Part shown: one piece after another, positions 1 to 61,186 of the stretch
How the letters are laid out: every line of letters begins with the position of its first letter
Position numbering within the stretch: position 1 is the stretch's first letter
DNA from: Herbiconiux sp.
Lineage (GTDB): Bacteria; Actinomycetota; Actinomycetes; Actinomycetales; Microbacteriaceae
Direction of reading: 5' to 3'
DNA: 61,186 bases
NCBI RefSeq assembly: GCF_023264855.1
Contig: NZ_JAHFUW010000022.1
Span: forward strand, 1 to 61,186
The notes under the pieces: generated by a model
What the model was told of the DNA's origin: nothing
The model's database searches: none
Seen by the model: only the letters and a program-made list of their open reading frames with translations
Translations under genes and position numbers: made by a program

Positions 1-1
1 C

Positions 2-1186
<1,185 letters not shown>

Positions 1187-1189
1187 TCC

Positions 1190-1792
1190 ATGACTGACGA
1201 CACCACCAACGGTCGTCAGCCCGATGACGAGTCGGGCGCCTCCTCCGAAGGGGAGACGCCCGACTCGACCTCTGCACAGGGTGCGGAGTTCATCGAGGCT
1301 GAGGGACCGGACATCGAGACCTCCCTCTCGGATGCCGACCTGTCGTTCCTGTCGGGTCAGACATCCGCCGACGAGCTGGCCGCCGAGCGGCTGGCCGACC
1401 TGCAGCGGGTGACGGCCGAATACGCCAACTACCGCAAGCGCACCGAGGCGAACCGCGAGGTGGAGCGCGAGCGCGCCACCGGCGACGTCGTGAAGGTGCT
1501 GATCCCGGTGCTCGACGACCTCGACCGGGCCGCCAAGCACGGCGACCTCGAAGAGGGCGGCCCGTTCACCGCCATCGCCAGCAAGCTCCGCTCGAGCGTG
1601 GAGCGGGTGGGCCTGAAGCCCTTCGCCGCGGTCGGGGAGGAGTTCGACCCCCAGCTGCACGAAGCGATCTTCCAGCAGCCCAGCGACGACGTCACCACTC
1701 CCACGATCGCCGACGTTGTCGAGTCGGGGTACTTCCTCGGCTCCACGCTGCTGCGCGCCGCCAAGGTCGTGGTGGCGGTGCCCAATGGCTAG
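1190..1792 (+). CDS. grpE: GrpE nucleotide exchange factor
   Basis: Protein of 200 aa that releases ADP from DnaK. The first ~60 residues are acidic and probably disordered. A long helical segment follows (ELAAERLADLQRVTAEYANY, then RKRTEANREVERERATGD), and the C-terminal beta wing carries the family pattern GVGEEFDPQLHEAI, seen here as AVGEEFDPQLHEAIFQQPSDD. The length is typical. It begins 3 bases after dnaK, and its stop overlaps the dnaJ start by 8 bases, which indicates translational coupling. Confidence 0.97.
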   Translation: MTDDTTNGRQPDDESGASSEGETPDSTSAQGAEFIEAEGPDIETSLSDADLSFLSGQTSADELAAERLADLQRVTAEYANYRKRTEANREVERERATGDVVKVLIPVLDDLDRAAKHGDLEEGGPFTAIASKLRSSVERVGLKPFAAVGEEFDPQLHEAIFQQPSDDVTTPTIADVVESGYFLGSTLLRAAKVVVAVPNG

Positions 1793-2780
1793 CCAGGACT
1801 GGTTCGACAAAGACTTCTACAAGGTGCTCGGGGTGTCGAAAGACATCTCCGACGCCGAGTTGAAGAAGGCGTACCGCAAGCTCGCCCGTCAGTACCATCC
1901 CGACTCCAACCAGGGCGACGTCAAGGCCGAGTCCCGGTTTAAGGAGATCTCCGAGGCGTACTCGGTGCTCTCCGACGCCGAGCAGCGCAAGGAATACGAC
2001 CAGATCCGCGCCATGGGCTCCGGCGCTCGCTTCACGGCGGGCGGCGGAGGCCAGGGCGGCGGTTTCGAAGACGTCTTCGGCGGCATGTTCGGGCAGGGCG
2101 GCGGGGGTGCCCGCGGGCAGTCCTACAGCTACCAGCAGTCGCCCGGTGGCTTCGACGACATCCTGGGAGGGATGTTCGGCGGCAGTGCGCGCGGCGGTCG
2201 TGGCGGCTTCGGCGGGGCCTACGGTCCTACCCGGGGCCGGGATGTCACGGCGCGCACCACGATCGACTTCATCACCGCGGTCAAGGGCGACACCATCAAG
2301 CTGCAGACGGCGGATGGCAAGCCGATCACGGTGAAGATCCCGGCCGGCGTGGCCGACCAGCAGAAGATCAAGCTGCGCGGCAAGGGCGAGCCCTCGCCCG
2401 ACGGCGGCGAGCCCGGCGACATCGTGCTCACGGTCTCGGTGCGCAAGCATCCGGTGTTCGAGCGCGACGGGCTGAACCTGCGCGTGAACGTGCCGGTCAC
2501 CTTCGTCGAGGCCACCCTCGGCGCCACCATCGAGGTGCCGACGCTCGGCGGTGCGCCGGTGAAGCTCAAGGTCGCGGCGGGCACTCCGTCGGGCCGGGTG
2601 CTGCGCGTCAAGGGGCGCGGCGTCGAATCCGCCAAGGGCAAGGGCGACCTGCTCGCCATCGTGCAGGTCGCGGTCCCCGCGCACCTGACGGCGGCGCAGC
2701 GCGAGGCCCTCGAGGCGTTCCACGCCGTGGAGCCCGCCGAGAACCCGCGCACCGAGCTCCTCGCGAAAGCGCAGGACTGA
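1785..2780 (+). CDS. dnaJ: DnaJ/CbpA-type co-chaperone without zinc finger
   Basis: J-domain co-chaperone of 331 aa that stimulates the DnaK ATPase. The start is the ATG at 1785 (MASQDWFDKDFYKVLGV), inside the end of grpE. The J-domain spans residues ~9-72 with the HPD motif in RQYHPDSN. A Gly/Phe-rich region covers ~80-150 (GGGFEDVFGGMFG, GGFDDILGGMFGG). The C-terminal beta domains bind substrate. There are no cysteines at all, so the four CxxCxGxG zinc repeats of classical DnaJ are absent and the protein is type II (CbpA-like) in architecture despite its dnaK-operon position. This arrangement is known in some actinobacteria. Confidence 0.95.
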   Translation: MASQDWFDKDFYKVLGVSKDISDAELKKAYRKLARQYHPDSNQGDVKAESRFKEISEAYSVLSDAEQRKEYDQIRAMGSGARFTAGGGGQGGGFEDVFGGMFGQGGGGARGQSYSYQQSPGGFDDILGGMFGGSARGGRGGFGGAYGPTRGRDVTARTTIDFITAVKGDTIKLQTADGKPITVKIPAGVADQQKIKLRGKGEPSPDGGEPGDIVLTVSVRKHPVFERDGLNLRVNVPVTFVEATLGATIEVPTLGGAPVKLKVAAGTPSGRVLRVKGRGVESAKGKGDLLAIVQVAVPAHLTAAQREALEAFHAVEPAENPRTELLAKAQD

Positions 2781-2790
2781 GGATGCCGCC

Positions 2791-2823
2791 CGCCGGCCCG
2801 CCCTCTCCGGAGGCGGGCCGGCG
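2791..2823 (+). terminator. Strong GC hairpin between dnaJ and hspR
   Basis: A perfect 12-bp inverted repeat (CGCCGGCCCGCC and its complement GGCGGGCCGGCG) with a 9-base loop lies 10 bases after the dnaJ stop and ends 36 bases before the hspR start. There is no U-tract. It may be a partial terminator, an attenuator or an mRNA stabiliser that uncouples hspR from the chaperone genes. Confidence 0.6.
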
Positions 2824-2859
2824 CGCCCGCAGGTCAGATCGCTCCGAGGGAGGAATCGC

Positions 2860-3285
2860 ATGAACGAGGTCGATGAGAACTCGCCGCTGTTCGCGATCGC
2901 CGTCGCCGCCGAGCTCGCCGGCATGCATCCGCAGACCCTCCGGCAGTACGACCGGCTCGGGTTGGTCAGCCCCACCCGCACGGCCGGCAAGTCGCGCCGC
3001 TACTCCATGCGTGATGTGGTGCAGCTGCGCGAGGTCGCACGGCTGTCTTCCGAAGGGGTGTCGCTCGAGGGGATCGCACGCATCCTGCAGCTCGAGAACC
3101 AGGTCTCGGCGCTCAGCGCCCGCGTGCGGGAGCTCGAAGGCGCTCTCGCCGACGAGTTGCTCAACCGCCCCGGCCGCCGCGTCTTCGCCGCCGGCGTGGA
3201 GGGCGAGGTCGTCTCCCTCAAGCACGGCACGCGCACCCAGCGCCGCACGGGACTGGTGGTCTGGCGCCCCGTCCGCGACGAGTAG
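2860..3285 (+). CDS. hspR: HspR, MerR-family heat shock repressor
   Basis: DNA-binding repressor of 141 aa that, with DnaK as co-repressor, shuts off dnaK and clpB operons at HAIR sites. The N-terminal MerR winged helix-turn-helix reads AAELAGMHPQTLRQYDRLGL (residues ~12-31) followed by a wing with GKSRRYSMRDV. A dimerisation helix carries ISRI/RILQLENQV-type heptads (~65-100), then a basic tail. The ribosome binding site GAGGGAGGAA is strong and well placed. A near-perfect HAIR operator stands before clpB at 6927-6947, so the regulator and one likely target are both in the window. Confidence 0.93.
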   Translation: MNEVDENSPLFAIAVAAELAGMHPQTLRQYDRLGLVSPTRTAGKSRRYSMRDVVQLREVARLSSEGVSLEGIARILQLENQVSALSARVRELEGALADELLNRPGRRVFAAGVEGEVVSLKHGTRTQRRTGLVVWRPVRDE

Positions 3286-3572
3286 CGCCACCGGCGGAGC
3301 GGCAAGGCCGCGCAGCCTGGTGGCCTGGTGCTGCGGCTGGGCGTCGACTTCGGGTCGCCGAGCCGCGATGCTCATGATGTGACGTATTCTCACGACTTGC
3401 CTGCGGTTCGGGCGGGGGGACCGGCGGCACACCCACGCGCCCGTCCGCCCGCCGCTGACCCCGTGTCAGCGCCGGGGCGCGCTGCTGGCCGGGGGATCGC
3501 TGGGGGCTTCTGCGCGGTCATCGCGTCGAGCATCCGATCGCCGTCACCAGCTGGTCCCTCGCGATCGCGGCG

Positions 3573-3836
3573 GTGGTCTCCGCCGTCGCGTCGACGCTCG
3601 CCGGATTCCTGGCGTTCTTCTTCTCCGCCCTGTCGTTCGTGTTCACGATGAGCGGCGACGCGCTCGGGCCGATCGTCGTCGTGGCGGCGCTCGGCGCGGC
3701 GCTGCCCACGCTGTTGGCCGGCCTGCTCGCCGTACCCGGCTTGTCCCGCGCCTACCGGCCGGCCGCTCCCGCTGACCCGCTCCTGGCACCGCCCGGGGCG
3801 CAGTCGTCGCCCGCCGCTCCGCCCGTGAGGATCTGA
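3573..3836 (+). CDS. Possible small membrane protein, unknown function
   Basis: Open frame of 87 aa from a GTG, with two strongly hydrophobic stretches (residues ~5-27, AVASTLAGFLAFFFSALSFVF, and ~32-55) and a Pro/Ala-rich C-terminus. The frame is closed upstream by a TGA at 3456-3458, and no ATG or GTG precedes 3573 within it. No clear ribosome binding site is visible, so the start and even the existence of the gene are uncertain. The hydrophobic pattern suggests a two-helix inner-membrane protein. The 287 bases between hspR and this frame hold nothing else I can support. Confidence 0.35.
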   Translation: MVSAVASTLAGFLAFFFSALSFVFTMSGDALGPIVVVAALGAALPTLLAGLLAVPGLSRAYRPAAPADPLLAPPGAQSSPAAPPVRI

Positions 3837-3865
3837 CCCGGCCTCGCACCCCGTACGGTTGAACG

Positions 3866-5029
3866 GTGACAGAGTTCTCGTTCGACGCCCTCCGCCGCCA
3901 CCCCGACATCGAGGCCGACAACCTGTTCGCGGTCGATGCGAGCGACCGGCTCATCCTCGACGAGGCGGATGCGGCCATCCAGGCGACCCGCGACGAGCCG
4001 GGCCGCGTCGTCGTGATCGGCGACAACTACGGCGCGCTCACGCTGGCGGTCGCCGGGGTGCTCGAGGTGCACGGCATCCGGGTTCACCAAGACGCCCGGT
4101 CGGGTGAGCTCGCGCTCGCCGAGAACGCCCGGCGCGTGCTCGACGTCGACCTCAGCGGGCGTTTCCGCAGCCTGCCGCTCGGACCCGAGCTGCTCGAGGG
4201 GGCCACCGTCGTGCTGCTGCAGTTGCCGCGCAGTCTCGCCGCACTCGACGAGTTCGCCCGGGCGATCGCCGCGTACGCGGATCCGTCGGTCGTGGTGTTC
4301 GCCGGCGGTCGCGTCAAGCACATGACGCCGGCCATGAACGAGGTGCTCGCGGCATCCTTCGGCGAGGTGTCGGCTACGCTGGCCCGCCAGAAGTCGCGGG
4401 TGCTGATCGCTCGCTCGCCGCTCGCGGGCATCGCCCCCGCCGAGGTGCGCCGCGAGTTCCATGCCGATCGCGACCTGTGGGTGTGCGCCACCGGCGGCGC
4501 CTTCGCCGGCACCAAGATCGACATCGGCACGCGGCTGCTGCTCGAGCACCTGGCCGAGATGAAACCGGATGCGCGGCTCGCCATCGACCTCGGGTGCGGC
4601 ACGGGCGTGCTCGCGTCGGCGCTGGCCCGCGCCCGCCCGGGTTCAGACGGCGCCGAGCATCCGCTGCTCCGGGTGATCGCCACCGATCAGTCCGCCGCGG
4701 CCCTCGAGTCCACCCGCGCCACGCTCGAGGCCAACGGCCTCGCCGACCGCGTCGAGGCGGTGCGCGACGACGCCCTCGCCGGTTTCGACGACGCGAGCGC
4801 CGACCTCATCCTGCTGAATCCGCCCTTCCACGTCGGATCGACCGTGCACGCCGGCATCGCGCTCAAGCTCTTCGAAGCCGCCGGCCGAGTGCTGGCCCCG
4901 GGCGGCGAGCTCTGGACCGTCTTCAACTCGCACCTCTCCTACCGCGCGGCGCTCCAGCGCACCGTCGGCGCCACCTCCCAGGTCGACCGCACCCCGAAGT
5001 TCACCGTGATGGTCTCCGTCAAGCGCTGA
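3866..5029 (+). CDS. Class I SAM-dependent methyltransferase, RsmC/RlmG type
   Basis: Protein of 387 aa, probably methylating a guanine N2 in ribosomal RNA. It has the two-part RsmC/RlmG layout. An N-terminal domain (~1-195) is a degenerate methyltransferase fold. The C-terminal catalytic domain has motif I DLGCGTGVLASALA, an acidic ribose-binding segment (VIATDQS) and the catalytic motif IV NPPFH, typical of base-N-methylating enzymes. The start is GTG at 3866 (VTEFSFDALRRHPDIEADNL). The family is clear, but RsmC (16S G1207) and RlmG (23S G1835) activity cannot be told apart by eye. A palindromic repeat lies 13 bases after the stop. Confidence 0.85.
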   Translation: MTEFSFDALRRHPDIEADNLFAVDASDRLILDEADAAIQATRDEPGRVVVIGDNYGALTLAVAGVLEVHGIRVHQDARSGELALAENARRVLDVDLSGRFRSLPLGPELLEGATVVLLQLPRSLAALDEFARAIAAYADPSVVVFAGGRVKHMTPAMNEVLAASFGEVSATLARQKSRVLIARSPLAGIAPAEVRREFHADRDLWVCATGGAFAGTKIDIGTRLLLEHLAEMKPDARLAIDLGCGTGVLASALARARPGSDGAEHPLLRVIATDQSAAALESTRATLEANGLADRVEAVRDDALAGFDDASADLILLNPPFHVGSTVHAGIALKLFEAAGRVLAPGGELWTVFNSHLSYRAALQRTVGATSQVDRTPKFTVMVSVKR

Positions 5030-5041
5030 CCGCCGGTATCG

Positions 5042-5114
5042 GTTCACTCCAGCGAGTCTCAGGTCCAGCTCTGCCATAGTGGCCGAGCTGTCGCTCTATC
5101 TCGCTGGAGTGAAC
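5042..5114. repeat. 73-bp palindromic repeat element, copy 1 (intergenic)
   Basis: The ends are perfect 15-bp inverted repeats: GTTCACTCCAGCGAG at 5042-5056 and its complement CTCGCTGGAGTGAAC at 5100-5114. The centre holds a second small hairpin, GCCA-TAG-TGGC, flanked by AGCTC/GAGCT. A second copy of exactly the same length (73 bp) and layout is at 11436-11508. This copy lies just downstream of the methyltransferase gene, where it could act as a hairpin terminator. No clear target-site duplication is visible. It looks like a non-autonomous REP- or MITE-like element. Confidence 0.85.
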
Positions 5115-5324
5115 GCGCTGGCAGGGGCCAGCATGGGCGCGGATACCCCGCGTCCCCGCAAGCGCCGGCACAGCACCACCTCGAACCAGACGATCAGCAC
5201 GGCACCGCGGCTGTTGCGCACGAACGCCATCACGGCCAGGTCGCGCAGCGGGGACACCGGTGGGAGACGGCCGACACCGAGCGATCCCGTGAGGACGGCT
5301 CCAGAGCTCGGGAGCGCGAGGTTC

Positions 5325-6821
5325 TCAGCTGACGACGGGTTGCCGAACGAGCCCCGGCACCAGGGTGCGACGCCGCACCACCAGCTCGGTGGCCACCAGC
5401 ACCCCCACCGCGCCGAGGAACGCCGTGCCGATCACGAGCACCGGGATCGCGGTGTCGCCGTCGAGCCGAGGCACGAGGTCGAGCGGCTCCGCCAGGCCGA
5501 TCAGCATGAAGAACACGGTGGCGTAGACGACCGTGCGGATGCGCCAGAGCTTCTGCAGGCCCGCGATGGCGAAGAAGGTGATCAGCCAGAGCCCGTACCA
5601 CGGGTGGATCACGGGCGAGGCCAGGGCGATCACCGCGAAGCAGCCGGCCAGCAGCCAGACCGGATCGGCACGGCGGCGCGAGATCAGCAAGAAGGCGGCG
5701 GCCACGCAGCCGAGCGCCAGCACGGCGAGCTTCACGAGGGTCTGCACCAGGTCGCCGTCCAGCCCCACGCCGTTCGCGAGTCCGCCCACGCTGACGCCCA
5801 GGATGTTCGCCGGCGCGTACCAGGATGAGATCGACACCGGGGTCGCCAGTGCCGCGATCCAGCCAACACCGACTCCCATGCCCCAGCCCATCAGCACGAT
5901 GCCGCCGAGGGCGATCCCGGACACCGCGAGCCAGCGCCGGATGATGGCGCCCCAGCCCGCGTTCGAACCGGCCCAGATCAGGCCGATGATCGGCAGGGCG
6001 ATGACCGCGATCGGCTTGACGCCGATGGCGAGCGCCACGAAGATCGTGCCGAGCACCGGCCGGTCTTTCAGGGCGTAGTAGACGCCGCCGACGATCAGGC
6101 CGAGCATCAGCGAGTCGTTGTGACCCGCCACCACGAAGTTCATCAGCACCAGCGGGCTGGCGGCCACGACCCAGAGCACGCCCGCCTCGTTGAGTCCGCG
6201 CAGGCGCGCGATCCGCCACACGTAGTAGGCGAGCATGGCGAGCCCGGCGGCGGCGGCGAGGCGGAAGGCGAACACGGCCACCTCGGTGGGCAGTGCATCC
6301 GTCGACATCACGACGACCCGCTCGAGCCACACGAACACCGGGCCGTAGGGGGTCTGCGTATCGGCCCAGAGCGGGTCGACACCGATGCCGTACCAGCCGG
6401 GGAGGTCGGCCATGCCGGTCGTGTACGGGTTGAGCCCGGCGGCCATCAGCCGGCCCTGGCCGACGTAGGCGAACATGTCGCGGCTGAACATCGGGATGGT
6501 GGCCAGGAGCGGGGCTCCCCAGGCGGCGGCCGACACGACGACCTGCCGCAGCTGCGAGGCCCGGGTGGCGGTGTCGGCCCGGCGGCCGAGCAGGGAGAGG
6601 CCCAGTGCGAGCCAGGCCACGAGCAGCATCAGGGCACCGAAGACCACCAGCATCGCGCAGATGCCGACTCCGGCGCGGGTGTTGCGAAGCACCTCGAACA
6701 GCGGCCACGCGTTCAGCGCGGAGGCGGGCCCGATCCAGCCGACGCCCAGCGAACCGACGGCGATGAACACGGAGCCGGCGATTCCGAGCGGCAGACGCAC
6801 GCGGGGAGGGAGGACATGCAC
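5325..6821 (-). CDS. mptB: Polyprenol-phosphomannose-dependent alpha-1,6-mannosyltransferase, MptB-like
   Basis: Integral membrane GT-C glycosyltransferase of 498 aa with about 12 hydrophobic segments. The luminal loop carries the acidic motif FSRDMFAYVGQGRLMAAGLNPY and the downstream TPYGPVFVW typical of the MptA/MptB family, which extend the mannan core of lipoglycans using polyprenyl-phosphate mannose. The N-terminus is short and leads straight into a membrane helix. It is transcribed away from clpB, sharing a ~200-base divergent region. Family membership is firm. The exact linkage formed in this organism is inferred from corynebacterial and mycobacterial relatives. Confidence 0.88.
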   Translation of the reverse strand: MHVLPPRVRLPLGIAGSVFIAVGSLGVGWIGPASALNAWPLFEVLRNTRAGVGICAMLVVFGALMLLVAWLALGLSLLGRRADTATRASQLRQVVVSAAAWGAPLLATIPMFSRDMFAYVGQGRLMAAGLNPYTTGMADLPGWYGIGVDPLWADTQTPYGPVFVWLERVVVMSTDALPTEVAVFAFRLAAAAGLAMLAYYVWRIARLRGLNEAGVLWVVAASPLVLMNFVVAGHNDSLMLGLIVGGVYYALKDRPVLGTIFVALAIGVKPIAVIALPIIGLIWAGSNAGWGAIIRRWLAVSGIALGGIVLMGWGMGVGVGWIAALATPVSISSWYAPANILGVSVGGLANGVGLDGDLVQTLVKLAVLALGCVAAAFLLISRRRADPVWLLAGCFAVIALASPVIHPWYGLWLITFFAIAGLQKLWRIRTVVYATVFFMLIGLAEPLDLVPRLDGDTAIPVLVIGTAFLGAVGVLVATELVVRRRTLVPGLVRQPVVS

Positions 6822-6926
6822 GGTTCCGTCTTACCACGCCAGGATGCGCTGACGCCGGGAGAGCGGCCGCTCGCACCGCATCCGTTATACGACGTTCACT
6901 AGCGCTGAGCGTCGACCTGCGGTAAA

Positions 6927-6947
6927 CTTGAGTCACATCAACTCAAC
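6927..6947 (+). promoter_or_regulatory. HAIR operator (HspR binding site) upstream of clpB
   Basis: The sequence CTTGAGT-N7-ACTCAAC matches the HspR-associated inverted repeat consensus CTTGAGT-N7-ACTCAAG at 13 of 14 positions. It sits 70 bases before the clpB start and overlaps an AT-richer stretch (TAAACT at 6923-6928) that could be a -10 element. hspR itself is encoded at 2860-3285. Confidence 0.9.
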
Positions 6948-7017
6948 TTTGTGTCCGGGATGATCGTCTCTCAGCCGGTCTCCGGATGCGCACACGCAGA
7001 AAGAAGACCACCCCAGC

Positions 7018-9168
<2,151 letters not shown>

Positions 9169-9189
9169 GGCCGCTAGACCGGGATGTAG

Positions 9190-9219
9190 AAGGGGGCGGC
9201 GATATGTCGCCGCCCCCTT
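9190..9219. terminator. Bidirectional terminator between clpB and nitroreductase gene
   Basis: A perfect 13-bp stem (AAGGGGGCGGCGA and its complement) with loop TATG lies in the 65 bases between the convergent clpB and nitroreductase genes. The stem ends in A/T pairs on both sides. Confidence 0.85.
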
Positions 9220-9233
9220 CCCTTCGTGGGGAG

Positions 9234-9839
9234 CTATTCGCGGACGAGCACGATCTCGTCGAGGGGGCGGCGGGCTCGGGGGGCCGTCTCGCGGGAGCGG
9301 AGGGCCTCGTCGGGGAGAGCATCCGGAGTGCCGAGGGTGCCGAGAGCGGTGACCGTGAGCGGGAGCTGGTTGGCGGGGAGGCCGAATGCCGCCGACAGGG
9401 CCGCTGCATCGATGCCGCCCATCTGGTGCACGTGCAGCCTGTCGAGCTGGGCCTGCACGGTCAGGTGGGCGAGCGCCTGCCCGAGGTCGTACTCGGCGAA
9501 GCGACGCGGCGTGCCCTGGTCGTCGCTGGTCTCGGCGATGCCCACGATCAACGCGGCGGCCGATCCGGCCCAGACCTGATTGAAACCGAGCAGATTCGCG
9601 GCGATCGTGTCGAACACGGCCGACCCACGGCGGCCCACGACGAAGCGGGCAGGCTGCGAGTTGTTGGCCGAGGGCGCCCAGCGGGCCGCTTCGAGGGCGG
9701 CGGTGAGGACGGTCTCGTCGATCGGCTCCGTCGTCACGAACGAGCGCGGGCTCCAGCGCTCGGCGAGAGCGGGGTGGATGGGCGTGCTCGTCTCGGCGAG
9801 GCGCGAGGTGAGGGCGGGGGCGGGTGCAGCGCTGGTCAT
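9234..9839 (-). CDS. Nitroreductase family protein
   Basis: FMN-dependent NAD(P)H oxidoreductase-like protein of 201 aa. The N-terminal FMN-phosphate loop reads RWSPRSFVTTEPID, followed by ARWAPSANNSQPARFVVG. The C-terminal part has the GLPANQLPLTVTALGTLG fold segment. The start is the ATG at 9839, chosen because GGGAG stands six bases upstream; an earlier in-frame ATG at 9881 has no such site. The substrate is unknown. Many relatives respond to electrophiles. A perfect palindrome 58 bases upstream of the start (9897-9910) suggests control by a dimeric regulator. Confidence 0.88.
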   Translation of the reverse strand: MTSAAPAPALTSRLAETSTPIHPALAERWSPRSFVTTEPIDETVLTAALEAARWAPSANNSQPARFVVGRRGSAVFDTIAANLLGFNQVWAGSAAALIVGIAETSDDQGTPRRFAEYDLGQALAHLTVQAQLDRLHVHQMGGIDAAALSAAFGLPANQLPLTVTALGTLGTPDALPDEALRSRETAPRARRPLDEIVLVRE

Positions 9840-9896
9840 GATGTCTCCCAAGGCGAAAGTGGTGTGCACGCCATCGGGCACGGAAAACGGATCAAG

Positions 9897-9910
9897 CGGA
9901 CCTTGGTCCG
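9897..9910. promoter_or_regulatory. Palindromic operator candidate for the nitroreductase gene
   Basis: CGGACC-TT-GGTCCG is a perfect 14-bp palindrome within an A/T-flanked stretch, 57 bases upstream of the nitroreductase start. Sites of this shape bind TetR- or MarR-type dimers. No regulator gene of this kind is adjacent, so a trans-acting one is inferred. Confidence 0.5.
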
Positions 9911-9978
9911 TTTCGAGACAACCGCGCGCAGAGCGCTGCTATTCCTCGATTCCGGATCGCGATGCGCTCGAGCGCTGG

Positions 9979-10746
9979 TCAGCCCTCCGCACCCTCGGGC
10001 CGCCCCTGGCGCTGCCGGCGGCGGCGCAGTCGGCCGACGACGAACCAGCCCACGGCGCCGAGGATCGCCGCGATGATGACCCACTGCAGCACGTCGGCGT
10101 AGGGCTCGACCAGATGCCACTGCTCGCCGAGCCAGAAGCCGGCGAGGATGAAGGCGGTGTTCCAGATCAGGCTGCCCGCGGTCGTCAGCAGCGCGAACTT
10201 CCACAGTGGCATCCGTTCGATGCCCGCGGGGATCGAGATGAAGCTGCGGAACAGCGGCAGCATCCGCCCGAAGAAGACCGCCTTGCTGCCGTGGCGCACG
10301 AACCACGCCTCGGTCTTGTCGACGTCTTCCACGTCGATCAGCGGGAGGTGCACGGCGAGGCGGCGCATCCGGTCGCGCCCGAGCCAGGCGCCGAGTCCGT
10401 AGAGCGCGAGGGCGCCGACGAGCGACCCGATCGTGGTGAACACGATCGCGGCCACCAGGTCGAGGTCGCCTCGGCTCGCCGCGAACCCGGCCAGCGGCAG
10501 GATGACCTCGCTCGGGATCGGCGGGAACAGGTTCTCGACCGCCACGGCGAGGCCCGCGCCCGGTGCGCCGAGCGTCTCCATCAGCCCGACCACCCCGTCG
10601 GTGATGGCGGAGAACCCGCCGGAAGATTCCTGCCCCTCGGCGGAGCCGGCGCCGGCATCGGCCACGGCGACCAGAGGGGACGCGTCGGCCTCGGCGGCGG
10701 AGAGGGATCGGAGGGCGGTCGATGGGTCGGCAAGGGCCAGGCTCAT
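9979..10746 (-). CDS. DedA family (SNARE-associated) membrane protein
   Basis: Inner-membrane protein of 255 aa of the DedA/VTT family, which is linked to lipid-carrier flipping, membrane potential and envelope homeostasis. After a ~45-residue hydrophilic start come five to six hydrophobic stretches. Family motifs are ENLFPPIPSEVILPLAGF near residue 70, and FFGRMLPLFRSFISIPAG, the membrane re-entrant Arg-containing motif, near residue 160. The C-terminal tail is basic (RLRRRRQRQGR). It stands alone between two minus-strand genes. The substrate cannot be assigned. Confidence 0.9.
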   Translation of the reverse strand: MSLALADPSTALRSLSAAEADASPLVAVADAGAGSAEGQESSGGFSAITDGVVGLMETLGAPGAGLAVAVENLFPPIPSEVILPLAGFAASRGDLDLVAAIVFTTIGSLVGALALYGLGAWLGRDRMRRLAVHLPLIDVEDVDKTEAWFVRHGSKAVFFGRMLPLFRSFISIPAGIERMPLWKFALLTTAGSLIWNTAFILAGFWLGEQWHLVEPYADVLQWVIIAAILGAVGWFVVGRLRRRRQRQGRPEGAEG

Positions 10747-10793
10747 GCCCCCAGGTTACGGATGCCGTCTGAGGTGGGGCTGACAACGACCGG

Positions 10794-12995
10794 CTACTTA
10801 CGCAGGTCGAGGCGGCGCAGGAGTTGGGCGTTGGCGGCCACGATGATCGTCGAGAGCGACATCAGCACGGCACCGACGGCCATGGGCAGGATGAAGCCGA
10901 CGGGGGCGAGCACTCCGGCGGCGAGCGGCACCGAGAGCAGGTTGTAGCCGGCGGCCCACCACAGGTTCTGGGTCATCTTGCGGTAGCTCGCCCGCGACAG
11001 TTCGATCACCGACACGACCGCGCGCGGGTCCGAGCTGGCGAGCACCACGCCCGCCGAGGCGATGGCCACGTCGGTACCGGCGCCGATCGCGATTCCGACG
11101 TCGGCCCGGGCCAGCGCCGGGGCGTCGTTCACGCCGTCGCCGACCATCGCCACCGTTCGGCCCTCGCCCTGCAGCTGGCCGACCTCGGCCGACTTGTCGC
11201 CCGGCTTCACGCCCGCGAAGAAGCGCTCGATTCCGAGCTCGGCCGCCACGGCCCGCGCCACCGGCTCGGCATCGCCTGTGATCATCACGACCTCGACGCC
11301 ACGCGAACGGAGGGCGTCGACCGCCGCCCTCGACTCGGGGCGCACCGCGTCCGCGAGCTCGATCCGCCCGATCACGGCGTCGTCGCGCAGCACGGTCAGC
11401 ACCGTGCGGCTTGCGGATGCCGCGGGGCTGACGCCGTTCACTCCAGCGAGTCTGCGGCCGAGCTCCGCCATAGTGGCGGTGCGTGCGCTGGGGCTCGCTG
11501 GAGTGAACGCCTCGGAGGCGATTCCGCGCTCGTCGAGCAGACGCGGGCCGCCGACGCGAACGGTCGCGCCGTCGACGACGGCCGAGACCCCCACCGCGGT
11601 CGACGCTTCGAAACCGCCGGCGGCCGGCACCGCGAGCCCGCGCGAGCGCGCCGCCTCGACCATGGCCCGGGCCAGCGGATGCTCGCTGTCGGCCTCGGCG
11701 GCCGCGGCCAGTGCGAGCACCTCGGCTTCGTCGTGACCGCCGGCCGCGAGCACGGCGGTGACCGCCGGTTCGCCCTTCGTGAGGGTTCCGGTCTTGTCGA
11801 AGAGCACGGTGTCGACCGTGCGCATGGTCTCCAGCGCGAGCCGGTCGGTGATCAGGATGCCGGCCTTCGCGGCGCGCTCGGTGGCGATCGACACCACCAG
11901 CGGGATGGCCAGGCCGAGCGCGTGCGGGCAGGCGATCACGAGCACGGTGATGGTGCGGACGACCGCGTCGTCGGGGCTGCCGACCAGCGTCCAGACGACC
12001 GCCGTGATCACGGCCGCTCCCAGCGCGAACCAGAACAGCCAGCCCGCTGCCACATCCGCGATCCGCTGAGCCCGCGAACTCGAGTTCTGCGCCTCCGCCA
12101 CCAGGCGACGGATGCCGGCCAGCGCCGTGTCGTCGCCTACCGCGGTGATGCGCACCCGCAGTGCCGTGTCGGTCGCCACCGTGCCCGCCACCACGCGCTC
12201 GCCCGGCCCGCGCCGCACGGGCACGGACTCGCCGGTGATCATCGATTCGTCGACGTCGGCCGTGCCCTCGACGATCGCACCGTCGGCGGGCACACGACTG
12301 CCCGGCCGCACGATCACCAGGTCGCCGACGCGCAGTTCGGCCGGGGCGACCTGCGTGATGGTGGGGCCGCCGGAGCCGCCGACCGCGCCCCCGGTGGGGG
12401 CGGGTTCGTCGATCCGCTCGGCCTCGTCGGGCAGCAGCGCGGCGAGCGAGTCGAGCGCGCTGGTGGTCTGCGCGAGCGAGCGCATCTCGATCCAGTGCCC
12501 GAGGAGCATGATCACGATCAGCAGCGCCAGCTCCCACCAGAAGTCGAGCTCGTGGTCGAGGATGCCGAGCGTCGCGCCCCACGACGCGAGAAAGGCGACG
12601 GTGATGGCCAACGAGATGAGAAGCATCATGCCGGGCCGGCGCGCCCGGAGCTCCGCCGCGCCACCGGACAGGAACGGGCGGCCGCCGAGAAGGAACATGA
12701 CGGTGCCGAGAACGGGCGGGATCCAGGTGGTCCAGCCCTCCATCGGCAGCGGGTAGCCGACGATCATCGCGAACATCGCGCTGAAGCCCACCACCGGCAG
12801 CCCCAGCACGAGCATCACCCAGAACAGCCGCCGGAACTGCCCGGCGTGATCGCCGTGCCCCCCGTGGCCGTGGCCGTCGTGCCCGGTAGCGGAGTGTCCC
12901 GCGTGGTCGGATCTGGCGGTGTGCGCTCCGTGATCGTGGTCGCAGTGCTCAGTGTGCTCGTGCGGTGCCTGTCCGCTGCGCAGTTCGCTGTCCAT
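10794..12995 (-). CDS. copB: CopB-type heavy-metal P1B ATPase with in-frame palindromic insert
   Basis: Copper/heavy-metal exporter of 733 aa. The N-terminus is His-rich ([27 protein letters not shown]). About eight membrane segments surround the TGES actuator motif (ITGESVPV), the transmembrane CPH motif ([12 protein letters not shown], typical of the CopB subgroup), the phosphorylation site DKTGTLTKG and the hinge [12 protein letters not shown]. The start is the ATG at 12995 ([11 protein letters not shown]). A longer open frame to 13331 would run through the operator and is rejected. Residues ~496-520, in the nucleotide-binding domain just before TVLTVLRDD, are encoded by a 73-bp palindromic repeat and look like an inserted loop. 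A CsoR-type operator lies 13 bases upstream of the start. Confidence 0.93.
11436..11508. repeat. 73-bp palindromic repeat element, copy 2, inside copB
   Basis: It has the same perfect 15-bp terminal inverted repeats as the copy at 5042-5114 (11436-11450 and 11494-11508), the same total length, the shared 5' extension TCT and the shared core GCCATAGTGGC. The interior differs by many substitutions. The core stem is better here (CCGCCA-TAG-TGGCGG), so pairing is kept while sequence drifts. It is read through in frame by the ATPase gene as [16 protein letters not shown] followed by GRRLAGVN. The codon frame is open on the opposite strand too. Confidence 0.85.
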
Positions 12996-13007
12996 GGTTC
13001 CGAAGAT

Positions 13008-13024
13008 ATACCCCCTAGGGGTAT
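13008..13024. promoter_or_regulatory. CsoR-type copper-responsive operator
   Basis: ATACCCC-CTA-GGGGTAT is a perfect 7+3+7 inverted repeat matching the G-tract palindromes bound by CsoR repressors in actinobacteria and Firmicutes. It lies 13 bases upstream of the copB start and 42 bases upstream of the divergent membrane protein gene, so it could control both. No csoR or copZ gene is visible nearby. Confidence 0.8.
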
Positions 13025-13065
13025 TAAACAAGATGCTCTGCCATAGCGAACGGTGCGGTGCTACC

Positions 13066-13653
13066 GTGAGGCTCGTGTCAGGGTCTGAGCCGTCCGCACC
13101 TGCCGCGCGAGCATCCGTCGCCCGCGCCGACGCCTCGTCGCGCATCACCGGGGTGATCGTGGTGGGCATGAGCGTGGCCGTGTGGTGGCCGGCGTTCACG
13201 CTCGGCGCCTGGGGCGACTTCTTCTTCGACCAGATGCTCACCGTGTGGGCGGCCGCGACCGGCGCGCTGATCGTCGTGCTGATCCAGCCTCGGGGCGTAC
13301 CGCGGCTCGGGCGGGCCTTCGCACTGCTCATCCCGAGCCTGTGGCTGGCGCTGACCTTCCTGGACGATCAGGACGAGGGCGATCTGTTCACCGGCATCGT
13401 CACCCTGGTGGGTGTTCTCGTGGGCATCCTGGCGCTGCCGACCACGATCTGGGTGCTCGCCCGGATCATCTGGCCGGAGTTCGGCGACACCATCTCCTGG
13501 GGGCGTCGGCTCGTCGTGATCGGCGCGGTGCTGCTGATCGCCGTGGCCTCGTTCCTGCTGGGCGCCAACCAGTCGCACTTCCTCACCTGCGGCGACTTCA
13601 GCATCAGCGGCAACTCCGAGCCACCGGGCTGCACGCCCGGCGACCCGGGTTAG
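13066..13653 (+). CDS. Membrane protein of unknown function, divergent from copB
   Basis: Protein of 195 aa with four hydrophobic segments (ITGVIVVGMSVAVWWPAFTL; MLTVWAAATGALIVVLI; GIVTLVGVLVGILALP; RLVVIGAVLLIAVASFLLGA) and a short extracytoplasmic C-terminus with two cysteines (LTCGDFSISGN ... PPGCTPG). I do not recognise the family. GTG at 13066 is used; GTG at 13075 in the same frame is an equally possible start. It shares the upstream region, including the copper-type operator, with copB, but it has no metal-binding motif. Its stop overlaps the stop of the convergent aldolase gene. Confidence 0.7.
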   Translation: MRLVSGSEPSAPAARASVARADASSRITGVIVVGMSVAVWWPAFTLGAWGDFFFDQMLTVWAAATGALIVVLIQPRGVPRLGRAFALLIPSLWLALTFLDDQDEGDLFTGIVTLVGVLVGILALPTTIWVLARIIWPEFGDTISWGRRLVVIGAVLLIAVASFLLGANQSHFLTCGDFSISGNSEPPGCTPGDPG

Positions 13654-14726
13654 ACGGCCGGTACGGCCTCGAGCTCGCGGCGCACGGCGGCGGCGAAGGC
13701 GTCGACGTCATCCGGAGTCATGTCGAAGGCGCACATCCAGCGCACCTCGCCCGTGGCCGGGTTCCAGTCGTAGAAGCGGAACGACTCGCGCAGGCGGTCG
13801 GCGACGCCCGCCGGGAGGGTGACGAAGACGGCGTTCGCCCGGGTGTCCTGCGTGAACGTGAGGCCGGGCAGGCCGGTGACCGCTGAGCGCAGCCGTGCCG
13901 CCATCGCGTTGGCGTGGGTGGCCGAGCGCAGCCAGAGATCGGATCCGTAGAGCGCGATCAGCTGCGCCGACACGAAGCGCATCTTCGAGGCCAGCTGCAT
14001 GTCGAGCTTGCGCAGGAACGGGATGCCGTCGACCGCCGCCGGGTTCAGCACCACCACGGCCTCGCCGTAGAGCAGGCCGTTCTTGGTGCCGCCGAGCGAG
14101 AGCACGTCGACGCCGGCATCCGTCGTGAACGCCCGCAGCGGAACGCCGAGCGAGGCCGCCGCGTTCGAGATGCGGGAGCCGTCGAGGTGCACGCGCATGC
14201 CGAGCGAGTGCGCGTGGTCGGCGATGGCCGCGACCTCGTCGACCGTGTAGGCGGTGCCGAGCTCGGTGGTCTGCGTGATCGAGACGACCAGAGGCTGGGC
14301 CCGGTGCTCGTCGCCCCAGCCCCAGGCCTCCACGTCGATCAGCTCGGGGGTGAGCTTGCCGTCGGGCGTGGGCACGGTGAGCAGCTTGAGGCCGGCGACC
14401 CGCTCGGGGGCGGCGTTCTCGTCGGTGTGGATGTGCGCCGTGGTGGAGCAGACGACGGCGCCCCAGCGCGGCAGCATCGACTGCAGGCCCACCACGTTCG
14501 CCCCCGTGCCGTTGAACACCGGGAACGCCTCGGCCGCGTCTCCGAAGTGACCCTTGAGCACCTCTTGGAGGCGTGCCGTGTAGACGTCTTCGCCGTAGGC
14601 GATCTGGTGGCCGCCGTTGGCCGCCGCGATCGCCGCGAGCACCTCGGGATGCGCGCCCGCGTAGTTGTCGGAGGCGAACCCCCGGTAGCCGGTGTCGTGC
14701 AGGGTGGTCACGCTGTTCTCGCTCAC
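13650..14726 (-). CDS. Low-specificity L-threonine aldolase family, PLP enzyme
   Basis: Fold-type I PLP enzyme of about 358 aa that cleaves L-threonine or L-allo-threonine to glycine and acetaldehyde. Near the N-terminus is RGFASDNYAGAHPEVL. The PLP pocket is formed around FNGTGANVV and HTDENAAPERV, HLDGSRISNAAASLGVP contains the Asp and Arg residues of the family, and SLGGTKNGLLYGEAVVV carries the Schiff-base lysine. The start is uncertain: GTG 14726 has a GGGAGG directly abutting it, and GTG 14711 (VTTLHDTGYRG) is an alternative. It could feed acetaldehyde metabolism, but it is not linked to the meta-pathway genes. Confidence 0.88.
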   Translation of the reverse strand: MSENSVTTLHDTGYRGFASDNYAGAHPEVLAAIAAANGGHQIAYGEDVYTARLQEVLKGHFGDAAEAFPVFNGTGANVVGLQSMLPRWGAVVCSTTAHIHTDENAAPERVAGLKLLTVPTPDGKLTPELIDVEAWGWGDEHRAQPLVVSITQTTELGTAYTVDEVAAIADHAHSLGMRVHLDGSRISNAAASLGVPLRAFTTDAGVDVLSLGGTKNGLLYGEAVVVLNPAAVDGIPFLRKLDMQLASKMRFVSAQLIALYGSDLWLRSATHANAMAARLRSAVTGLPGLTFTQDTRANAVFVTLPAGVADRLRESFRFYDWNPATGEVRWMCAFDMTPDDVDAFAAAVRRELEAVPAV

Positions 14727-14747
14727 CCTCCCAGTCTGCCAAACGGG

Positions 14748-14788
14748 TGAGGAGGGATCCGCGCTCGCATCGCGCGAATCCCTCCTCA
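14748..14788 (-). terminator. Hairpin terminator downstream of the natAB-like operon
   Basis: A perfect 11-bp inverted repeat (TGAGGAGGGAT at 14748-14758 and ATCCCTCCTCA at 14778-14788) with a further 5-bp inner stem and a 7-base loop lies 29 bases past the permease stop on the minus strand. The strand then continues with a short T-run (CCCGTTTGG). Confidence 0.7.
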
Positions 14789-14817
14789 GCACGCTCGAGT
14801 CGTGCGTGCCGTGCCGC

Positions 14818-15903
14818 TCAGCCGCGCAGGGCCTCGCTGAGCTTCACGCGGGTGCCGGTGCGCAGCAGGGAGTTCGCGTAGATGCGGGAGCCGATCGCGA
14901 TCACCAGCAGCGTCGTGGCGAGCAGGATGACCAGCGACAGCAGCGGTTCCCACCACTGCGCGTCGCCCAGGAACAATCGCAGCGGCATCCCGATCGGCGC
15001 CGAGAACGGCACGTACGACATCACGGCCATCACGCTCTCGTTCGAGTTGAAGAAGATCACCAGGAAGTACGGGATCATCACGAGCATCGTCACCGGCGAG
15101 GTCACCGAGCCCACGTCCTCCTGCCGCGACACCAGTGCCGCCGTGGCCGCGTAGAGGGCGGCGATCAGCACGAAGCCGAACACGAAGAACACCACGAACC
15201 AGGCGATGGCCGCCCCGAGGGCCCCGAGCAACGCCGATTGCCCGGTGATCGTGAGCCCGAGCGACGAGATCACCGCGATCAGCGCGATCTGCCCGAACGC
15301 CAGGATGCTGTTGCCGAGCACCTTGCCGGCCATCAGCTGGCGGGCGGTGATGGTCGACAGCAGGATCTCCACCACGCGGGTCTGCTTCTCCTCCACCACG
15401 CTCTGCGCGATCGTGCTGCCGAAGGTGACCGCCGACATGAAGAACACCACGCCGAACGCGATGCCGATCAGGTAGGTGAGGAAGCCGTCGTTGTCGCTCG
15501 GTTCGAGCAGCTGAACGGTGGGCGCGACGCTCAACAGCTGCACGACCGCGGTGGGTGCGGCATCCAGGGCCACGATCTCGTAGCCGAGGGGGTCGGATGC
15601 GGGAACCACGGCCGCGTCGACCGTTCCGTCGCGCACGAGCTGCTCGGCATCCTGAACCGAGGTCGCCGTGGTGAGCTCGAGCGCACCCGATGAGCCGAGC
15701 GCCGAGACGGCCGACGAGGTCTCCGACACCACGGCCACCTTGGGCGCCGTGGCCGACGCGCTGAGGATGCCGCCGGCGATGATCGAGGCGAGGATGGCCA
15801 GCATCAGGATGCCGGTGGAGATCAGGAAGGCCTTGCTGCGCAGGCGCATGCTGATCTCGCGTCCGGCGACGAGCCGGACGGCCTGGGGTGCGGCGATGCT
15901 CAT
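14818..15903 (-). CDS. ABC exporter permease, NatB-like
   Basis: Membrane subunit of 361 aa. One N-terminal transmembrane helix (~25-47) is followed by an extracytoplasmic domain (~50-165), then five or six C-terminal helices. This is the layout of ABC2_membrane_3/NatB permeases that export sodium or small peptides. The cytoplasmic segment VVEEKQTRVVEILLSTITARQLMAGKVLG is the coupling region of the family (EEK..R..E.L). It overlaps the ATPase gene by 4 bases (stop/start), so the two make one exporter. The substrate is unknown. Confidence 0.88.
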   Translation of the reverse strand: MSIAAPQAVRLVAGREISMRLRSKAFLISTGILMLAILASIIAGGILSASATAPKVAVVSETSSAVSALGSSGALELTTATSVQDAEQLVRDGTVDAAVVPASDPLGYEIVALDAAPTAVVQLLSVAPTVQLLEPSDNDGFLTYLIGIAFGVVFFMSAVTFGSTIAQSVVEEKQTRVVEILLSTITARQLMAGKVLGNSILAFGQIALIAVISSLGLTITGQSALLGALGAAIAWFVVFFVFGFVLIAALYAATAALVSRQEDVGSVTSPVTMLVMIPYFLVIFFNSNESVMAVMSYVPFSAPIGMPLRLFLGDAQWWEPLLSLVILLATTLLVIAIGSRIYANSLLRTGTRVKLSEALRG

Positions 15904-16796
15904 TTCACGACCTCCTTGAAGATCTGGGCGAGGGTGGGGCGTACCGGGGCGAAGCGGGTGACCGCTCCGGCGGCGAGGGCGCGCTGCAGCACCGCCTGGG
16001 CGGCCTGCTCGCCCACGCTGCCGTGCTCGACCTCGAACAATGCGTATCGGCCGTCGAGCTCGATCACGCTCACGCCGGGCTGCTCGCGCACCCAGCCGGC
16101 GTCGCCGGAGAGCTCGATCTCGTAACGCGGTTCGGAGTGGCTCTCGCGCAACTGCTCGCGCGATCCGCCGGCCCGGATGCGGCCGTCGGCGATCACCACG
16201 AGGTCGTCGCAGAGCCGCTCCACGATGTCGAGCTGGTGCGAGGAGAAGAGCACGGGCGCGCCCTTGGCGGCGTGCTCGGAGAGGACGGCCTGCACGACCT
16301 CGACGGCCATCGGGTCCAGGCCCGAGAACGGCTCGTCGAGCACGAGCACGTCGGGGTCGTGCACCAGCGCGGCGGCGATCTGCGCGCGCTGCTGGTTGCC
16401 GAGCGAGAGGCTCTCGACGGTGGCCGAGGCGCGCTCCTCGAGGCCGAGCCGCTCGAGCAGGGTGGTGGTGCTCGCGGTGGCGGCGGCCTGGCTCATGCCG
16501 TGCAGGCGGCCGAGGTAGACGATCTGCTCGGCGACCTTCATCTTGGGGTAGAGGCCGCGCTCCTCTGGCATGTAGCCGAACAGCGCGCGGTCGGCGGGGG
16601 TGAGCCGCCGGCCGTCGAGCTCGACGTGCCCCGAGTCGCTCGAGAGCACCCCGAGGATGATGCGCATCGTGGTTGTCTTGCCGGCGCCGTTGCCGCCGAC
16701 GAAGCCGGTCATCCGGCCGTCGCCGACCGTGAAGCTGACGCCGTCGAGCACCTTCCGGGTGCCGAACGAGCGGGAGATGTCGTGCACGTCGAGCAT
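15900..16796 (-). CDS. ABC exporter ATP-binding protein, NatA-like
   Basis: ATPase of 298 aa that partners the overlapping downstream permease. Walker A is GGNGAGKTT, the Q-loop region is FGYMPEERGLYPKMKV (the PEERGLY form is typical of NatA-type ATPases), the signature is ESLSLGNQQR, Walker B is VLVLDEPFSGLDP and the switch His is in SSHQLD. A ~75-residue C-terminal domain follows. The start is the ATG at 16796, with a purine-rich GGAGGGAAAGGGA upstream. The frame stays open far upstream, but that part is the reverse of other DNA and is not included. Confidence 0.9.
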   Translation of the reverse strand: MLDVHDISRSFGTRKVLDGVSFTVGDGRMTGFVGGNGAGKTTTMRIILGVLSSDSGHVELDGRRLTPADRALFGYMPEERGLYPKMKVAEQIVYLGRLHGMSQAAATASTTTLLERLGLEERASATVESLSLGNQQRAQIAAALVHDPDVLVLDEPFSGLDPMAVEVVQAVLSEHAAKGAPVLFSSHQLDIVERLCDDLVVIADGRIRAGGSREQLRESHSEPRYEIELSGDAGWVREQPGVSVIELDGRYALFEVEHGSVGEQAAQAVLQRALAAGAVTRFAPVRPTLAQIFKEVVK

Positions 16797-16924
16797 GATG
16801 TCCCTTTCCCTCCGAGGCCGACCTGGCGGGCCCGAGTCCACGCTAGGCCGGGGCGGCCGGCGAGGGCATCCGCCGCGAGGATGGTCGCGCACACCCGCGC
16901 TCCGCCGCGCGGTGGAGGGCGGGA

Positions 16925-17518
16925 CTAGGGGAACAGGGGAGCGAGCACCTCGTCGGCCAGCCGGATGGCGGCATCCGTCACCTCGTGCACGCCGCCCGGC
17001 TCGACCAGCAGGCGCGCGCTCGCTCCGGCCGAACCGGCCACGGCGATCGATTCGAGTGTGCGGGACAGCGGCACCCAGGGGTCGTCGGTGTGCGTGGCGA
17101 ACGCGAACGGCATGCCCTCCAGACCGGCGGGCCGCGGAATCGAGGTGCCGATCGGGCCGATGAAGCCGCCGGTGAACGCGATCACGGCGGCGTACCGCCG
17201 GGGCCGGGTGAGTGCGGAGTGGGTGAGCAGGCAGGCGCCCTGCGAGAAGCCGAGCAGCACGATGCGCTCGAGCGGGACGCCGGCGGCCAGCGCCTCCTCC
17301 ACACAGGCGTCGACCCGGTCGAGCGCCGCGTCGAGGAACGGCTGGTTCTCCTCCATCGGGGCGAGGAACGGTTTCGGGTACCAGGAACGGCCTTCCGCCG
17401 CGGGGGCGATCACGGTCAGCGACGAGCCGATCGCGAGGCGGTCGACGACACCGCGGATGAACTCCGGGTCCTGGGTGCGGCCGTGCACCGCCACGACGGC
17501 TCCGCGGGGCGCGCTCAC
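16925..17518 (-). CDS. Carboxylesterase/phospholipase-type alpha/beta hydrolase
   Basis: Serine hydrolase of 197 aa of the YpfH/carboxylesterase 2 type. The oxyanion strand is VVAVHGRTQDPEF, the nucleophile elbow is LLGFSQGACL, the acid is in THTDDPWVPLSRT and the base in VEPGGVHEVTDAAI. It starts with GTG at 17518, overlapping the stop of the hydroxyquinol dioxygenase gene by 4 bases, so it is co-translated with the ring-cleavage genes. A role in hydrolysing an aromatic ester or a pathway lactone is inferred from this position only. Confidence 0.87.
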   Translation of the reverse strand: MSAPRGAVVAVHGRTQDPEFIRGVVDRLAIGSSLTVIAPAAEGRSWYPKPFLAPMEENQPFLDAALDRVDACVEEALAAGVPLERIVLLGFSQGACLLTHSALTRPRRYAAVIAFTGGFIGPIGTSIPRPAGLEGMPFAFATHTDDPWVPLSRTLESIAVAGSAGASARLLVEPGGVHEVTDAAIRLADEVLAPLFP

Positions 17519-18549
17519 GAGGCGGCCCCGTCCGTGCCGACGCGCGACGGGGCACCGGATGCGGCGTCCGGAGCGTTCGCCGACGTGCCGGCCGGCGCCG
17601 CCGAGCCGACCGGGGCCAGCACGATGTCGAACACGCCTTCGCTCCAGCCGCTCGCGGTGGCCCGCGGGTGCGGGGCCGCTTCGCCCGCCGGATGCTCGGT
17701 GAACGGCACGATCAGGCTCTCCCGCACGCCGAACACCGCGTCGTCGCCGAGCCACTCGTCGCCCGCCACGAACAGGTGCGTGACCAGCGTCTCGTAACCG
17801 GGCGCCGACACCAGGAAATGCACATGCGCCGGCCGCATCGGGCCCCGCCCGGCGGCCTTCAGGAGATCGCCCACCGGCCCGTCGTCGGGGATGGGATAGG
17901 CGGCGGGCTGCGCCGTCCAGAAGTCGTAGGCGCCGTCGTCGTCGGTGACCAGGTGCGCCCGGCCCGACATCGGGCCGCCGGCGTACTGCACGTCGTAGAA
18001 GCCGTCGTCGTCGGCCGCCCAGACCTCCACCCGCGCGCCCGCGACCGGTTCGCCGCCCGTGCCGGTGACCCGCCCGTGCAGGTGGCAGGCGCGGCCCTTC
18101 ACGTCTTCGCCGATGTCGTCGCCGTTGTGGATGAGGGGCGCGTCCTGCACGAAGAACGGCCCGAACACGGTCGATTCGGTGGCCGTGGAGACGGCGGGGG
18201 AGTTCACCGTGACGGTCATCATCGAGGCGCCCAGCACGTCGGAGAGCAGGATGAACTCCTGCCGGGTGTCGTCGGTGATGTGCCCGGCGCGGGTCAGGAA
18301 GGCGATCGCGGTGTCCCACTCCGCCTGGGTGAGCCGCACCTCCTGGATGAAGGCGTGCAGGTGGCGCACCAGGCTCTGCATGACCTGGCCCGAGCGGGCG
18401 TCGGCCGATCCGTCGAAGCTGGCCACCACCTCGGCGGTGAGGGCGTCTTCGCGGGCCGCCTGCTCGTGGGCGTCGCGGGCGTCGCGCGCGTCGCTCTCGT
18501 CGTCGGTGCGGCCGGACCCGCCGGCGTCGCGCGTGTCGTCGGTCGCCAC
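17515..18549 (-). CDS. Hydroxyquinol 1,2-dioxygenase (intradiol, Fe(III))
   Basis: Intradiol ring-cleavage dioxygenase of 344 aa, probably opening hydroxyquinol (benzene-1,2,4-triol) to maleylacetate. An N-terminal helical dimerisation domain (~55-125, LVRHLHAFIQEVRLTQAEWD) precedes the catalytic beta domain. The iron ligands are all visible: Tyr185 (GFYDVQ), Tyr218 (AAYPIPDDGPVG), His242 and His244 (RPAHVHFL). GTG start, 3 bases after the maleylacetate reductase stop. The pairing with maleylacetate reductase favours hydroxyquinol over catechol as substrate. Asp/Arg-rich N-terminal and Ala/Gly-rich C-terminal extensions of ~50 residues are unusual additions. Confidence 0.9.
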   Translation of the reverse strand: MATDDTRDAGGSGRTDDESDARDARDAHEQAAREDALTAEVVASFDGSADARSGQVMQSLVRHLHAFIQEVRLTQAEWDTAIAFLTRAGHITDDTRQEFILLSDVLGASMMTVTVNSPAVSTATESTVFGPFFVQDAPLIHNGDDIGEDVKGRACHLHGRVTGTGGEPVAGARVEVWAADDDGFYDVQYAGGPMSGRAHLVTDDDGAYDFWTAQPAAYPIPDDGPVGDLLKAAGRGPMRPAHVHFLVSAPGYETLVTHLFVAGDEWLGDDAVFGVRESLIVPFTEHPAGEAAPHPRATASGWSEGVFDIVLAPVGSAAPAGTSANAPDAASGAPSRVGTDGAAS

Positions 18550-18552
18550 GGC

Positions 18553-19626
18553 TCAGGCCTCCGGCCCGTAGGCGGCGGTGAGGATGGCGGCCACGTCGTC
18601 GGGCGACACCGGCCGGGGGTTCGGGATCGGCAGCCGCGCCGCCACGATTCCGATGCCCTCCTGCAGCTGTGCGCGGGTGAGCCCGAGTTCGGCCAGCGTG
18701 CTCGGCGCATCGATGTCGGCGTAGAGCCGGCGCAGGCCGGTCACGGCGTCGTCGGCGTCGAGTGCCTGCGCCATCGCCTGTGCGTCGGAGGCGCCGAGCG
18801 CCGGGGCGTTGAAGGCCAGCACGTGCGGCAGCACCACGGCGTGGGTCTGCGCGTGGGGCAGGTCGAAGGCGCCGCCGAGCGCGTGGCAGATCTTGTGATG
18901 GAGTCCGGATCCGGCGACCGCGAACGAACTGCCGGCGAGGTAGGCGCCGTACAGCAGCGAGTCCTCGCCGTCGGCGGCCTCCGTGCCCTCGGCCCCGCTC
19001 GCGCGAGCGCGCATGCCGGCCGCCAGCGCGCGTATTCCCGCGGCGGCATGCAACGACGTGACCGGGTTCGCGCCGGGCCCCCAGAACGCCTCGACACAGT
19101 GCGCCATCGCATTCAGGCCCGAGGCGACCGCCATCCCGGCGGGAAGCGTCTGGGTGAGAGCGGGGTCGTAGACCACGGATGCCGGCAGCACGCGCAGATC
19201 GGTGCCGGTCTCCTTGCGGGCATCCGTCGTCAGACCCCAGACCGGGGTCATCTCCGATCCGGCGTAGGTGGTGGGCACGGCCACGATCGGAAGGCCCGAC
19301 GTGAGTGCGACGATCTTGGCGGTGCCGGTGGTGGAGCCGCCGCCGATCGAGAGCAGGCCGTCGGCGCCGGCCGATGCCGCTGCCGCACGGGCGCTCTCCG
19401 CCACGGCGTTCGGCACATGCATCCGCACGCCGTCGAACACCGTCACGATGCGGTCGCGCACACCGGCGGTGAGCCGCTCGGCCAGGGCTGCCTCGCCCTC
19501 ACCGGCCACGAGCATCACGCGCTCGAGCCCCAAGCGCTCGAGCTCGGAGGCGATCAGATCGGCGGCTCGGTCACGGCCGAAGGCCACGCGGCCGGGGAGT
19601 GCGGTATAGGAGAAGTCCAGCGTCAT
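18553..19626 (-). CDS. Maleylacetate reductase
   Basis: Iron-containing alcohol dehydrogenase family enzyme of 357 aa that reduces maleylacetate to 3-oxoadipate with NAD(P)H. The dinucleotide loop is SIGGGSTTGTAK and the family strand is VAVPTTYAGSEMTPVWGLT. The metal-site region is LHHKICHALGGAFDLPHAQTHAVVLPHVLAFN in two consecutive blocks. The start is the ATG at 19626. It is the first gene of the operon reductase - hydroxyquinol dioxygenase - esterase, transcribed away from the hydroquinone dioxygenase gene across a 141-base shared control region. Confidence 0.93.
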   Translation of the reverse strand: MTLDFSYTALPGRVAFGRDRAADLIASELERLGLERVMLVAGEGEAALAERLTAGVRDRIVTVFDGVRMHVPNAVAESARAAAASAGADGLLSIGGGSTTGTAKIVALTSGLPIVAVPTTYAGSEMTPVWGLTTDARKETGTDLRVLPASVVYDPALTQTLPAGMAVASGLNAMAHCVEAFWGPGANPVTSLHAAAGIRALAAGMRARASGAEGTEAADGEDSLLYGAYLAGSSFAVAGSGLHHKICHALGGAFDLPHAQTHAVVLPHVLAFNAPALGASDAQAMAQALDADDAVTGLRRLYADIDAPSTLAELGLTRAQLQEGIGIVAARLPIPNPRPVSPDDVAAILTAAYGPEA

Positions 19627-19717
19627 TGCGGAACGCCCTTTCCAGGGTCGAGGTGTCACCGTCTATTTTCATACTTGCGCATCGAAATTGGCGGTCTACT
19701 ATGAGTAGTCAGTCCTA

Positions 19718-19728
19718 TCGTATGACAA
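19718..19728. promoter_or_regulatory. FadR/GntR-type operator candidate between ring-cleavage genes
   Basis: TCGTATGACAA fits the GntR (FadR subfamily) half-palindrome rule TNGTNNNACNA exactly. A related reverse-oriented motif (AAGTATGAAAA on the minus strand) lies ~45 bases away at about 19664-19676, so a pair of sites may flank the divergent promoters. A CTACT-ATG-AGTAG palindrome lies between them. The regulator is not adjacent. Confidence 0.45.
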
Positions 19729-19767
19729 TCTGAGTGCTGAACAAGAACTGATCAAAGGAGATCACCC

Positions 19768-20721
19768 ATGACCTACGTCGCCGGCTCGCACCACGTCACC
19801 CTGTCGGTGGGCCACGCCCAGGAAGACGTCGACTTCCACACCAAGGTGCTCGGGATGCGCTTCATCAAGAAGACCGTGCTCTACGACGGTTCCGCGCCCG
19901 TCTACCACCTGTACTACTCCAACGCCAACGGCGATCCCTCGGCCGTCATCACCACCTTCCCCTGGGCGCAGGCCGGCCTCTACGGCACCCGCGGCACCAA
20001 CCAGGCGCGCGAGGTGCTGCTCTCGGTGCCCGTCGGCTCGCTCGAGTTCTGGTCGAAGCGGCTCACCGAGCACGGCATCGACAACGGCTTCGCCGACGGC
20101 TTCGGCGCCCGCCGCCTGAACCTGGCGCACCCGTGCGGCATCGAGTACGTGCTGGTGGAGAACGCCGACGACCCGCGCGAGGGCTTCACCGGCAACGGCG
20201 TGGGCATCGAGAACGCGGTGCACGGAATCCACGGCGTGGGCATCCATGTCTACGACCACAACCGGATGGTGGACTTCGGCCAGGAGGCCTTCTTCGCCAC
20301 CGGCGACATCCTGGAGGAGGGCGACCGCGCCCGCTTCCAGGTCGGCGAGGCCGCCTTCGGCAACTTCATCGAGCTCACCGGCAACCGCACCGACGAACAG
20401 GGCACCTGGCGCTACGGTGCCGGCGCGTACCACCACTTCGCCTGGAACATGGACACGCTGGAGAACCAGAACGAGGTGAAGTTCGACATCGAGGGTGCCG
20501 GCTACACCGACATCTCCGAGCTCAAGGACCGCACGTACTTCAAGTCGCACTACGTGCGCACCCCCGGCGGTGCGCTGTTCGAGCTCGCCGTGACGCACAA
20601 CGAGGGCGGCTGGGACTGCGACGAGTCGCCCGAGGAGCTCGGCCGCGCGTTCATGCTGCCGCCTCAGTTCGAGACCGAGCGCGACTCGATCATGGCGAAG
20701 CTGGAGCCGATCGAGGCCTGA
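19768..20721 (+). CDS. Hydroquinone-type extradiol dioxygenase (PcpA/LinE/MhqO family)
   Basis: Ring-cleaving dioxygenase of 317 aa made of two VOC modules. Para-diol (hydroquinone) dioxygenases of the PcpA/LinE family open (chloro)hydroquinones between the OH-bearing carbon and its neighbour. The expected ligand triad is His9 (GSHHVTL), His223 (AYHHFAWN) and Glu272 (ALFELAV), with spacing like that known for PcpA. The early segment DFHTKVLGMRFIKKTV and YHLYYSN are typical. The ribosome binding site AAAGGAGA is strong. Product of hydroquinone cleavage can be oxidised to maleylacetate, which the divergent reductase would use. Confidence 0.9.
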   Translation: MTYVAGSHHVTLSVGHAQEDVDFHTKVLGMRFIKKTVLYDGSAPVYHLYYSNANGDPSAVITTFPWAQAGLYGTRGTNQAREVLLSVPVGSLEFWSKRLTEHGIDNGFADGFGARRLNLAHPCGIEYVLVENADDPREGFTGNGVGIENAVHGIHGVGIHVYDHNRMVDFGQEAFFATGDILEEGDRARFQVGEAAFGNFIELTGNRTDEQGTWRYGAGAYHHFAWNMDTLENQNEVKFDIEGAGYTDISELKDRTYFKSHYVRTPGGALFELAVTHNEGGWDCDESPEELGRAFMLPPQFETERDSIMAKLEPIEA

Positions 20722-20747
20722 GCCCGCAGCGGGCCGATCCGTGCAGG

Positions 20748-20783
20748 GGTGCCGATTCGCTGGCAATGTCGCGAATCGGCACC
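20748..20783 (+). terminator. Terminator after hydroquinone dioxygenase gene
   Basis: A perfect 13-bp stem (GGTGCCGATTCGC and its complement GCGAATCGGCACC) with a 10-base loop lies 26 bases after the dioxygenase stop. Confidence 0.75.
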
Positions 20784-20855
20784 GGCCGGGCCACCGGGGG
20801 CATACCCTTCGAACACCGGGCCACCGTGGCTCCGTCTGTCTGTATGGAGGATCAC

Positions 20856-20990
20856 ATGGCCGAGAAGACCCAGCGCAAGGCCGTCGCCAAACCGGCAGTA
20901 CGCTCCCTCAAGGAGAAGCGCGCCGACAAGAAGGCCAAGGGCGACAAGCAGGACCACTCCGACGTGGTCTCCAACGTCAAGAAGAAGTAG
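20856..20990 (+). CDS. Small, very basic protein of unknown function
   Basis: Open frame of 44 aa starting MAEKTQRKAVAKPAV and ending SDVVSNVKKK. About a third of the residues are Lys or Arg, and there are no Cys or Trp. A good ribosome binding site (ATGGAGGATCAC before the ATG) and its own position after a terminator support a real gene. The Lys/Ala-rich composition suggests binding to nucleic acid or ribosomes, but this is inference. An imperfect GC hairpin (about 21018-21043) separates it from the convergent response regulator. Confidence 0.7.
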   Translation: MAEKTQRKAVAKPAVRSLKEKRADKKAKGDKQDHSDVVSNVKKK

Positions 20991-21028
20991 CTCCCCGAGC
21001 CCCACCGTCGTGACGGGCCCGGATGCGC

Positions 21029-21808
21029 TCAACCGCGTCCGGGTACCGCCACGCCGTTCTCGTAAGCGAAGACGACTGCTTGGATGCGGTCGCGGAGTCC
21101 GAGCTTCTGCAGGATCTTCGACACGTGCGTCTTCACCGTGGCCTCGCCCACGTACAGCTCCGCCGCGATCTCGGCGTTCGAGCGTCCGGCCGCCAGCAGC
21201 TGCAGCACCTCGCGCTCGCGCTCGGTGAGGTCGTCGAGTGCCGCCGAGGCCGCGCGGTGCGATCCGTTCCCGGCGGATCCGGGTCCGGCTCCGGATGCCC
21301 CCGGCCCGGGTGATTCGAGCGATCCGGGCGTTCCGGATGCCCCGGACCCGGCGCCCGACGCGACGAAGCGCTCGATCACCCGCCGCGTCACATCCGGCGA
21401 CAGCAGCGCGTCTCCGCGGGCGACGACCTGCACCGCCGCCACGAGGTCTTCGGGTGAGGAGTTCTTCAGCACGAAGCCGCTCGCCCCGGCCGAGAGCGCT
21501 TCGAAGAGGTAGTCGTCGCGGTCGAAGGTGGTGAGCACGAGGATGCCGGTGTCCACTCCCGCGGCGATCAGTTCGCGGGTGGCGGCGAGGCCGTCGAGCT
21601 CGGGCATCTGCACGTCCATGCACACCACGTCGGGGGCCAGTCGCGTCACGAGCTCGATCGCTTGGCGACCCGTAGCGGCCTCGCCCACCACCTCGATGCC
21701 GTCTTCGGACTCCAGGATGATGCGCAGCCCCACCCGCACCAGATCCTGATCGTCGGCGAGCACCACCCGGATGCTCTCGGAGTCGGTCGTGACGTCGGCG
21801 CCGGTCAT
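21029..21808 (-). CDS. NarL/LuxR-family response regulator
   Basis: Two-component regulator of 259 aa. The receiver domain (~14-130) has the acidic pair in VVLADDQDLVRVGL, the phospho-acceptor Asp in VVCMDVQMPELDGL, Thr in VLTTFDRDDYLF and Lys in FVLKNSSPEDL. The C-terminal LuxR helix-turn-helix (~192-255) reads LTEREREVLQLLAAG and EATVKTHVSKILQKLGLRDR. The linker between them is unusually long, ~40 residues of Gly, Ser, Ala and Pro (about 152-190). Its start overlaps the stop of the histidine kinase gene by 4 bases. Confidence 0.95.
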   Translation of the reverse strand: MTGADVTTDSESIRVVLADDQDLVRVGLRIILESEDGIEVVGEAATGRQAIELVTRLAPDVVCMDVQMPELDGLAATRELIAAGVDTGILVLTTFDRDDYLFEALSAGASGFVLKNSSPEDLVAAVQVVARGDALLSPDVTRRVIERFVASGAGSGASGTPGSLESPGPGASGAGPGSAGNGSHRAASAALDDLTEREREVLQLLAAGRSNAEIAAELYVGEATVKTHVSKILQKLGLRDRIQAVVFAYENGVAVPGRG

Positions 21809-23178
21809 GCCGGTGCTCCTGTCGGCGGGGTGTCGACGCAGCGCCGGGCGGCCGGCTCCAGGGGCAGCAGCGCCCGCACGCGGTAGCCCCCGCGGGGCTT
21901 CGGGCCGAGCTCGATCTCTCCGCCCACGGCCGCGACGCGCTCGCGCATGCCCACCTGCCCGAGGCCTGCGCCGTCCGGGCCCGGCGGGCGGCCGGATGCT
22001 GCGGAGCCCACTCCGGTGTCGCTGATCTCGACCTCGATGCCCGAGTCGAGGTAGCGCAGCCGCAGATCGGCCGAGGCACGCGGGCCGCCGTGTTTGCGCA
22101 CGTTCGTGAGCGCCTCTTGGCTGATCCGGTACACGCTGAGCCCGATCACCGGTGGAACGGGCAGCGGCTGTCCGACGGTCGAGAACTCGACCGGGAGCCC
22201 GGCCGCCCGCGCGGATGCCACGAGCTCGTCGAGCTGCGCGATTCCGCGTGTGGAGGCGGCGCCGGCCGGCTCCGACACGTCGTCGTCACCGTCGCGGTTG
22301 CGCTCGCCGTTGCCGTCACCGTCGCCCTCGCGCAGGGCGCCGAGCATCCGGTGCAGCTCGTCCACGGCGTCGCGCGCGTTCGACTCCACGGCCTCCAGCG
22401 ACTCGCGGATGCGCGGGTCGGCCGGTCCCTCGGGCGTGGCCTTCGCGAGCATCCGCCGGGCCGCCCCGGCCTGCAGCCCCATCACCGACACGTGGTGCGC
22501 CACCACGTCGTGCAGCTCGCGCGCGATCCGCACCCGCTCGAGGGCCACGGCCTGACGGCCGCTGACCTCCCGCTGCAACTCGAGTTCACGGGTGCGTTCG
22601 ATCAGGGCCTCGCGCTGGCGGGCCGAGTTCCACGAAGCGTTGCCGAACACGAAGGCGGCGCCGAAGTAGAGCAGGTTGGTGAGGATCGTGATCAGGCCGA
22701 TCGACACGAACTGCGACAGCACGCCCTCGTGCGACACCGTGGGCTGGGCGCCCGGGTTGAGCGCCTGGTAGATCAGCACGCCGATCAGCCAGACCCCCAT
22801 TCCGGTGGCGATCACGATGCGCACCGCCGTCGCGAGCATCCGGTTTCGGCCCCAAGCGCCCACCGAGTACAGGGCGAGGAAGAGGCAGATGTTGGCGAAC
22901 AGCGTCTCGGTGATGCCGGAGTACTGACCGACGACGAAGGTGACGGAGATGACGAGCGCGACGAGCTCGGGCAGGCGGCGGCGGAACGCCAGTGAGCCGG
23001 CCATCAGCACCGACCAGCCCAGTGCGACCGGCCACGGGGCGTGATCCTGGGCCGCGGCGCCGGCGTAGAGCATCGTGCTCGCGAAGGCGGCGACCGTGAG
23101 CACCGCGGCCACGACGGCATCGCGCCGGTAGCCGGCGCCGTCGGGGCGCGGGCGCATCCAGTCGTCGTTGCGGCTCAT
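21805..23178 (-). CDS. Sensor histidine kinase, HisKA_3 (NarX/DesK type)
   Basis: Membrane sensor kinase of 457 aa that phosphorylates the overlapping response regulator. Five or six N-terminal transmembrane segments (~20-180) have no large external domain, so it probably senses the membrane or a small molecule. The dimerisation/phosphotransfer helix contains RIARELHDVVAHHVSVMGLQAG, with the phospho-accepting His in ELHD. The HATPase_c domain has YRISQEALTNVRKH and DTGVG ... GLGQVGMRERV. A Gly/Asp/Arg insert (GDGDGNGERNRDGDDD) sits between the two. The signal is unknown; this layout is common in actinobacteria. Confidence 0.94.
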   Translation of the reverse strand: MSRNDDWMRPRPDGAGYRRDAVVAAVLTVAAFASTMLYAGAAAQDHAPWPVALGWSVLMAGSLAFRRRLPELVALVISVTFVVGQYSGITETLFANICLFLALYSVGAWGRNRMLATAVRIVIATGMGVWLIGVLIYQALNPGAQPTVSHEGVLSQFVSIGLITILTNLLYFGAAFVFGNASWNSARQREALIERTRELELQREVSGRQAVALERVRIARELHDVVAHHVSVMGLQAGAARRMLAKATPEGPADPRIRESLEAVESNARDAVDELHRMLGALREGDGDGNGERNRDGDDDVSEPAGAASTRGIAQLDELVASARAAGLPVEFSTVGQPLPVPPVIGLSVYRISQEALTNVRKHGGPRASADLRLRYLDSGIEVEISDTGVGSAASGRPPGPDGAGLGQVGMRERVAAVGGEIELGPKPRGGYRVRALLPLEPAARRCVDTPPTGAPA

Positions 23179-23260
23179 GCGTCCACGCTACCCACGCCGG
23201 GGCGGCGTGCCATCCGTCTCGCGGGGGAGTGGTAGCCCCGCGCCTTCGTTTCGGACGGCG

Positions 23261-24019
23261 TCAGGGTCGGGAGGGGAGGCGGATGCGCGCGCCGTTCAGG
23301 TCGGCGGCCGGGCGCTGCCAGAGGCCGAGCACGGCGGTGGCGAGGTCGCGCACGTCGGTGAAGCCGGCGAAGGTCTTCTCGGGGGACGCGTCGCGCATCC
23401 GCTCGTCGACCAGGGCCTTCACGACGAAGATCGTGGCGGCAGCGCCCCCGCCTGAAGCCTGGCTCTCCGACTCGGCGTCCCGGCGGAAGCCGTCGGCGAC
23501 CGAGCGCATCCACGATTCGGAGGCCGCCTTGGCTGCGGTGTAACTGGCTCCGGATGCCGTGGGCGCCTCGACCGAGACCGACGAGACGAACGCCACCCGG
23601 CCCGCCGGCGACGCCAGAAGAGCCGGGTAGAACGCCCGCGTGGTGCTGCGCAGGGTGCGGAACGAGCGTTCCATCGCCGCCCAGCCCTCCTCGCTCTGGC
23701 CCGGGATGCCGGCGCCGCCGACCCAGCCGCCCACGAGGTGGATGAGGCCGTCGATGCCCCCGCCGGCGCCGAGGCGCGCGGCCAGGGCGTCGACGGCTGC
23801 GGTGTCGGCCAGGTCGCAGACCTCGGGGGTGATGCCCGGGGCGCGTCGCTCGAGCTCGGCCAGGCGGCCGGCGTCGGAGCCGACGGCCACCACGTCGGCT
23901 CCGGCCTCGAGCAGGGCCGCGCAGACCGCTGTGCCGGAGGCGCTGGTCGCCCCCGCCACCACGATCCGGCGGCCGGTGACGTCGGGGCTCACGCCCGTGC
24001 CCGCCCCCGCGTCAGTCAC
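23261..24019 (-). CDS. SDR family oxidoreductase, partner of DUF6421 protein
   Basis: Classical short-chain dehydrogenase of 252 aa. The cofactor loop is VVAGATSASGTAVC (GxxxxxG form), the catalytic Ser is in FVSSVSVEAP and the catalytic Tyr and Lys in ASYTAAKAASES. GTG start at 24019, overlapping the upstream DUF6421 stop by 8 bases. In actinobacteria SDR genes are often found next to DUF6421 genes, so the pair probably works together. The substrate is unknown. Confidence 0.87.
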   Translation of the reverse strand: MTDAGAGTGVSPDVTGRRIVVAGATSASGTAVCAALLEAGADVVAVGSDAGRLAELERRAPGITPEVCDLADTAAVDALAARLGAGGGIDGLIHLVGGWVGGAGIPGQSEEGWAAMERSFRTLRSTTRAFYPALLASPAGRVAFVSSVSVEAPTASGASYTAAKAASESWMRSVADGFRRDAESESQASGGGAAATIFVVKALVDERMRDASPEKTFAGFTDVRDLATAVLGLWQRPAADLNGARIRLPSRP

Positions 24020-25517
24020 GACCGGTGATCCCGGCCGTCGACTCGATCACGGGGCGCATCTTCTTCTCCAGCGCCTCGTAGAACATCGACAGCGGGAACT
24101 CGTCGTCGAGCACGGCGTCGGTGAGCCCGCGCGGCGGCCCGTCCAGCGGCAGTGCGTCGACCCCGCGGGCCCACACGCTCGCGGGGTTCGGCGTGACCGT
24201 GCTCGTGACCAGCGCGTAGGCGGCCAGCCAGTGCGCGGTCTTCGGGCGGTCGATCGACCGCCAGTACAGCTCGTCGATGGCGTCGCTCAGCGCGAGCACG
24301 GCATCCGCCACCTCGGGCCAGTCGATGCGCAGCTTGGTGTCGGTCCAGTGCAGCACGCCGCGCTGGTGCAGCCAGGCGAACAGCAGCTGGCCGCCCAGCC
24401 CGTCGTAGTTGCGCACCCGCGATCCGGTGATCGCGAAGCGGAAGATGCGGTCGAACAGCACGGCGTACTGCACGAGCTTCGCGTGGTCGAGCAGTTCGGC
24501 GTCGGCCGGGGTGCGCTCCGGGCTGCTGCCGGGCGTGGCATCCGCCACACCAGGAGCATCCGCCACACCAGGAGCATCGGGGGCGCTCAGCCGGCGCTCG
24601 ATGCGCACGGCCTCGCGGAACGCCGTGAGGTCGCAGCGCAGCTCTTCGAGCGAGTACAGGAAGTAGGGCATCCGCTGCTTGATCATGAACGGATCGAACG
24701 GCAGGTCGCCACGCATGTGCGTTCGATCGTGGATGAGGTCCCACATCACGAAGGTGCGTTCGGTGAGCTCTTGGCTCTCGAGCAGGCGCACGGCGTCGTC
24801 GGGCAGCTCGAGCCGGGTGACGGATGCCGCCTCCCGCAGCACCCGGCGAAAACGCGCGGCCTCGCGATCGGCGAAGATCGCGCCCCAGGTGTAGGCCGGG
24901 ATGCTCGACGTGGCCACCGACTCGGGGAACAGCACGGCCGAGTTGGTGTCGTAGCCGGCCGTGAAGTCGAGGAAGCGGATCGGCACGAAGAGCGCGTTCG
25001 AGTAGTCGCCGGCCTCCAGGCCCGCGATGAAGTCGGGCCAGATGACCTCCACCAGCACCGCCTCGACGTGCCGGTCGGTGCTGCCGTTCTGCGTGTACAT
25101 CGGGAACAGCACGAGGTGCTGCATCCCGTCGGCGCGATGCGACTCGGGGTGGAAGGCGACCAGGGAGGCGAGGAAGTCGGGGATGCCGAAGTCGCCGTCG
25201 GCCCAGCGCGCGAGGTCGTCGCGCACGGCGTCGAGGTAGTCGCGGTCGTGCGGGAAGCGCGGGGCGAGGGCGCGGACGGCCTCGGCGATCGTGGCGACGT
25301 GCTCGCGGGCGGCCGGGTGGTCGACCGGGTCGGGCACCGATCCGTCTTTCACCTGCAGGGGCTGGAGGGCGGCGACGGCGCCTTTCAGGGCGAGCCAGTG
25401 CGGCGACTCCTCCACGGCGCCGGTGATCGCGGCGGCGTCTTCGACGACCTCGGGTTCTCCGATGATGGACTCGGCGCGGGTGGCGGCGTGAGTGCTGGTG
25501 CGGGGGTGTGCGGACAT
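24012..25517 (-). CDS. DUF6421 family protein
   Basis: Soluble protein of 501 aa with no signal peptide or membrane helix. I recognise it as the actinobacterial DUF6421 family from overall sequence (for example HLVLFPMYTQNGSTDRHVEA, FVMWDLIHDRTHMRGDLPFDP, LHQRGVLHWTDTKLRIDWP). The central HDRTHMRGDLPFDPF and FMIKQRMPYFLYSLEELRCD blocks with several His, Asp and Glu residues suggest a metal site, but no function is known. The start is the ATG at 25517, with GGAGG eight bases upstream. A variable Pro/Ala linker holds an 18-bp tandem repeat. It overlaps the SDR gene downstream, implying joint action. Confidence 0.85.
   Translation of the reverse strand: MSAHPRTSTHAATRAESIIGEPEVVEDAAAITGAVEESPHWLALKGAVAALQPLQVKDGSVPDPVDHPAAREHVATIAEAVRALAPRFPHDRDYLDAVRDDLARWADGDFGIPDFLASLVAFHPESHRADGMQHLVLFPMYTQNGSTDRHVEAVLVEVIWPDFIAGLEAGDYSNALFVPIRFLDFTAGYDTNSAVLFPESVATSSIPAYTWGAIFADREAARFRRVLREAASVTRLELPDDAVRLLESQELTERTFVMWDLIHDRTHMRGDLPFDPFMIKQRMPYFLYSLEELRCDLTAFREAVRIERRLSAPDAPGVADAPGVADATPGSSPERTPADAELLDHAKLVQYAVLFDRIFRFAITGSRVRNYDGLGGQLLFAWLHQRGVLHWTDTKLRIDWPEVADAVLALSDAIDELYWRSIDRPKTAHWLAAYALVTSTVTPNPASVWARGVDALPLDGPPRGLTDAVLDDEFPLSMFYEALEKKMRPVIESTAGITGRD
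24538..24573. repeat. 18-bp tandem duplication inside the DUF6421 gene
   Basis: Two perfect copies of GCATCCGCCACACCAGGA (24538-24555 and 24556-24573), followed by the start of a third (GCATC). On the coding strand it gives DAPGVA repeats in a linker, so copy number can change by six residues without a frameshift. Confidence 0.85.
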
Positions 25518-25714
25518 GGTGGAACCTCCAATCGATCGTCTCGTCCAGGCTACGTGCAAGGGATTCGCGCTTCTTTGACCTGTGCGGTGTTCTCGTGCGT
25601 CTTGTCCCGGCGCCCGCGCGGATTCCCGTCGTCGGTTTGGCTCTAGCGCATCCGGCGCCTGAGGTGCATTGTTAATGAGCAAGACTCAGTTACCATCCTC
25701 GAAGGAGATCGATC

Positions 25715-27055
25715 ATGTTTCATGCTCCACGCCGATCCGCCACCGGGCTCCGAGCCCGCGCCGCGACGATCGCGACCGCCACGGCCGTCGCAGCCGGTTT
25801 CGTGCTCGTCCCCTCCGCGGCGCACGCGGCCACCCCGACCGCCACGAACGACGCCTACTCGGTGGGCGCCGATTCGGTCTTCACCACGGCCGCCGGGCTC
25901 GGCGTGCTGGCCAACGACCTCGGGCTCGACGTCTCGGCCCTGGTGCAGGTGCAGGGTGCGCCCACCCACGGCACGCTCGGCGCGATCGGCGCCGGCGGGG
26001 TCTTCACCTACACGCCCGCCGCCGGCTACGTGGGTGTCGACGTGTTCACGTACTGCATCGCGCTGCCCGTGGTCGGCTGCGTGAGCGCGAACGCCACGGT
26101 CACGCTCACCGTCGCCGGCACGGTCGAGCGCATCGGCGGCGCCGACCGCTACGCCGTCTCGGCCAACGTCTCGGCCGCGAAGTTCGCACCGAACGTCCCC
26201 GTCGCCTACATCGCCTCGGGTGAGGTGTTCCCGGATGCCCTCTCGGCCTCGGCGTCGGCCGGGGCCAAGGGCGGCCCGGTGCTGCTGGTCTCCAAGGGGG
26301 CCATCTCCGATGTCGTAGGGCTCGAACTCGCGCGATTGAAGCCGCAGAAGATCGTCGTGATCGGCGGCCCGAACACCATCGACGCCTCCGTCGAGGCGGC
26401 GCTGCAGGGCTACGCACCCGCCGGCGCCGTCTCGCGCATCGGTGGCATCGACCGCTATGCCGTGTCCGCAGGCATCTCCAAAGCGACCTACACCGGGGCG
26501 ACCGATCCCGGAGTGCCGGTCGCCTACGTCGCGTCCGGCGAGGTGTTCCCGGATGCACTGTCCGGTTCCGCCGCGGCCGGCCTCAAAGGCGGCCCGGTGC
26601 TGCTGGCATCGAAGGACGTGCTCCCCGCGGTCGTGGCGGCCGAGCTGGCGCGGATCGCACCCGCCAGGATCGTGATGCTGGGCGGGACGAACAGCCTCTC
26701 GGCCACGGTCGAGACGTCGCTGAAGGCGATCGCGCCGACGACCCGCATCGCGGGTGCCGACCGCTTCGACGTCTCGGCTGCCGTCTCCGCCAGCGCGTTC
26801 CCGGTTCCGGGCACGCGCACGGTGTACGTGGCCTCGGGGGCGGTGTTCCCGGATGCCCTCTCCGGCTCCGCCGCGGCGATCAAGGGTCAGTCCCCGGTGC
26901 TGCTGGTCACGAAAGATGCGATCCCGACCGTGATCGGCGCCGAACTCGACCGCATCGCCCCAACGCGCATCGTGGTGCTCGGCGGCCCCAACACGATCTC
27001 CGATGCCATGATCGAGCTGCTGCGGGCGCACCTGCAGACGAAGCTCACGCGTTAG
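25715..27055 (+). CDS. Secreted cell-wall-binding repeat (CWB2) protein with Ig-like domain
   Basis: Surface protein of 446 aa. The signal peptide ends near AAHA (~residue 39). A cadherin/VCBS-like Ig module follows (~42-130: TATNDAYSVGADSVFTTAA and GGVFTYTPAAGYVGVDVFTY). Then come three CWB2 repeats, each ~95 residues and beginning RIGGADRYAVSANVS, RIGGIDRYAVSAGIS and RIAGADRFDVSAAVS, with the VFPDALS and VVIGGPNTI-type motifs. CWB2 repeats bind anionic secondary wall polymers. The ribosome binding site GAAGGAGA is strong. A second CWB2 protein is encoded at 41251-43164. Confidence 0.93.
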   Translation: MFHAPRRSATGLRARAATIATATAVAAGFVLVPSAAHAATPTATNDAYSVGADSVFTTAAGLGVLANDLGLDVSALVQVQGAPTHGTLGAIGAGGVFTYTPAAGYVGVDVFTYCIALPVVGCVSANATVTLTVAGTVERIGGADRYAVSANVSAAKFAPNVPVAYIASGEVFPDALSASASAGAKGGPVLLVSKGAISDVVGLELARLKPQKIVVIGGPNTIDASVEAALQGYAPAGAVSRIGGIDRYAVSAGISKATYTGATDPGVPVAYVASGEVFPDALSGSAAAGLKGGPVLLASKDVLPAVVAAELARIAPARIVMLGGTNSLSATVETSLKAIAPTTRIAGADRFDVSAAVSASAFPVPGTRTVYVASGAVFPDALSGSAAAIKGQSPVLLVTKDAIPTVIGAELDRIAPTRIVVLGGPNTISDAMIELLRAHLQTKLTR

Positions 27056-27068
27056 GCCGCGCCGTGAT

Positions 27069-27098
27069 TCCGGCCGGGCCCCGCGCGGCCCGGCCGGA
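27069..27098 (+). terminator. Terminator after the CWB2 gene
   Basis: A perfect 12-bp stem (TCCGGCCGGGCC and complement) with loop CCGCGC begins 13 bases after the stop. Confidence 0.75.
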
Positions 27099-27121
27099 GC
27101 TCCCGGGTACCCGCAGGTACC

Positions 27122-29236
27122 ATGGAGCCGATGGAGAAGCAGACGGCGGCGCCGACCACGAGCAAGGCGGCACGGCCCGACCACTTCCTCCCGCACCTGC
27201 AGGGCCTCCGCGCGATCGCCGTGCTGCTGGTGGTCGTCTACCACTTCTGGCCCGGCCGGCTCACCGGCGGCTACATCGGCGTCGACGTGTTCTTCGTGAT
27301 CTCCGGCTTCCTGATCACCCAGCAGCTCACCCGCCAGCTCGAACGCACCGACCGCATCGCGCTGCCGAGCTTCTACGCCAAGCGCGCCCGGCGACTGCTG
27401 CCCGCCGCGCTGGTCGTGCTCGTCTTCGCCAGCCTGGCGACGCTGTTCATCATGCCGCTCTCGGCGCTCACCGAGAACGTGCGCGAGATCCTCGCCTCCA
27501 CCTTCTACGTCGAGAACTGGGTGCTCGCGGCGAATTCGGTCGACTACCTCGCCGCCGCCAACGAGGCCAGCCTCGTGCAGCACTACTGGTCGCTGTCGCT
27601 GGAAGAGCAGTTCTACCTCTTCTGGCCGGTGCTGCTGCTCGGAGCATCCGTCTTCGCCGTGCGCGTGCTGAAGAAGCGCAAGTGGGTGGGCCTGATCGCC
27701 GTTCTGGCGATCGTGGGCGTCGTCTCGTTCGTGCTGTCGATCGTGTTCACGGCCACCGACCCGGCGGCCGCCTACTTCGTGACCTACACGCGGGTGTGGG
27801 AATTCGCGGTGGGCGGTGCGCTCGCGCTGCTGCCGAGGCTGCGGCCCACCACGGCCTGGCTCTCGAACCTGCTGGGATACGGCGGCATCGTCGTGGTGCT
27901 CGCCTGCGGCTACTTCTTCACCGCCTCCACCCCGTTCCCGGGTTACATGGCCGCCATCCCGGTGCTCGGCACCGCCGCCATCATCGTGGCGCACCACCGC
28001 GAGAAGCCGTGGGATGCGGGCCGGGTGCTCAGCTTCCGCCCGGTGAGCTTCATCGGCGACATCTCGTACTCCCTCTACCTCTGGCACTGGCCGCTGATCG
28101 TGATCGCGCCCTACATCCCGGGCTGGGGCCTCTCCACCGCGCACCGCCTGGCGCTGTTCGCGTTCTGCTTCGTGCTCGCCTGGCTCACCAAGCGCTTCAT
28201 CGAAGACCCGGCACGTCAGTGGCGCTTCTTCACGGTGCGCCGGCCCCGCACGACCCTGCTCGCGGTCGTCGCCGCGATGGCCGTCTCGACCCTGTTCGTC
28301 GGCACCGCCTGGGCCGTGCAGCAGCCCAAGTACGACGCCGAGGCGAGCCAGCTGGCGTCGACCCTCGCGGATCCGCCGGCCTGCTTCGGTGCGGCCTCCG
28401 GGCCGACCGACGGGCTCGCGCCGATCGACCCGCTCTGTGTGAATCCTGCGCTCGCCGGCGAGATCATCCCGAGTCCCGGATTCGGCAACGCCGACCGTCC
28501 CGAGCATCCGGAGTGCCTGTCGACCTTGAACGACGCCAGCGTGCGCGACTGCGAGTTCGGCAGCGAGGAGGCGGATGCTCCGCAGGTCGCGCTGATCGGC
28601 GACAGCCACGCCTACGCGCTGATGGATCCGTTCATCGCCATGGCCGAGCAGAACGGCTGGCACCTCACCACGTACCTCAAGGGCGGCTGCCCCTGGACGA
28701 CGGCGCCGCTGGCCGCCCGTGACGCCTTCGCCGTCTCGTGCGACACCTGGCGTGCCTCGCTCACGGCCGAGCTCGCCTCGCACGAGCCGTTCGACGCGGT
28801 GTTCACCGCAGCGCTGACCGACCGCAACGTGCCGGGCACGGCCGACGACGAGGAGGCCGCGGCCCAGGGGTACAGCGCCGCGTGGGCTCAGCTGCTCGAC
28901 GTCGGCACGCCGATCGTCACCGTGGTCGACAACCCGGCATGGGAGGACGACCCGAACAAGTGCCTGCGCATCTCGGATGCGGCCGACTGCACCGAGCCGC
29001 GCGACGAGGGACTGGCCGAGTCGGATCCGATCGCCCTCGCCGCGACCGCCGCTCGGTCGGAGGGGCTGGACGTGACACTGCTCGACTTCAGCGACACCTA
29101 CTGCACGGCCACCGAGTGCTCGGCCGTCGTCGGCGGTGCGAACGTGTACCGAGATCCCGACCACCTCACGCGCACCTTCGCGTTCACCCTGCAGCCCTTC
29201 CTAGAGCGGGCGATGAGCGCCGCGCTCGCGCGATGA
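27122..29236 (+). CDS. Acyltransferase 3 / SGNH fusion protein (OafA-like O-acetyltransferase)
   Basis: Membrane O-acyltransferase of 704 aa that probably acetylates a cell-wall glycan. The N-terminal acyltransferase-3 domain (~20-380) has ten or more helices, with the catalytic His in LVVVYHFWPGRL and family motifs FFVISGFLI and LSLEEQFYLFWP. The extracytoplasmic C-terminal SGNH domain has block I VALIGDSHAYAL and the late DPDHLTRTF (Asp-x-x-His). ATG 27131 is an alternative start. It sits next to a CWB2 protein, consistent with envelope work. Confidence 0.92.
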   Translation: MEPMEKQTAAPTTSKAARPDHFLPHLQGLRAIAVLLVVVYHFWPGRLTGGYIGVDVFFVISGFLITQQLTRQLERTDRIALPSFYAKRARRLLPAALVVLVFASLATLFIMPLSALTENVREILASTFYVENWVLAANSVDYLAAANEASLVQHYWSLSLEEQFYLFWPVLLLGASVFAVRVLKKRKWVGLIAVLAIVGVVSFVLSIVFTATDPAAAYFVTYTRVWEFAVGGALALLPRLRPTTAWLSNLLGYGGIVVVLACGYFFTASTPFPGYMAAIPVLGTAAIIVAHHREKPWDAGRVLSFRPVSFIGDISYSLYLWHWPLIVIAPYIPGWGLSTAHRLALFAFCFVLAWLTKRFIEDPARQWRFFTVRRPRTTLLAVVAAMAVSTLFVGTAWAVQQPKYDAEASQLASTLADPPACFGAASGPTDGLAPIDPLCVNPALAGEIIPSPGFGNADRPEHPECLSTLNDASVRDCEFGSEEADAPQVALIGDSHAYALMDPFIAMAEQNGWHLTTYLKGGCPWTTAPLAARDAFAVSCDTWRASLTAELASHEPFDAVFTAALTDRNVPGTADDEEAAAQGYSAAWAQLLDVGTPIVTVVDNPAWEDDPNKCLRISDAADCTEPRDEGLAESDPIALAATAARSEGLDVTLLDFSDTYCTATECSAVVGGANVYRDPDHLTRTFAFTLQPFLERAMSAALAR

Positions 29237-29273
29237 CCCCGCGCGACAGGGACACCCCGGGGAAGGGGTGCGG

Positions 29274-30197
29274 ATGCTCGGGGTGCTGATCGGGTTCGGC
29301 ATCATCGGGTTCGTCATCCTGGTGGGGTACGGGGTGCAGCGGGCGGGCATCCTGCCTCCGGATGCGCGACTGGTGCTGAACCGGGTGGCCTTCTTCGTGG
29401 CGACGCCGGCGTTGCTGTTCACGGTGCTCGCCCGCTCGCATCCGGCGGTCGTGTTCTCCGAGGCGATGCTCGTGACGCTCTGCTCGGTCGTGGTGTCGGT
29501 GGCGCTGTTCGTGCTCGTCTCGCGCATCTGGTTCCGGCGGGGCGTGGCCGACACCACCGTGGGCGCCGCGGCCTCGGCCTACGTCAACGCGAACAACATC
29601 GGGCTCCCGGTGGCCAGCTACGTGCTCGGCAACCCGCAGCTCGTGGTGCCCGTGCTGCTGCTGCAGCTCGTGGTGCTGGCGCCGATCGTGCTGACCACGC
29701 TCGACATCTCGACCCACGGCAAGGCCTCCGTGGGGTCGATCCTGAGCCAGCCGCTGCGCAATCCGATGATCATCGCCTCGCTCACCGGACTCGTGATCGC
29801 GCTGCTCGGCGTCACGGTGCCCGACCCGGTGATGGCCCCGTTCGAGCTGATCGGCGGCGCCGCCGTGCCGCTCGTGCTGCTGGCGTTCGGCATGTCCCTC
29901 GTGGGGCAGCGGCCGCTGCAGGCCGGCAGCGGGCGGATCGACATCGTCGTGGCGACCGCGATCAAGCTCGCGGTGATGCCGCTGGTGGCGTTCCTGCTGG
30001 CCCGGTTCGTGTTCGTGCTGCCGGCCGAGGACGTGTTCGGCGTGGTGGCGCTCGCGGCCCTGCCGACCGCCCAGAACATCTACAACTTCGCCTCGCGCTA
30101 CCAGCGCGGCGTCGTGCTCGCGCGCGACACGGTGCTGCTCACGACGATCGGCTCGGTGCCCATCCTCGTGCTCGTCGCCGCGCTGCTCGCGGTCTGA
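29274..30197 (+). CDS. AEC family transporter (auxin efflux carrier type)
   Basis: Secondary transporter of 307 aa with ten hydrophobic helices in the AEC/bile-acid-carrier-like two-repeat layout. Characteristic pieces are ATPALLFTVLARS in the first half, ASAYVNANNIGLPVASYVLG (the N-N-x-G-L-P crossover motif), and ALPTAQNIYNFASRYQRG near the end. Substrates of bacterial homologues are small organic acids such as malate or malonate; here it is not known. The ATG at 29274 is preferred over GTG 29268 because AAGGGG lies five bases before it. Confidence 0.9.
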   Translation: MLGVLIGFGIIGFVILVGYGVQRAGILPPDARLVLNRVAFFVATPALLFTVLARSHPAVVFSEAMLVTLCSVVVSVALFVLVSRIWFRRGVADTTVGAAASAYVNANNIGLPVASYVLGNPQLVVPVLLLQLVVLAPIVLTTLDISTHGKASVGSILSQPLRNPMIIASLTGLVIALLGVTVPDPVMAPFELIGGAAVPLVLLAFGMSLVGQRPLQAGSGRIDIVVATAIKLAVMPLVAFLLARFVFVLPAEDVFGVVALAALPTAQNIYNFASRYQRGVVLARDTVLLTTIGSVPILVLVAALLAV

Positions 30198-30234
30198 CGC
30201 TCCCCGCCACCCCCCGCTCGAGGAGGGCGGCGGG

Positions 30235-31200
30235 TCAGGGGAGGCGGTCGAGGGACTGGCGGGCGCGGGTGGCGGCGCGACGGGCGGCGTCGGAGGCGCG
30301 AGCGGCGGCCTGACGCTCGCGGCGCAGGGCGGCTCCCGCCGTCTTCGCCTCGGTGACCGCATCCTGCAGCTCGTCGAGCTCGCGGCGGAGGCGGCGCAGG
30401 TCGCCCGTGAGGCGCTCGTGTTCGTCGTGGTTGTGCCGGATGCGCGACTCCAGCTCGGCGAGGGCGGCGGCGGCGTCATCGGCGTGTTGCTGCGCGGCAT
30501 CGGCATCGCGCTGGGCGGACTCGCGAGCGCGGGCCCGATCGCGTTCGCGTTCGGCCGCGCGGGTGGCCGCCGCAGACGTCGCCGAGCCCGAGTGCGCAGG
30601 CGATGGAGCCGAGGACTGCGCGCCCGGCGTGCTCCTCGCGCTCGCCGACCGGCCACCCGAGTCTGCCGCGGCGGCGAGTGGCGGCACGGCGGCCACGGCG
30701 ACGGCCATCGAGCCGGCCAGCTCCGCCGGGTCGATGCCGTCGGCCGTCAGGGTGCGCACCAGCAGGCCGCTGCGCACGGCTGCCGCGGCTGTGGAATCCG
30801 AGACCGCTGCCTGGAACGTGGTCTGAACGGCGGCGACGGCGGCTTCCGACACGGCCACCTCCGCCTCGTCGCCGACCTCCCGGGCGGCCCGGCCGATGCC
30901 GGCCAGCAGTCTGTGCCGCTCGCGGCCGAGCGCCTGCAGCGCCTCGCGGTCGAGGTCGGCGCTGGCCGCGCGCATCCGCTCGCCCAGCTTGAGCACCGCG
31001 TCGACCTCGTCGGGCCGTTCGCGCACCAGCGCGTTCACGGCCCAGGCGGCCACCGAGGGCTTGCGCAGTGCCCGGATGCGGGTGGCCAGCGCCCGGTCCC
31101 CGGTGTCGAGGGCGCCGGATGCCTCGGCCGTGCGGGCGGCCAGGAACTCGCCCGGCGTCACCCCGTACAGCACGCGGGCCACCTCGGTGAGCGACCGCAT
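30235..31200 (-). CDS. Conserved coiled-coil protein, unknown function
   Basis: Soluble protein of 321 aa. The N-terminal region is conserved in actinobacteria (LTEVARVLYGVTPGEFLAAR, KPSVAAWAVNALVR). A middle Ser/Ala/Pro-rich linker (~175-220) leads to a long C-terminal coiled coil (~225-321) rich in Arg, Glu and Ala (ERDRARARESAQRDADAAQQ). The start is the ATG at 31200, with GGAGG eight bases upstream. There is no signal peptide and no enzyme motif. I cannot assign a function. Confidence 0.8.
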   Translation of the reverse strand: MRSLTEVARVLYGVTPGEFLAARTAEASGALDTGDRALATRIRALRKPSVAAWAVNALVRERPDEVDAVLKLGERMRAASADLDREALQALGRERHRLLAGIGRAAREVGDEAEVAVSEAAVAAVQTTFQAAVSDSTAAAAVRSGLLVRTLTADGIDPAELAGSMAVAVAAVPPLAAAADSGGRSASARSTPGAQSSAPSPAHSGSATSAAATRAAERERDRARARESAQRDADAAQQHADDAAAALAELESRIRHNHDEHERLTGDLRRLRRELDELQDAVTEAKTAGAALRRERQAAARASDAARRAATRARQSLDRLP

Positions 31201-31320
31201 CCGCACCACCTCCACCCCGCCCCGGCACCGCGCCGCGGGCCCGCAGCGTCGTCTTGCCACGAGCCTACGGTGCACGCGCCGACCGGGGAGGCGGTGGGAG
31301 GGGGGGAGAGGCGGGGGCGC

Positions 31321-32433
31321 CTAGTGCGTCAGCACCACACGCCCCACGTTCTCGGCCGACTCCACGTAGTGGTGCGCATCCGGAGCCCGCTCGATCGGGA
31401 ACACCGCGTCGACCACGGTGCGGAACCCGCGCTCGGCCTCGCGCCAGAGCGCTTCGACGGTCTCGGGGGTGCCCGTGCGCACACCGATCACGCGGATGCC
31501 CGTCGTGTAGGTGCGCTGCAGGTTCAGCGGCACGGTGTGGCCGAGGAAGGCCCCCGACGACACCACGGCGCCGCCCGGCCGGAGCACGTCGAAGCCGTGC
31601 TCCCACACGAGGGGCGCACCGAGGTTGTCGACCAGCACGTGCGCCCCGTCGCCGCCGAAGGCCTCCCGGGCCTGGGCCGCGAACCGCTCGTCGACGGCGT
31701 CGAAGACGTGCTCGAAGCCGAGCTCCCGCAGCCGGGCGCGCTTGCTCTCGTGCCGCGACGACACCACCACGGTGGCGCCGAGGTGCTTGGCGAGCATCGC
31801 GGTGGTGGCGCCCAGCCCGCTCGTGGCGCCCTGCACGATCACGTTCGAGCCGGGCCCGACACCGCCGGCGCGCTCGAACTGGTTCACGGCCACCGGCCCG
31901 ACGCCCACGATCGAGGCGGCCATCACGGGGTCGATGTCGGCCGGCGCCACGTGCACGTTGCGTGCCGGCACCACCACGTAGCGGCCGTAGGCCCCGGGGC
32001 GGTGGGTGCCGAGGATCTCGACCAGCGGCGAGATGTCGCCGTACCCCGAGCGCGTGAACTCGTCCTCACCCGTGAGGAAGACGTGGAACGTGCCCACGTG
32101 GTCGCCCACGGAGACGTTCGTCACGCCATCGCCCACCTCGGCGATGGTGCCGGCATGATCGGCCCCGAGGATGTGCGGGAAGCGGAATTTCGCATACGGA
32201 TGCTTGCCCGACCGCGCGAGCAGATCGAGCAGCCGCCCCACGCTCACCGCGCCCACCCGCACGAGCACCTCTCCCGGCCCCGGATGCGGCGTGGGCACGG
32301 TCTCGGTGTGCAGCACCTCGGGCGGCCCGAACTCGCGGAACAGCATCGCGGGCATCTCGTCGGGCACCCCGCCCGAGACATCCGGCCAGTCGATCGTGTG
32401 CGGCGCGTGCGACGCGCCCTGGACGGCGCTCAT
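31321..32433 (-). CDS. MDR-superfamily dehydrogenase, quinone-oxidoreductase-like
   Basis: Medium-chain dehydrogenase/reductase of 370 aa. The GroES-like N-terminal domain ends with FPHILGADHAGTIAEVGDGV. The Rossmann domain has VIVQGATSGLGATTAMLAK and SSRHESKRARL, suggesting NADPH. It lacks the catalytic Cys and the structural four-Cys zinc lobe, so it is more like zinc-free quinone oxidoreductases than alcohol dehydrogenases. Its start overlaps the FAH gene stop by 4 bases, making it the third gene of the extradiol dioxygenase - FAH - MDR operon. Confidence 0.87.
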   Translation of the reverse strand: MSAVQGASHAPHTIDWPDVSGGVPDEMPAMLFREFGPPEVLHTETVPTPHPGPGEVLVRVGAVSVGRLLDLLARSGKHPYAKFRFPHILGADHAGTIAEVGDGVTNVSVGDHVGTFHVFLTGEDEFTRSGYGDISPLVEILGTHRPGAYGRYVVVPARNVHVAPADIDPVMAASIVGVGPVAVNQFERAGGVGPGSNVIVQGATSGLGATTAMLAKHLGATVVVSSRHESKRARLRELGFEHVFDAVDERFAAQAREAFGGDGAHVLVDNLGAPLVWEHGFDVLRPGGAVVSSGAFLGHTVPLNLQRTYTTGIRVIGVRTGTPETVEALWREAERGFRTVVDAVFPIERAPDAHHYVESAENVGRVVLTH

Positions 32434-33326
32434 CGGGCACCCGCGATCGTGGTCTCGAGCCGGCCGAGGCCCTCGATGCCGGTCACCACGACGTCGCCGT
32501 CGTGCAGGAACGTCTTGCGCGGCATCCCCACCCCCGCCGGGGTTCCGGTGAGGATGACGTCGCCCGGTTCGAGGGTGAGCGTGCGGCTCACCGCGGCGAT
32601 GAGCTCGTACACCCCCACCACCATGTCGGCGGTCGAGGAGTTCTGCTTGCTCTCGCCGTTGACGCTCAGCCAGATCGGCAACTGCTGCGGATCCGGGATC
32701 TGCCAGGCCGGCACGATGCCCGGCCCCAGCGGGCAGGATCCGTCGAACGCCTTGTGCTTCAGCCAGTCGAAGGCGAACGGCGGGAACACCGCGTTCGGCC
32801 GCGGGAAGAAGCCGCGGGCCGAGAGGTCGTTCGCCACGGCGTACCCGAACACGTGAGCGGGCGCCTCCTCGGCCGTGAGGTCACGGCACCGGTCGGCGAT
32901 CACGACCGCGAGTTCGGCCTCCCAGTCGAGATCGGCCTCCTCCAGGCGCGACACCGTCACCACCGCGCCCGGACCCACGATCGTGGTGGTGGGCGGCTTC
33001 AAGAAGAAGAACGGGCTCTCGTCGGGGTCGGGGCGGGCGGTGCCCATCTCGGCGGCGTGGTCGTAGTAGTTCGCGCCGGCGCACAGCAGCTTGCGCGGGA
33101 AGGTGAGCGGTGCCAGCAGCGCGGCTCCCGGCACCTCGTCGAGGTCGTCGACCACGAGCGTGCGCAGGCGCTCGCTCCAGGACTCTCCCGCCTCGATCAG
33201 CTCGAGGGTGCTGCTCGGCCAGCCGGCCGGCAGGGCGTGGACCGTGTCGCCACGCAGCACGCCCAGACGGGCGTCGGATGCGGGCGCGCTCGTGTACTGG
33301 GCCAGTGCCCAGGTCTGCTCGCTCAC
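32430..33326 (-). CDS. Fumarylacetoacetate hydrolase (FAH) family protein
   Basis: Mg-dependent C-C hydrolase or decarboxylase-like protein of 298 aa. The small N-terminal domain precedes the FAH core: CAGANYYDHAAEMG, then the metal-binding acids in LDWEAELAVVI and GYAVANDLSARGFFPRP, and the C-terminal LEPGDVILTGTPAGVG. The start is GTG at 33326, two bases after the dioxygenase stop, so it should act on the ring-cleavage product, for example by hydrolysing an acylpyruvate. Some family members are decarboxylases or isomerases, so the reaction is open. Confidence 0.88.
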   Translation of the reverse strand: MSEQTWALAQYTSAPASDARLGVLRGDTVHALPAGWPSSTLELIEAGESWSERLRTLVVDDLDEVPGAALLAPLTFPRKLLCAGANYYDHAAEMGTARPDPDESPFFFLKPPTTTIVGPGAVVTVSRLEEADLDWEAELAVVIADRCRDLTAEEAPAHVFGYAVANDLSARGFFPRPNAVFPPFAFDWLKHKAFDGSCPLGPGIVPAWQIPDPQQLPIWLSVNGESKQNSSTADMVVGVYELIAAVSRTLTLEPGDVILTGTPAGVGMPRKTFLHDGDVVVTGIEGLGRLETTIAGAR

Positions 33327-33328
33327 GG

Positions 33329-34240
33329 TCAGTGCTCGATGAGAGCGGGATTGATGGGACCCCAGCTGTTGACGGCCACCAGGTCGACCTCCCAGGTCTT
33401 CGGATACTGCGGGAAGTCGGTGTGCCACGGCCGCGGCTCGAAGTAGCCCTTCGCCTCGTCGTGGATGATGTCGAGCTGGGTGAACAGCTCGATCGTGTTG
33501 CCGTCGGGATCCTTGTGGTACGTGAAGATGTTGTGGCCGGCGCCGTGGCGGCCCGGCCCCCACTCGAGGCGGTAGTCCTCGTGCGCGAGGTGGTCGAGCA
33601 TGGTCTGCAGGTGGTTGAGGTCGCGCATCTCGTAGGCGATGTGGTGCATGCCCGAGAACGACTTCGACGCCATGAAGTTCGCGGCGTGGTGGTCGGAGTT
33701 GCAGCGCAGGAACACGAAGAAGTCGCCGATCGTGTCCGACCACTTGAAGCCGAGCAGGCTCTGGTAGAAGTCCTGCATCGGTGCGAGCTCGGGCGTGAAC
33801 GAGGCCACGTGGCCGAGCTTGGTGGGCCGCAGCGTGCTGTCGTCGGGGCCCACACCACTGCGCGGCTGCTGGTCGAAGAGGTGGATGTCGGTGCCCGTCA
33901 TCGGCTCGGCGAGCACCAGCACGTCGGGCATGCCCGGTGCGATGTCGCTGCGGCGCTCCACGGCGTAGCCGGCATCCCCCAGCCGCCGCTCGGCGTCGGC
34001 GAGGTCTTCGAAGATCTCGTAGCCCACGCTCGTGCGCGGCTTGTGCTCGCCCCGGCGCAGAACCACGGCGTGGTGATCGAACGAAGGGGTGAGGTAGACC
34101 TCGTCGGCCGTGCGATCGACCTCGACGAAGTCGAGCACGCGCGTGTAGTAATCGGCGAGCCGATCCAGGTCGTGGGTCTGGAACTCGACGTAGCCGAGCT
34201 TGGAGACGGAGACCGGTGTTTCCGGACGGGGGGCTGTCAT
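33329..34240 (-). CDS. Type I extradiol dioxygenase (catechol 2,3-dioxygenase-like), two VOC domains
   Basis: Fe(II)-dependent meta-cleaving dioxygenase of 303 aa. The N-terminal VOC module (~12-125) has LGYVEFQTHDLDRLADYYT. The catalytic C-terminal module has metal ligands His144 (KLGHVASFT), His199/200 (SGMHHIAYE) and Glu251 (DGNTIELFTQ), with GRHGAGHNIFTYHKDP between. The start is the ATG at 34240; GAGAGGAA lies upstream. The first gene of a three-gene operon next to the IclR gene. The substrate is a catechol of unknown substitution. Confidence 0.9.
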   Translation of the reverse strand: MTAPRPETPVSVSKLGYVEFQTHDLDRLADYYTRVLDFVEVDRTADEVYLTPSFDHHAVVLRRGEHKPRTSVGYEIFEDLADAERRLGDAGYAVERRSDIAPGMPDVLVLAEPMTGTDIHLFDQQPRSGVGPDDSTLRPTKLGHVASFTPELAPMQDFYQSLLGFKWSDTIGDFFVFLRCNSDHHAANFMASKSFSGMHHIAYEMRDLNHLQTMLDHLAHEDYRLEWGPGRHGAGHNIFTYHKDPDGNTIELFTQLDIIHDEAKGYFEPRPWHTDFPQYPKTWEVDLVAVNSWGPINPALIEH

Positions 34241-34277
34241 GCGCGTAGTTCCTCTCACTTGCACGTCATCGTGGACT

Positions 34278-34298
34278 CTGAGTGGCGTTCGAACTCAG
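34278..34298. promoter_or_regulatory. Inverted repeat upstream of the extradiol dioxygenase operon
   Basis: CTGAGT-N9-ACTCAG, a perfect 6-bp inverted repeat, centred ~48 bases upstream of the dioxygenase start in the 145-base gap to the IclR gene. It is a plausible operator for the operon. The spacing differs from a HAIR site (N9 and CTGAGT), so HspR is not proposed. Confidence 0.4.
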
Positions 34299-34385
34299 TG
34301 CCGAGTGTATGCACTCCGGCTCGAAAGGTATACGACAGCACGCGTGACGACGACCGGATGATCCGGTGAGCGGGACGGCCTGTGG

Positions 34386-35156
34386 CTAGAAGTGCATCCC
34401 CGGACGCCGGGCGATCAGGCGCGACACGGTCTGCGCGGCGGTCTGCACCGCGAGCCCCACCCGTCGAACGTCGAGGTTCTTCACCCAGCCCGCGGCCGAG
34501 AGGGCGGCGATCGGCTCCCCGTTGGCCCCGCGGATGGCCGTGGCCGCGCAGGTGACGCCGGGCGCGCTCTCCTCGCGCTCGTAGGCGATGCCGTTCGCCC
34601 GGATGCGGGCGAGCTCGCGTCGCAGCCGCACCGGGTCGGTGATCGTGTTGGGCCCGACGGCCACGAGGCCGCCCTCGATCACCTCTTCGGCCACCTCCGG
34701 GTCGCTCCAGGCGAGCAGAGCCTTGCCGACCCCGGTGGCGTAGGCCGGCATCCGTCCGCCGATGCGGCTGGGCAGCGGAGGCGTGCCGCGCGCCGGCAGG
34801 ATCTCGATGTAGACCACCTCCGAGCGTTCAAGTACGGCGAGGTGGATGGTGTGGTTCACCGCCGCCCGCAGGTCGCTCATCGAGGCGATGGCGATCTTGC
34901 GCAGGTCGCGCGGTCGGGTGGCCGACTCGCCGAGCTCGAACAGCCGGAGCCCGAGGCGGACGCCGGTGCCGCTGCGCTCGAGGAACTTGTAGGCCACCAG
35001 CTCCTGCACGATGCGCGAGATGGTGGACTTCGCCAGCCCGGTACGGCGGGCGAGCTCGGAGACCCCGAGGGTGTCGTCGCGCGCCGTGAAGGCGTCGAAG
35101 ATGGCTGCCACGCGGCCCACCATCGAGGCCGAATCGTCCCGCTCACTGGTACGCAT
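34386..35156 (-). CDS. IclR-family transcriptional regulator
   Basis: Regulator of 256 aa that probably controls the adjoining meta-pathway genes. The N-terminal winged helix-turn-helix (~10-70) reads [20 protein letters not shown]. The C-terminal effector domain has the family segments [24 protein letters not shown] and [21 protein letters not shown]. The start is the ATG at 35156; only a weak AAAAG precedes it. It is divergent from the hydratase gene, and an imperfect palindrome lies in the 85-base gap. IclR activators commonly bind ring-cleavage intermediates; the effector here is unknown. Confidence 0.93.
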
Positions 35157-35162
35157 CTTTTG

Positions 35163-35188
35163 ATTATGGGATCGTGGCAGCCCACAAT
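35163..35188. promoter_or_regulatory. IclR operator candidate in the divergent promoter region
   Basis: ATTATGGG-N10-CCCACAAT is an inverted repeat with 7 of 8 positions paired, located 7 bases upstream of the IclR gene start and 54 bases upstream of the hydratase start. Confidence 0.5.
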
Positions 35189-35241
35189 GCAACAACACCG
35201 AAAGCCGCAGCAGTGCGGATCAGAGAGACGACGGAGTGCTC

Positions 35242-36042
35242 GTGGACGAATCATCGATTGCCCGCTCGGGCGACCGCCTTCTGGCGGCGTACGACTCGGG
35301 CATCCCGACCACGCCGATCACGGCCGAGGGCCCTGTGTCGCTCGAAGAGGCCTACGGCATCCAGCTGCACCAGGTGGACGCCTGGCTCGCCGCCGGGCGC
35401 CGGATCGCGGGCTTCAAGGTGGGACTCACCTCCCGCGCCATGCAGGTGCAGCTGGGCGTCGACCGCCCCGACTTCGGGCACCTGTTCTCGGACATGATCC
35501 TCGACGGCTCGGCGCCGATCGACATCGGCCGCTTCATCAGCCCCCGGCTGGAGCCGGAGATCTCGTTCGTGCTGAAGGACGAGCTGGCGGGGCCGGGCCT
35601 CACCCTGGTCGACGTCATCCGCGCCGTCGACTACGCCATCGCCTCGGTGGAGCTGATCGACTCCCGCATCGCCGACTGGAAGATCACGCTCGCCGACACG
35701 ATCGCCGACAACGCCTCCTCCGGCGGCCTGGTGCTCGGCACCAAGCCGCTGCGGATCGATGCGGCCGATCTGGGGCTGATCGGCTGCGTGCTGCAGAAGA
35801 ACGGCGAGGTCGTCGCCACCGGTGCCGGTGCCGCCGTGCTCGGGCATCCGCTGAACGCCGTGCTCTTCCTGGCCAACACCCTCGGCTCGCTCGGCCGTTC
35901 CCTTCCCTCCGGTTCGGTGGTGATGGCCGGAGCCCTCACCGCCGCCGTGCCGATCGCCCCGGGCGACCGCTTCACGGCCACCTTCGCGCACCTCGGCAGC
36001 GTCGAGGCCGCCTTCACCTCCGGAACAGGAGTCAGCGCATGA
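35242..36042 (+). CDS. 2-hydroxypent-2,4-dienoate (2-keto-4-pentenoate) hydratase
   Basis: Meta-pathway hydratase of 266 aa (DmpE/MhpD family) adding water to 2-hydroxypentadienoate to give 4-hydroxy-2-oxovalerate. Key blocks: [35 protein letters not shown] (metal-binding acids), [13 protein letters not shown] and [12 protein letters not shown]. The start is taken as GTG 35242 behind GGAG; GTG 35236 is also in frame. It heads a tightly overlapping five-gene operon. A paralogous decarboxylase (DmpH-like) is encoded three genes later. Confidence 0.93.
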
Positions 36043-36992
36043 CCACCGTCCACAGCATCCGGCCGGATGCCACGACCTCCGACCGGGCGGGATCGGGCCG
36101 CAGGCCCACCGCCGCCATCGTGGGGCCGGGCAACATCGGCACCGACCTGCTCGTGAAGCTGCTGCGCAACGAGCACCTCGACGTGCACTCGATGGTGGGG
36201 GTCGACCCCGCCTCCGACGGCCTGGCCCGCGCCCGGTCGATGGGCGTCGAGGCGAGCGCCGAAGGCGTGCCGTGGCTGCTCGCGCAGTCCGAGCTGCCCG
36301 ACTTCGTGTTCGAGGCCACCTCGGCCAAGGCCCACGAGGCCAACGCCCCGCTCTACGCGGAGGCCGGCATCGTGGCGATCGACCTCACGCCCGCCGCGAT
36401 CGGCCCGTTCGTGTGCCCCGCCGTGAACCTGGCCGAGCACACGTCGGAGAAGAACCTCAACATGATCACCTGCGGTGGCCAGGCCACCATCCCGATCGTG
36501 AACGCGGTCGCGAGCGTGACACGGGTGCCCTACGCCGAGATCGTCGCCACCATCTCCTCGCGTTCGGCCGGGCCCGGCACGCGCGCCAACATCGACGAGT
36601 TCACCGAGACCACGTCGCACGCGATCGAGAAGGTAGGCGGCGCCGAGCGGGGCAAGGCGATCATCATCCTGAACCCCGTCGAGCCCGCGATGATCATGCG
36701 CGACACCGTCTTCTGCTCGCTCGAGCCCGGCGCCGACCGCGACGCGATCAGCGCCGCCATCCACGCACGGGTGGCCGAGGTGCAGCGGTACGTGCCCGGT
36801 TACACGCTGCGCAGCGATCCGCAGTTCGACGACCCGAACGAGCTCTGGGGCGGCCGGGGCCGGGTCGCGGTGTTCCTGGAGGTCACCGGCAACGGCGACT
36901 ACCTGCCGCCGTGGGCCGGCAACCTCGACATCATGACCGCCGCCGCCGTGCGCGTCGGCGAACTGCTCGCCTCGGGCCGGAGCGTCGCATGA
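36039..36992 (+). CDS. Acetaldehyde dehydrogenase (acylating)
   Basis: DmpF/MhpF-type enzyme of 317 aa converting acetaldehyde, NAD and CoA to acetyl-CoA, normally by channelling from the aldolase. The Rossmann motif is [18 protein letters not shown], the catalytic Cys is in [12 protein letters not shown], and [19 protein letters not shown] is conserved. An extra ~20-residue N-terminal stretch precedes the core. Start and stop overlaps of 4 bases on both sides (hydratase and aldolase) show strict co-translation. Confidence 0.96.
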
Positions 36993-38059
36993 GCGCCCCC
37001 GAGATTGTGGGCGCGGCCGGGGCCGCCTCCGCATCCGCCCCCGCTGCCAAGCGCCCCGTCCGCCTCACCGATACCACCTTGCGCGACGGATCGCACGCCG
37101 TGCGCCACCGTTTCACCGAGCAGCAGGTTCGCGACATCGTGCGCGGTCTCGATCAGGCGAACGTCGAGGTGATCGAGGTCACCCACGGCGACGGCCTGGC
37201 CGGCTCCTCCTTCAACTACGGCTTCAGCCTGGTGCGTGACATCGATCTCGTGGCCGCCGCCGCCGACGAGGCCGAGCGGGCCCGCATCGCCGTGCTGCTG
37301 CTGCCGGGTCTCGGAACCGTGACCGACCTGCGCGAGGCCCGGGATGCCGGGGCCGCGGTGGCGCGGGTCGCCACGCACTGCACCGAGGCCGATGTCTCGA
37401 TCCAGCACTTCCAAGCCGCGCGCGAGCTCGGCATGGAGACCGTGGGCTTCCTGATGCTCTCGCACCGCATCGGGCCGGCCGACCTGGCCGCGCAGGCCCG
37501 CATCATGGCGGATGCCGGATGCCAGGGCGTGTACGTGGTCGACTCGGCGGGCGCCCTGCTGCCCGAGGGTGCGGCCGCGCGCGTGGCGGCCCTCGTCGAC
37601 GAGCTGGGCGACGACGCCCAGGTGGGCTTCCACGGACACCAGAACCTCTCGCTCGGGATCGCCAACTCGATCGCCGCCTACGAGGCCGGCGCGAAGCAGA
37701 TCGACGGCACGCTGTGCGCACTCGGCGCGGGCGCCGGCAACTCGCCCACCGAGGTGCTGGTCTCCGTGTTCAGCGCCCTCGGCATCCCCACCGGCGTCGA
37801 CGAGGAGCAGATCCTGGCCGTGGCCGAGGACGTGCTGCGCCCCCTCATCACGAGGCTGCCCGTCGCCGACCGCGCCTCGATCGTGCAGGGGCGTTACGGT
37901 GTCTACAACTCGTTCCTCCTGCACGCCGAGCGCGCCTCGGAGCGGTACGGCGTGCCGGCCTACCAGATCCTCAAGCGCGTCGGTCAGGCGGGCTACGTGG
38001 GTGGACAGGAAGACATGATCATCGACGTCGCCATCGAGCTCGCCAAGGAATCCGTATGA
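36989..38059 (+). CDS. 4-hydroxy-2-oxovalerate aldolase
   Basis: DmpG/MhpE-type class II aldolase of 356 aa that splits 4-hydroxy-2-oxovalerate into pyruvate and acetaldehyde and forms a channel with the dehydrogenase encoded just upstream. HMGL-like barrel motif [15 protein letters not shown]; catalytic His in [15 protein letters not shown]; metal-binding [13 protein letters not shown]. The C-terminal communication domain (~290-356) that docks the dehydrogenase is present ([20 protein letters not shown]). There is an Ala-rich N-terminal extension of ~20 residues. Confidence 0.96.
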
Positions 38060-38880
38060 GCGGCGGGGACGTGGAGACCGGCGCGAGCACCCGTGCGTGG
38101 GGCGTCGAGCGCGTGGTCGACACGCTGCTCGAGGCCGAGCACGGCCGCCACGACATCACGCGCCTCACCGAGGAGTGGGACGGGCTCGACCTCGGCGCCG
38201 CGTACCGGGCGCAGCGCCTGCTGATCGCGCGGAAGCTGGCATCCGGAGAATCGCGTGTCGGCGTGAAGCTCGGGCTCACCTCGCGGGCCAAGCAGCAGCG
38301 CATGGGCATCACCTCGCCGCTCACCGGCGTGCTCACCGACGGTATGGCGCTGACCGCGGGAGAGCCCGTGCCCTTCGGCGCGCTCATCCACCCCCGCATC
38401 GAACCGGAGATCGTGTTCGTGATGCGCTCGCGACTCGCCGGCCCCGGCGTCACGGCCGCGACGGCGCTCGCCGCGGTCGGCAGCGTGCACGCCGGGCTCG
38501 AGGTGATCGACAGCCGCTTCCGCGACTTCAGCTTCGCTATGCCCGACGTGGTGGCCGACAACGCCTCCAGCTCGCGCTTCACCGTCTCGGCCACCGGTGT
38601 GTCGGCGCTCGGGCTCGACCTCGTGCTCGAAGCCTGCGTGCTGCGCAAGAACGGCGTGGTGGTCGACACCGCCACCGGTGCCGCCGTGCAGGGCAACCCG
38701 CTCGAGGCGCTGGCGCTGGCCGCCAACGACCTCGCGAGCCGGGGCGAGGCGATCGAAGCCGGCGACCTCGTGCTCACCGGCGGCCTCACCGATGCCGTGT
38801 TCGTGCAGCCGGGCGACGAGGTCTCAGCAGAATTCACGTCACTGGGTTCGGTGACGCTCTCCGTGGAAGGAACATCATGA
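38056..38880 (+). CDS. 2-oxo-3-hexenedioate (4-oxalocrotonate) decarboxylase
   Basis: DmpH-like enzyme of 274 aa, homologous to the hydratase four genes earlier in order. Blocks: [21 protein letters not shown] in two parts, [37 protein letters not shown]. By operon position after the aldolase and before semialdehyde dehydrogenase it should be the decarboxylase of the oxalocrotonate branch. Sequence alone cannot fully separate decarboxylase from hydratase. Overlaps both neighbours by 4 bases. Confidence 0.9.
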
Positions 38881-40388
38881 CCACCGTTCTCCCGACCGCC
38901 GCCACCGGCGCATCCGGAACCGCCACCGGGCCCGAGGGCCTGCTGCCCCGCTTCGGCCACGTCATCGACGGAGTGGAGGTGCAGTCGGCCTCGGGCGAGG
39001 TGTTCGCGAGCATCGACCCGTACACCCGCAAGCCCTGGGCCGAGATCGCCCTCGGCGGCCAGGCCGAGGCCGACCTCGCCGTCGCCGCGGCCCGGCGCGC
39101 CTTCGACGAGGGGCCGTGGCCCCGGATGACGGCGGGTGCGCGCCGCACCGTCATCCACCGCTTCGCCGATCTGCTGATCGAGCACGCCGACGAGCTCGCG
39201 CTCGCCGACACGCGGGACATGGGCAAGCCCATCACCCAGAGCAAGGGCAACGACGTGCCGCGCACGGCCTTGAACTTCCGCTTCTTCGCCGACCACGCCG
39301 CACTCAGCCCGGCCGAGGTGCTGCCGATGGACTCGGGGCACCACACCTATACGCGGTTCGATCCCGCCGGGGTCGTGGTGGCGATCGCGCCGTGGAACTT
39401 CCCGATGATGCTCGAGAGCTGGAAGGTGGCGCCCGCGCTCGCCTGGGGCAACACCGTGGTGCTGAAGCCGGCCGAAGACACCCCGGTGTCGGCCACCATC
39501 ATGGCGCGGCTGGCGCTGGAGGCGGGCATCCCGCCCGGCGTCTTCAACGTCGTTCACGGCTACGGGCCGGAGTCGGTGGGCTCGGCGCTGACCGAGCATC
39601 CGGATGTCGACCGCATCACCTTCACGGGCGAGTCGGGCACCGGCAAGATCATCGCCCGGGCGGCCTCGGCCAACCTCGTGCCGGTGAGCCTCGAGCTCGG
39701 CGGCAAGGGTGCCAACGTGGTGTTCGCCGATGCGGAGATCGAGAACGCGATCGACTGGTCGATCAAGGCCATCTTCACCAACGCCGGGCAGGTCTGCCTC
39801 GCGGGCAGCCGCATCTATGTGGAGCGCCCGCTCTACGAGGAGTTCGTCGACCGCTTCGTGGCGGCGGCGAATGCCATGACCATCGGTGACCCGAAGGATC
39901 CGGCCACCCAGATCGGCCCGCTCGCCAGCGGCGAGCACTACACGAAGGTGCGCGGCTACTACGACACCATCGGCGAGTCGGGCGGATCGCAGCTCTCGGG
40001 CTCGCTGGGGGAGGGCTGGTTCATCGCCCCCACCGTGATCGCGACGCCCGACAGCGACTCGGTGCACCAGCGTGAGGAGATCTTCGGGCCGATCGTCACC
40101 ATCTCGCCCTTCGACACCGAGGAGGAGGCGGTGAACCTGGTGAACGACAGCCCGTACGGGCTGAACGCCATGCTGTTCACCGAGAACCTCACCCGCGCGC
40201 ACCGGGTCTCGGCTGCGCTGGTGGTGGGCACCGTCTGGGTCAACTGCTTCTTCATCCGCGACCTGCGGGCGCCCTTCGGCGGCGCGAAGGCCTCGGGGGT
40301 GGGACGTGAGGGCGGCAATTTCAGCCGCGAGTTCTTCACCGAGCCCAAAGCCGTCGTGATGCAGATGCTGCCGCCCGCACCCCACTGA
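38877..40388 (+). CDS. Aldehyde dehydrogenase, 2-hydroxymuconic semialdehyde dehydrogenase-like
   Basis: NAD-dependent aldehyde dehydrogenase of 503 aa. Substrate-site motif VAIAPWNFPMMLESWKVAPA, NAD loop ITFTGESGTGKII, catalytic Glu in SLELGGKGANVVF, catalytic Cys in NAGQVCLAGSRIYVE, and C-terminal EEIFGPIVTISPF. It ends the overlapping operon and probably oxidises the extradiol product (2-hydroxymuconic semialdehyde or analogue) into the oxalocrotonate branch. Assignment to that substrate rests on context. Confidence 0.92.
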   Translation: MTTVLPTAATGASGTATGPEGLLPRFGHVIDGVEVQSASGEVFASIDPYTRKPWAEIALGGQAEADLAVAAARRAFDEGPWPRMTAGARRTVIHRFADLLIEHADELALADTRDMGKPITQSKGNDVPRTALNFRFFADHAALSPAEVLPMDSGHHTYTRFDPAGVVVAIAPWNFPMMLESWKVAPALAWGNTVVLKPAEDTPVSATIMARLALEAGIPPGVFNVVHGYGPESVGSALTEHPDVDRITFTGESGTGKIIARAASANLVPVSLELGGKGANVVFADAEIENAIDWSIKAIFTNAGQVCLAGSRIYVERPLYEEFVDRFVAAANAMTIGDPKDPATQIGPLASGEHYTKVRGYYDTIGESGGSQLSGSLGEGWFIAPTVIATPDSDSVHQREEIFGPIVTISPFDTEEEAVNLVNDSPYGLNAMLFTENLTRAHRVSAALVVGTVWVNCFFIRDLRAPFGGAKASGVGREGGNFSREFFTEPKAVVMQMLPPAPH

Positions 40389-40437
40389 CCTGTTCATTTC
40401 CCCGAACCGATCGCACGACCGAGCAAAGGAGCTTCGG

Positions 40438-41199
40438 ATGAATCGACTAGAGGGCAAGCGCGTCTTGCTGACGGGCACCGCGGGCGGGCAGGGCGAAGCC
40501 GCCCAGCGCCGCTTCGCCGAAGAGGGCGCCCGCATCGTGGGCTGCGATGTGCAGCCGGGAGCCGCCGAGCGCACGGCCGAGGTACTGCGTGCCGAGGGGT
40601 ACGACGTCACGGGCCACACGCTCGACCTGTCGGATGCCGACGCGACCGCCGCGTGGGTGGAGGCCGGCGCCGAGTCGCTCGGCGGCATCGACGTGCTCTA
40701 CAACAACGGGGCGGGCTACGGCTTCTCGCCGTTCGAGGACATGACCCGTGAGCTGTGGCTGCACGTCATGGACGTGGAGCTCAACATCGTGTTCAACACC
40801 ATCTCCCCGGCGTGGAAGCACCTCAAGGCCTCGGGGGCGGCCTCCATCATCAACACCGCCTCGATGTCGGCCCTGCGCGGCATCGCACCGCTCGGCCAGG
40901 TGGCGCACGCCGCCGCCAAGGCGGGAGTGGTGGGCATGACGAAGTCGCTCGCCGCCGAGGGCGCCGAGCACAACATCCGCGCCAACGCCATCTCGCCCGG
41001 CTTCGTGAAGTCGCCCGCGACGGATGCCGCCGTGGGCCCCGAGCTGCGCGAGTTCCAGCTCGGGATGCACCTCATCCGCCGGGCCGGCGTGGGCGACGAC
41101 ATCGCACACCTCGCGGTGTACCTGGCCTCCGACGAGTCGGCCTGGACGACCGGCCAGAACATCTCGGTCGACGGCGGAGTGACGGCCGGCTTCCGCTAG
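40438..41199 (+). CDS. SDR family protein with His in place of the catalytic Tyr
   Basis: Short-chain dehydrogenase-like protein of 253 aa. Cofactor loop LTGTAGGQGEAAQ, VLYNNGAGYG in place of the usual NNAG, catalytic-position Ser in NTASMSAL, and late segments SPGFVKSP and ISVDGGVTAG. The YxxxK motif reads H157-A-A-A-K161, so the general-acid Tyr is replaced by His (codon CAC at 40906). The gene starts 49 bases after the aldehyde dehydrogenase stop with AAAGGAGC before the ATG, so it is probably read with the operon. Activity may be altered or absent. Confidence 0.9.
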   Translation: MNRLEGKRVLLTGTAGGQGEAAQRRFAEEGARIVGCDVQPGAAERTAEVLRAEGYDVTGHTLDLSDADATAAWVEAGAESLGGIDVLYNNGAGYGFSPFEDMTRELWLHVMDVELNIVFNTISPAWKHLKASGAASIINTASMSALRGIAPLGQVAHAAAKAGVVGMTKSLAAEGAEHNIRANAISPGFVKSPATDAAVGPELREFQLGMHLIRRAGVGDDIAHLAVYLASDESAWTTGQNISVDGGVTAGFR

Positions 41200-41216
41200 C
41201 CGCACGTCCCGGCCCG

Positions 41217-41245
41217 ACGGCCGGCGTCGGCTCGGCGCCGGCCGT
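41217..41245. terminator. Convergent terminator between SDR and CWB2 propeller genes
   Basis: A perfect 10-bp stem (ACGGCCGGCG and complement) with a 9-base loop occupies the short gap between the two convergent stops. Confidence 0.7.
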
Positions 41246-41250
41246 GCGGA

Positions 41251-43164
41251 TCAGCAGACGGTCAGCTTCTCGACCGCGGGCGACAGCGACGCGGTGCCGC
41301 CCAGGAGCGTCACATCCTGCACGCCCCGGCTGGTGATGTCGTCGATCACGCGCTGGGGCACGCAGGTTCCCGGCACCACGTAGAGCGGCGCGCCGCGCGC
41401 TCCGGCGACGGCCGCGCCGGAGAGGGCATCGGGGAAGTTCGATCCCGTCGCGAGGTAGAGCGACGTGGCGGAGGTGAACGCCTGCCCGTTGATGTTCTGC
41501 GAAGCGGAGTAGCGGTCGTTCCCCCACAGCCGGGTGATCTCCGGCAGCGGCCCCCAGATCGCGTTCGTGAAGGCGAACATGACGGAGTCCTGGATGGTGT
41601 TCGGCCCGCCCACGACGTAGGCCTGATCGGGATTCAGTTCCTCGAAGAGCGACCTCGTGTCGGGGTCGAAGGCGTCGGGGTGTGCGGGGTCGGCGCGGCC
41701 GGGGATCAAGATCACCGGATAGCCACGCGAACCCGCGGCGGCGCTCGCCGACAACGCGTCGGGGAAGTTCTCCCCGGCCGCCACATAGATGCCGTCGGCC
41801 GTGCCGAATGCGTACCGGGCCACGCCGCGCGACACCGCGTACCGATCGGCCCCCTCGATGGCCGTGACCGGGGCGATCGACGCGAGAGCGCCGCGGACGG
41901 CTTGCGAGACGGAGTTCACTCCACCGACGGTCACGATCGTCGCGGGGTGGAGGCGCCGGATCTCGTCCTCCACGGCCTGCGGGAGGGCCGCGGTGGGGGT
42001 CAGCAGCACCGGTCCGCCCTGTTTCACGGCCGCGGGCGCCGCACTGAGGGCATCGGCGAACTTCTCGCCCGTGGCCACGTAGACCACGGATGCACCGTCG
42101 GGGAACCCGTCTCGCGACACCTTCACGGCGACGTCGTAGCGATCGGTGCCGCTGATGCGGTGAGTGACCGGATGCGCCGGCGCGGGCTGGCCGGTCGGCA
42201 CCACGATGATCGAGCTCGGATTCAGTGTCACCACGTACAGCTTCGAGCCGTCGGGTGAGGTCGTGACGCTGTTCGGCATCGCCGGCAGCTCGGTGGTTCT
42301 GAGGATGGTGCCGGAGGCGTAGTCGAGGGCCAGCAGATGGTTGTTCTTCGAATTGACTGTGTAGAGCTCCGATCCCGATGCCGAGAGATCGACCGAGACC
42401 GCGCCGTCGAAGTCGGTGGGGATGGTCGAGCCGCCGGTCGTGAAGCTCAGGTCGGCCACCGCGATGCGGTTGCTTCCGGTGGCGAAGAACGCCCGCGAAC
42501 CGTCGGGAGAGAAGGCGAGGCGCGGGGTCCAGCCGGCGGCACCGCCGGACCCGGTGAGCTTTCGGGTGACCGGATCGTATCGGGCGATCTCGCCGCTGAT
42601 GGCGGCGTAGACCGCTGAGCCGTCGGGGGTGAATCGGATGAAGGTGGCGTCGGAGCCGCCGAGATACGACACCGTGGGGTTCGACCGCAGGTGATCCACG
42701 ATCTCGATCCCGTCTTCCGCGGCCACCCAGGCGGTGTCGCCGTCGGGCGCGATCGCGACGTCCCACGCCTTCGCGTTCAGGGTGATGGTCTTGATCGCCT
42801 TGTCGGTCGCGACGTCGATGACGGTCAGTTTGCCGGGAGGCCCGCTCTGGCTCGCGACGTAGGCCCGTGAGCCGTCCGGGGAGAACCCCACACTGCGCGG
42901 GTGCGGCGCGACCGTGATCGTCGCGCGCACCGCGTCGGTCGCCGTGTCGAACACCGTCACCGTGTTCGTGTCGTAGGCCGCGATGTAGCCGAGCCGTCCG
43001 TCGGGAGTGAATTCCGGCATGACGGCACCGGACCCGACCGGGATCGTGACGTACCCCGCATCGCCCTCCGCGGCGTCGGCCGGCTGCGCTGCCGACAGCG
43101 AGCCGCCGGCCAGCAGCAGTGCCGCGACAGCGAGGAGGGCGGGGCGGAACGGCAGGCGCGGCAT
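41251..43164 (-). CDS. Secreted beta-propeller (YVTN) protein with CWB2 wall-binding repeats
   Basis: Surface protein of 637 aa. A signal peptide (~1-31, ending ADAAEG) leads into a seven-bladed-type propeller of YVTN/NHL repeats (~33-325) with recurrent FSPDGSRAYVAS, APDGDTAWVAA, FTPDGSAVYAA and TSPDGSKLYVV. Three CWB2 repeats follow (~335-637), beginning RISGTDRYDVAVKVS, AIEGADRYAVSRGVA and RLWGNDRYSASQNIN, with the KFADALSAAPAA- and NFPDALSA-type motifs. It is probably tethered to the secondary wall polymer and displays the propeller outside. The ligand is unknown. Confidence 0.92.
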   Translation of the reverse strand: MPRLPFRPALLAVAALLLAGGSLSAAQPADAAEGDAGYVTIPVGSGAVMPEFTPDGRLGYIAAYDTNTVTVFDTATDAVRATITVAPHPRSVGFSPDGSRAYVASQSGPPGKLTVIDVATDKAIKTITLNAKAWDVAIAPDGDTAWVAAEDGIEIVDHLRSNPTVSYLGGSDATFIRFTPDGSAVYAAISGEIARYDPVTRKLTGSGGAAGWTPRLAFSPDGSRAFFATGSNRIAVADLSFTTGGSTIPTDFDGAVSVDLSASGSELYTVNSKNNHLLALDYASGTILRTTELPAMPNSVTTSPDGSKLYVVTLNPSSIIVVPTGQPAPAHPVTHRISGTDRYDVAVKVSRDGFPDGASVVYVATGEKFADALSAAPAAVKQGGPVLLTPTAALPQAVEDEIRRLHPATIVTVGGVNSVSQAVRGALASIAPVTAIEGADRYAVSRGVARYAFGTADGIYVAAGENFPDALSASAAAGSRGYPVILIPGRADPAHPDAFDPDTRSLFEELNPDQAYVVGGPNTIQDSVMFAFTNAIWGPLPEITRLWGNDRYSASQNINGQAFTSATSLYLATGSNFPDALSGAAVAGARGAPLYVVPGTCVPQRVIDDITSRGVQDVTLLGGTASLSPAVEKLTVC

Positions 43165-43307
43165 ACGGGGTCCTGTCTCAGGTGCTCGAGGGATGTTTCA
43201 GAGTAACGCCTCCCTCACGCCGGCCCGGTGACCGGGCCGAGGTGTGCCTACGATCCCTCGGCCCGATCCCGGTCTCGGCCTGGGGTGGGGCGGCGGGCCT
43301 TCTGCGC

Positions 43308-44471
43308 TCAGCGCTCGGGGCGGAGGGAGCGGAACGTCGCGCGTACGTCGTCGACGAAGAGGTCGGGCTGCTCGAGCGCCGCGTAGTGCCCGCCGCGGGG
43401 TGCCTCGTGGAAGAGCACCAGGTCGGTGAAGCGGCGGCGCAGCCAGCGTTCCGACTGGCGCACCGGCTCGCCCGGGAACTGTGTGTAGCCGGTGGGAACG
43501 GTGATCGGATGCTCGATCGTGACGGGCGACGCCCAGCCCGCGTTCCTCAGCTCCCAGTACGTGCGCGCCGAGGTCACGCCGGCGCCGGGCAGCCAGTACA
43601 GCATGAAGTCGTCGAGCAGCTCGTCCTTCGTGAACGTCGCGAGCGCGTCATCCGGGGTGGCGCAGCCGTTCTGGAACACCGAGTAGAGCCAGGCGGCCAG
43701 TCCCACCGGCGAGTCGGCCAGCGAGTAGCCGATCGTCTGCGGGCCGCTCTGGTGCTGCTGGGCGTACGACGACTTGTTCACCCAGAAGTCCTGGCCGTCG
43801 GCGAGGATGCGTCCCTCCGTGGCATCCGCCTCGGCGATCTCGGCCGGCGTCGGTTGCGCGGTGGAGAAATTGAGGTGCATCCCGACCAGCCCGCGCGGAT
43901 TCGTGGCCGCGATCGTCTCCGACACGCCCGCGCCCAGATCGCCTCCTTGGATGCCCCAGGACTCGTAGCCCAGCCGATTCATCAGGGTGACCCAGGCCTC
44001 TGCGATGCGGTCGAACGACCAGCCCGTCGACGTGGGCGCGCTCGAGAAGCCGAAGCCCGGCATCGAGGGAGCGATCACATGGAACGCGTCCCGCGCGTCT
44101 CCGCCGAAGGCCACGGGGTCGGTGAGGGGCCCGATCACTTTGCGGAACTCCAGCACCGAGCCCGGCCAGCCGTGCGTCATGAGCAGCGGCAGCGCATCCG
44201 GCTCGGGCGAGACCGCGTGCAGGAAGTGCACGTCGACGCCATCGATGGAGGTCTGGAACTGCCCGATCCCGTTCAGCTCGCGTTCCACCCGCCGCCAGTC
44301 GTAATGGTCGCGCCAATGCTCCACGAGCGGCCGCAGCTGCTCGAGCCGCACGCCCTGGCTGCCGTCGTCGACGGTCTCCGCGACCGGCCACCGTGTGAGG
44401 GCGAGTCGCGCGCGCAGGTCGTCGAGCTCGCTCTCGGGGATGTCCAGGAGGAAGGGCCGGATGTCGCTCAT
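43308..44471 (-). CDS. Epoxide hydrolase (microsomal-type alpha/beta hydrolase)
   Basis: Epoxide hydrolase of 387 aa with the N-terminal EHN domain (~1-110: ARLALTRWPVAETVDDGSQG then WRDHYDWRRVE). Oxyanion-site motif THGWPGSVLEF, nucleophile Asp in GIQGGDLGAGVSE, a lid region, and the catalytic His near HEAPRGGHYAALEQPD. Such enzymes hydrate epoxides to diols. It is the last gene of the HtaA - reductase - P450 - ABM - hydrolase operon and overlaps the ABM gene by 4 bases, so it may act on an epoxide made by the P450. Confidence 0.92.
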   Translation of the reverse strand: MSDIRPFLLDIPESELDDLRARLALTRWPVAETVDDGSQGVRLEQLRPLVEHWRDHYDWRRVERELNGIGQFQTSIDGVDVHFLHAVSPEPDALPLLMTHGWPGSVLEFRKVIGPLTDPVAFGGDARDAFHVIAPSMPGFGFSSAPTSTGWSFDRIAEAWVTLMNRLGYESWGIQGGDLGAGVSETIAATNPRGLVGMHLNFSTAQPTPAEIAEADATEGRILADGQDFWVNKSSYAQQHQSGPQTIGYSLADSPVGLAAWLYSVFQNGCATPDDALATFTKDELLDDFMLYWLPGAGVTSARTYWELRNAGWASPVTIEHPITVPTGYTQFPGEPVRQSERWLRRRFTDLVLFHEAPRGGHYAALEQPDLFVDDVRATFRSLRPER

Positions 44472-44758
44472 GCGGGCACGGCCTCGCCGAGGCGCATCGC
44501 CGGCGCGCCCGCCAGAAGCGGGCCGATCGCGCCGAGGAAGGACTGCCCGGCCGGGCTCGCGACGGCCGCCTCCAGGTCGGCCTTCGAGGCCCAGTCGATC
44601 ACTCCCAGAACGGAGTCGTCATCGTCGATCTGGGTGAAGAAGCGGGCGCTCTGCACGCCCGGCTGCGCCAGGTAGGCGGGGCCGGTCTCGGCGACCTTCT
44701 GCAGGAACTCCGCCCGGCGGCCGGGCTGGACGGTGAGGGTGATGATTTCGGTGGGCAT
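44468..44758 (-). CDS. ABM-fold (quinol monooxygenase-like) small protein
   Basis: Protein of 96 aa with the dimeric alpha/beta barrel pattern of antibiotic biosynthesis monooxygenase/YgiN proteins: EIITLTVQPGRRAEFLQKVA, then QPGVQSARFFTQIDDDDSVLG and IDWASKADLEAAVAS. These cofactor-free enzymes oxidise quinols, or serve as non-catalytic binding proteins. The start codon follows the P450 stop by 40 bases, and its stop overlaps the epoxide hydrolase start. Confidence 0.82.
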   Translation of the reverse strand: MPTEIITLTVQPGRRAEFLQKVAETGPAYLAQPGVQSARFFTQIDDDDSVLGVIDWASKADLEAAVASPAGQSFLGAIGPLLAGAPAMRLGEAVPA

Positions 44759-44798
44759 GGTCAGGCTCCTTGTCGGCGGTGGATGGTGGGGTCAGGCG

Positions 44799-45989
44799 TC
44801 AGGCGGGCACGAAGGTCAGCGGCATCCGCTCGACCGAGAGGCGCGGCCAGGTGTCGCGCTCGATCGGGCCGGTGAGCGTGAAGGAGCGCGTGCGCTTCAG
44901 CAGCTCTTCGATGGTGAGGCGGATCTGCATCCGCCCGAGCGGGGCGCCCGGGCACTGGTGCATCCCTCGGCCGAACGCGAAGTGCGGGCGGGTGGGGCGG
45001 TCGAGGTCGTACTCGGCCGGGCGGTCCCAGAAGGCGGGGTCGACGTTGGCCGATCCGTAGTTCAGGAACAGCGGTGAGCCGGCCGGGATGTCGACCCCGT
45101 CGATCGTGACGTCGGTGGTGACCATCCGCGGCATCTGCTGCTGCGGGCTGTCCAGGCGCAGGCTCTCCTCCATCGCGTCGGAGATGCGCTCGGGATGCGC
45201 GCGCAGGAACGCCTGCAGCTCCGGGTTCTGCGCCAGTCGCAGCACCAGGTTGGTGACACCCGAGGCCGTGGTGGAGCGGCCGGCGAGGATGAGCGCGATG
45301 ATCAGCCCGATCACGATCTGGTCGTCGAGCGGGGAACCGTCGATCTCGGCGGCGAGGAAGCGGCTCACCGGGTCGGTGCCGGGGTTCTGCCGGGCCTCGC
45401 CGATCAGCTTGCCGAGGTAGGGGATGATCTTCCCGAAGTGCTCGGCGGGCAGTGCATTGCCCGAGTTGCGCGAGCCCGATGCGGTGAGCTTCTCCATCGT
45501 GCTCGACCAGTCGTTGAAGATGCTCCAGTCGTCCTCCACCCGCAGCAGCACGCAGAGGCTGTGGGTGGTGAACGGGTACGCGTATTCCTGCGAGAAGTCG
45601 GCGGAGCCCGCGGCGATCATCCGGTCGAGCCACTCGGCGGCCAGCGGGCGCACCTCCGCCTCCACGCGGGCGATCTCGTCGGCCTTGAAGCACTCGCCGA
45701 ACAGGCGGCGGTACGGGGTGTGCTCGGGCGGGTCGGCCATCAGCGGCAGGATGCGCGGGGTGCCGGGCGGCACGGTCACACTGCTGAAGGTGGCCGTGTC
45801 GAGTGCTGCCTTCTGGATGGCCTCGCGGCTGAACAGGCCGTAGCTGGGGTTTCCGTCACCGCGGTCGAGCAGGCCCACGGAGCCCTGGTGCAACAGGGCC
45901 TCGTAGACGCCCGCGGTTCCGGGGGCCTCGCCGTGGCGGAGGGCGGCGAATTCGGCCTCGGGGTTCCAGGCCAGTGCTGTCGTGCTCAT
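44799..45989 (-). CDS. Cytochrome P450
   Basis: Soluble haem monooxygenase of 396 aa. Haem-binding loop HFAFGRGMHQCPGAPLGR with Cys346, ExxR pair Glu275/Arg278 (EESLRLD), helix C region ADPPEHTPYRRLFGECF. The I-helix reads A236-G-R-S-T-T241: the acid normally before the oxygen-activating Thr is Ser239. Start ATG 45989 with GAAGGAGA upstream. It lies 40 bases downstream of a diflavin reductase gene, so electrons probably come from NADPH via that protein rather than from a ferredoxin. The substrate is not predictable. Confidence 0.95.
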   Translation of the reverse strand: MSTTALAWNPEAEFAALRHGEAPGTAGVYEALLHQGSVGLLDRGDGNPSYGLFSREAIQKAALDTATFSSVTVPPGTPRILPLMADPPEHTPYRRLFGECFKADEIARVEAEVRPLAAEWLDRMIAAGSADFSQEYAYPFTTHSLCVLLRVEDDWSIFNDWSSTMEKLTASGSRNSGNALPAEHFGKIIPYLGKLIGEARQNPGTDPVSRFLAAEIDGSPLDDQIVIGLIIALILAGRSTTASGVTNLVLRLAQNPELQAFLRAHPERISDAMEESLRLDSPQQQMPRMVTTDVTIDGVDIPAGSPLFLNYGSANVDPAFWDRPAEYDLDRPTRPHFAFGRGMHQCPGAPLGRMQIRLTIEELLKRTRSFTLTGPIERDTWPRLSVERMPLTFVPA

Positions 45990-46029
45990 TGTCTCTCCTT
46001 CGAGAACGGTGGGGCGGGGGGCGATCGGG

Positions 46030-47670
46030 TCAGTAGGTGTCTTTGTGCAGGCGGTTCTGCGCCCGGAGATCGGCGAGGGAAGTGCCGCCGGAGCGGCTCG
46101 GGCCGAGCGCGCTCTCGAGCGCCTGCTCGACGGCGGCCCCCATCGCACGGTCGCCGCAGATGTACAGCTCGGCGCCGGAGGCGATCCACTCGGCGAGCTC
46201 GTCGGCGCGGTCGAGGATGCGGTGCTGCACGTAGACCTTCTGCTCCTGGTCGCGTGAGAACGCGAGGTCGATGCGCTGCAGCGTGCCGTCGTTCAGCGCG
46301 GCCTGCCACTCGTGTTCGTACAGGTAGTCCGACGAGCGCCGCCGGTGCCCGAAGAACAGCCAGGCGGCTCCGGATGCTCCGCTCGCGCGCCGCTCCTGGA
46401 GGAACCCGCGGAACGGGGCCACGCCCGATCCGGGCCCGATCATCACCACGGGCGTCGACGGATCGGCGGGCAGCCGGAACTGCTCGTTCGGCGCGATGCG
46501 CACGCGGAACCGGCTGCCGATCGGCCGCCGGTCGATCAGGTCGCCGCTCGCCACGCCGGTGCGCTGCCCGCCGTCCGACGCTCGCCAGCTCGTCTCGGCG
46601 ACCAGCAGATCGAGCCGCCGCCGGCTGACGAGCGGGCTCGAGGCGATCGAGTACGAACGTGGCGGCTGAGCGCGCAGCAGTGACCGGAACTCGTTCGGAG
46701 TGAGCCGGGTGCGCACGCTGCGCAACAGGTCCGCCAGGCGGTGCGTGCCGAGGTAGCCGGCGAGGGCGCCGGGGCCGGCCGCGGCCAGCGTGCGCAGGCC
46801 GGGGTCGCCCGTGCGGTCCGCCCAGGCGGCGACGTGGGCGGCGGTGACCGAGGTGATGTCGAGGTCGCGCAGCTCGGCGCGCAGGGCCTCGTGGTCCGAG
46901 AGGCCCACGGCCTCGAGCAGGTCGTCGATCACGGCCGGATCGTTCTGCGGGGTGATCAGCACCACGTCGCCCGCCTCGAAGGATGCATCCCGGTCGAGTT
47001 CGAGCGTGAGCTGAACCGAGCGGCGCTCGGCCCCCTCACCGTGCAGCTCGCGCCGTTCGGCCAGCACGGCCTCGTACTCCTCGCCGGGCTGCTCGAGGGT
47101 GATCGCGGCTCCGGCTCCGGTGCCGGTGCCGGTGCCGGTGCCGGTGCCGGTGCCGGTCGCGGTCATCGGGGCGAGCAGCGGCACGGTGCGCGGGATCCAC
47201 CCGCTCGCGTCGGCCTGGTAGTCGAAGTCGCAGCGCACGAGCTCGGCCATCCGGATGCCGCCGAGCTCGGCCAGGCGGGCGTCGAGGGTCTCGCCGTGGC
47301 CGCAGAAGGTCGGATACGCGAGGTCGCCGAGAGCGAGCACCGCGAAGCGCACCCCGTCGAAGCGCGGGGCGTCGTCAGCCAGCAGCGCGGCCAGGAAGCC
47401 CGCCGAGCGCTCGGGCGCCTCGCCCTCGCCGGCCGTCGCCGCCACCACGAGCAGCGATGCGGCGCTCGCGAGGTCGGCGGGCGCCACCTCGGCCAGGTCG
47501 ACCACGCGGTGCCCGAGTCCCAGGGAGGCGGCGTAGGCGCCGGCGGCCGCCGCGACGCCCCGCGCGTTTCCCGACTCGGTGGCGTACGCCACGATCAGCG
47601 TGCCGGAGGCCGCATCCGCCGGCCCGGTCGTGAGGATGACGGAGCGGTCGGCCGTCACGGCGCCGCTCAC
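46030..47670 (-). CDS. Diflavin reductase (CPR/CysJ-like), probable P450 redox partner
   Basis: NADPH reductase of 546 aa with FMN and FAD. Flavodoxin domain (~24-165): LIVAYATESGNARGVA, ATAGEGEAPERS, LGDLAYPTFCGHGE. A Thr-Gly repeat linker (~170-190) joins it to the FAD domain (~195-425; PPRSYSIASSPL, then RTGVASGDLIDR) and NADPH domain (MIGPGSGVAPFRGFLQERR, LFFGHRRRSSDYLYEHEWQ, ELYICGDRAMGAAV). GTG start overlapping the HtaA gene stop by 4 bases. CysJ sulfite reductase is the alternative, but no cysI is nearby and the next gene is a P450. Confidence 0.93.
   Translation of the reverse strand: MSGAVTADRSVILTTGPADAASGTLIVAYATESGNARGVAAAAGAYAASLGLGHRVVDLAEVAPADLASAASLLVVAATAGEGEAPERSAGFLAALLADDAPRFDGVRFAVLALGDLAYPTFCGHGETLDARLAELGGIRMAELVRCDFDYQADASGWIPRTVPLLAPMTATGTGTGTGTGTGTGAGAAITLEQPGEEYEAVLAERRELHGEGAERRSVQLTLELDRDASFEAGDVVLITPQNDPAVIDDLLEAVGLSDHEALRAELRDLDITSVTAAHVAAWADRTGDPGLRTLAAAGPGALAGYLGTHRLADLLRSVRTRLTPNEFRSLLRAQPPRSYSIASSPLVSRRRLDLLVAETSWRASDGGQRTGVASGDLIDRRPIGSRFRVRIAPNEQFRLPADPSTPVVMIGPGSGVAPFRGFLQERRASGASGAAWLFFGHRRRSSDYLYEHEWQAALNDGTLQRIDLAFSRDQEQKVYVQHRILDRADELAEWIASGAELYICGDRAMGAAVEQALESALGPSRSGGTSLADLRAQNRLHKDTY
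47117..47152. repeat. Hexanucleotide microsatellite in the reductase interdomain linker
   Basis: Six perfect tandem copies of CCGGTG with degenerate units on both sides (47111-47116 and 47153-47158). On the coding strand it encodes alternating Thr-Gly between the FMN and FAD domains. Slippage would change linker length by two residues and keep the frame. Confidence 0.9.
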
Positions 47671-48167
47671 GAGCCCACCGCCGATCCGCCCGGTGCGAGA
47701 CGCGCGGAGAACGGGTCGAGCGGGGTGCCCTGCTCGTACACCCCGCCCAGAAAGGCGATGCCCGAGGCGGTGAGGGTACAGGTGAGCGACTCCCACACCG
47801 AGGCCCCGTCGTCTCCGACGGAGTACGCGCAGGAGACGGTCGCGAGGATCAGCCGGGCATCCGGCTCGCCGATCTCCAGCACACCGGTACCGGCCGTGAG
47901 TCGCAGCAGCGGATCGCGCACGGTCACCTCCAGCGCCCCGAAATGCCCGGTGTAGCGCACCGATCCGGCGAAGCCGATCTCACCGTCGCCGCTCGCCGCA
48001 TCGAAGCGGGCCGTGGCCGGCGCGAATACCAGGTCCCACCCCGGCACCACCGAGGCGCCGTGGCCGAGGTCGATGCCGCCGCCGGGGGAGGCGGCCGTGT
48101 ACCGGGCGAAACTCTGCTTGACCGGCCAGCTCAGTCCGTGCAGCGCGGTGCGGGGGAGGGTGGGCAC
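47667..48167 (-). CDS. HtaA-domain haem-binding protein without signal peptide
   Basis: Protein of 166 aa made of one HtaA (haem transport-associated) domain. The expected haem-site residues are present: Tyr23 (KQSFARYTA), His75 (VRYTGHFGALEV) and Tyr144 (FLGGVYEQGTPLDPFS). GTG 48167 is chosen because GAAGGAG stands directly upstream; it leaves no room for a signal peptide. Known HtaA proteins are secreted or wall-bound haem receptors of corynebacteria, so an apparently cytoplasmic copy, translationally coupled to a P450 reductase, is unexpected. It may hold or deliver haem for the P450, or it may use the fold differently. Confidence 0.8.
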   Translation of the reverse strand: MPTLPRTALHGLSWPVKQSFARYTAASPGGGIDLGHGASVVPGWDLVFAPATARFDAASGDGEIGFAGSVRYTGHFGALEVTVRDPLLRLTAGTGVLEIGEPDARLILATVSCAYSVGDDGASVWESLTCTLTASGIAFLGGVYEQGTPLDPFSARLAPGGSAVGS

Positions 48168-48199
48168 AACTGCTCCTTCGAAGTCGTGGCGAACGACCC

Positions 48200-48215
48200 G
48201 TGTCGAAATGGACAC
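48200..48215. promoter_or_regulatory. Inverted repeat upstream of the HtaA-P450 operon
   Basis: GTGTC-GAAATG-GACAC, a perfect 5-bp inverted repeat next to ACATGT, 33 bases upstream of the first gene of the operon. Possible operator; no cognate regulator identified. Confidence 0.35.
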
Positions 48216-48296
48216 ATGTCTATTCGTGACGAGTCTCCGCATCCGTCTCGCCCACGTCAAGTGCCCGGTCCGCTGAGTGGGATGCCGGGCGCACGA

Positions 48297-48336
48297 CGAA
48301 GCGCCCCTCTCCGTGCGGGACGGGAGGGGCGCTTCG
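48297..48336 (-). terminator. Terminator between the tautomerase operon and the HtaA operon
   Basis: A perfect 13-bp stem (CGAAGCGCCCCTC at 48297-48309 and GAGGGGCGCTTCG at 48324-48336) with a 14-base loop lies 42 bases past the tautomerase stop. It separates the two minus-strand operons. Confidence 0.85.
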
Positions 48337-48377
48337 TTTACGACGCCGGGGCGTCGAGGGGGTGGGGAGGATCCGGC

Positions 48378-48581
48378 TCAGGTGCCCGCGGCGGCCGCCT
48401 TCTCGGCGAGGGTGACCCCGCCCGACGACCAGTGCTCGGGCGGCACCTCGCGCACGACCACGCGGATGCTCTGGGCCGGCGCCCCGAGCGATCGCTCGAC
48501 CGCGCCGTGCAGCTCGCTCATCAGCGAGCGCAGCTGCTCGGGGGTGCGGCCCGCCGCGACGGTGGCCTCGATGAACGGCAT
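48378..48581 (-). CDS. 4-oxalocrotonate tautomerase family enzyme
   Basis: Small tautomerase of 67 aa beginning MPFIEATVAAGRTPEQLRSL, so the catalytic Pro1 is exposed after Met removal. Arg residues of the active site are plausible at RSL and IRVVVREVPPEHW. It would isomerise 2-hydroxymuconate to 2-oxo-3-hexenedioate, the one meta-pathway step not encoded in the operon at 35-40 kb. Its ATG overlaps the extradiol dioxygenase stop by one base (TGATG). Confidence 0.92.
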   Translation of the reverse strand: MPFIEATVAAGRTPEQLRSLMSELHGAVERSLGAPAQSIRVVVREVPPEHWSSGGVTLAEKAAAAGT

Positions 48582-49531
48582 CAGGCCCCCTGCAGACTGG
48601 GAGCGGACGCCGGGGTGGCATCGGACGCGGGGGGCGTGGCATCCGTCACCGCCGGCTCGTCGTCGACCTGGTACTGCGTCGAGGCGCGCTGCGTGGGCCC
48701 GCCCCACATGTCGATCGAGTTCGGCAGCGCCGGGTCGAAGTAGCGCGGCACCCAGCTGGCGTCGTCCTCGATGCGGCGCACACCGTAGGAGTACTCGTAG
48801 GTGAGCCCCTCCGGCCCCTTGAAGTAGATGAACACGGCCGTGGACTGCGGATGCCGTCCCGGGCCCTGCTCGATCTCCACCTCGTGCTTCTCGAGGAAGT
48901 GCCAGCTGCGCATCACGTCGTCGATCGACTCCACCTGGAAGTTGATGTGGCAGAGGCCGGGCCGATCGCCCTGGAACACCGCGAGCTTGTGGTGCACCGG
49001 ATCGAAGCGCATGAGCGCCGCCTTGTTGCCGATCCAGTCGCTGATCTTGATGTTGAACAGCGAGCTCCACCACTCGAAGGCGGCGCGCGGGTCGGGCGCG
49101 TCGACGCAGAGGTGGCCGAACTCGATGATGCCGGCCCGGCGGCTGAACTCCACCGGTGCGGCATCCGACTCGGCGTCGACCACGAGGTCGAAACGGTTGC
49201 CCCACGGGTCGAGGAACTCGAGGAACTCCCGCACGTGACGCGAGTGTGCCTCCTCGGGCGTGCCCCAGCGCGTGGTGATGCCGGCCAGGGTGAGCTCCAC
49301 CTCGGCGGCGCGCAGCGCGGCGCTGTCGGCGAGCGAGAGGCCCGAGCTCAGCACGCCCGAGCGGCCCTCCACGAAGGCGAGGCAGTGGTGGCGGCCGTCG
49401 GCGCGCAGGTAGTGCACGCCGTCTTCGCTGCCGCGGTACTCCATGCCCACGATCTCGGTGGCGAAGCGCACCGCCTCGGCCGCGTCGGCCGATCCGGAGC
49501 GCACGTACTGGATGTCTTTCAGTTCGATCAC
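48581..49531 (-). CDS. Type I extradiol dioxygenase (BphC/catechol 2,3-dioxygenase-like)
   Basis: Second two-module meta-cleaving dioxygenase, 316 aa. The Fe(II) triad is visible as His140 (IEFGHLCVD), His195 (GLCHINFQV) and Glu246 (LTYEYSYG). The residues around GPGRHPQSTAVFIYFKGPEG are conserved. The C-terminal ~30 residues are a Thr/Ala/Pro-rich tail not usual for the family. GTG start overlapping the aldolase-like gene stop by 4 bases. It resembles dioxygenases for substituted catechols; the exact substrate is open. Confidence 0.9.
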   Translation of the reverse strand: MIELKDIQYVRSGSADAAEAVRFATEIVGMEYRGSEDGVHYLRADGRHHCLAFVEGRSGVLSSGLSLADSAALRAAEVELTLAGITTRWGTPEEAHSRHVREFLEFLDPWGNRFDLVVDAESDAAPVEFSRRAGIIEFGHLCVDAPDPRAAFEWWSSLFNIKISDWIGNKAALMRFDPVHHKLAVFQGDRPGLCHINFQVESIDDVMRSWHFLEKHEVEIEQGPGRHPQSTAVFIYFKGPEGLTYEYSYGVRRIEDDASWVPRYFDPALPNSIDMWGGPTQRASTQYQVDDEPAVTDATPPASDATPASAPSLQGA

Positions 49532-50196
49532 GAGAGGTCCTTTCCCTCAGGGTTGGCGAGATGGGTGTAGATGCGGGGCAGGAGCTCGGCGGCACGGTCG
49601 CGCCACCACTCCTGCTCGTCGAGGGGGATGGTCTGCGGATCGCCGGCGGCCAGGGCGCGCAGGGCGAGTTCGGCCGTGCGCTCGAGCAGCCACATCCGGG
49701 CCACCGCCTCGGCGAGGTCGCGGCCGCGCGTGACGGCGCCGTTGCCGAGCAGGATGATCGCGTCGGCATCGCCGGCCGAGCGCGCGACGGCGGCGCCGCC
49801 CGCCGCGTCGCGCACGAGACGGGAGTCGTGGTGTACCGCCACCGGGCCGAGCATCGCGGCGTGCCCGTTGAGGGCCGGCAGCTCGCGGCCGAGCGCGGCG
49901 AAGGCCGCGAGCTTCGGCGGTTGCGCCCGGCATACCGCACCGATCCCGGGCCGGCGGTCATAGAGGGCGGTGTGGATCCAGGCCTCCTTGGGCGCGCCGT
50001 CCGGCAACTCGGCGGCGTCCAGGGGCACGGAGGTGAGAGTGGATCCCGTCGAGAGGGAACCCAGTGGCCTCGGCGGCGTGATGGCGAAGGCCCCGGCTGC
50101 GGTGCGCACCGAGAGATGGCCGAAGGCATCGACCAGCCCGGCCGCCGCGACCGCGTGGGCCGCTTCGGTCAGCCGATCCTGCACGTCGTCGTCCAT
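49528..50196 (-). CDS. Class II aldolase/adducin family protein with degenerate metal site
   Basis: Protein of 222 aa with the FucA/adducin fold (GLVDAFGHLSVRTAAGAF, APKEAWIHTALYDRRPGIGAV). In this family decarboxylases act after extradiol cleavage of 3-carboxycatechols (for example CmtD of the p-cumate pathway), which fits its place upstream of the dioxygenase. The HxH zinc motif is Arg-Ala-Gln here (VCRAQPP) and the later NHG/RGHG motif is GNG (LLGNGAVTRG), so the metal ligands appear lost. It may be inactive, metal-free or regulatory. Confidence 0.82.
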   Translation of the reverse strand: MDDDVQDRLTEAAHAVAAAGLVDAFGHLSVRTAAGAFAITPPRPLGSLSTGSTLTSVPLDAAELPDGAPKEAWIHTALYDRRPGIGAVCRAQPPKLAAFAALGRELPALNGHAAMLGPVAVHHDSRLVRDAAGGAAVARSAGDADAIILLGNGAVTRGRDLAEAVARMWLLERTAELALRALAAGDPQTIPLDEQEWWRDRAAELLPRIYTHLANPEGKDLS

Positions 50197-50220
50197 CGGG
50201 CTCCTTTACCGTTATCCCAA

Positions 50221-50248
50221 AACGTACCTGTATATGTAGAAATGTCAA
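50221..50248 (-). promoter_or_regulatory. Sigma-70-type promoter of the aldolase-dioxygenase-tautomerase operon
   Basis: On the minus strand TTGACA (50248-50243), a 16-base spacer and TACGTT (50226-50221) stand 25 bases before the operon start, in the 93-base gap to the divergent PadR gene. The AT-rich spacer CTACATATACAG could hold the PadR site. Confidence 0.6.
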
Positions 50249-50289
50249 GAGTGCAAGGATGGCGGCGGCCGCGGCGTAGAATCTCGGTC

Positions 50290-50874
50290 ATGTCCTTGCC
50301 GCACGCGATCCTCGGTGTGCTCGAGGCGCGGCCGATGACGGGCTATGAGCTCACCCGATTCTTCGAGTCGACCGCCCGCTGGGTGTGGAGCGCCCCGCAG
50401 AGCCAGATCTACCCCCTGCTGCGCCGGCTCGAGGCCGAGGGGCTCATCGTGGGCGAGGAGCAGCTGCGGGGCGAGAAGCTGAAGCGCACCTCGTACTCGC
50501 TCACCGAAGCCGGCCTCGCCGACCTGCGCGACTGGCTGGCCGAGCCGCACGACGAGCCCCCGGTGCGCGATCCCCTGCTGCTGCAGACGCTGTTCCTGGA
50601 CACCGTCGAACCGGCCGACGCCGAGCGCGTGCTCACCGCCCACCTGCACGCGCTGGAGGCCGGAATCGAGCAGTGGACGGTGCACCGCAACCGCCTGCTC
50701 GCCCGGGACACGCCGCTGCTGCGCGAGCGGCTGGCCTCGCGCGACACCGCCGACCACGCCCGCATCGCGGCCCTCAAGGCGCACGTGTTCGACTACCTGA
50801 TCGACTCGGCCGAGCTCGGCATCGCGTGGAGCCGCCGCGCCATCGCCATCGTGCGCGGCGAGCTCGCGGAATAA
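50290..50874 (+). CDS. PadR-family transcriptional regulator
   Basis: Repressor of 194 aa. The N-terminal PadR winged helix (~1-85) begins LPHAILGVLEARPMTGYELTRFF and includes WSAPQSQIYPLLRRLEAEG. The C-terminal Vir_act_alpha_C helices (~95-190) follow. PadR proteins typically sense phenolic acids and control detoxification or degradation genes. It is divergent from the class II aldolase/extradiol dioxygenase operon, its most likely target. Confidence 0.94.
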   Translation: MSLPHAILGVLEARPMTGYELTRFFESTARWVWSAPQSQIYPLLRRLEAEGLIVGEEQLRGEKLKRTSYSLTEAGLADLRDWLAEPHDEPPVRDPLLLQTLFLDTVEPADAERVLTAHLHALEAGIEQWTVHRNRLLARDTPLLRERLASRDTADHARIAALKAHVFDYLIDSAELGIAWSRRAIAIVRGELAE

Positions 50875-50977
50875 CGCTCGCCCCGACGCGGCCCGGCCCC
50901 GCGACATCCGTCATTCCGTCCCGCTCAGTGGGCCGGATGCTGGCCCCTCCGGCCGACGCCGGTCCAGACTGCGGGCC

Positions 50978-51763
50978 ATGACATCCACGCTCCCTCCCCA
51001 GACCGCCCCCGCCTCCCGCTCCTCGGCTCCCGGCCGTCTCTCCGGCCGGGTGGCCGTCGTCACCGGCGGTGCCCGCAACGTGGGCCGCTCCTACGCCGAA
51101 CGGCTCGCCGCCGACGGTGCCGCCGTGGCCGTGCTCGACGTCGAAGACGCCGTCGAGACGGTCGACGCCATCACCGCGCAGGGCGGACGGGCCTTCTCCC
51201 ACCGGGTCGACCTCACCGATCCCGAGGCCGTCGAGGCCTCGGTGGATGCTGTGACCCGGGCGCTCGGACCCGTCGGCATCCTCGTCAACAATGCGGGCAT
51301 CTACCCGCCGAAGCCGCTCGCCGAGATCACCATCGACGACTGGCGGCACATGTTCGCCGTCAACGTCGAGGGCGTCTTCAGCGCCCTGCAGGCCTACTCG
51401 CGGGGCATGAAGCAGGCGCGCTGGGGCCGCATCATCAACATCACCTCGAACTCCACCGGGCTGGTCATCCCGGGTCTCGCGCACTACATCTCCTCGAAGA
51501 TGGCCGTGATCGGGCTCACCCGGGCGGCCGCCACCGAGCTGGCCGAGTTCGGCATCACGGTGAACGCCGTCGGCCCGAGCCTCGTGCGCACGCCCGTGAA
51601 GACCAATCCCGACGAGCTCTTCGACGCGGTGCCCGCCCTGCAGGCCATCACCCGGGCGGAGGTGCCGGAGGATCTCGTCGGTGCGATCTCGTTCCTCGCC
51701 TCGGAGGACGCCTCGTTCGTGACGGGGCAGACCCTGTGGGTCGACGGCGGCCTGCTGCGCTGA
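50978..51763 (+). CDS. SDR family oxidoreductase
   Basis: Classical short-chain dehydrogenase of 261 aa with an intact active site. Cofactor loop VVTGGARNVGRSYAE, Asp in VLDVEDAVE favouring NAD(H), NNAG as ILVNNAGIYPP, catalytic Ser in NITSNSTGL and Tyr/Lys in AHYISSKMAV. It probably oxidises an alcohol or cis-diol in the surrounding catabolic pathway, which is inferred from context. Its stop is 12 bases from the convergent TetR gene stop. Confidence 0.92.
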   Translation: MTSTLPPQTAPASRSSAPGRLSGRVAVVTGGARNVGRSYAERLAADGAAVAVLDVEDAVETVDAITAQGGRAFSHRVDLTDPEAVEASVDAVTRALGPVGILVNNAGIYPPKPLAEITIDDWRHMFAVNVEGVFSALQAYSRGMKQARWGRIINITSNSTGLVIPGLAHYISSKMAVIGLTRAAATELAEFGITVNAVGPSLVRTPVKTNPDELFDAVPALQAITRAEVPEDLVGAISFLASEDASFVTGQTLWVDGGLLR

Positions 51764-51775
51764 GTGCGCCGGGGC

Positions 51776-52390
51776 TCAGGGTTCCACGTCGGGGAAGAAG
51801 GAGATCAGCCGTGTCACCATCTCGTCCACGGGCAGCCCGGGGTCGGTGCGCATCCAGTGCATGAGCATCGTGAGAGTGCCTCCGGCGATGAACCGCGAGG
51901 TCTCCGCCACGTCGAGGCGGGCGGGGAGGACGGGCATCTGCTCGAACGCCGCGGCGATCGCCCCGGCCAGGTCGACCACGGCCACCTCGAAGGCGCCGGA
52001 GCTGCCGGGCATCCCGAACACGCTGAGGTAGAGGCCCCGGTGGCGAACGACATGCTCCACGTTGCGGCGCAGCATGGCGGTGGAGGCCTCGCGCCAGCCG
52101 GCGTACCCGGTGAGCGGGGCGTCGTGGTGCTGCGCCGCGATGGTCTCCAGCATGTCGTGCATGATGGCGAGGCCGAGCTCCTCCAAGCCGGCGAAGTGCG
52201 TGTAGAACGCCGCCCGGCTGATGCCGGCCCGGCGCACGACCTCGCCGACGGTGACCGGTTCGTCTTCGCCGAACGACTCCACCGCCTCGAAGATCGCCTG
52301 CCTGGTGCGCGCCACCTTCGTGTCCGACGAGCGGCTCATACTGCGCCGCACCTCGTCGATCGCCGAGGCGGAGGCGTCATCGGCGGGCAT
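51776..52390 (-). CDS. TetR-family transcriptional regulator
   Basis: Regulator of 204 aa. The N-terminal helix-turn-helix domain (~22-75) reads VTVGEVVRRAGISRAAFYTHF, followed by a helical ligand domain with no recognisable signature. It is divergent from the VOC gene with only 59 bases between them, so it probably controls that gene and itself. The ligand is unknown. Confidence 0.92.
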   Translation of the reverse strand: MPADDASASAIDEVRRSMSRSSDTKVARTRQAIFEAVESFGEDEPVTVGEVVRRAGISRAAFYTHFAGLEELGLAIMHDMLETIAAQHHDAPLTGYAGWREASTAMLRRNVEHVVRHRGLYLSVFGMPGSSGAFEVAVVDLAGAIAAAFEQMPVLPARLDVAETSRFIAGGTLTMLMHWMRTDPGLPVDEMVTRLISFFPDVEP

Positions 52391-52449
52391 GCCCCGATCC
52401 TAACCAGCCCGATCCCGAGCAGATCGACACCCGACCAGAGGAGCACCCC

Positions 52450-52992
52450 ATGACCGCACCACCCGTCTCGACCCTGCGGGGGATGGAGCACGTCGCCTTC
52501 ACCGTGCCCGACCTCGAGCAGGCCATCCGCTTCTTCGTCGTCGTGCTGGGCTGCGAGCACCTCTACGACATCGGCCCGTTCGAAGACCCCGAGGGCGACT
52601 GGTTCGCGGTGAACCTCGACCTCGATCCCCGCGCCCGCATCCCACGCGGCGCGCTGCTGCGCTGCGGCCACGGCTCGAACTTCGAGATCTTCGAGTACGA
52701 GGCCCCCGGCCAGGTGCAGCGGATGCCGCGGATGAGCGACTGGGGCGGCGTGCACCTCGCGTTCTACGTCGACGACATGGCGACGTCACTGGCCGAACTC
52801 GAGCAGCACGGCCTGCGCATCCTGGGCGGCGCGAAGGACGGCCTGGGCGTCGAGGGCGGCGACGGCTCGACCTTCGCCCACTTCCTCTCCCCCTGGGGCA
52901 TGCTGCTCGAGCTCGTCTCCTTCCCCCGCGGCAAGGCCTACATGCACGGCCGCACCCGTCTCCTCTGGACCCCGGTGCACCCCTCCGCCTGA
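52450..52992 (+). CDS. VOC family (glyoxalase/bleomycin resistance fold) protein
   Basis: Protein of 180 aa with a single VOC unit of two beta-alpha-beta-beta-beta modules. Putative metal ligands are His14 (MEHVAFTV), a Glu in NFEIFEYEA, His in GVHLAFYV and Glu in MLLELVSFP, a His/Glu/His/Glu pattern like glyoxalase I or methylmalonyl-CoA epimerase. Function could be isomerase, lyase or binding protein. The TetR gene is divergent. Confidence 0.85.
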   Translation: MTAPPVSTLRGMEHVAFTVPDLEQAIRFFVVVLGCEHLYDIGPFEDPEGDWFAVNLDLDPRARIPRGALLRCGHGSNFEIFEYEAPGQVQRMPRMSDWGGVHLAFYVDDMATSLAELEQHGLRILGGAKDGLGVEGGDGSTFAHFLSPWGMLLELVSFPRGKAYMHGRTRLLWTPVHPSA

Positions 52993-53024
52993 CCTGGGAG
53001 GGGTGCACCGACGACGGGTGGGGT

Positions 53025-53615
53025 CTACTCGCCACCGCCGAAGACCGCGGCGGCGGCGGCCTGCCACTCGGGGTCGGTGGCGTCGATGAGGGTGGGGTTG
53101 CCGTCGCTCCACTGGAACGAGTGCTTGAGCTTGGTGATCTTCCAGCCCGACTCCGTCTTGCGGAACGAGTTCTCGTACCAGCCGTACTGCGTGTAGTCGT
53201 CGCCCCCGAAGCGGTTCGGGAAACGGTGGCGGGCGATGTAGTAGAACACGCCGTCGGCCTCGTCGCCGCGGATGTCGATCGCGAAGTTCGAGTACTGGTG
53301 CTGCAGCGTGAGCCGCTCCAGGCACGCCTTCGCGAAGCGGGCCCAGGCGGCGGGGGTGGTGCGCGCCGGCGCCTGGCCGGTGAGGTCGAAGAAGTTCACG
53401 TCGAACTCGTCGTCGAGCGTGGCGGCGTACATCTCCCAGTCGTGCAGGTCGAGGCCGCGGCCGAAGCGCAGCATCACCTCGGAGATGCGCTGGCGGTCGA
53501 GCAGTTCGGTGAGCACGGCATCGCGGTTCGAGTCGGTCACGGAGACGACGTCCTGAACCGGCGAGTAGATGTCGTAGACGTTGTAGCCGGCTTCGGCGGT
53601 GGGCAGTGCGGTCAT
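53025..53615 (-). CDS. NTF2/SnoaL-like protein
   Basis: Protein of 196 aa with the cone-shaped NTF2 fold: helix LDRQRISEVMLRFGRGLDLHDWEMYAATL, then DEFDVNFFDLTG, and strands GVFYYIARHRF, YTQYGWYENSFRK and WKITKLKHSFQW, given here as separate pieces. The DRxxI..L....D..D family opening resembles SnoaL_4 polyketide/aromatic dehydratase or isomerase-like proteins. Start ATG 53615 behind GGAGG. It may be a dehydratase or isomerase in the catabolic pathway. Confidence 0.85.
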   Translation of the reverse strand: MTALPTAEAGYNVYDIYSPVQDVVSVTDSNRDAVLTELLDRQRISEVMLRFGRGLDLHDWEMYAATLDDEFDVNFFDLTGQAPARTTPAAWARFAKACLERLTLQHQYSNFAIDIRGDEADGVFYYIARHRFPNRFGGDDYTQYGWYENSFRKTESGWKITKLKHSFQWSDGNPTLIDATDPEWQAAAAAVFGGGE

Positions 53616-53740
53616 GGGATCCTCCAGTACGTCGACGGTGACGGTCGCCGCAAGTGTAGGTACTCTGGGCGGCCGTTCCCAACGCTGTGTTGCAGTCACC
53701 GGAACGGTCCATTGACATGCCGCGGATCCGTGAAGAGCAT

Positions 53741-53750
53741 GTGTGCACAC
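53741..53750. promoter_or_regulatory. Palindrome upstream of the ABC importer operon
   Basis: GTGTGCACAC, a perfect 10-bp palindrome 25 bases before the permease start. Slightly upstream TTGACA (53713-53718) could be a -35 box. The GntR regulator encoded at the operon end is a candidate binder, but the site does not match the FadR-type rule. Confidence 0.35.
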
Positions 53751-53775
53751 TTCCCGGGCATTCGAAGGATCAGCA

Positions 53776-54849
53776 ATGGCGCAATCATCCCCTCTCCTCG
53801 GCGCGACCGAACCGGCTCCCGCCCACGGCGACGCCGCGGCGTCGTCCTCCGCCCCGACCACGGCGTCCGGATCGGGCGGCGGCCCGGGTCGAGGGCGCTC
53901 GAAGGGCCTCATCGTGCGGCGGATGGACGAGATCCGTGTGCTCGGCGTGCTGGTGGTGCTCGTGGTCATCGTGACGGTGTTCCACCCCCAGTTCCTCTCG
54001 ATCGCCTCGATCGCGAACATCACCCAGCAGGCCTCGTTCTTCGGCATCATCGCCCTCGGCATGGTGTTCCTGCTCTCGATGGGCGAGCTCGACCTCTCGG
54101 TGGGCGGCAACTTCGCCTTCTGCGCGATGGTGGTGGCGCTGCTCGTGCAGTCGGGCGTCAATCCCTGGCTCGCCGCGCTCGCTGCGGTGGCGGTGGGAGG
54201 ATGCCTCGGAGCACTGAATGCGCTGCTCTCCAACGCCCTCAGGGTGCCCATCATCGTGATCAGCCTCGGTACCCTCGCCGCCTATCGCGGAGCCTCGCTC
54301 ATCATCTCGGGAGCCGGCTCGGTGTCGGGCGGCGACCCCGACGATCCGTTCTTCGCCGTGCTGGGCGGCTCGATCGGCGGCATCCCGGCCCTCAGCATCG
54401 CGTTCCTGGTGCTCACGATCATCCTCACCTTCGTCTACACCAAGACCTCGTTCGGCTTCGCGGTACGCGCCGTGGGCTCGAACCCGCACGCGGCCCGGTT
54501 GAGCGGCTACCCGATCAACCGCATCCGCATCACCGTCGGCGCCCTCGTCGGTGTGCTCTGCGGCATCTCCGGCATCCTCTCGTTCGCGTTCTTCCAGGCC
54601 TCGGACCCCGCCGTCGGCACCGGGTACGAGCTGCTCGTCGTGGCGGCGGCCGTGATCGGCGGCACCACGCTCTCGGGCGGCCGCGGCAGCGTGGTGGGTG
54701 CCGCGCTCGGAGCCCTGATCGTGAGCGTCATCAACGGAGCCCTCACCGCCTTCGGCGTCTCGGCCAACTACGCCGGCTTCGTCACGGGCCTCGTGATCGT
54801 GGGCGCCGTGGCCCTCGACTCGGTGCTCAAGCGCCGCAAACGGCCGTAG
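53776..54849 (+). CDS. Sugar-type ABC importer permease (RbsC family)
   Basis: Permease of 357 aa of the BPD_transp_2 family. A hydrophilic Ala/Ser/Gly-rich N-terminus of ~50 residues precedes eight to ten transmembrane segments. Family motifs: FLLSMGELDLSVGG near residue 100, AVGSNPHAARLSGYPI (EAA-like coupling loop), and VIGGTTLSGGRGSVVGAALG. Start ATG 53776 after GAAGGA. With the substrate-binding protein and RbsA-type ATPase that follow, it forms one importer. The ligand might be a polyol, sugar or aromatic-derived compound. Confidence 0.93.
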   Translation: MAQSSPLLGATEPAPAHGDAAASSSAPTTASGSGGGPGRGRSKGLIVRRMDEIRVLGVLVVLVVIVTVFHPQFLSIASIANITQQASFFGIIALGMVFLLSMGELDLSVGGNFAFCAMVVALLVQSGVNPWLAALAAVAVGGCLGALNALLSNALRVPIIVISLGTLAAYRGASLIISGAGSVSGGDPDDPFFAVLGGSIGGIPALSIAFLVLTIILTFVYTKTSFGFAVRAVGSNPHAARLSGYPINRIRITVGALVGVLCGISGILSFAFFQASDPAVGTGYELLVVAAAVIGGTTLSGGRGSVVGAALGALIVSVINGALTAFGVSANYAGFVTGLVIVGAVALDSVLKRRKRP

Positions 54850-54907
54850 CGCCGCAAGCGGCCTCGGCGCCACCGCCGCTTCTCGTCTTCCCTTCCGCTG
54901 GACCCGA

Positions 54908-54949
54908 ACACCGCACCACCCCACACCGCACCACCCGACACCGCACCAC
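54908..54949. repeat. 15-bp tandem repeat between permease and binding-protein genes
   Basis: Three tandem units of ACACCGCACCACCCC (third partial, each with one change) lie in the 133-base intercistronic gap. The C/A-rich, G-poor strand makes an unstructured mRNA spacer. It could influence expression of the downstream binding protein. Confidence 0.8.
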
Positions 54950-54982
54950 TCATCCCTCATCAATGACGATCACAGGAGAACC

Positions 54983-56107
54983 ATGTCCCACTCACCCCGT
55001 CTGCTGATCGCGGGCGCAGCCCTGGCCGCGACCGCCCTGCTCGCCGGCTGTTCCTCCGGAGGCGCCGCCTCCTCCACCGACGGCTCGGGCGGCTCCGACG
55101 GCGCCGGCCAGAAACTCGCCATGGTCGGCCTCTACGCCGCCCCCTACACCGACGGCGTGGCCGATGGCGCGAAGGCCGCCGCCGACCTCGACGGCGCGGA
55201 GTTCACCCAGTACGGCCCCGTCACCCTCGACCCGAACAAGGCGATCTCCGACTTCCAGAACGCCGTCGCCGCCGGGGCCACCGGCGTGCTCGTGCAGGCC
55301 TTCCCGGGAGACCTGTGGGTCGCGCCGATCAAGAAGGCGACCGGTGTCGGAGTCACGGTCGCCACCTCGGACGTGCCCTCCGTCGGCTCGGGTGCCCTCA
55401 CCAACGTCGGCCCGCAGAAGGTCGCCATGGGCGCCGCGCTCGCCGACGAGTACATCAAGCAGCTGCCCGAAGACGCCACCGGCATCATCGTGCCCGGCAT
55501 CTGCGTGGCGGGGCTGCGCAGCCTCACCGCTCCGATCGAGGGCTTCACCACCCGGATGGAGCAGGAGCGCCCCGGCATCGACGTGATCGAGGCCGAGGTG
55601 ACCGCCGGCGACCCGCCGAGCAACTTCGCCGCCTGGCAGCGCATCCAGGCCAAGTACCCGGATGCCCTCGGTTTCGTGGGCGCCTGCGACCAAGACCTGA
55701 CCAACATGGTCAAGATGAAGCAGCAGGCGGGCGGGGACTTCCTGATCGGCGTGACCGCGGGCGGCGACGACCCGGTGGCCGCCAAGTCGATCGCCGGCGG
55801 CGAGATGGTGGGCGCCGTCACCCAGCGCCCGTGGCTGCAGGGGTACGTGGGGATGCGCCTGATCGCGAACACCGCGTTCCGTGACGCCGCCCAGCCCGAG
55901 GGCTGGATCAACACCGGCTTCGACATCGTGACCCCCGACAACGCCGAGGAGATCGCTTCGCTGCTGGAGGATCCGGCCGTGGCGCAGAAGACCTTCGAGG
56001 CGCTCGGCGACACGATGGTCGACGACGCGGATGCGCTGGCCTCCGAGCACCCGGTGGACTACCTCACCGAGTCGGACGGCATCGACACCGAGAATCCGAT
56101 GCCGTAG
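54983..56107 (+). CDS. Sugar-type ABC importer substrate-binding lipoprotein
   Basis: Periplasmic-binding-protein-like lipoprotein of 374 aa. The signal ends in a lipobox, LLAGC with Cys23, followed by a Ser/Gly linker. The type I fold (Peripla_BP_4) shows ISDFQNAVAAGATGVLVQAF in the N lobe and LGFVGACDQDLTNMVKMK and VTQRPWLQGYVGMRLIAN in the C lobe. The ribosome binding site CAGGAGAACC is strong. The ligand is not predictable by eye; neighbours include a TIM-barrel isomerase. Confidence 0.94.
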   Translation: MSHSPRLLIAGAALAATALLAGCSSGGAASSTDGSGGSDGAGQKLAMVGLYAAPYTDGVADGAKAAADLDGAEFTQYGPVTLDPNKAISDFQNAVAAGATGVLVQAFPGDLWVAPIKKATGVGVTVATSDVPSVGSGALTNVGPQKVAMGAALADEYIKQLPEDATGIIVPGICVAGLRSLTAPIEGFTTRMEQERPGIDVIEAEVTAGDPPSNFAAWQRIQAKYPDALGFVGACDQDLTNMVKMKQQAGGDFLIGVTAGGDDPVAAKSIAGGEMVGAVTQRPWLQGYVGMRLIANTAFRDAAQPEGWINTGFDIVTPDNAEEIASLLEDPAVAQKTFEALGDTMVDDADALASEHPVDYLTESDGIDTENPMP

Positions 56108-56187
56108 CGCCGCGTCGCTGCGTCGCATCCGTCGCTCTCGCCGAGCGACTCCTCCCGAGCATCCCTCCCTGAACCGAAAGCAGGACC

Positions 56188-57693
56188 ATGACGATCGAGA
56201 CCGTCGTCCCCCGGTGCGCCGTGCGCTCCCTCCGCAAGCGCTACGGCGGCGTGCAGGCGCTGGACGACGTCTCGATCGCCTTCCTGCCGGGGGAGGTGCA
56301 CGCCATCCTGGGCGAGAACGGGGCGGGCAAGTCGACGCTGATGAAGATCCTGGCCGGTGCGGAGAGCACCGACGAGGGCTTCGTCGAGATCGACGGGCAG
56401 GAGGTGCGGCAGGCGAGCGTCAAGGAGGCCAACGCGAACGGCATCGCGATCGTGTTCCAGGAGCTGTCGCTGTACCCCGACCTCGACGTGCTGGCGAACC
56501 TCTTCGCCAACCGCGAACCGCACCGGGTGGGAGCGGTCGATCGCCGAGCCATGGCCCGGATCGCCGTTCCGGTGCTCGACGAGCTGGGACTGCACACCGC
56601 GCTGGACACGCCGGTGGAAGAGCTCGCCCTGCACGACCGTCAGCTGCTCGAGATCGCGAAGGCGCTCATCACCGACGTGAAGGTGCTCATCCTCGACGAA
56701 CCCACCTCCTCGCTCAGCGCCAACGAGACCGAGCGGCTGCTCGGGGTCATCCGCACCCTGCGTGACCGGGGTGTCACCACCATCCTGGTGTCCCACCGGC
56801 TCGAGGAGGTCTCCGCCATCGCCGACCGCGTGACGGTGCTGCGCGACGGCCGCTTCGTGCGCACCGTGCCGATGGCGGAGACCACGATGACCGAGCTGGT
56901 GACCGACATGATCGGCCGCCCGCCCGAGGACATCCCCGACCTCGCCCACGACGAAGCCGTCCCCGTGGCGGGCCGGGGTCTGCGCATCCGGGGCATATCT
57001 ACGGCGCGCGGGCTCGATGCCGTCGACCTCGAGGCGCGGCCGGGCGAGATCCTCGGTCTGGCCGGGCTCGAGGATGCGGGGGTGCAGCAGTTGATGCACG
57101 TCGTGTTCGGCCTCGTGCGGCCCACCGCCGGCGAGGTGGAGTATCCCGACGGCCGAGGGTTGCCGGCCACCGCCCGTCACGCCGTGCGGCGGCGGATCGC
57201 CCTCGTTCCCGCCGATCGCCGCCGCGACGGGCTGATGCTGGAGGACAGCGTCGAGGTGAACGTCTCCAGCGTCAAAGCCGGTGTTCTGGGCGGATACGGG
57301 TTCCGGCTCGCCCGGCGGGCGATGCAGTCGGGTGCTGTCGACTCGATGTCGTCACTCAAGGTGAAGTTCGGGTCGCTCGGCAACCCGGTGCGCAATCTCT
57401 CCGGCGGCAATCAGCAGAAGATCGTGCTGGCCAAATGGCTGCAGATCGATCCGGCCGTCGTGCTGCTCGACGACCCCACGCGCGGCGTCGACCTCGGCGC
57501 CAAGCTCGAGATCTACGAGGTCATCCGGGCACTCGCCGCTCGCGGCTGTACCGTGCTGTTCAGTTCCAGCGAGCTCGACGAGTACCGCCATCTCTGCCGG
57601 CGCGTCGTGGTGTTCCGCCGGGGTCGCGTCACCTCGCTGCTGGAGGGCGACGACGTCACCCAGCACCGGGTGCTGCACGCGATGAATGTCTGA
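56188..57693 (+). CDS. Sugar-type ABC importer ATP-binding protein (RbsA/MglA family)
   Basis: Tandem ABC ATPase of 501 aa. The first domain has Walker A GENGAGKST, Q-loop IVFQELSLYPDL, Walker B VLILDEPTSSL and switch His in VSHRLEEV. Its ABC signature is weak (ELALHDRQLLE). The second domain has a degenerate Walker A (GLAGLEDAGVQQLMHVV) but an intact signature LSGGNQQKIVLAKWL and VVLLDDPTRGVD. This asymmetry is usual for RbsA proteins. It completes the permease/binding protein importer. Confidence 0.94.
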   Translation: MTIETVVPRCAVRSLRKRYGGVQALDDVSIAFLPGEVHAILGENGAGKSTLMKILAGAESTDEGFVEIDGQEVRQASVKEANANGIAIVFQELSLYPDLDVLANLFANREPHRVGAVDRRAMARIAVPVLDELGLHTALDTPVEELALHDRQLLEIAKALITDVKVLILDEPTSSLSANETERLLGVIRTLRDRGVTTILVSHRLEEVSAIADRVTVLRDGRFVRTVPMAETTMTELVTDMIGRPPEDIPDLAHDEAVPVAGRGLRIRGISTARGLDAVDLEARPGEILGLAGLEDAGVQQLMHVVFGLVRPTAGEVEYPDGRGLPATARHAVRRRIALVPADRRRDGLMLEDSVEVNVSSVKAGVLGGYGFRLARRAMQSGAVDSMSSLKVKFGSLGNPVRNLSGGNQQKIVLAKWLQIDPAVVLLDDPTRGVDLGAKLEIYEVIRALAARGCTVLFSSSELDEYRHLCRRVVVFRRGRVTSLLEGDDVTQHRVLHAMNV

Positions 57694-57749
57694 GCGTAGG
57701 GTACGGAAGGCGGCCTCGCCGAGGCCACCGGACAGGCGGAGGAGCTGAG

Positions 57750-58505
57750 ATGGTCGAGCAGTCCCCGGTCAGCGCCCTCTCGCCGCTCACCATCGTCGAG
57801 CCGCGATCGACGAGCCTCGAGGTGCACGCGCACCTGCGCCGGCTGATCATCGACAGCGTGCTGGCTCCGGGCGCCGTGCTGAAACAGGCCGAGCTCGCCC
57901 GGGCGTTCGAGGTGAGCCGCACCCCCATGCGCGAAGCCTTCCGGATGCTCCAGGAGGAGGGCCTGATCGACGCCGAGCCCAACCAGCGCGCGCGGGTGCG
58001 CGGGTTCGACCCGGTCGAGCTCGACCTGCTCTACGCCACCCGCATCACCTTGGAATCGCTCGGCTGCCGGCTCTCGGCCGGGCGCCTCACCTCCGAGGAG
58101 GCCGACGAGGCCCGAGGGCTCATCGACGAGATGGAACGCGCCCGCAGGGCGGACGACACCGACGCCTGGATCGACACGCACCATCGCTTCCACGGGCTGT
58201 GCATGGCTCGCACGGGAGAGCCGCTGATCCGCACCATCACGTCGTACGCCGAACGAAGCGAGCGCTACCTGCGGCTGTACCGCATCTGGCATCCGATGGC
58301 CTTCACCATCGCGCACGACGAGCACCTGGCCATCCTGGCCGCCGTGGAGCAGGGCGACGCGACGGCGGCCGGCCGGCTGATGGCCCGGCACCTCTCCCGC
58401 ACGGCGCTCGTGGTGCTGGGCGACCTGGCGGCCGACACCCCGTCGCACGCGATCGACCAGGCGCTGGCGATGGCCACGGCCGCGCGGTCGAAGCCGTCAC
58501 GCTGA
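57750..58505 (+). CDS. GntR-family regulator, FadR/FCD type
   Basis: Regulator of 251 aa. The GntR winged helix (~20-85) reads LAPGAVLKQAELARAFEVSRTPMREAFRML. The all-helical FCD effector domain (~95-235) has likely metal-binding His residues in TDAWIDTHHRFHGL, HDEHLAIL and LMARHLSRT. Start ATG 57750 behind GGCGGAGGAG, 56 bases after the ATPase gene, so it probably belongs to the importer operon and may control it. A FadR-type site was noted far away at 19718-19728. Confidence 0.93.
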   Translation: MVEQSPVSALSPLTIVEPRSTSLEVHAHLRRLIIDSVLAPGAVLKQAELARAFEVSRTPMREAFRMLQEEGLIDAEPNQRARVRGFDPVELDLLYATRITLESLGCRLSAGRLTSEEADEARGLIDEMERARRADDTDAWIDTHHRFHGLCMARTGEPLIRTITSYAERSERYLRLYRIWHPMAFTIAHDEHLAILAAVEQGDATAAGRLMARHLSRTALVVLGDLAADTPSHAIDQALAMATAARSKPSR

Positions 58506-58533
58506 GGCCCGCACCCTGAGGTCCGTACACGGA

Positions 58534-58565
58534 AGCGGCCCCGGATCCGAAGACCCGGGGCCGCT
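58534..58565. terminator. Bidirectional terminator between GntR and AtaL-like genes
   Basis: Perfect 11-bp stem (AGCGGCCCCGG at 58534-58544, complement at 58555-58565) with a 10-base loop, in the 74-base gap between two convergent genes. Confidence 0.85.
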
Positions 58566-58579
58566 GGGCGGAGCCGACG

Positions 58580-59047
58580 CTAGGCCGAGGCGATCGACTC
58601 CTCCGCCGTGCGGCGCATGGCGGAGAGGGTGGAGGCGACGGCCTTGAGGTAGTCGGCCTTCATGCCGTCGGCGTACTCCTGCTCGGCGGCCGAGCCGGGC
58701 TCGACGTCGCTCACCACGAGGGCGAAGCTGAAGCGCAGCCGCAGGTCGTCGTCGTCGCCCTCGATCTCGTTCGCGATCGTGCCGAGCACCGGCCCGGCGA
58801 TGCGGGTGAACACCACGCGCACCGGCTCCTGCAGCGTGATGCGCTCGGTGTGCGGCTGCCCGCGCAGCACGATGTCGCGGTCGAACACCGTGTCGCTGTG
58901 CCGGGCGGTGACGGTGCAGTCGCTCATCGACGGCACGAACGGAAGGGCGTTGTTGGCCTTGAGGACGAGGCCGTCCCACACCTGTGCGCGGTTCAGGCGG
59001 GTGCCGCCCTCCTCGTTGACGGGCAGGACGTGGCTGACGTAGATCAC
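58580..59047 (-). CDS. SRPBCC/AtaL-like (DUF1857) protein
   Basis: Protein of 155 aa resembling the DUF1857/AtaL family, a START-like helix-grip fold: early VLPVNEEGGTRLNRAQVWDG, then LKANNALPFVPSMSDCTV and RITLQEPVRVVFTR. GTG start at 59047 behind AAGAGGAGACACC. No catalytic residues are known for the family; fungal members lie in secondary metabolite clusters. It is probably a small-molecule binding or isomerising protein in the operon with the NTF2-like and TIM-barrel proteins. Confidence 0.75.
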   Translation of the reverse strand: MIYVSHVLPVNEEGGTRLNRAQVWDGLVLKANNALPFVPSMSDCTVTARHSDTVFDRDIVLRGQPHTERITLQEPVRVVFTRIAGPVLGTIANEIEGDDDDLRLRFSFALVVSDVEPGSAAEQEYADGMKADYLKAVASTLSAMRRTAEESIASA

Positions 59048-59094
59048 GGTGTCTCCTCTTGATCGGGTTCTGGACGGCCGGGCAGCCGCCCGGG

Positions 59095-59502
59095 TCAGGC
59101 GCTCGCGGTGGCGGGGCTGAGCACCGCGGCGGGCACCTCGGAGATGGGTGCGAACACCGGGGCGAGGTCGATCACGATCTGCCAGTCGGCCACCTTGTCG
59201 CCCTCGAAGCGCAGGATGTCGACGTTGGGCGTGTAGACCGTCTCGCCGTCCAGGCGGCGGTACTCCACGTCCACGTGCAGGATGACGATGTTCTCCTCGG
59301 GCTCCCAGATGTGCAGGATGTGGTGGGTGAGGCCCGCGATCGACGAGAAGAATCCCGTGATCGCCTCCTGCACCGCGGCGGGTCCGTGCAGCGGGTCGCC
59401 GTTGCCGAAGCGGAAGGTGACGTCGTCGGTGAGGTGGGCGACGAACTGAGGGGGGTCGAACGCGTCGATGCTGGCGAAGATCTCGCGCACATTGTGGGTC
59501 AT
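59095..59502 (-). CDS. NTF2/SnoaL-like protein
   Basis: Protein of 135 aa with the compact NTF2 fold: IFASIDAFDPPQFVAHLTDD, VTFRFGNGDPLHGPAAVQEA, then strands IVILHVDVEYRRLDGE and VDILRFEGDKVADWQIVID. The pattern matches SnoaL-like ketosteroid-isomerase-fold enzymes. Start ATG 59502 after GAAGGAGCAGC. The 47-base gap to the downstream AtaL-like gene suggests one operon. Confidence 0.85.
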   Translation of the reverse strand: MTHNVREIFASIDAFDPPQFVAHLTDDVTFRFGNGDPLHGPAAVQEAITGFFSSIAGLTHHILHIWEPEENIVILHVDVEYRRLDGETVYTPNVDILRFEGDKVADWQIVIDLAPVFAPISEVPAAVLSPATASA

Positions 59503-59602
59503 AGCTGCTCCTTCGAAGCTTTGAGGATGGTGAGTGATGGTAATCATCGGCGGCTCGGATGGACAAGCGGATGTTCCACTCACCGGTGCATCCGGCCCTC
59601 TT

Positions 59603-60598
59603 TCAGAGGTGGGATCGGGGCGCGGCCGTCACGGCGGAGGTGCCCCGCTCGGCCCGCTCGAAGTCGGTGTGCCATCCGGGAGTCGCCGGCCCCAGGTCGT
59701 GCGCGATCCCGGCGCCGTCGGCGGTGGCGGCCAGCGACGATCGGGAGAGGTCGGCGATCTGCTCCGGAGTCATCTGGTCCAGCTGCCAGGCGAACAGCTC
59801 GGGACTCACGCTGCCCAGGCCGCCGGTGCGGGCGAGAGTGCTCAGGATGGCGTCGAGCGGGAACGCGCCGAGGCCCGGGGGCAGCCGGTTGTCGAGGTTG
59901 TCCTCCACCCACGACCGGTTCTTCGGCACGCGCGCGAGCCCGTCCGCGAGCTGCACGAAATCGATCCGGTCGCCCGGGATCGACTCCAGGAGTTCCAGGC
60001 TCGATCCGCTGCGCTGGAAGCACCAGGTGTCCAGCACGATTCCGCTGTTCGCGCGGTCGGCGTCGCGCACGATCGACCAGGCCGTCTCGAGGTCGGGCAC
60101 GCCCCAGTCGAGCGGGATGAACTCCAGCGAGCAGTGCAGGCCGTGGTCCGCAGCCCGGTCGCAGAGTCGGGCGAAGTCCTCCGTCATCTGCTCCTGCGCT
60201 ATGGCGCCGTGCGGGAAGGTGGCGATGGCGGTCATCGAGGCCGCGCCGAGCGCCTCCGCGATCCGCAGGAAGTCGTCGGCGTCGAAGGCGAAGAATGACA
60301 GCGGGAACACCGCGGGGTCGAGGTTGGCGGGCTGCCAGAGCGCACTCCAACGGGTGAAGGGGTCGAGGTGGATGCGCTCTATCCCGTTGTCGGCGCAGAG
60401 GGCGCGCATATCGCCACTCGAGATCCCCTCGGAGAGAGCCTGGCTCCACCCCAGCGGCGTGATGCTGATGCCGCCGAATCCGGCCAGTGCCGCAGCGCGA
60501 ACCTGATCTGCGAGCCGGAGTGTTCGCACGGTGCCGGCCCACATGACGCTCTGCGAGCGCTCGATGCCCGTTCCGCGCGTCGAGAATTCATCGGTCAT
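59603..60598 (-). CDS. Sugar phosphate isomerase/epimerase-like TIM-barrel protein
   Basis: Protein of 331 aa of the xylose-isomerase-like AP_endonuc_2 superfamily. Barrel strands end in likely metal ligands: Glu in HCSLEFIPLDWG, Asp in GIVLDTWCFQRSG, and Asp/Gln in IDFVQLADG. The start is ATG 60598, with GGAGG eight bases upstream; ATG 60613 is an in-frame alternative. Enzymes of this fold include sugar epimerases, hydroxypyruvate isomerase and dehydroshikimate dehydratase, so a role in sugar or aromatic metabolism beside the ABC importer is plausible. Confidence 0.87.
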   Translation of the reverse strand: MTDEFSTRGTGIERSQSVMWAGTVRTLRLADQVRAAALAGFGGISITPLGWSQALSEGISSGDMRALCADNGIERIHLDPFTRWSALWQPANLDPAVFPLSFFAFDADDFLRIAEALGAASMTAIATFPHGAIAQEQMTEDFARLCDRAADHGLHCSLEFIPLDWGVPDLETAWSIVRDADRANSGIVLDTWCFQRSGSSLELLESIPGDRIDFVQLADGLARVPKNRSWVEDNLDNRLPPGLGAFPLDAILSTLARTGGLGSVSPELFAWQLDQMTPEQIADLSRSSLAATADGAGIAHDLGPATPGWHTDFERAERGTSAVTAAPRSHL

Positions 60599-61001
60599 GA
60601 CTTCGGCCTCCATCGGCTGTCCCTGCTCTTGTCCGCAGCGCCTCAACCTACTGAAGTGCCGGTGTTCCGCGCAGCCGTTCGCCCACTGAGCGGAACGGAA
60701 GGTGCGTCGGCGTCGGAGCTGGTGGAACCATCGTGACCGTCCGGTCGTTTGCGTACAGCACGAATGGTTAGGTCCCATCTGTCCTACGGCCGGACATCCC
60801 CTTTCGCTCACGTGTCCAGCACGTCGCGGACACTATCCGCCGACGAGAATTCGATGCTCCCCTACCCGACTGAGGTCAGTCACTCAGTCATCCGTCTCGA
60901 ACGGTTGTGCGGGCGCCAGCTCTCGGTGCAGCGGGTGAGCGGATCGAGGCGCGCGCATCCCGGTTGCTGGGACGCCGCGGCGATCGTGGTACCAAGGTCC
61001 C
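60599..61001. other. 403-base gap without a supported gene
   Basis: The open frames here are short and lack ribosome binding sites or coding character. It should hold the promoter of the minus-strand isomerase operon. An inverted repeat GACTGAG-N8-CTCAGTC lies at 60868-60889. Nothing else is seen. Confidence 0.6.
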
Positions 61002-61186
61002 ATGAGCCACGCCGATCCCGCGCCGCAATCCGACCGCATCGACGTCGCGCCGGGCGACGGCCGCGACGAGACCGAGAACGAGCGCCTCGACCGCAACTGG
61101 AACGAGCTGCTGCAGGAGCTGCGGGTGATCCAGACCGGGACGCAGATCCTCACCGGGTTCCTGCTCGCGGCGGTGTTCCAGTCGCG
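61002..61186 (+). CDS. DUF6328 family membrane protein, truncated by window edge
   Basis: First 61 residues of an actinobacterial DUF6328 protein. The conserved block ERLDRNWNELLQELRVIQTG (residues ~27-46) and the start of a hydrophobic helix (QILTGFLLAAVFQS) are visible. The start is the ATG at 61002 (MSHADPAPQSDRIDV). Members are predicted four-helix membrane proteins of unknown function. The rest lies beyond the window. Confidence 0.85.
   Translation, partial: MSHADPAPQSDRIDVAPGDGRDETENERLDRNWNELLQELRVIQTGTQILTGFLLAAVFQS

Follow-up and report, generated by a model that had tools for sequence, protein, structure and literature searches.

The window analysed here (61,186 nucleotides of Herbiconiux sp., contig NZ_JAHFUW010000022.1) carries on its minus strand, at 43308-48167, five genes in the order HtaA, diflavin reductase, cytochrome P450, ABM-domain protein and epoxide hydrolase. 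We favour, at a probability somewhat short of even, the reading of these genes as a catabolic P450 monooxygenase operon that has its own electron donor and in which HtaA serves as haem chaperone or buffer for the P450. HtaA proteins are known for capturing haem outside the cell. The one encoded here has no export signal, and its most likely role, with haem binding predicted, is that of a cytosolic, P450-associated haem chaperone. The association of such HtaA genes with P450 genes is strong, though not universal.

Pfam agrees with the identity of all five genes, which are joined by two 4-base overlaps (HtaA/reductase, 47667 against 47670, and ABM/epoxide hydrolase) and two 40-base gaps (reductase/P450 and P450/ABM). 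The first-pass annotation had described a five-gene minus-strand operon held together by overlaps or gaps of about 40 bases, with HtaA as the first gene and coupled to the reductase by a 4-base overlap, and was right on each count, every gene lying where it had been placed. It had also put a strong terminator upstream. A hairpin of about 42 bases lies on the minus strand at 48296-48337, where it separates HtaA from the tautomerase gene upstream, and is the probable operon boundary. The region 48280-48360 folds at −50.1 kcal/mol (z −5.9) in a folding computation, so that the hairpin is indeed strong, but the minus strand has no clear U-tract there and the terminator scan made no call; a strong terminator is plausible.

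HtaA (47667-48167, minus strand; 166 aa, GTG start) is a single CR domain that matches the Pfam HtaA profile at E 4e-22, with 80 bits against a cut-off of 24. Its AF2 model (pLDDT 88) has the CR β-sandwich fold and in Foldseek matches the HtaA CR domains 6jsa, 6jsd and 8smu (6jsd_A at E 3e-9, 6jsa with a TM of 0.75). The residue set of the CR family, axial Tyr, helper His and propionate-contact Ser and Tyr, is complete, the predicted haem contacts being S19, Y23 (axial), H75 (helper) and Y144 as mapped from an excerpt of PMC12494546. By hydropathy the protein has neither a hydrophobic N-terminal stretch (maximum KD19 0.84) nor a C-terminal anchor, unlike an exported or surface-anchored protein, and because signal and anchor are both missing we did not file it as a haem-uptake HtaA. 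The Corynebacterium haemophores HtaA, HtaB and ChtA share with it the CR fold, the Pfam HtaA domain, the axial Tyr, the helper His and the propionate-contact Ser and Tyr, whereas the window protein has one domain only, lacks signal peptide and membrane anchor, and is encoded with a P450 system instead of the haem transporter genes with which corynebacterial HtaA-type genes occur according to an excerpt of PMC11442138.

The reductase (46030-47670, minus strand; 546 aa) joins FMN flavodoxin, FAD and NAD(P)H domains (Pfam Flavodoxin_1, FAD_binding_1 and NAD_binding_1; motifs YATESGNA, RSYSIASS, GPGSGVAPF and YICGD). It had been called CPR-like, but stands nearest to CysJ: its best PDB matches are sulfite reductase flavoproteins, NADPH-P450 reductases come next and some of the weaker matches are P450/reductase fusion proteins, and it scores 394 bits against NCBIfam cysJ, below the cut-off of 668. 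Eukaryotic CPR carries an N-terminal membrane anchor, and none is found here (N-terminal KD19 1.19). Sulfite reduction by this CysJ-like protein was rejected, as the genome (assembly 95% complete) holds no match at E ≤ 0.001 to the sulfite/nitrite reductase haemoprotein family PF01077 (NIR_SIR; 2 candidates scored), a family for which 11 of 14 control genomes were positive. A genome search that scored 2 P450 candidates left one at E ≤ 1e-8; with a single match of this reductase kind and no sulfite-reductase haemoprotein found, the P450 is the likely partner of the reductase. P450 and diflavin reductase are encoded side by side as two proteins, which is the class II type, and the split class II system proposed earlier survives as the best reading of the pair, with one of each in the genome, if with a CysJ-like reductase. 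As in class II P450 systems and P450-reductase fusions the diflavin donor is encoded beside the P450; the window departs from these in its CysJ-like, anchorless reductase and in the additional HtaA, ABM and epoxide hydrolase genes. The pairing is rare: among 15 chosen loci with stand-alone CysJ-like genes from other Actinomycetes, one had a P450 nearby (L168, divergent, with one gene between).

The P450 itself (44799-45989, minus strand; 396 aa, Pfam p450 E 3e-26) has the haem motif FGRGMHQCPG and an ESLR motif, and its I-helix motif AGRSTT is without the usual acid. The ABM-domain protein (44468-44758, minus strand; 96 aa, Pfam ABM E 1e-10) has weak PDB matches, 8 at E ≤ 1, which include ABM oxygenases and SnoaB and none of which is IsdG. 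The epoxide hydrolase (43308-44471, minus strand; 387 aa) is of the microsomal (EHN) type, with Pfam EHN at E 1e-37 and PDB 5f4z at E 8e-100. Its motifs HGWP, GGDLG and GGHYAALE are presumably the conserved catalytic motifs of microsomal-type enzymes, and the latter two align with 5f4z.

Single-domain HtaA proteins without signal peptide (N-terminal KD19 ≤ 1.37) were collected from 60 loci. Part of the matches listed were taken, chosen on profile score and in most cases a short open frame, at a stage when their neighbours had not been seen. L074 was included manually and has a probably miscalled start; 7 of 10 plasmid matches were counted (H5, H8 and H10 were left out), L147 (R. qingshengii) was left out as well, and in L049 and L103 no HtaA gene was called. 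The 12 control HtaA genes were overlong, multi-domain, or carried hydrophobic stretches resembling signals or anchors, and L062-L066 had been fetched to represent the long, exported type. Flanks are short, owing to nearby contig ends, for some controls and, among the 60, for L057, L104 and L105. A P450 was found within 5 kb of HtaA in 29 of the 60 loci (23 of 44 clusters at 55% identity), a count that may miss some, since neighbouring genes were called P450 on their resemblance to a handful of reference P450s, and in none of 20 shifted loci and none of the 12 exported or multi-domain HtaA genes. Outside plasmids the figure is 24 of 53, where genome P450 counts would predict 1.41. The gene thus lies near a candidate client haem enzyme, as a chaperone gene might: within 5 kb in those 29 loci, and in the window in the same operon, which contains both the sole P450 and the sole HtaA of this kind in the Herbiconiux genome. 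The first-pass annotation had staked its reading on the genes co-occurring in other genomes, and for the HtaA/P450 pair co-occurrence is wide. The HtaA gene overlaps or abuts the P450 gene itself in several loci (L070, L078, L079, L089 and L102), and on two Rhodococcus plasmids it comes immediately after the genes for a Rieske oxygenase and the oxygenase's reductase, with a P450 a few genes further. P450 and HtaA share a same-strand run in only 12 of the 60, and in some loci lacking a P450 the neighbours are genes for EamA or other transporters, LysR, chorismate mutase or amylase. A second contig scan with a four-sequence HtaA alignment gave 18 named loci, kept out of the counts since overlap with the 60 is likely; 3 had no called HtaA gene, and 5 of the other 15 (L126, L134, L138, L139 and L140) had a P450 within 7-kb flanks, a figure that is not independent of the 60.

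The neighbouring P450s, among those listed, are 29-34% identical to that of the window, and their redox partners vary: ferredoxin and ferredoxin reductase in L038, L061 and L081, a ferredoxin reductase-like protein and flavodoxin in L079, P450-redox fusions in L043 and L089, the diflavin reductase in the window, and no labelled partner beside the P450 in L070 and L078. Since P450s and redox partners differ so widely, HtaA is the constant part and is unlikely to be bound to one electron chain. That HtaA, diflavin reductase and P450 form one defined system, as had been supposed, is not supported: HtaA accompanies P450s of various redox types, no other locus examined had exactly these five genes, and four same-genus genomes gave no HtaA-profile match at E ≤ 1e-20. 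No conserved five-gene cassette was found, the best P450 in the plasmid collection being 38.5% identical, with a PDR/VanB reductase beside it, and the best reductases 39-42%; a genome contig scan with the window P450 as query returned no confirmed match.

Several other roles for HtaA were weighed against this record. It could be a sensor of haem or another ligand that controls neighbouring genes together with a transcription factor, which we consider unlikely: HtaA overlaps LysR-cluster genes by 4 bases in L043, L072 and L097 and by 8 in L071, L044 and L075, one of these genes is confirmed as LysR by Pfam, and HtaA also touches or overlaps a gene annotated as PadR in L093, one annotated as IclR in L104 and a PaaX gene in L074, but LysR lies within 5 kb in only 7 of the 60 loci, the window operon has no regulator and HtaA has no DNA-binding part. 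Rather improbable is a protein whose ligand, instead of haem, is a hydrophobic substrate or product that it hands over to oxygenases and transporters. Its neighbours do include EamA, Mem_trans, MFS and ABC transporters and a Rieske oxygenase, yet the Ser/Tyr/His/Tyr set is kept nearly throughout: the axial and the second haem-contact Tyr in 60 of 60, the Ser/Thr contact position in 57, and the helper His in 57, two of the remaining three having Tyr as in ChtA. P450-linked proteins (His 32/33, both Tyr 33/33) and the others (His 25/27, both Tyr 27/27) are alike in this, which argues against a change of ligand, as that would be expected to relax the set. We give a similarly small chance to HtaA being a marker of accessory catabolic islands in general, near which P450s occur merely as island members. 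Ferredoxin reductases (19/60), SDR (14/60) and ALDH (13/60) also lie within 5 kb and the gene is patchy within the genus, but P450 is the commonest of the families looked for although many genomes hold only 1-5 P450s, the shifted loci show SDR in 2/20, ALDH in 2/20 and P450 in 0/20, and in the several loci noted above HtaA overlaps or abuts the P450 gene itself. A cytochrome b5-like electron relay between reductase and P450, suggested by the 4-base overlap of the two window genes, is quite improbable, as HtaA recurs with P450-redox fusions and complete ferredoxin/ferredoxin reductase chains that need no relay, and as a Tyr-bound pentacoordinate ferric haem is unlike a b5 centre. Such a haem is what characterised CR domains bind, according to an excerpt of PMC12494546.

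The ABM superfamily includes the IsdG and HmoA enzymes, IsdG has a catalytic His, and eukaryotic haem oxygenase works with NADPH-P450 reductase. Haem acquisition and degradation, with HtaA binding haem and the reductase, whose PDB matches include haem oxygenase/NADPH-P450 reductase fusions, feeding the ABM protein as a haem oxygenase of IsdG type, is nevertheless very improbable and IsdG-like activity was rejected, since the ABM protein contains no histidine and its PDB matches are as weak as given above, HtaA has no signal peptide, the five genes include no haem transporter, and P450 and epoxide hydrolase would be left unexplained.

In the chaperone reading, the CysJ-like reductase would take electrons from NADPH and hand them on by way of FAD and FMN to the P450, as suggested by the architecture and by no other partner having been detected. 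The P450 product would be an epoxide or a hydroxylated compound, and the hydrolase would open the epoxide to a diol, which, to go by the neighbourhood, probably enters the adjacent SDR, extradiol-dioxygenase and meta-cleavage steps. HtaA would bind ferric haem in the cytosol through Tyr23, with His75 as helper, and may load the P450 of its cluster with haem, or reload it after damage. According to an excerpt of PMC8027190 a Dietzia HtaA protein took haem from a P450 in vitro; there the direction was from P450 to HtaA and the protein was one of membrane vesicles, which counts against the chaperone reading. Also counting against it, 27 of the 60 loci are without a P450 within 8.5 kb, few of the 60 have P450 and HtaA in one same-strand run, the reductase-P450 pairing is rare, and the four same-genus genomes show no such gene at E ≤ 1e-20. 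Haem trafficking in bacteria is described as 'not self-evident' in a 2024 review (PMC11442138), which names only a few proteins and presents Cj1386 of Campylobacter jejuni as a haem-trafficking protein for the catalase KatA. If the proposed role holds, HtaA would be of the same kind, binding haem through Tyr in the cytosol on behalf of a haem enzyme, but its client would be a P450, and Cj1386 is likened to it by described function alone, the structural matches of HtaA being HtaA structures. Cytosolic haem chaperones dedicated to P450s, a partner class undescribed in the literature searched, are a possibility, though less probable than not. Equally tentative is the proposal that Actinobacteria turned an exported haemophore domain into such chaperones, recruited beside unrelated P450s and redox chains and here completing a set that, with its P450, diflavin reductase and microsomal-type epoxide hydrolase, is eukaryote-like and feeds aromatic ring cleavage. 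How cytosolic bacterial haem enzymes are supplied with haem is an open question, which the HtaA family allows to be addressed directly with two purified proteins; were HtaA a chaperone it could be of practical use, haem supply being reported as limiting for P450 biocatalysis in an excerpt of PMC9951570.

Outside the operon, tautomerase, extradiol dioxygenase and class II aldolase/decarboxylase genes (48378-50196, minus strand) are probable pathway partners. NCBIfam places a meta-cleavage lower pathway on the plus strand at 35242-41199, with genes for a hydratase, an acetaldehyde dehydrogenase, a 4-hydroxy-2-oxovalerate aldolase, enzymes of the oxo-hexenedioate decarboxylase and hydroxymuconic-semialdehyde dehydrogenase types and an SDR, of which only acetaldehyde dehydrogenase and 4-hydroxy-2-oxovalerate aldolase exceed curated cut-offs. 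A ring-hydroxylating Rieske dioxygenase feeding these genes was rejected. By sequence, one of the three Rieske matches in the genome resembles a QcrA-type protein, another a ferredoxin whose gene lies among Suf-like genes, and the third looks like the C-terminal part of an FAD-oxidoreductase-like protein of 528 aa. Catabolic clusters on Sphingobium MI1205 and TKS plasmids likewise combine a P450 with a CysJ-like reductase (39% identical to that of the window), but have a Rieske ferredoxin and no HtaA among the genes listed, and their P450 and hydrolase give no BLAST match to those of the window at E ≤ 1e-3. The P450-ferredoxin-ferredoxin reductase-HtaA cluster on a Rhodococcus R138 plasmid differs in its class I redox partners and other pathway genes, but its HtaA, too, is cytosolic and overlaps the last gene of the P450 system by 4 bases.

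As a P450 cluster the operon is unusual, yet its make-up can be understood. Gene calls agree on five minus-strand genes at 43308–48167 in the order proposed by the first-pass annotation (HtaA, diflavin reductase, P450, ABM and epoxide hydrolase), joined by 4-base overlaps at HtaA/reductase and ABM/epoxide hydrolase and by 40-base gaps at the remaining junctions, and Pfam recovered the expected domains in all five products. The strong terminator annotated upstream is reduced to a strong hairpin between the operon and the tautomerase gene, which lacks a T-tract and on which the terminator scan made no call. An inverted repeat, GTGTC-N6-GACAC, at 48200–48215, some 32 bases before HtaA begins, is a possible operator; the terminator scan lists it solely as a plus-strand, terminator-like site. 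The gene immediately downstream of the operon (41251–43164) encodes a protein with a repetitive C-terminal end, presumably resembling cell-wall-binding repeats, and similar repeats occur near the genome's other HtaA match (locus L002), in a different reading frame on the same strand.

The HtaA protein of the window has 166 residues, a single haem-binding CR domain and an N-terminus that is not hydrophobic, and its AF2 model, built from 15 sequences, matches HtaA CR structures. According to PMC12494546, CR domains contact haem through an axial Tyr, a Ser that precedes it by four residues, another Tyr closer to the C-terminus and a helper His, the helper position being Tyr rather than His in ChtA; mapped onto these positions, the window protein carries all four (Y23, S19, Y144 and H75). 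The second Pfam HtaA match in the same genome is weak (24.4 bits at a cut-off of 24) and lies in a 799-aa open frame. The HtaA profile finds nothing at E ≤ 1e-20 in four genomes of the same genus, which marks the gene as accessory.

HtaA genes were sought in overlapping genome sets from the order (297), class (394), phylum (296) and three families (35, 149 and 249), and in plasmids, where the search gave 10 records; the 7 opened hold signal-less HtaA genes within catabolic gene clusters. Among the matches listed, candidate loci were picked by score and mostly by a short open frame before their neighbours were inspected, after which flanks were fetched and genes called by script. All 60 genes finally kept (52 from genomes, 7 from plasmids and that of the window) are single-domain and lack a signal-like N-terminus. 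Their alignment retains the axial Tyr and the second Tyr in 60/60, the His in 57/60 and Ser/Thr in 57/60, and P450-linked members differ little from the others in these contacts.

The first-pass annotation proposed to survey the co-occurrence of HtaA with P450/diflavin reductase pairs; for HtaA and P450 it is borne out in part. A P450 lies within 5 kb at 29 of the 60 loci, or 23 of the 44 clusters formed at 55% identity; widening the distance to 8.5 kb gives 33 loci (26/44 clusters) and leaves 27 without a P450. Shifted control loci on contigs of the same genomes gave 0/20 and exported or multi-domain HtaA genes, some with short flanks, 0/12. For non-plasmid loci, 24/53 have a P450 within 5 kb against 1.41 expected from the P450 candidates per genome; the computed probability, 8e-26, overstates the enrichment because related loci are not independent. 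Other families are also frequent within 5 kb (ferredoxin reductase 19/60, SDR 14/60, ALDH 13/60), SDR and ALDH appearing in shifted loci as well (2/20 each). The P450 belongs to HtaA's same-strand run (gaps ≤150 bases) at 12/60 loci and is on the opposite strand or more distant at the remaining linked ones; at L070, L078, L079, L089 and L102 the P450 gene directly adjoins HtaA or shares bases with it. Fifteen further named loci, on contigs partly shared with the 60, gave a P450 in the fetched 7-kb flanks of 5. The new and testable point is this cytosolic, signal-less HtaA family with its haem pocket kept, whose link to P450 genes in Actinomycetes is strong but has exceptions.

The P450s at HtaA loci are 29–34% identical to that of the window, among the matches listed, and their electron donors vary: ferredoxin and reductase at L038, L061, L081 and L059, a ferredoxin reductase-like protein and a flavodoxin from separate genes at L079, the same kinds of parts in one 986-aa fusion at L089 (Pfam), and P450-first fusions of roughly 1,010 aa at L043 (Pfam) and, judged from size and similarity, at L072, L085, L087 and L097. 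As HtaA is the recurring part amid these varied P450s and donors, a function in supplying haem fits it better than one in electron transfer. A Dietzia HtaA protein is reported to remove haem from a P450 in vitro (PMC8027190), so such a protein is able to exchange haem b with a P450; the direction tested there, from P450 to HtaA, is opposite to supply, and the protein is from vesicles. The nearest functional model is Cj1386, which serves the catalase KatA via Tyr-ligated haem (PMC11442138). In searches confined largely to open-access papers, we found no account of cytosolic HtaA proteins linked to P450s. That HtaA acts as a sensor is an open alternative, to which the overlap of LysR genes with HtaA at some loci would point.

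The P450/pyridine-nucleotide reductase/flavodoxin fusions near cytosolic HtaA (1,006–1,015 aa at the five P450-first loci, 986 aa at L089) come in two domain orders, as judged by Pfam on L043 and L089 only, and a LysR-cluster gene overlaps HtaA at four of the five. Where no P450 is near, the genes around HtaA encode, among others, EamA transporters accompanied by chorismate mutase, transporters of other kinds, regulators and an amylase. L077, L080, L091 and L092, from genomes of 1.6–1.8 Mb and with no P450 within 8.5 kb of HtaA, keep the order EamA transporter, chorismate mutase, cytosolic HtaA (Pfam on L077 only). Two Rhodococcus plasmids carry a Rieske oxygenase and its reductase followed directly by HtaA. 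Plasmid clusters of Paenarthrobacter and Pseudarthrobacter (L036, L037 and L039) combine cytosolic HtaA with glutamine synthetase (ipuC in one), P450, ferredoxin and ferredoxin reductase, and another CysJ-like reductase is also there.

The diflavin reductase, first described as CPR-like, is instead closest to the CysJ family (394 bits, cut-off 668), with NADPH-P450 reductases coming after; among structures, sulfite reductase flavoproteins are nearest, followed by NADPH-P450 reductases and P450-reductase fusions. Its FMN, FAD and NADPH motifs were all found, and an N-terminal membrane anchor is absent. The genome to which the window belongs (4.37 Mb, 95% complete) gave no match to NIR_SIR (PF01077), the sulfite/nitrite reductase haemoprotein family found in 11/14 control genomes, no match to the reductase besides itself, and a single P450 match at E ≤ 1e-8, that of the window (2 candidates scored). 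With one P450, one such reductase and no NIR_SIR match, the P450 would be the obvious electron acceptor. A stand-alone CysJ-like reductase is seldom paired with a P450: among 15 such loci chosen and fetched, L168 alone shows a P450 nearby, divergent and with one gene between. Two Sphingobium plasmids (L144 and L146) carry a P450, a CysJ-like diflavin reductase 39% identical to the window's reductase and a Rieske-type ferredoxin, an unusual redox mix in one catabolic cluster. At 47110–47165, between the FMN and FAD domains, the reductase gene holds an in-frame run of a 6-base repeat (ccggtg), giving (TG)n; the length of this simple repeat may differ from strain to strain.

The epoxide hydrolase, of the microsomal type, closely resembles epoxide hydrolases of solved structure, and the genes around the operon include an extradiol dioxygenase, a tautomerase, a class II aldolase/decarboxylase and a meta-cleavage lower pathway. 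Because ring-cleavage genes are nearby and none of the three Rieske matches in the genome, as we take them, resembles a ring-hydroxylating dioxygenase, a route from P450 to epoxide, diol and, via an SDR, catechol and ring cleavage is possible; side-chain oxidation is equally possible. The I-helix of the window P450 reads AGRSTT, without the usual acid, and the same holds for AGHATT in its best plasmid homologue.
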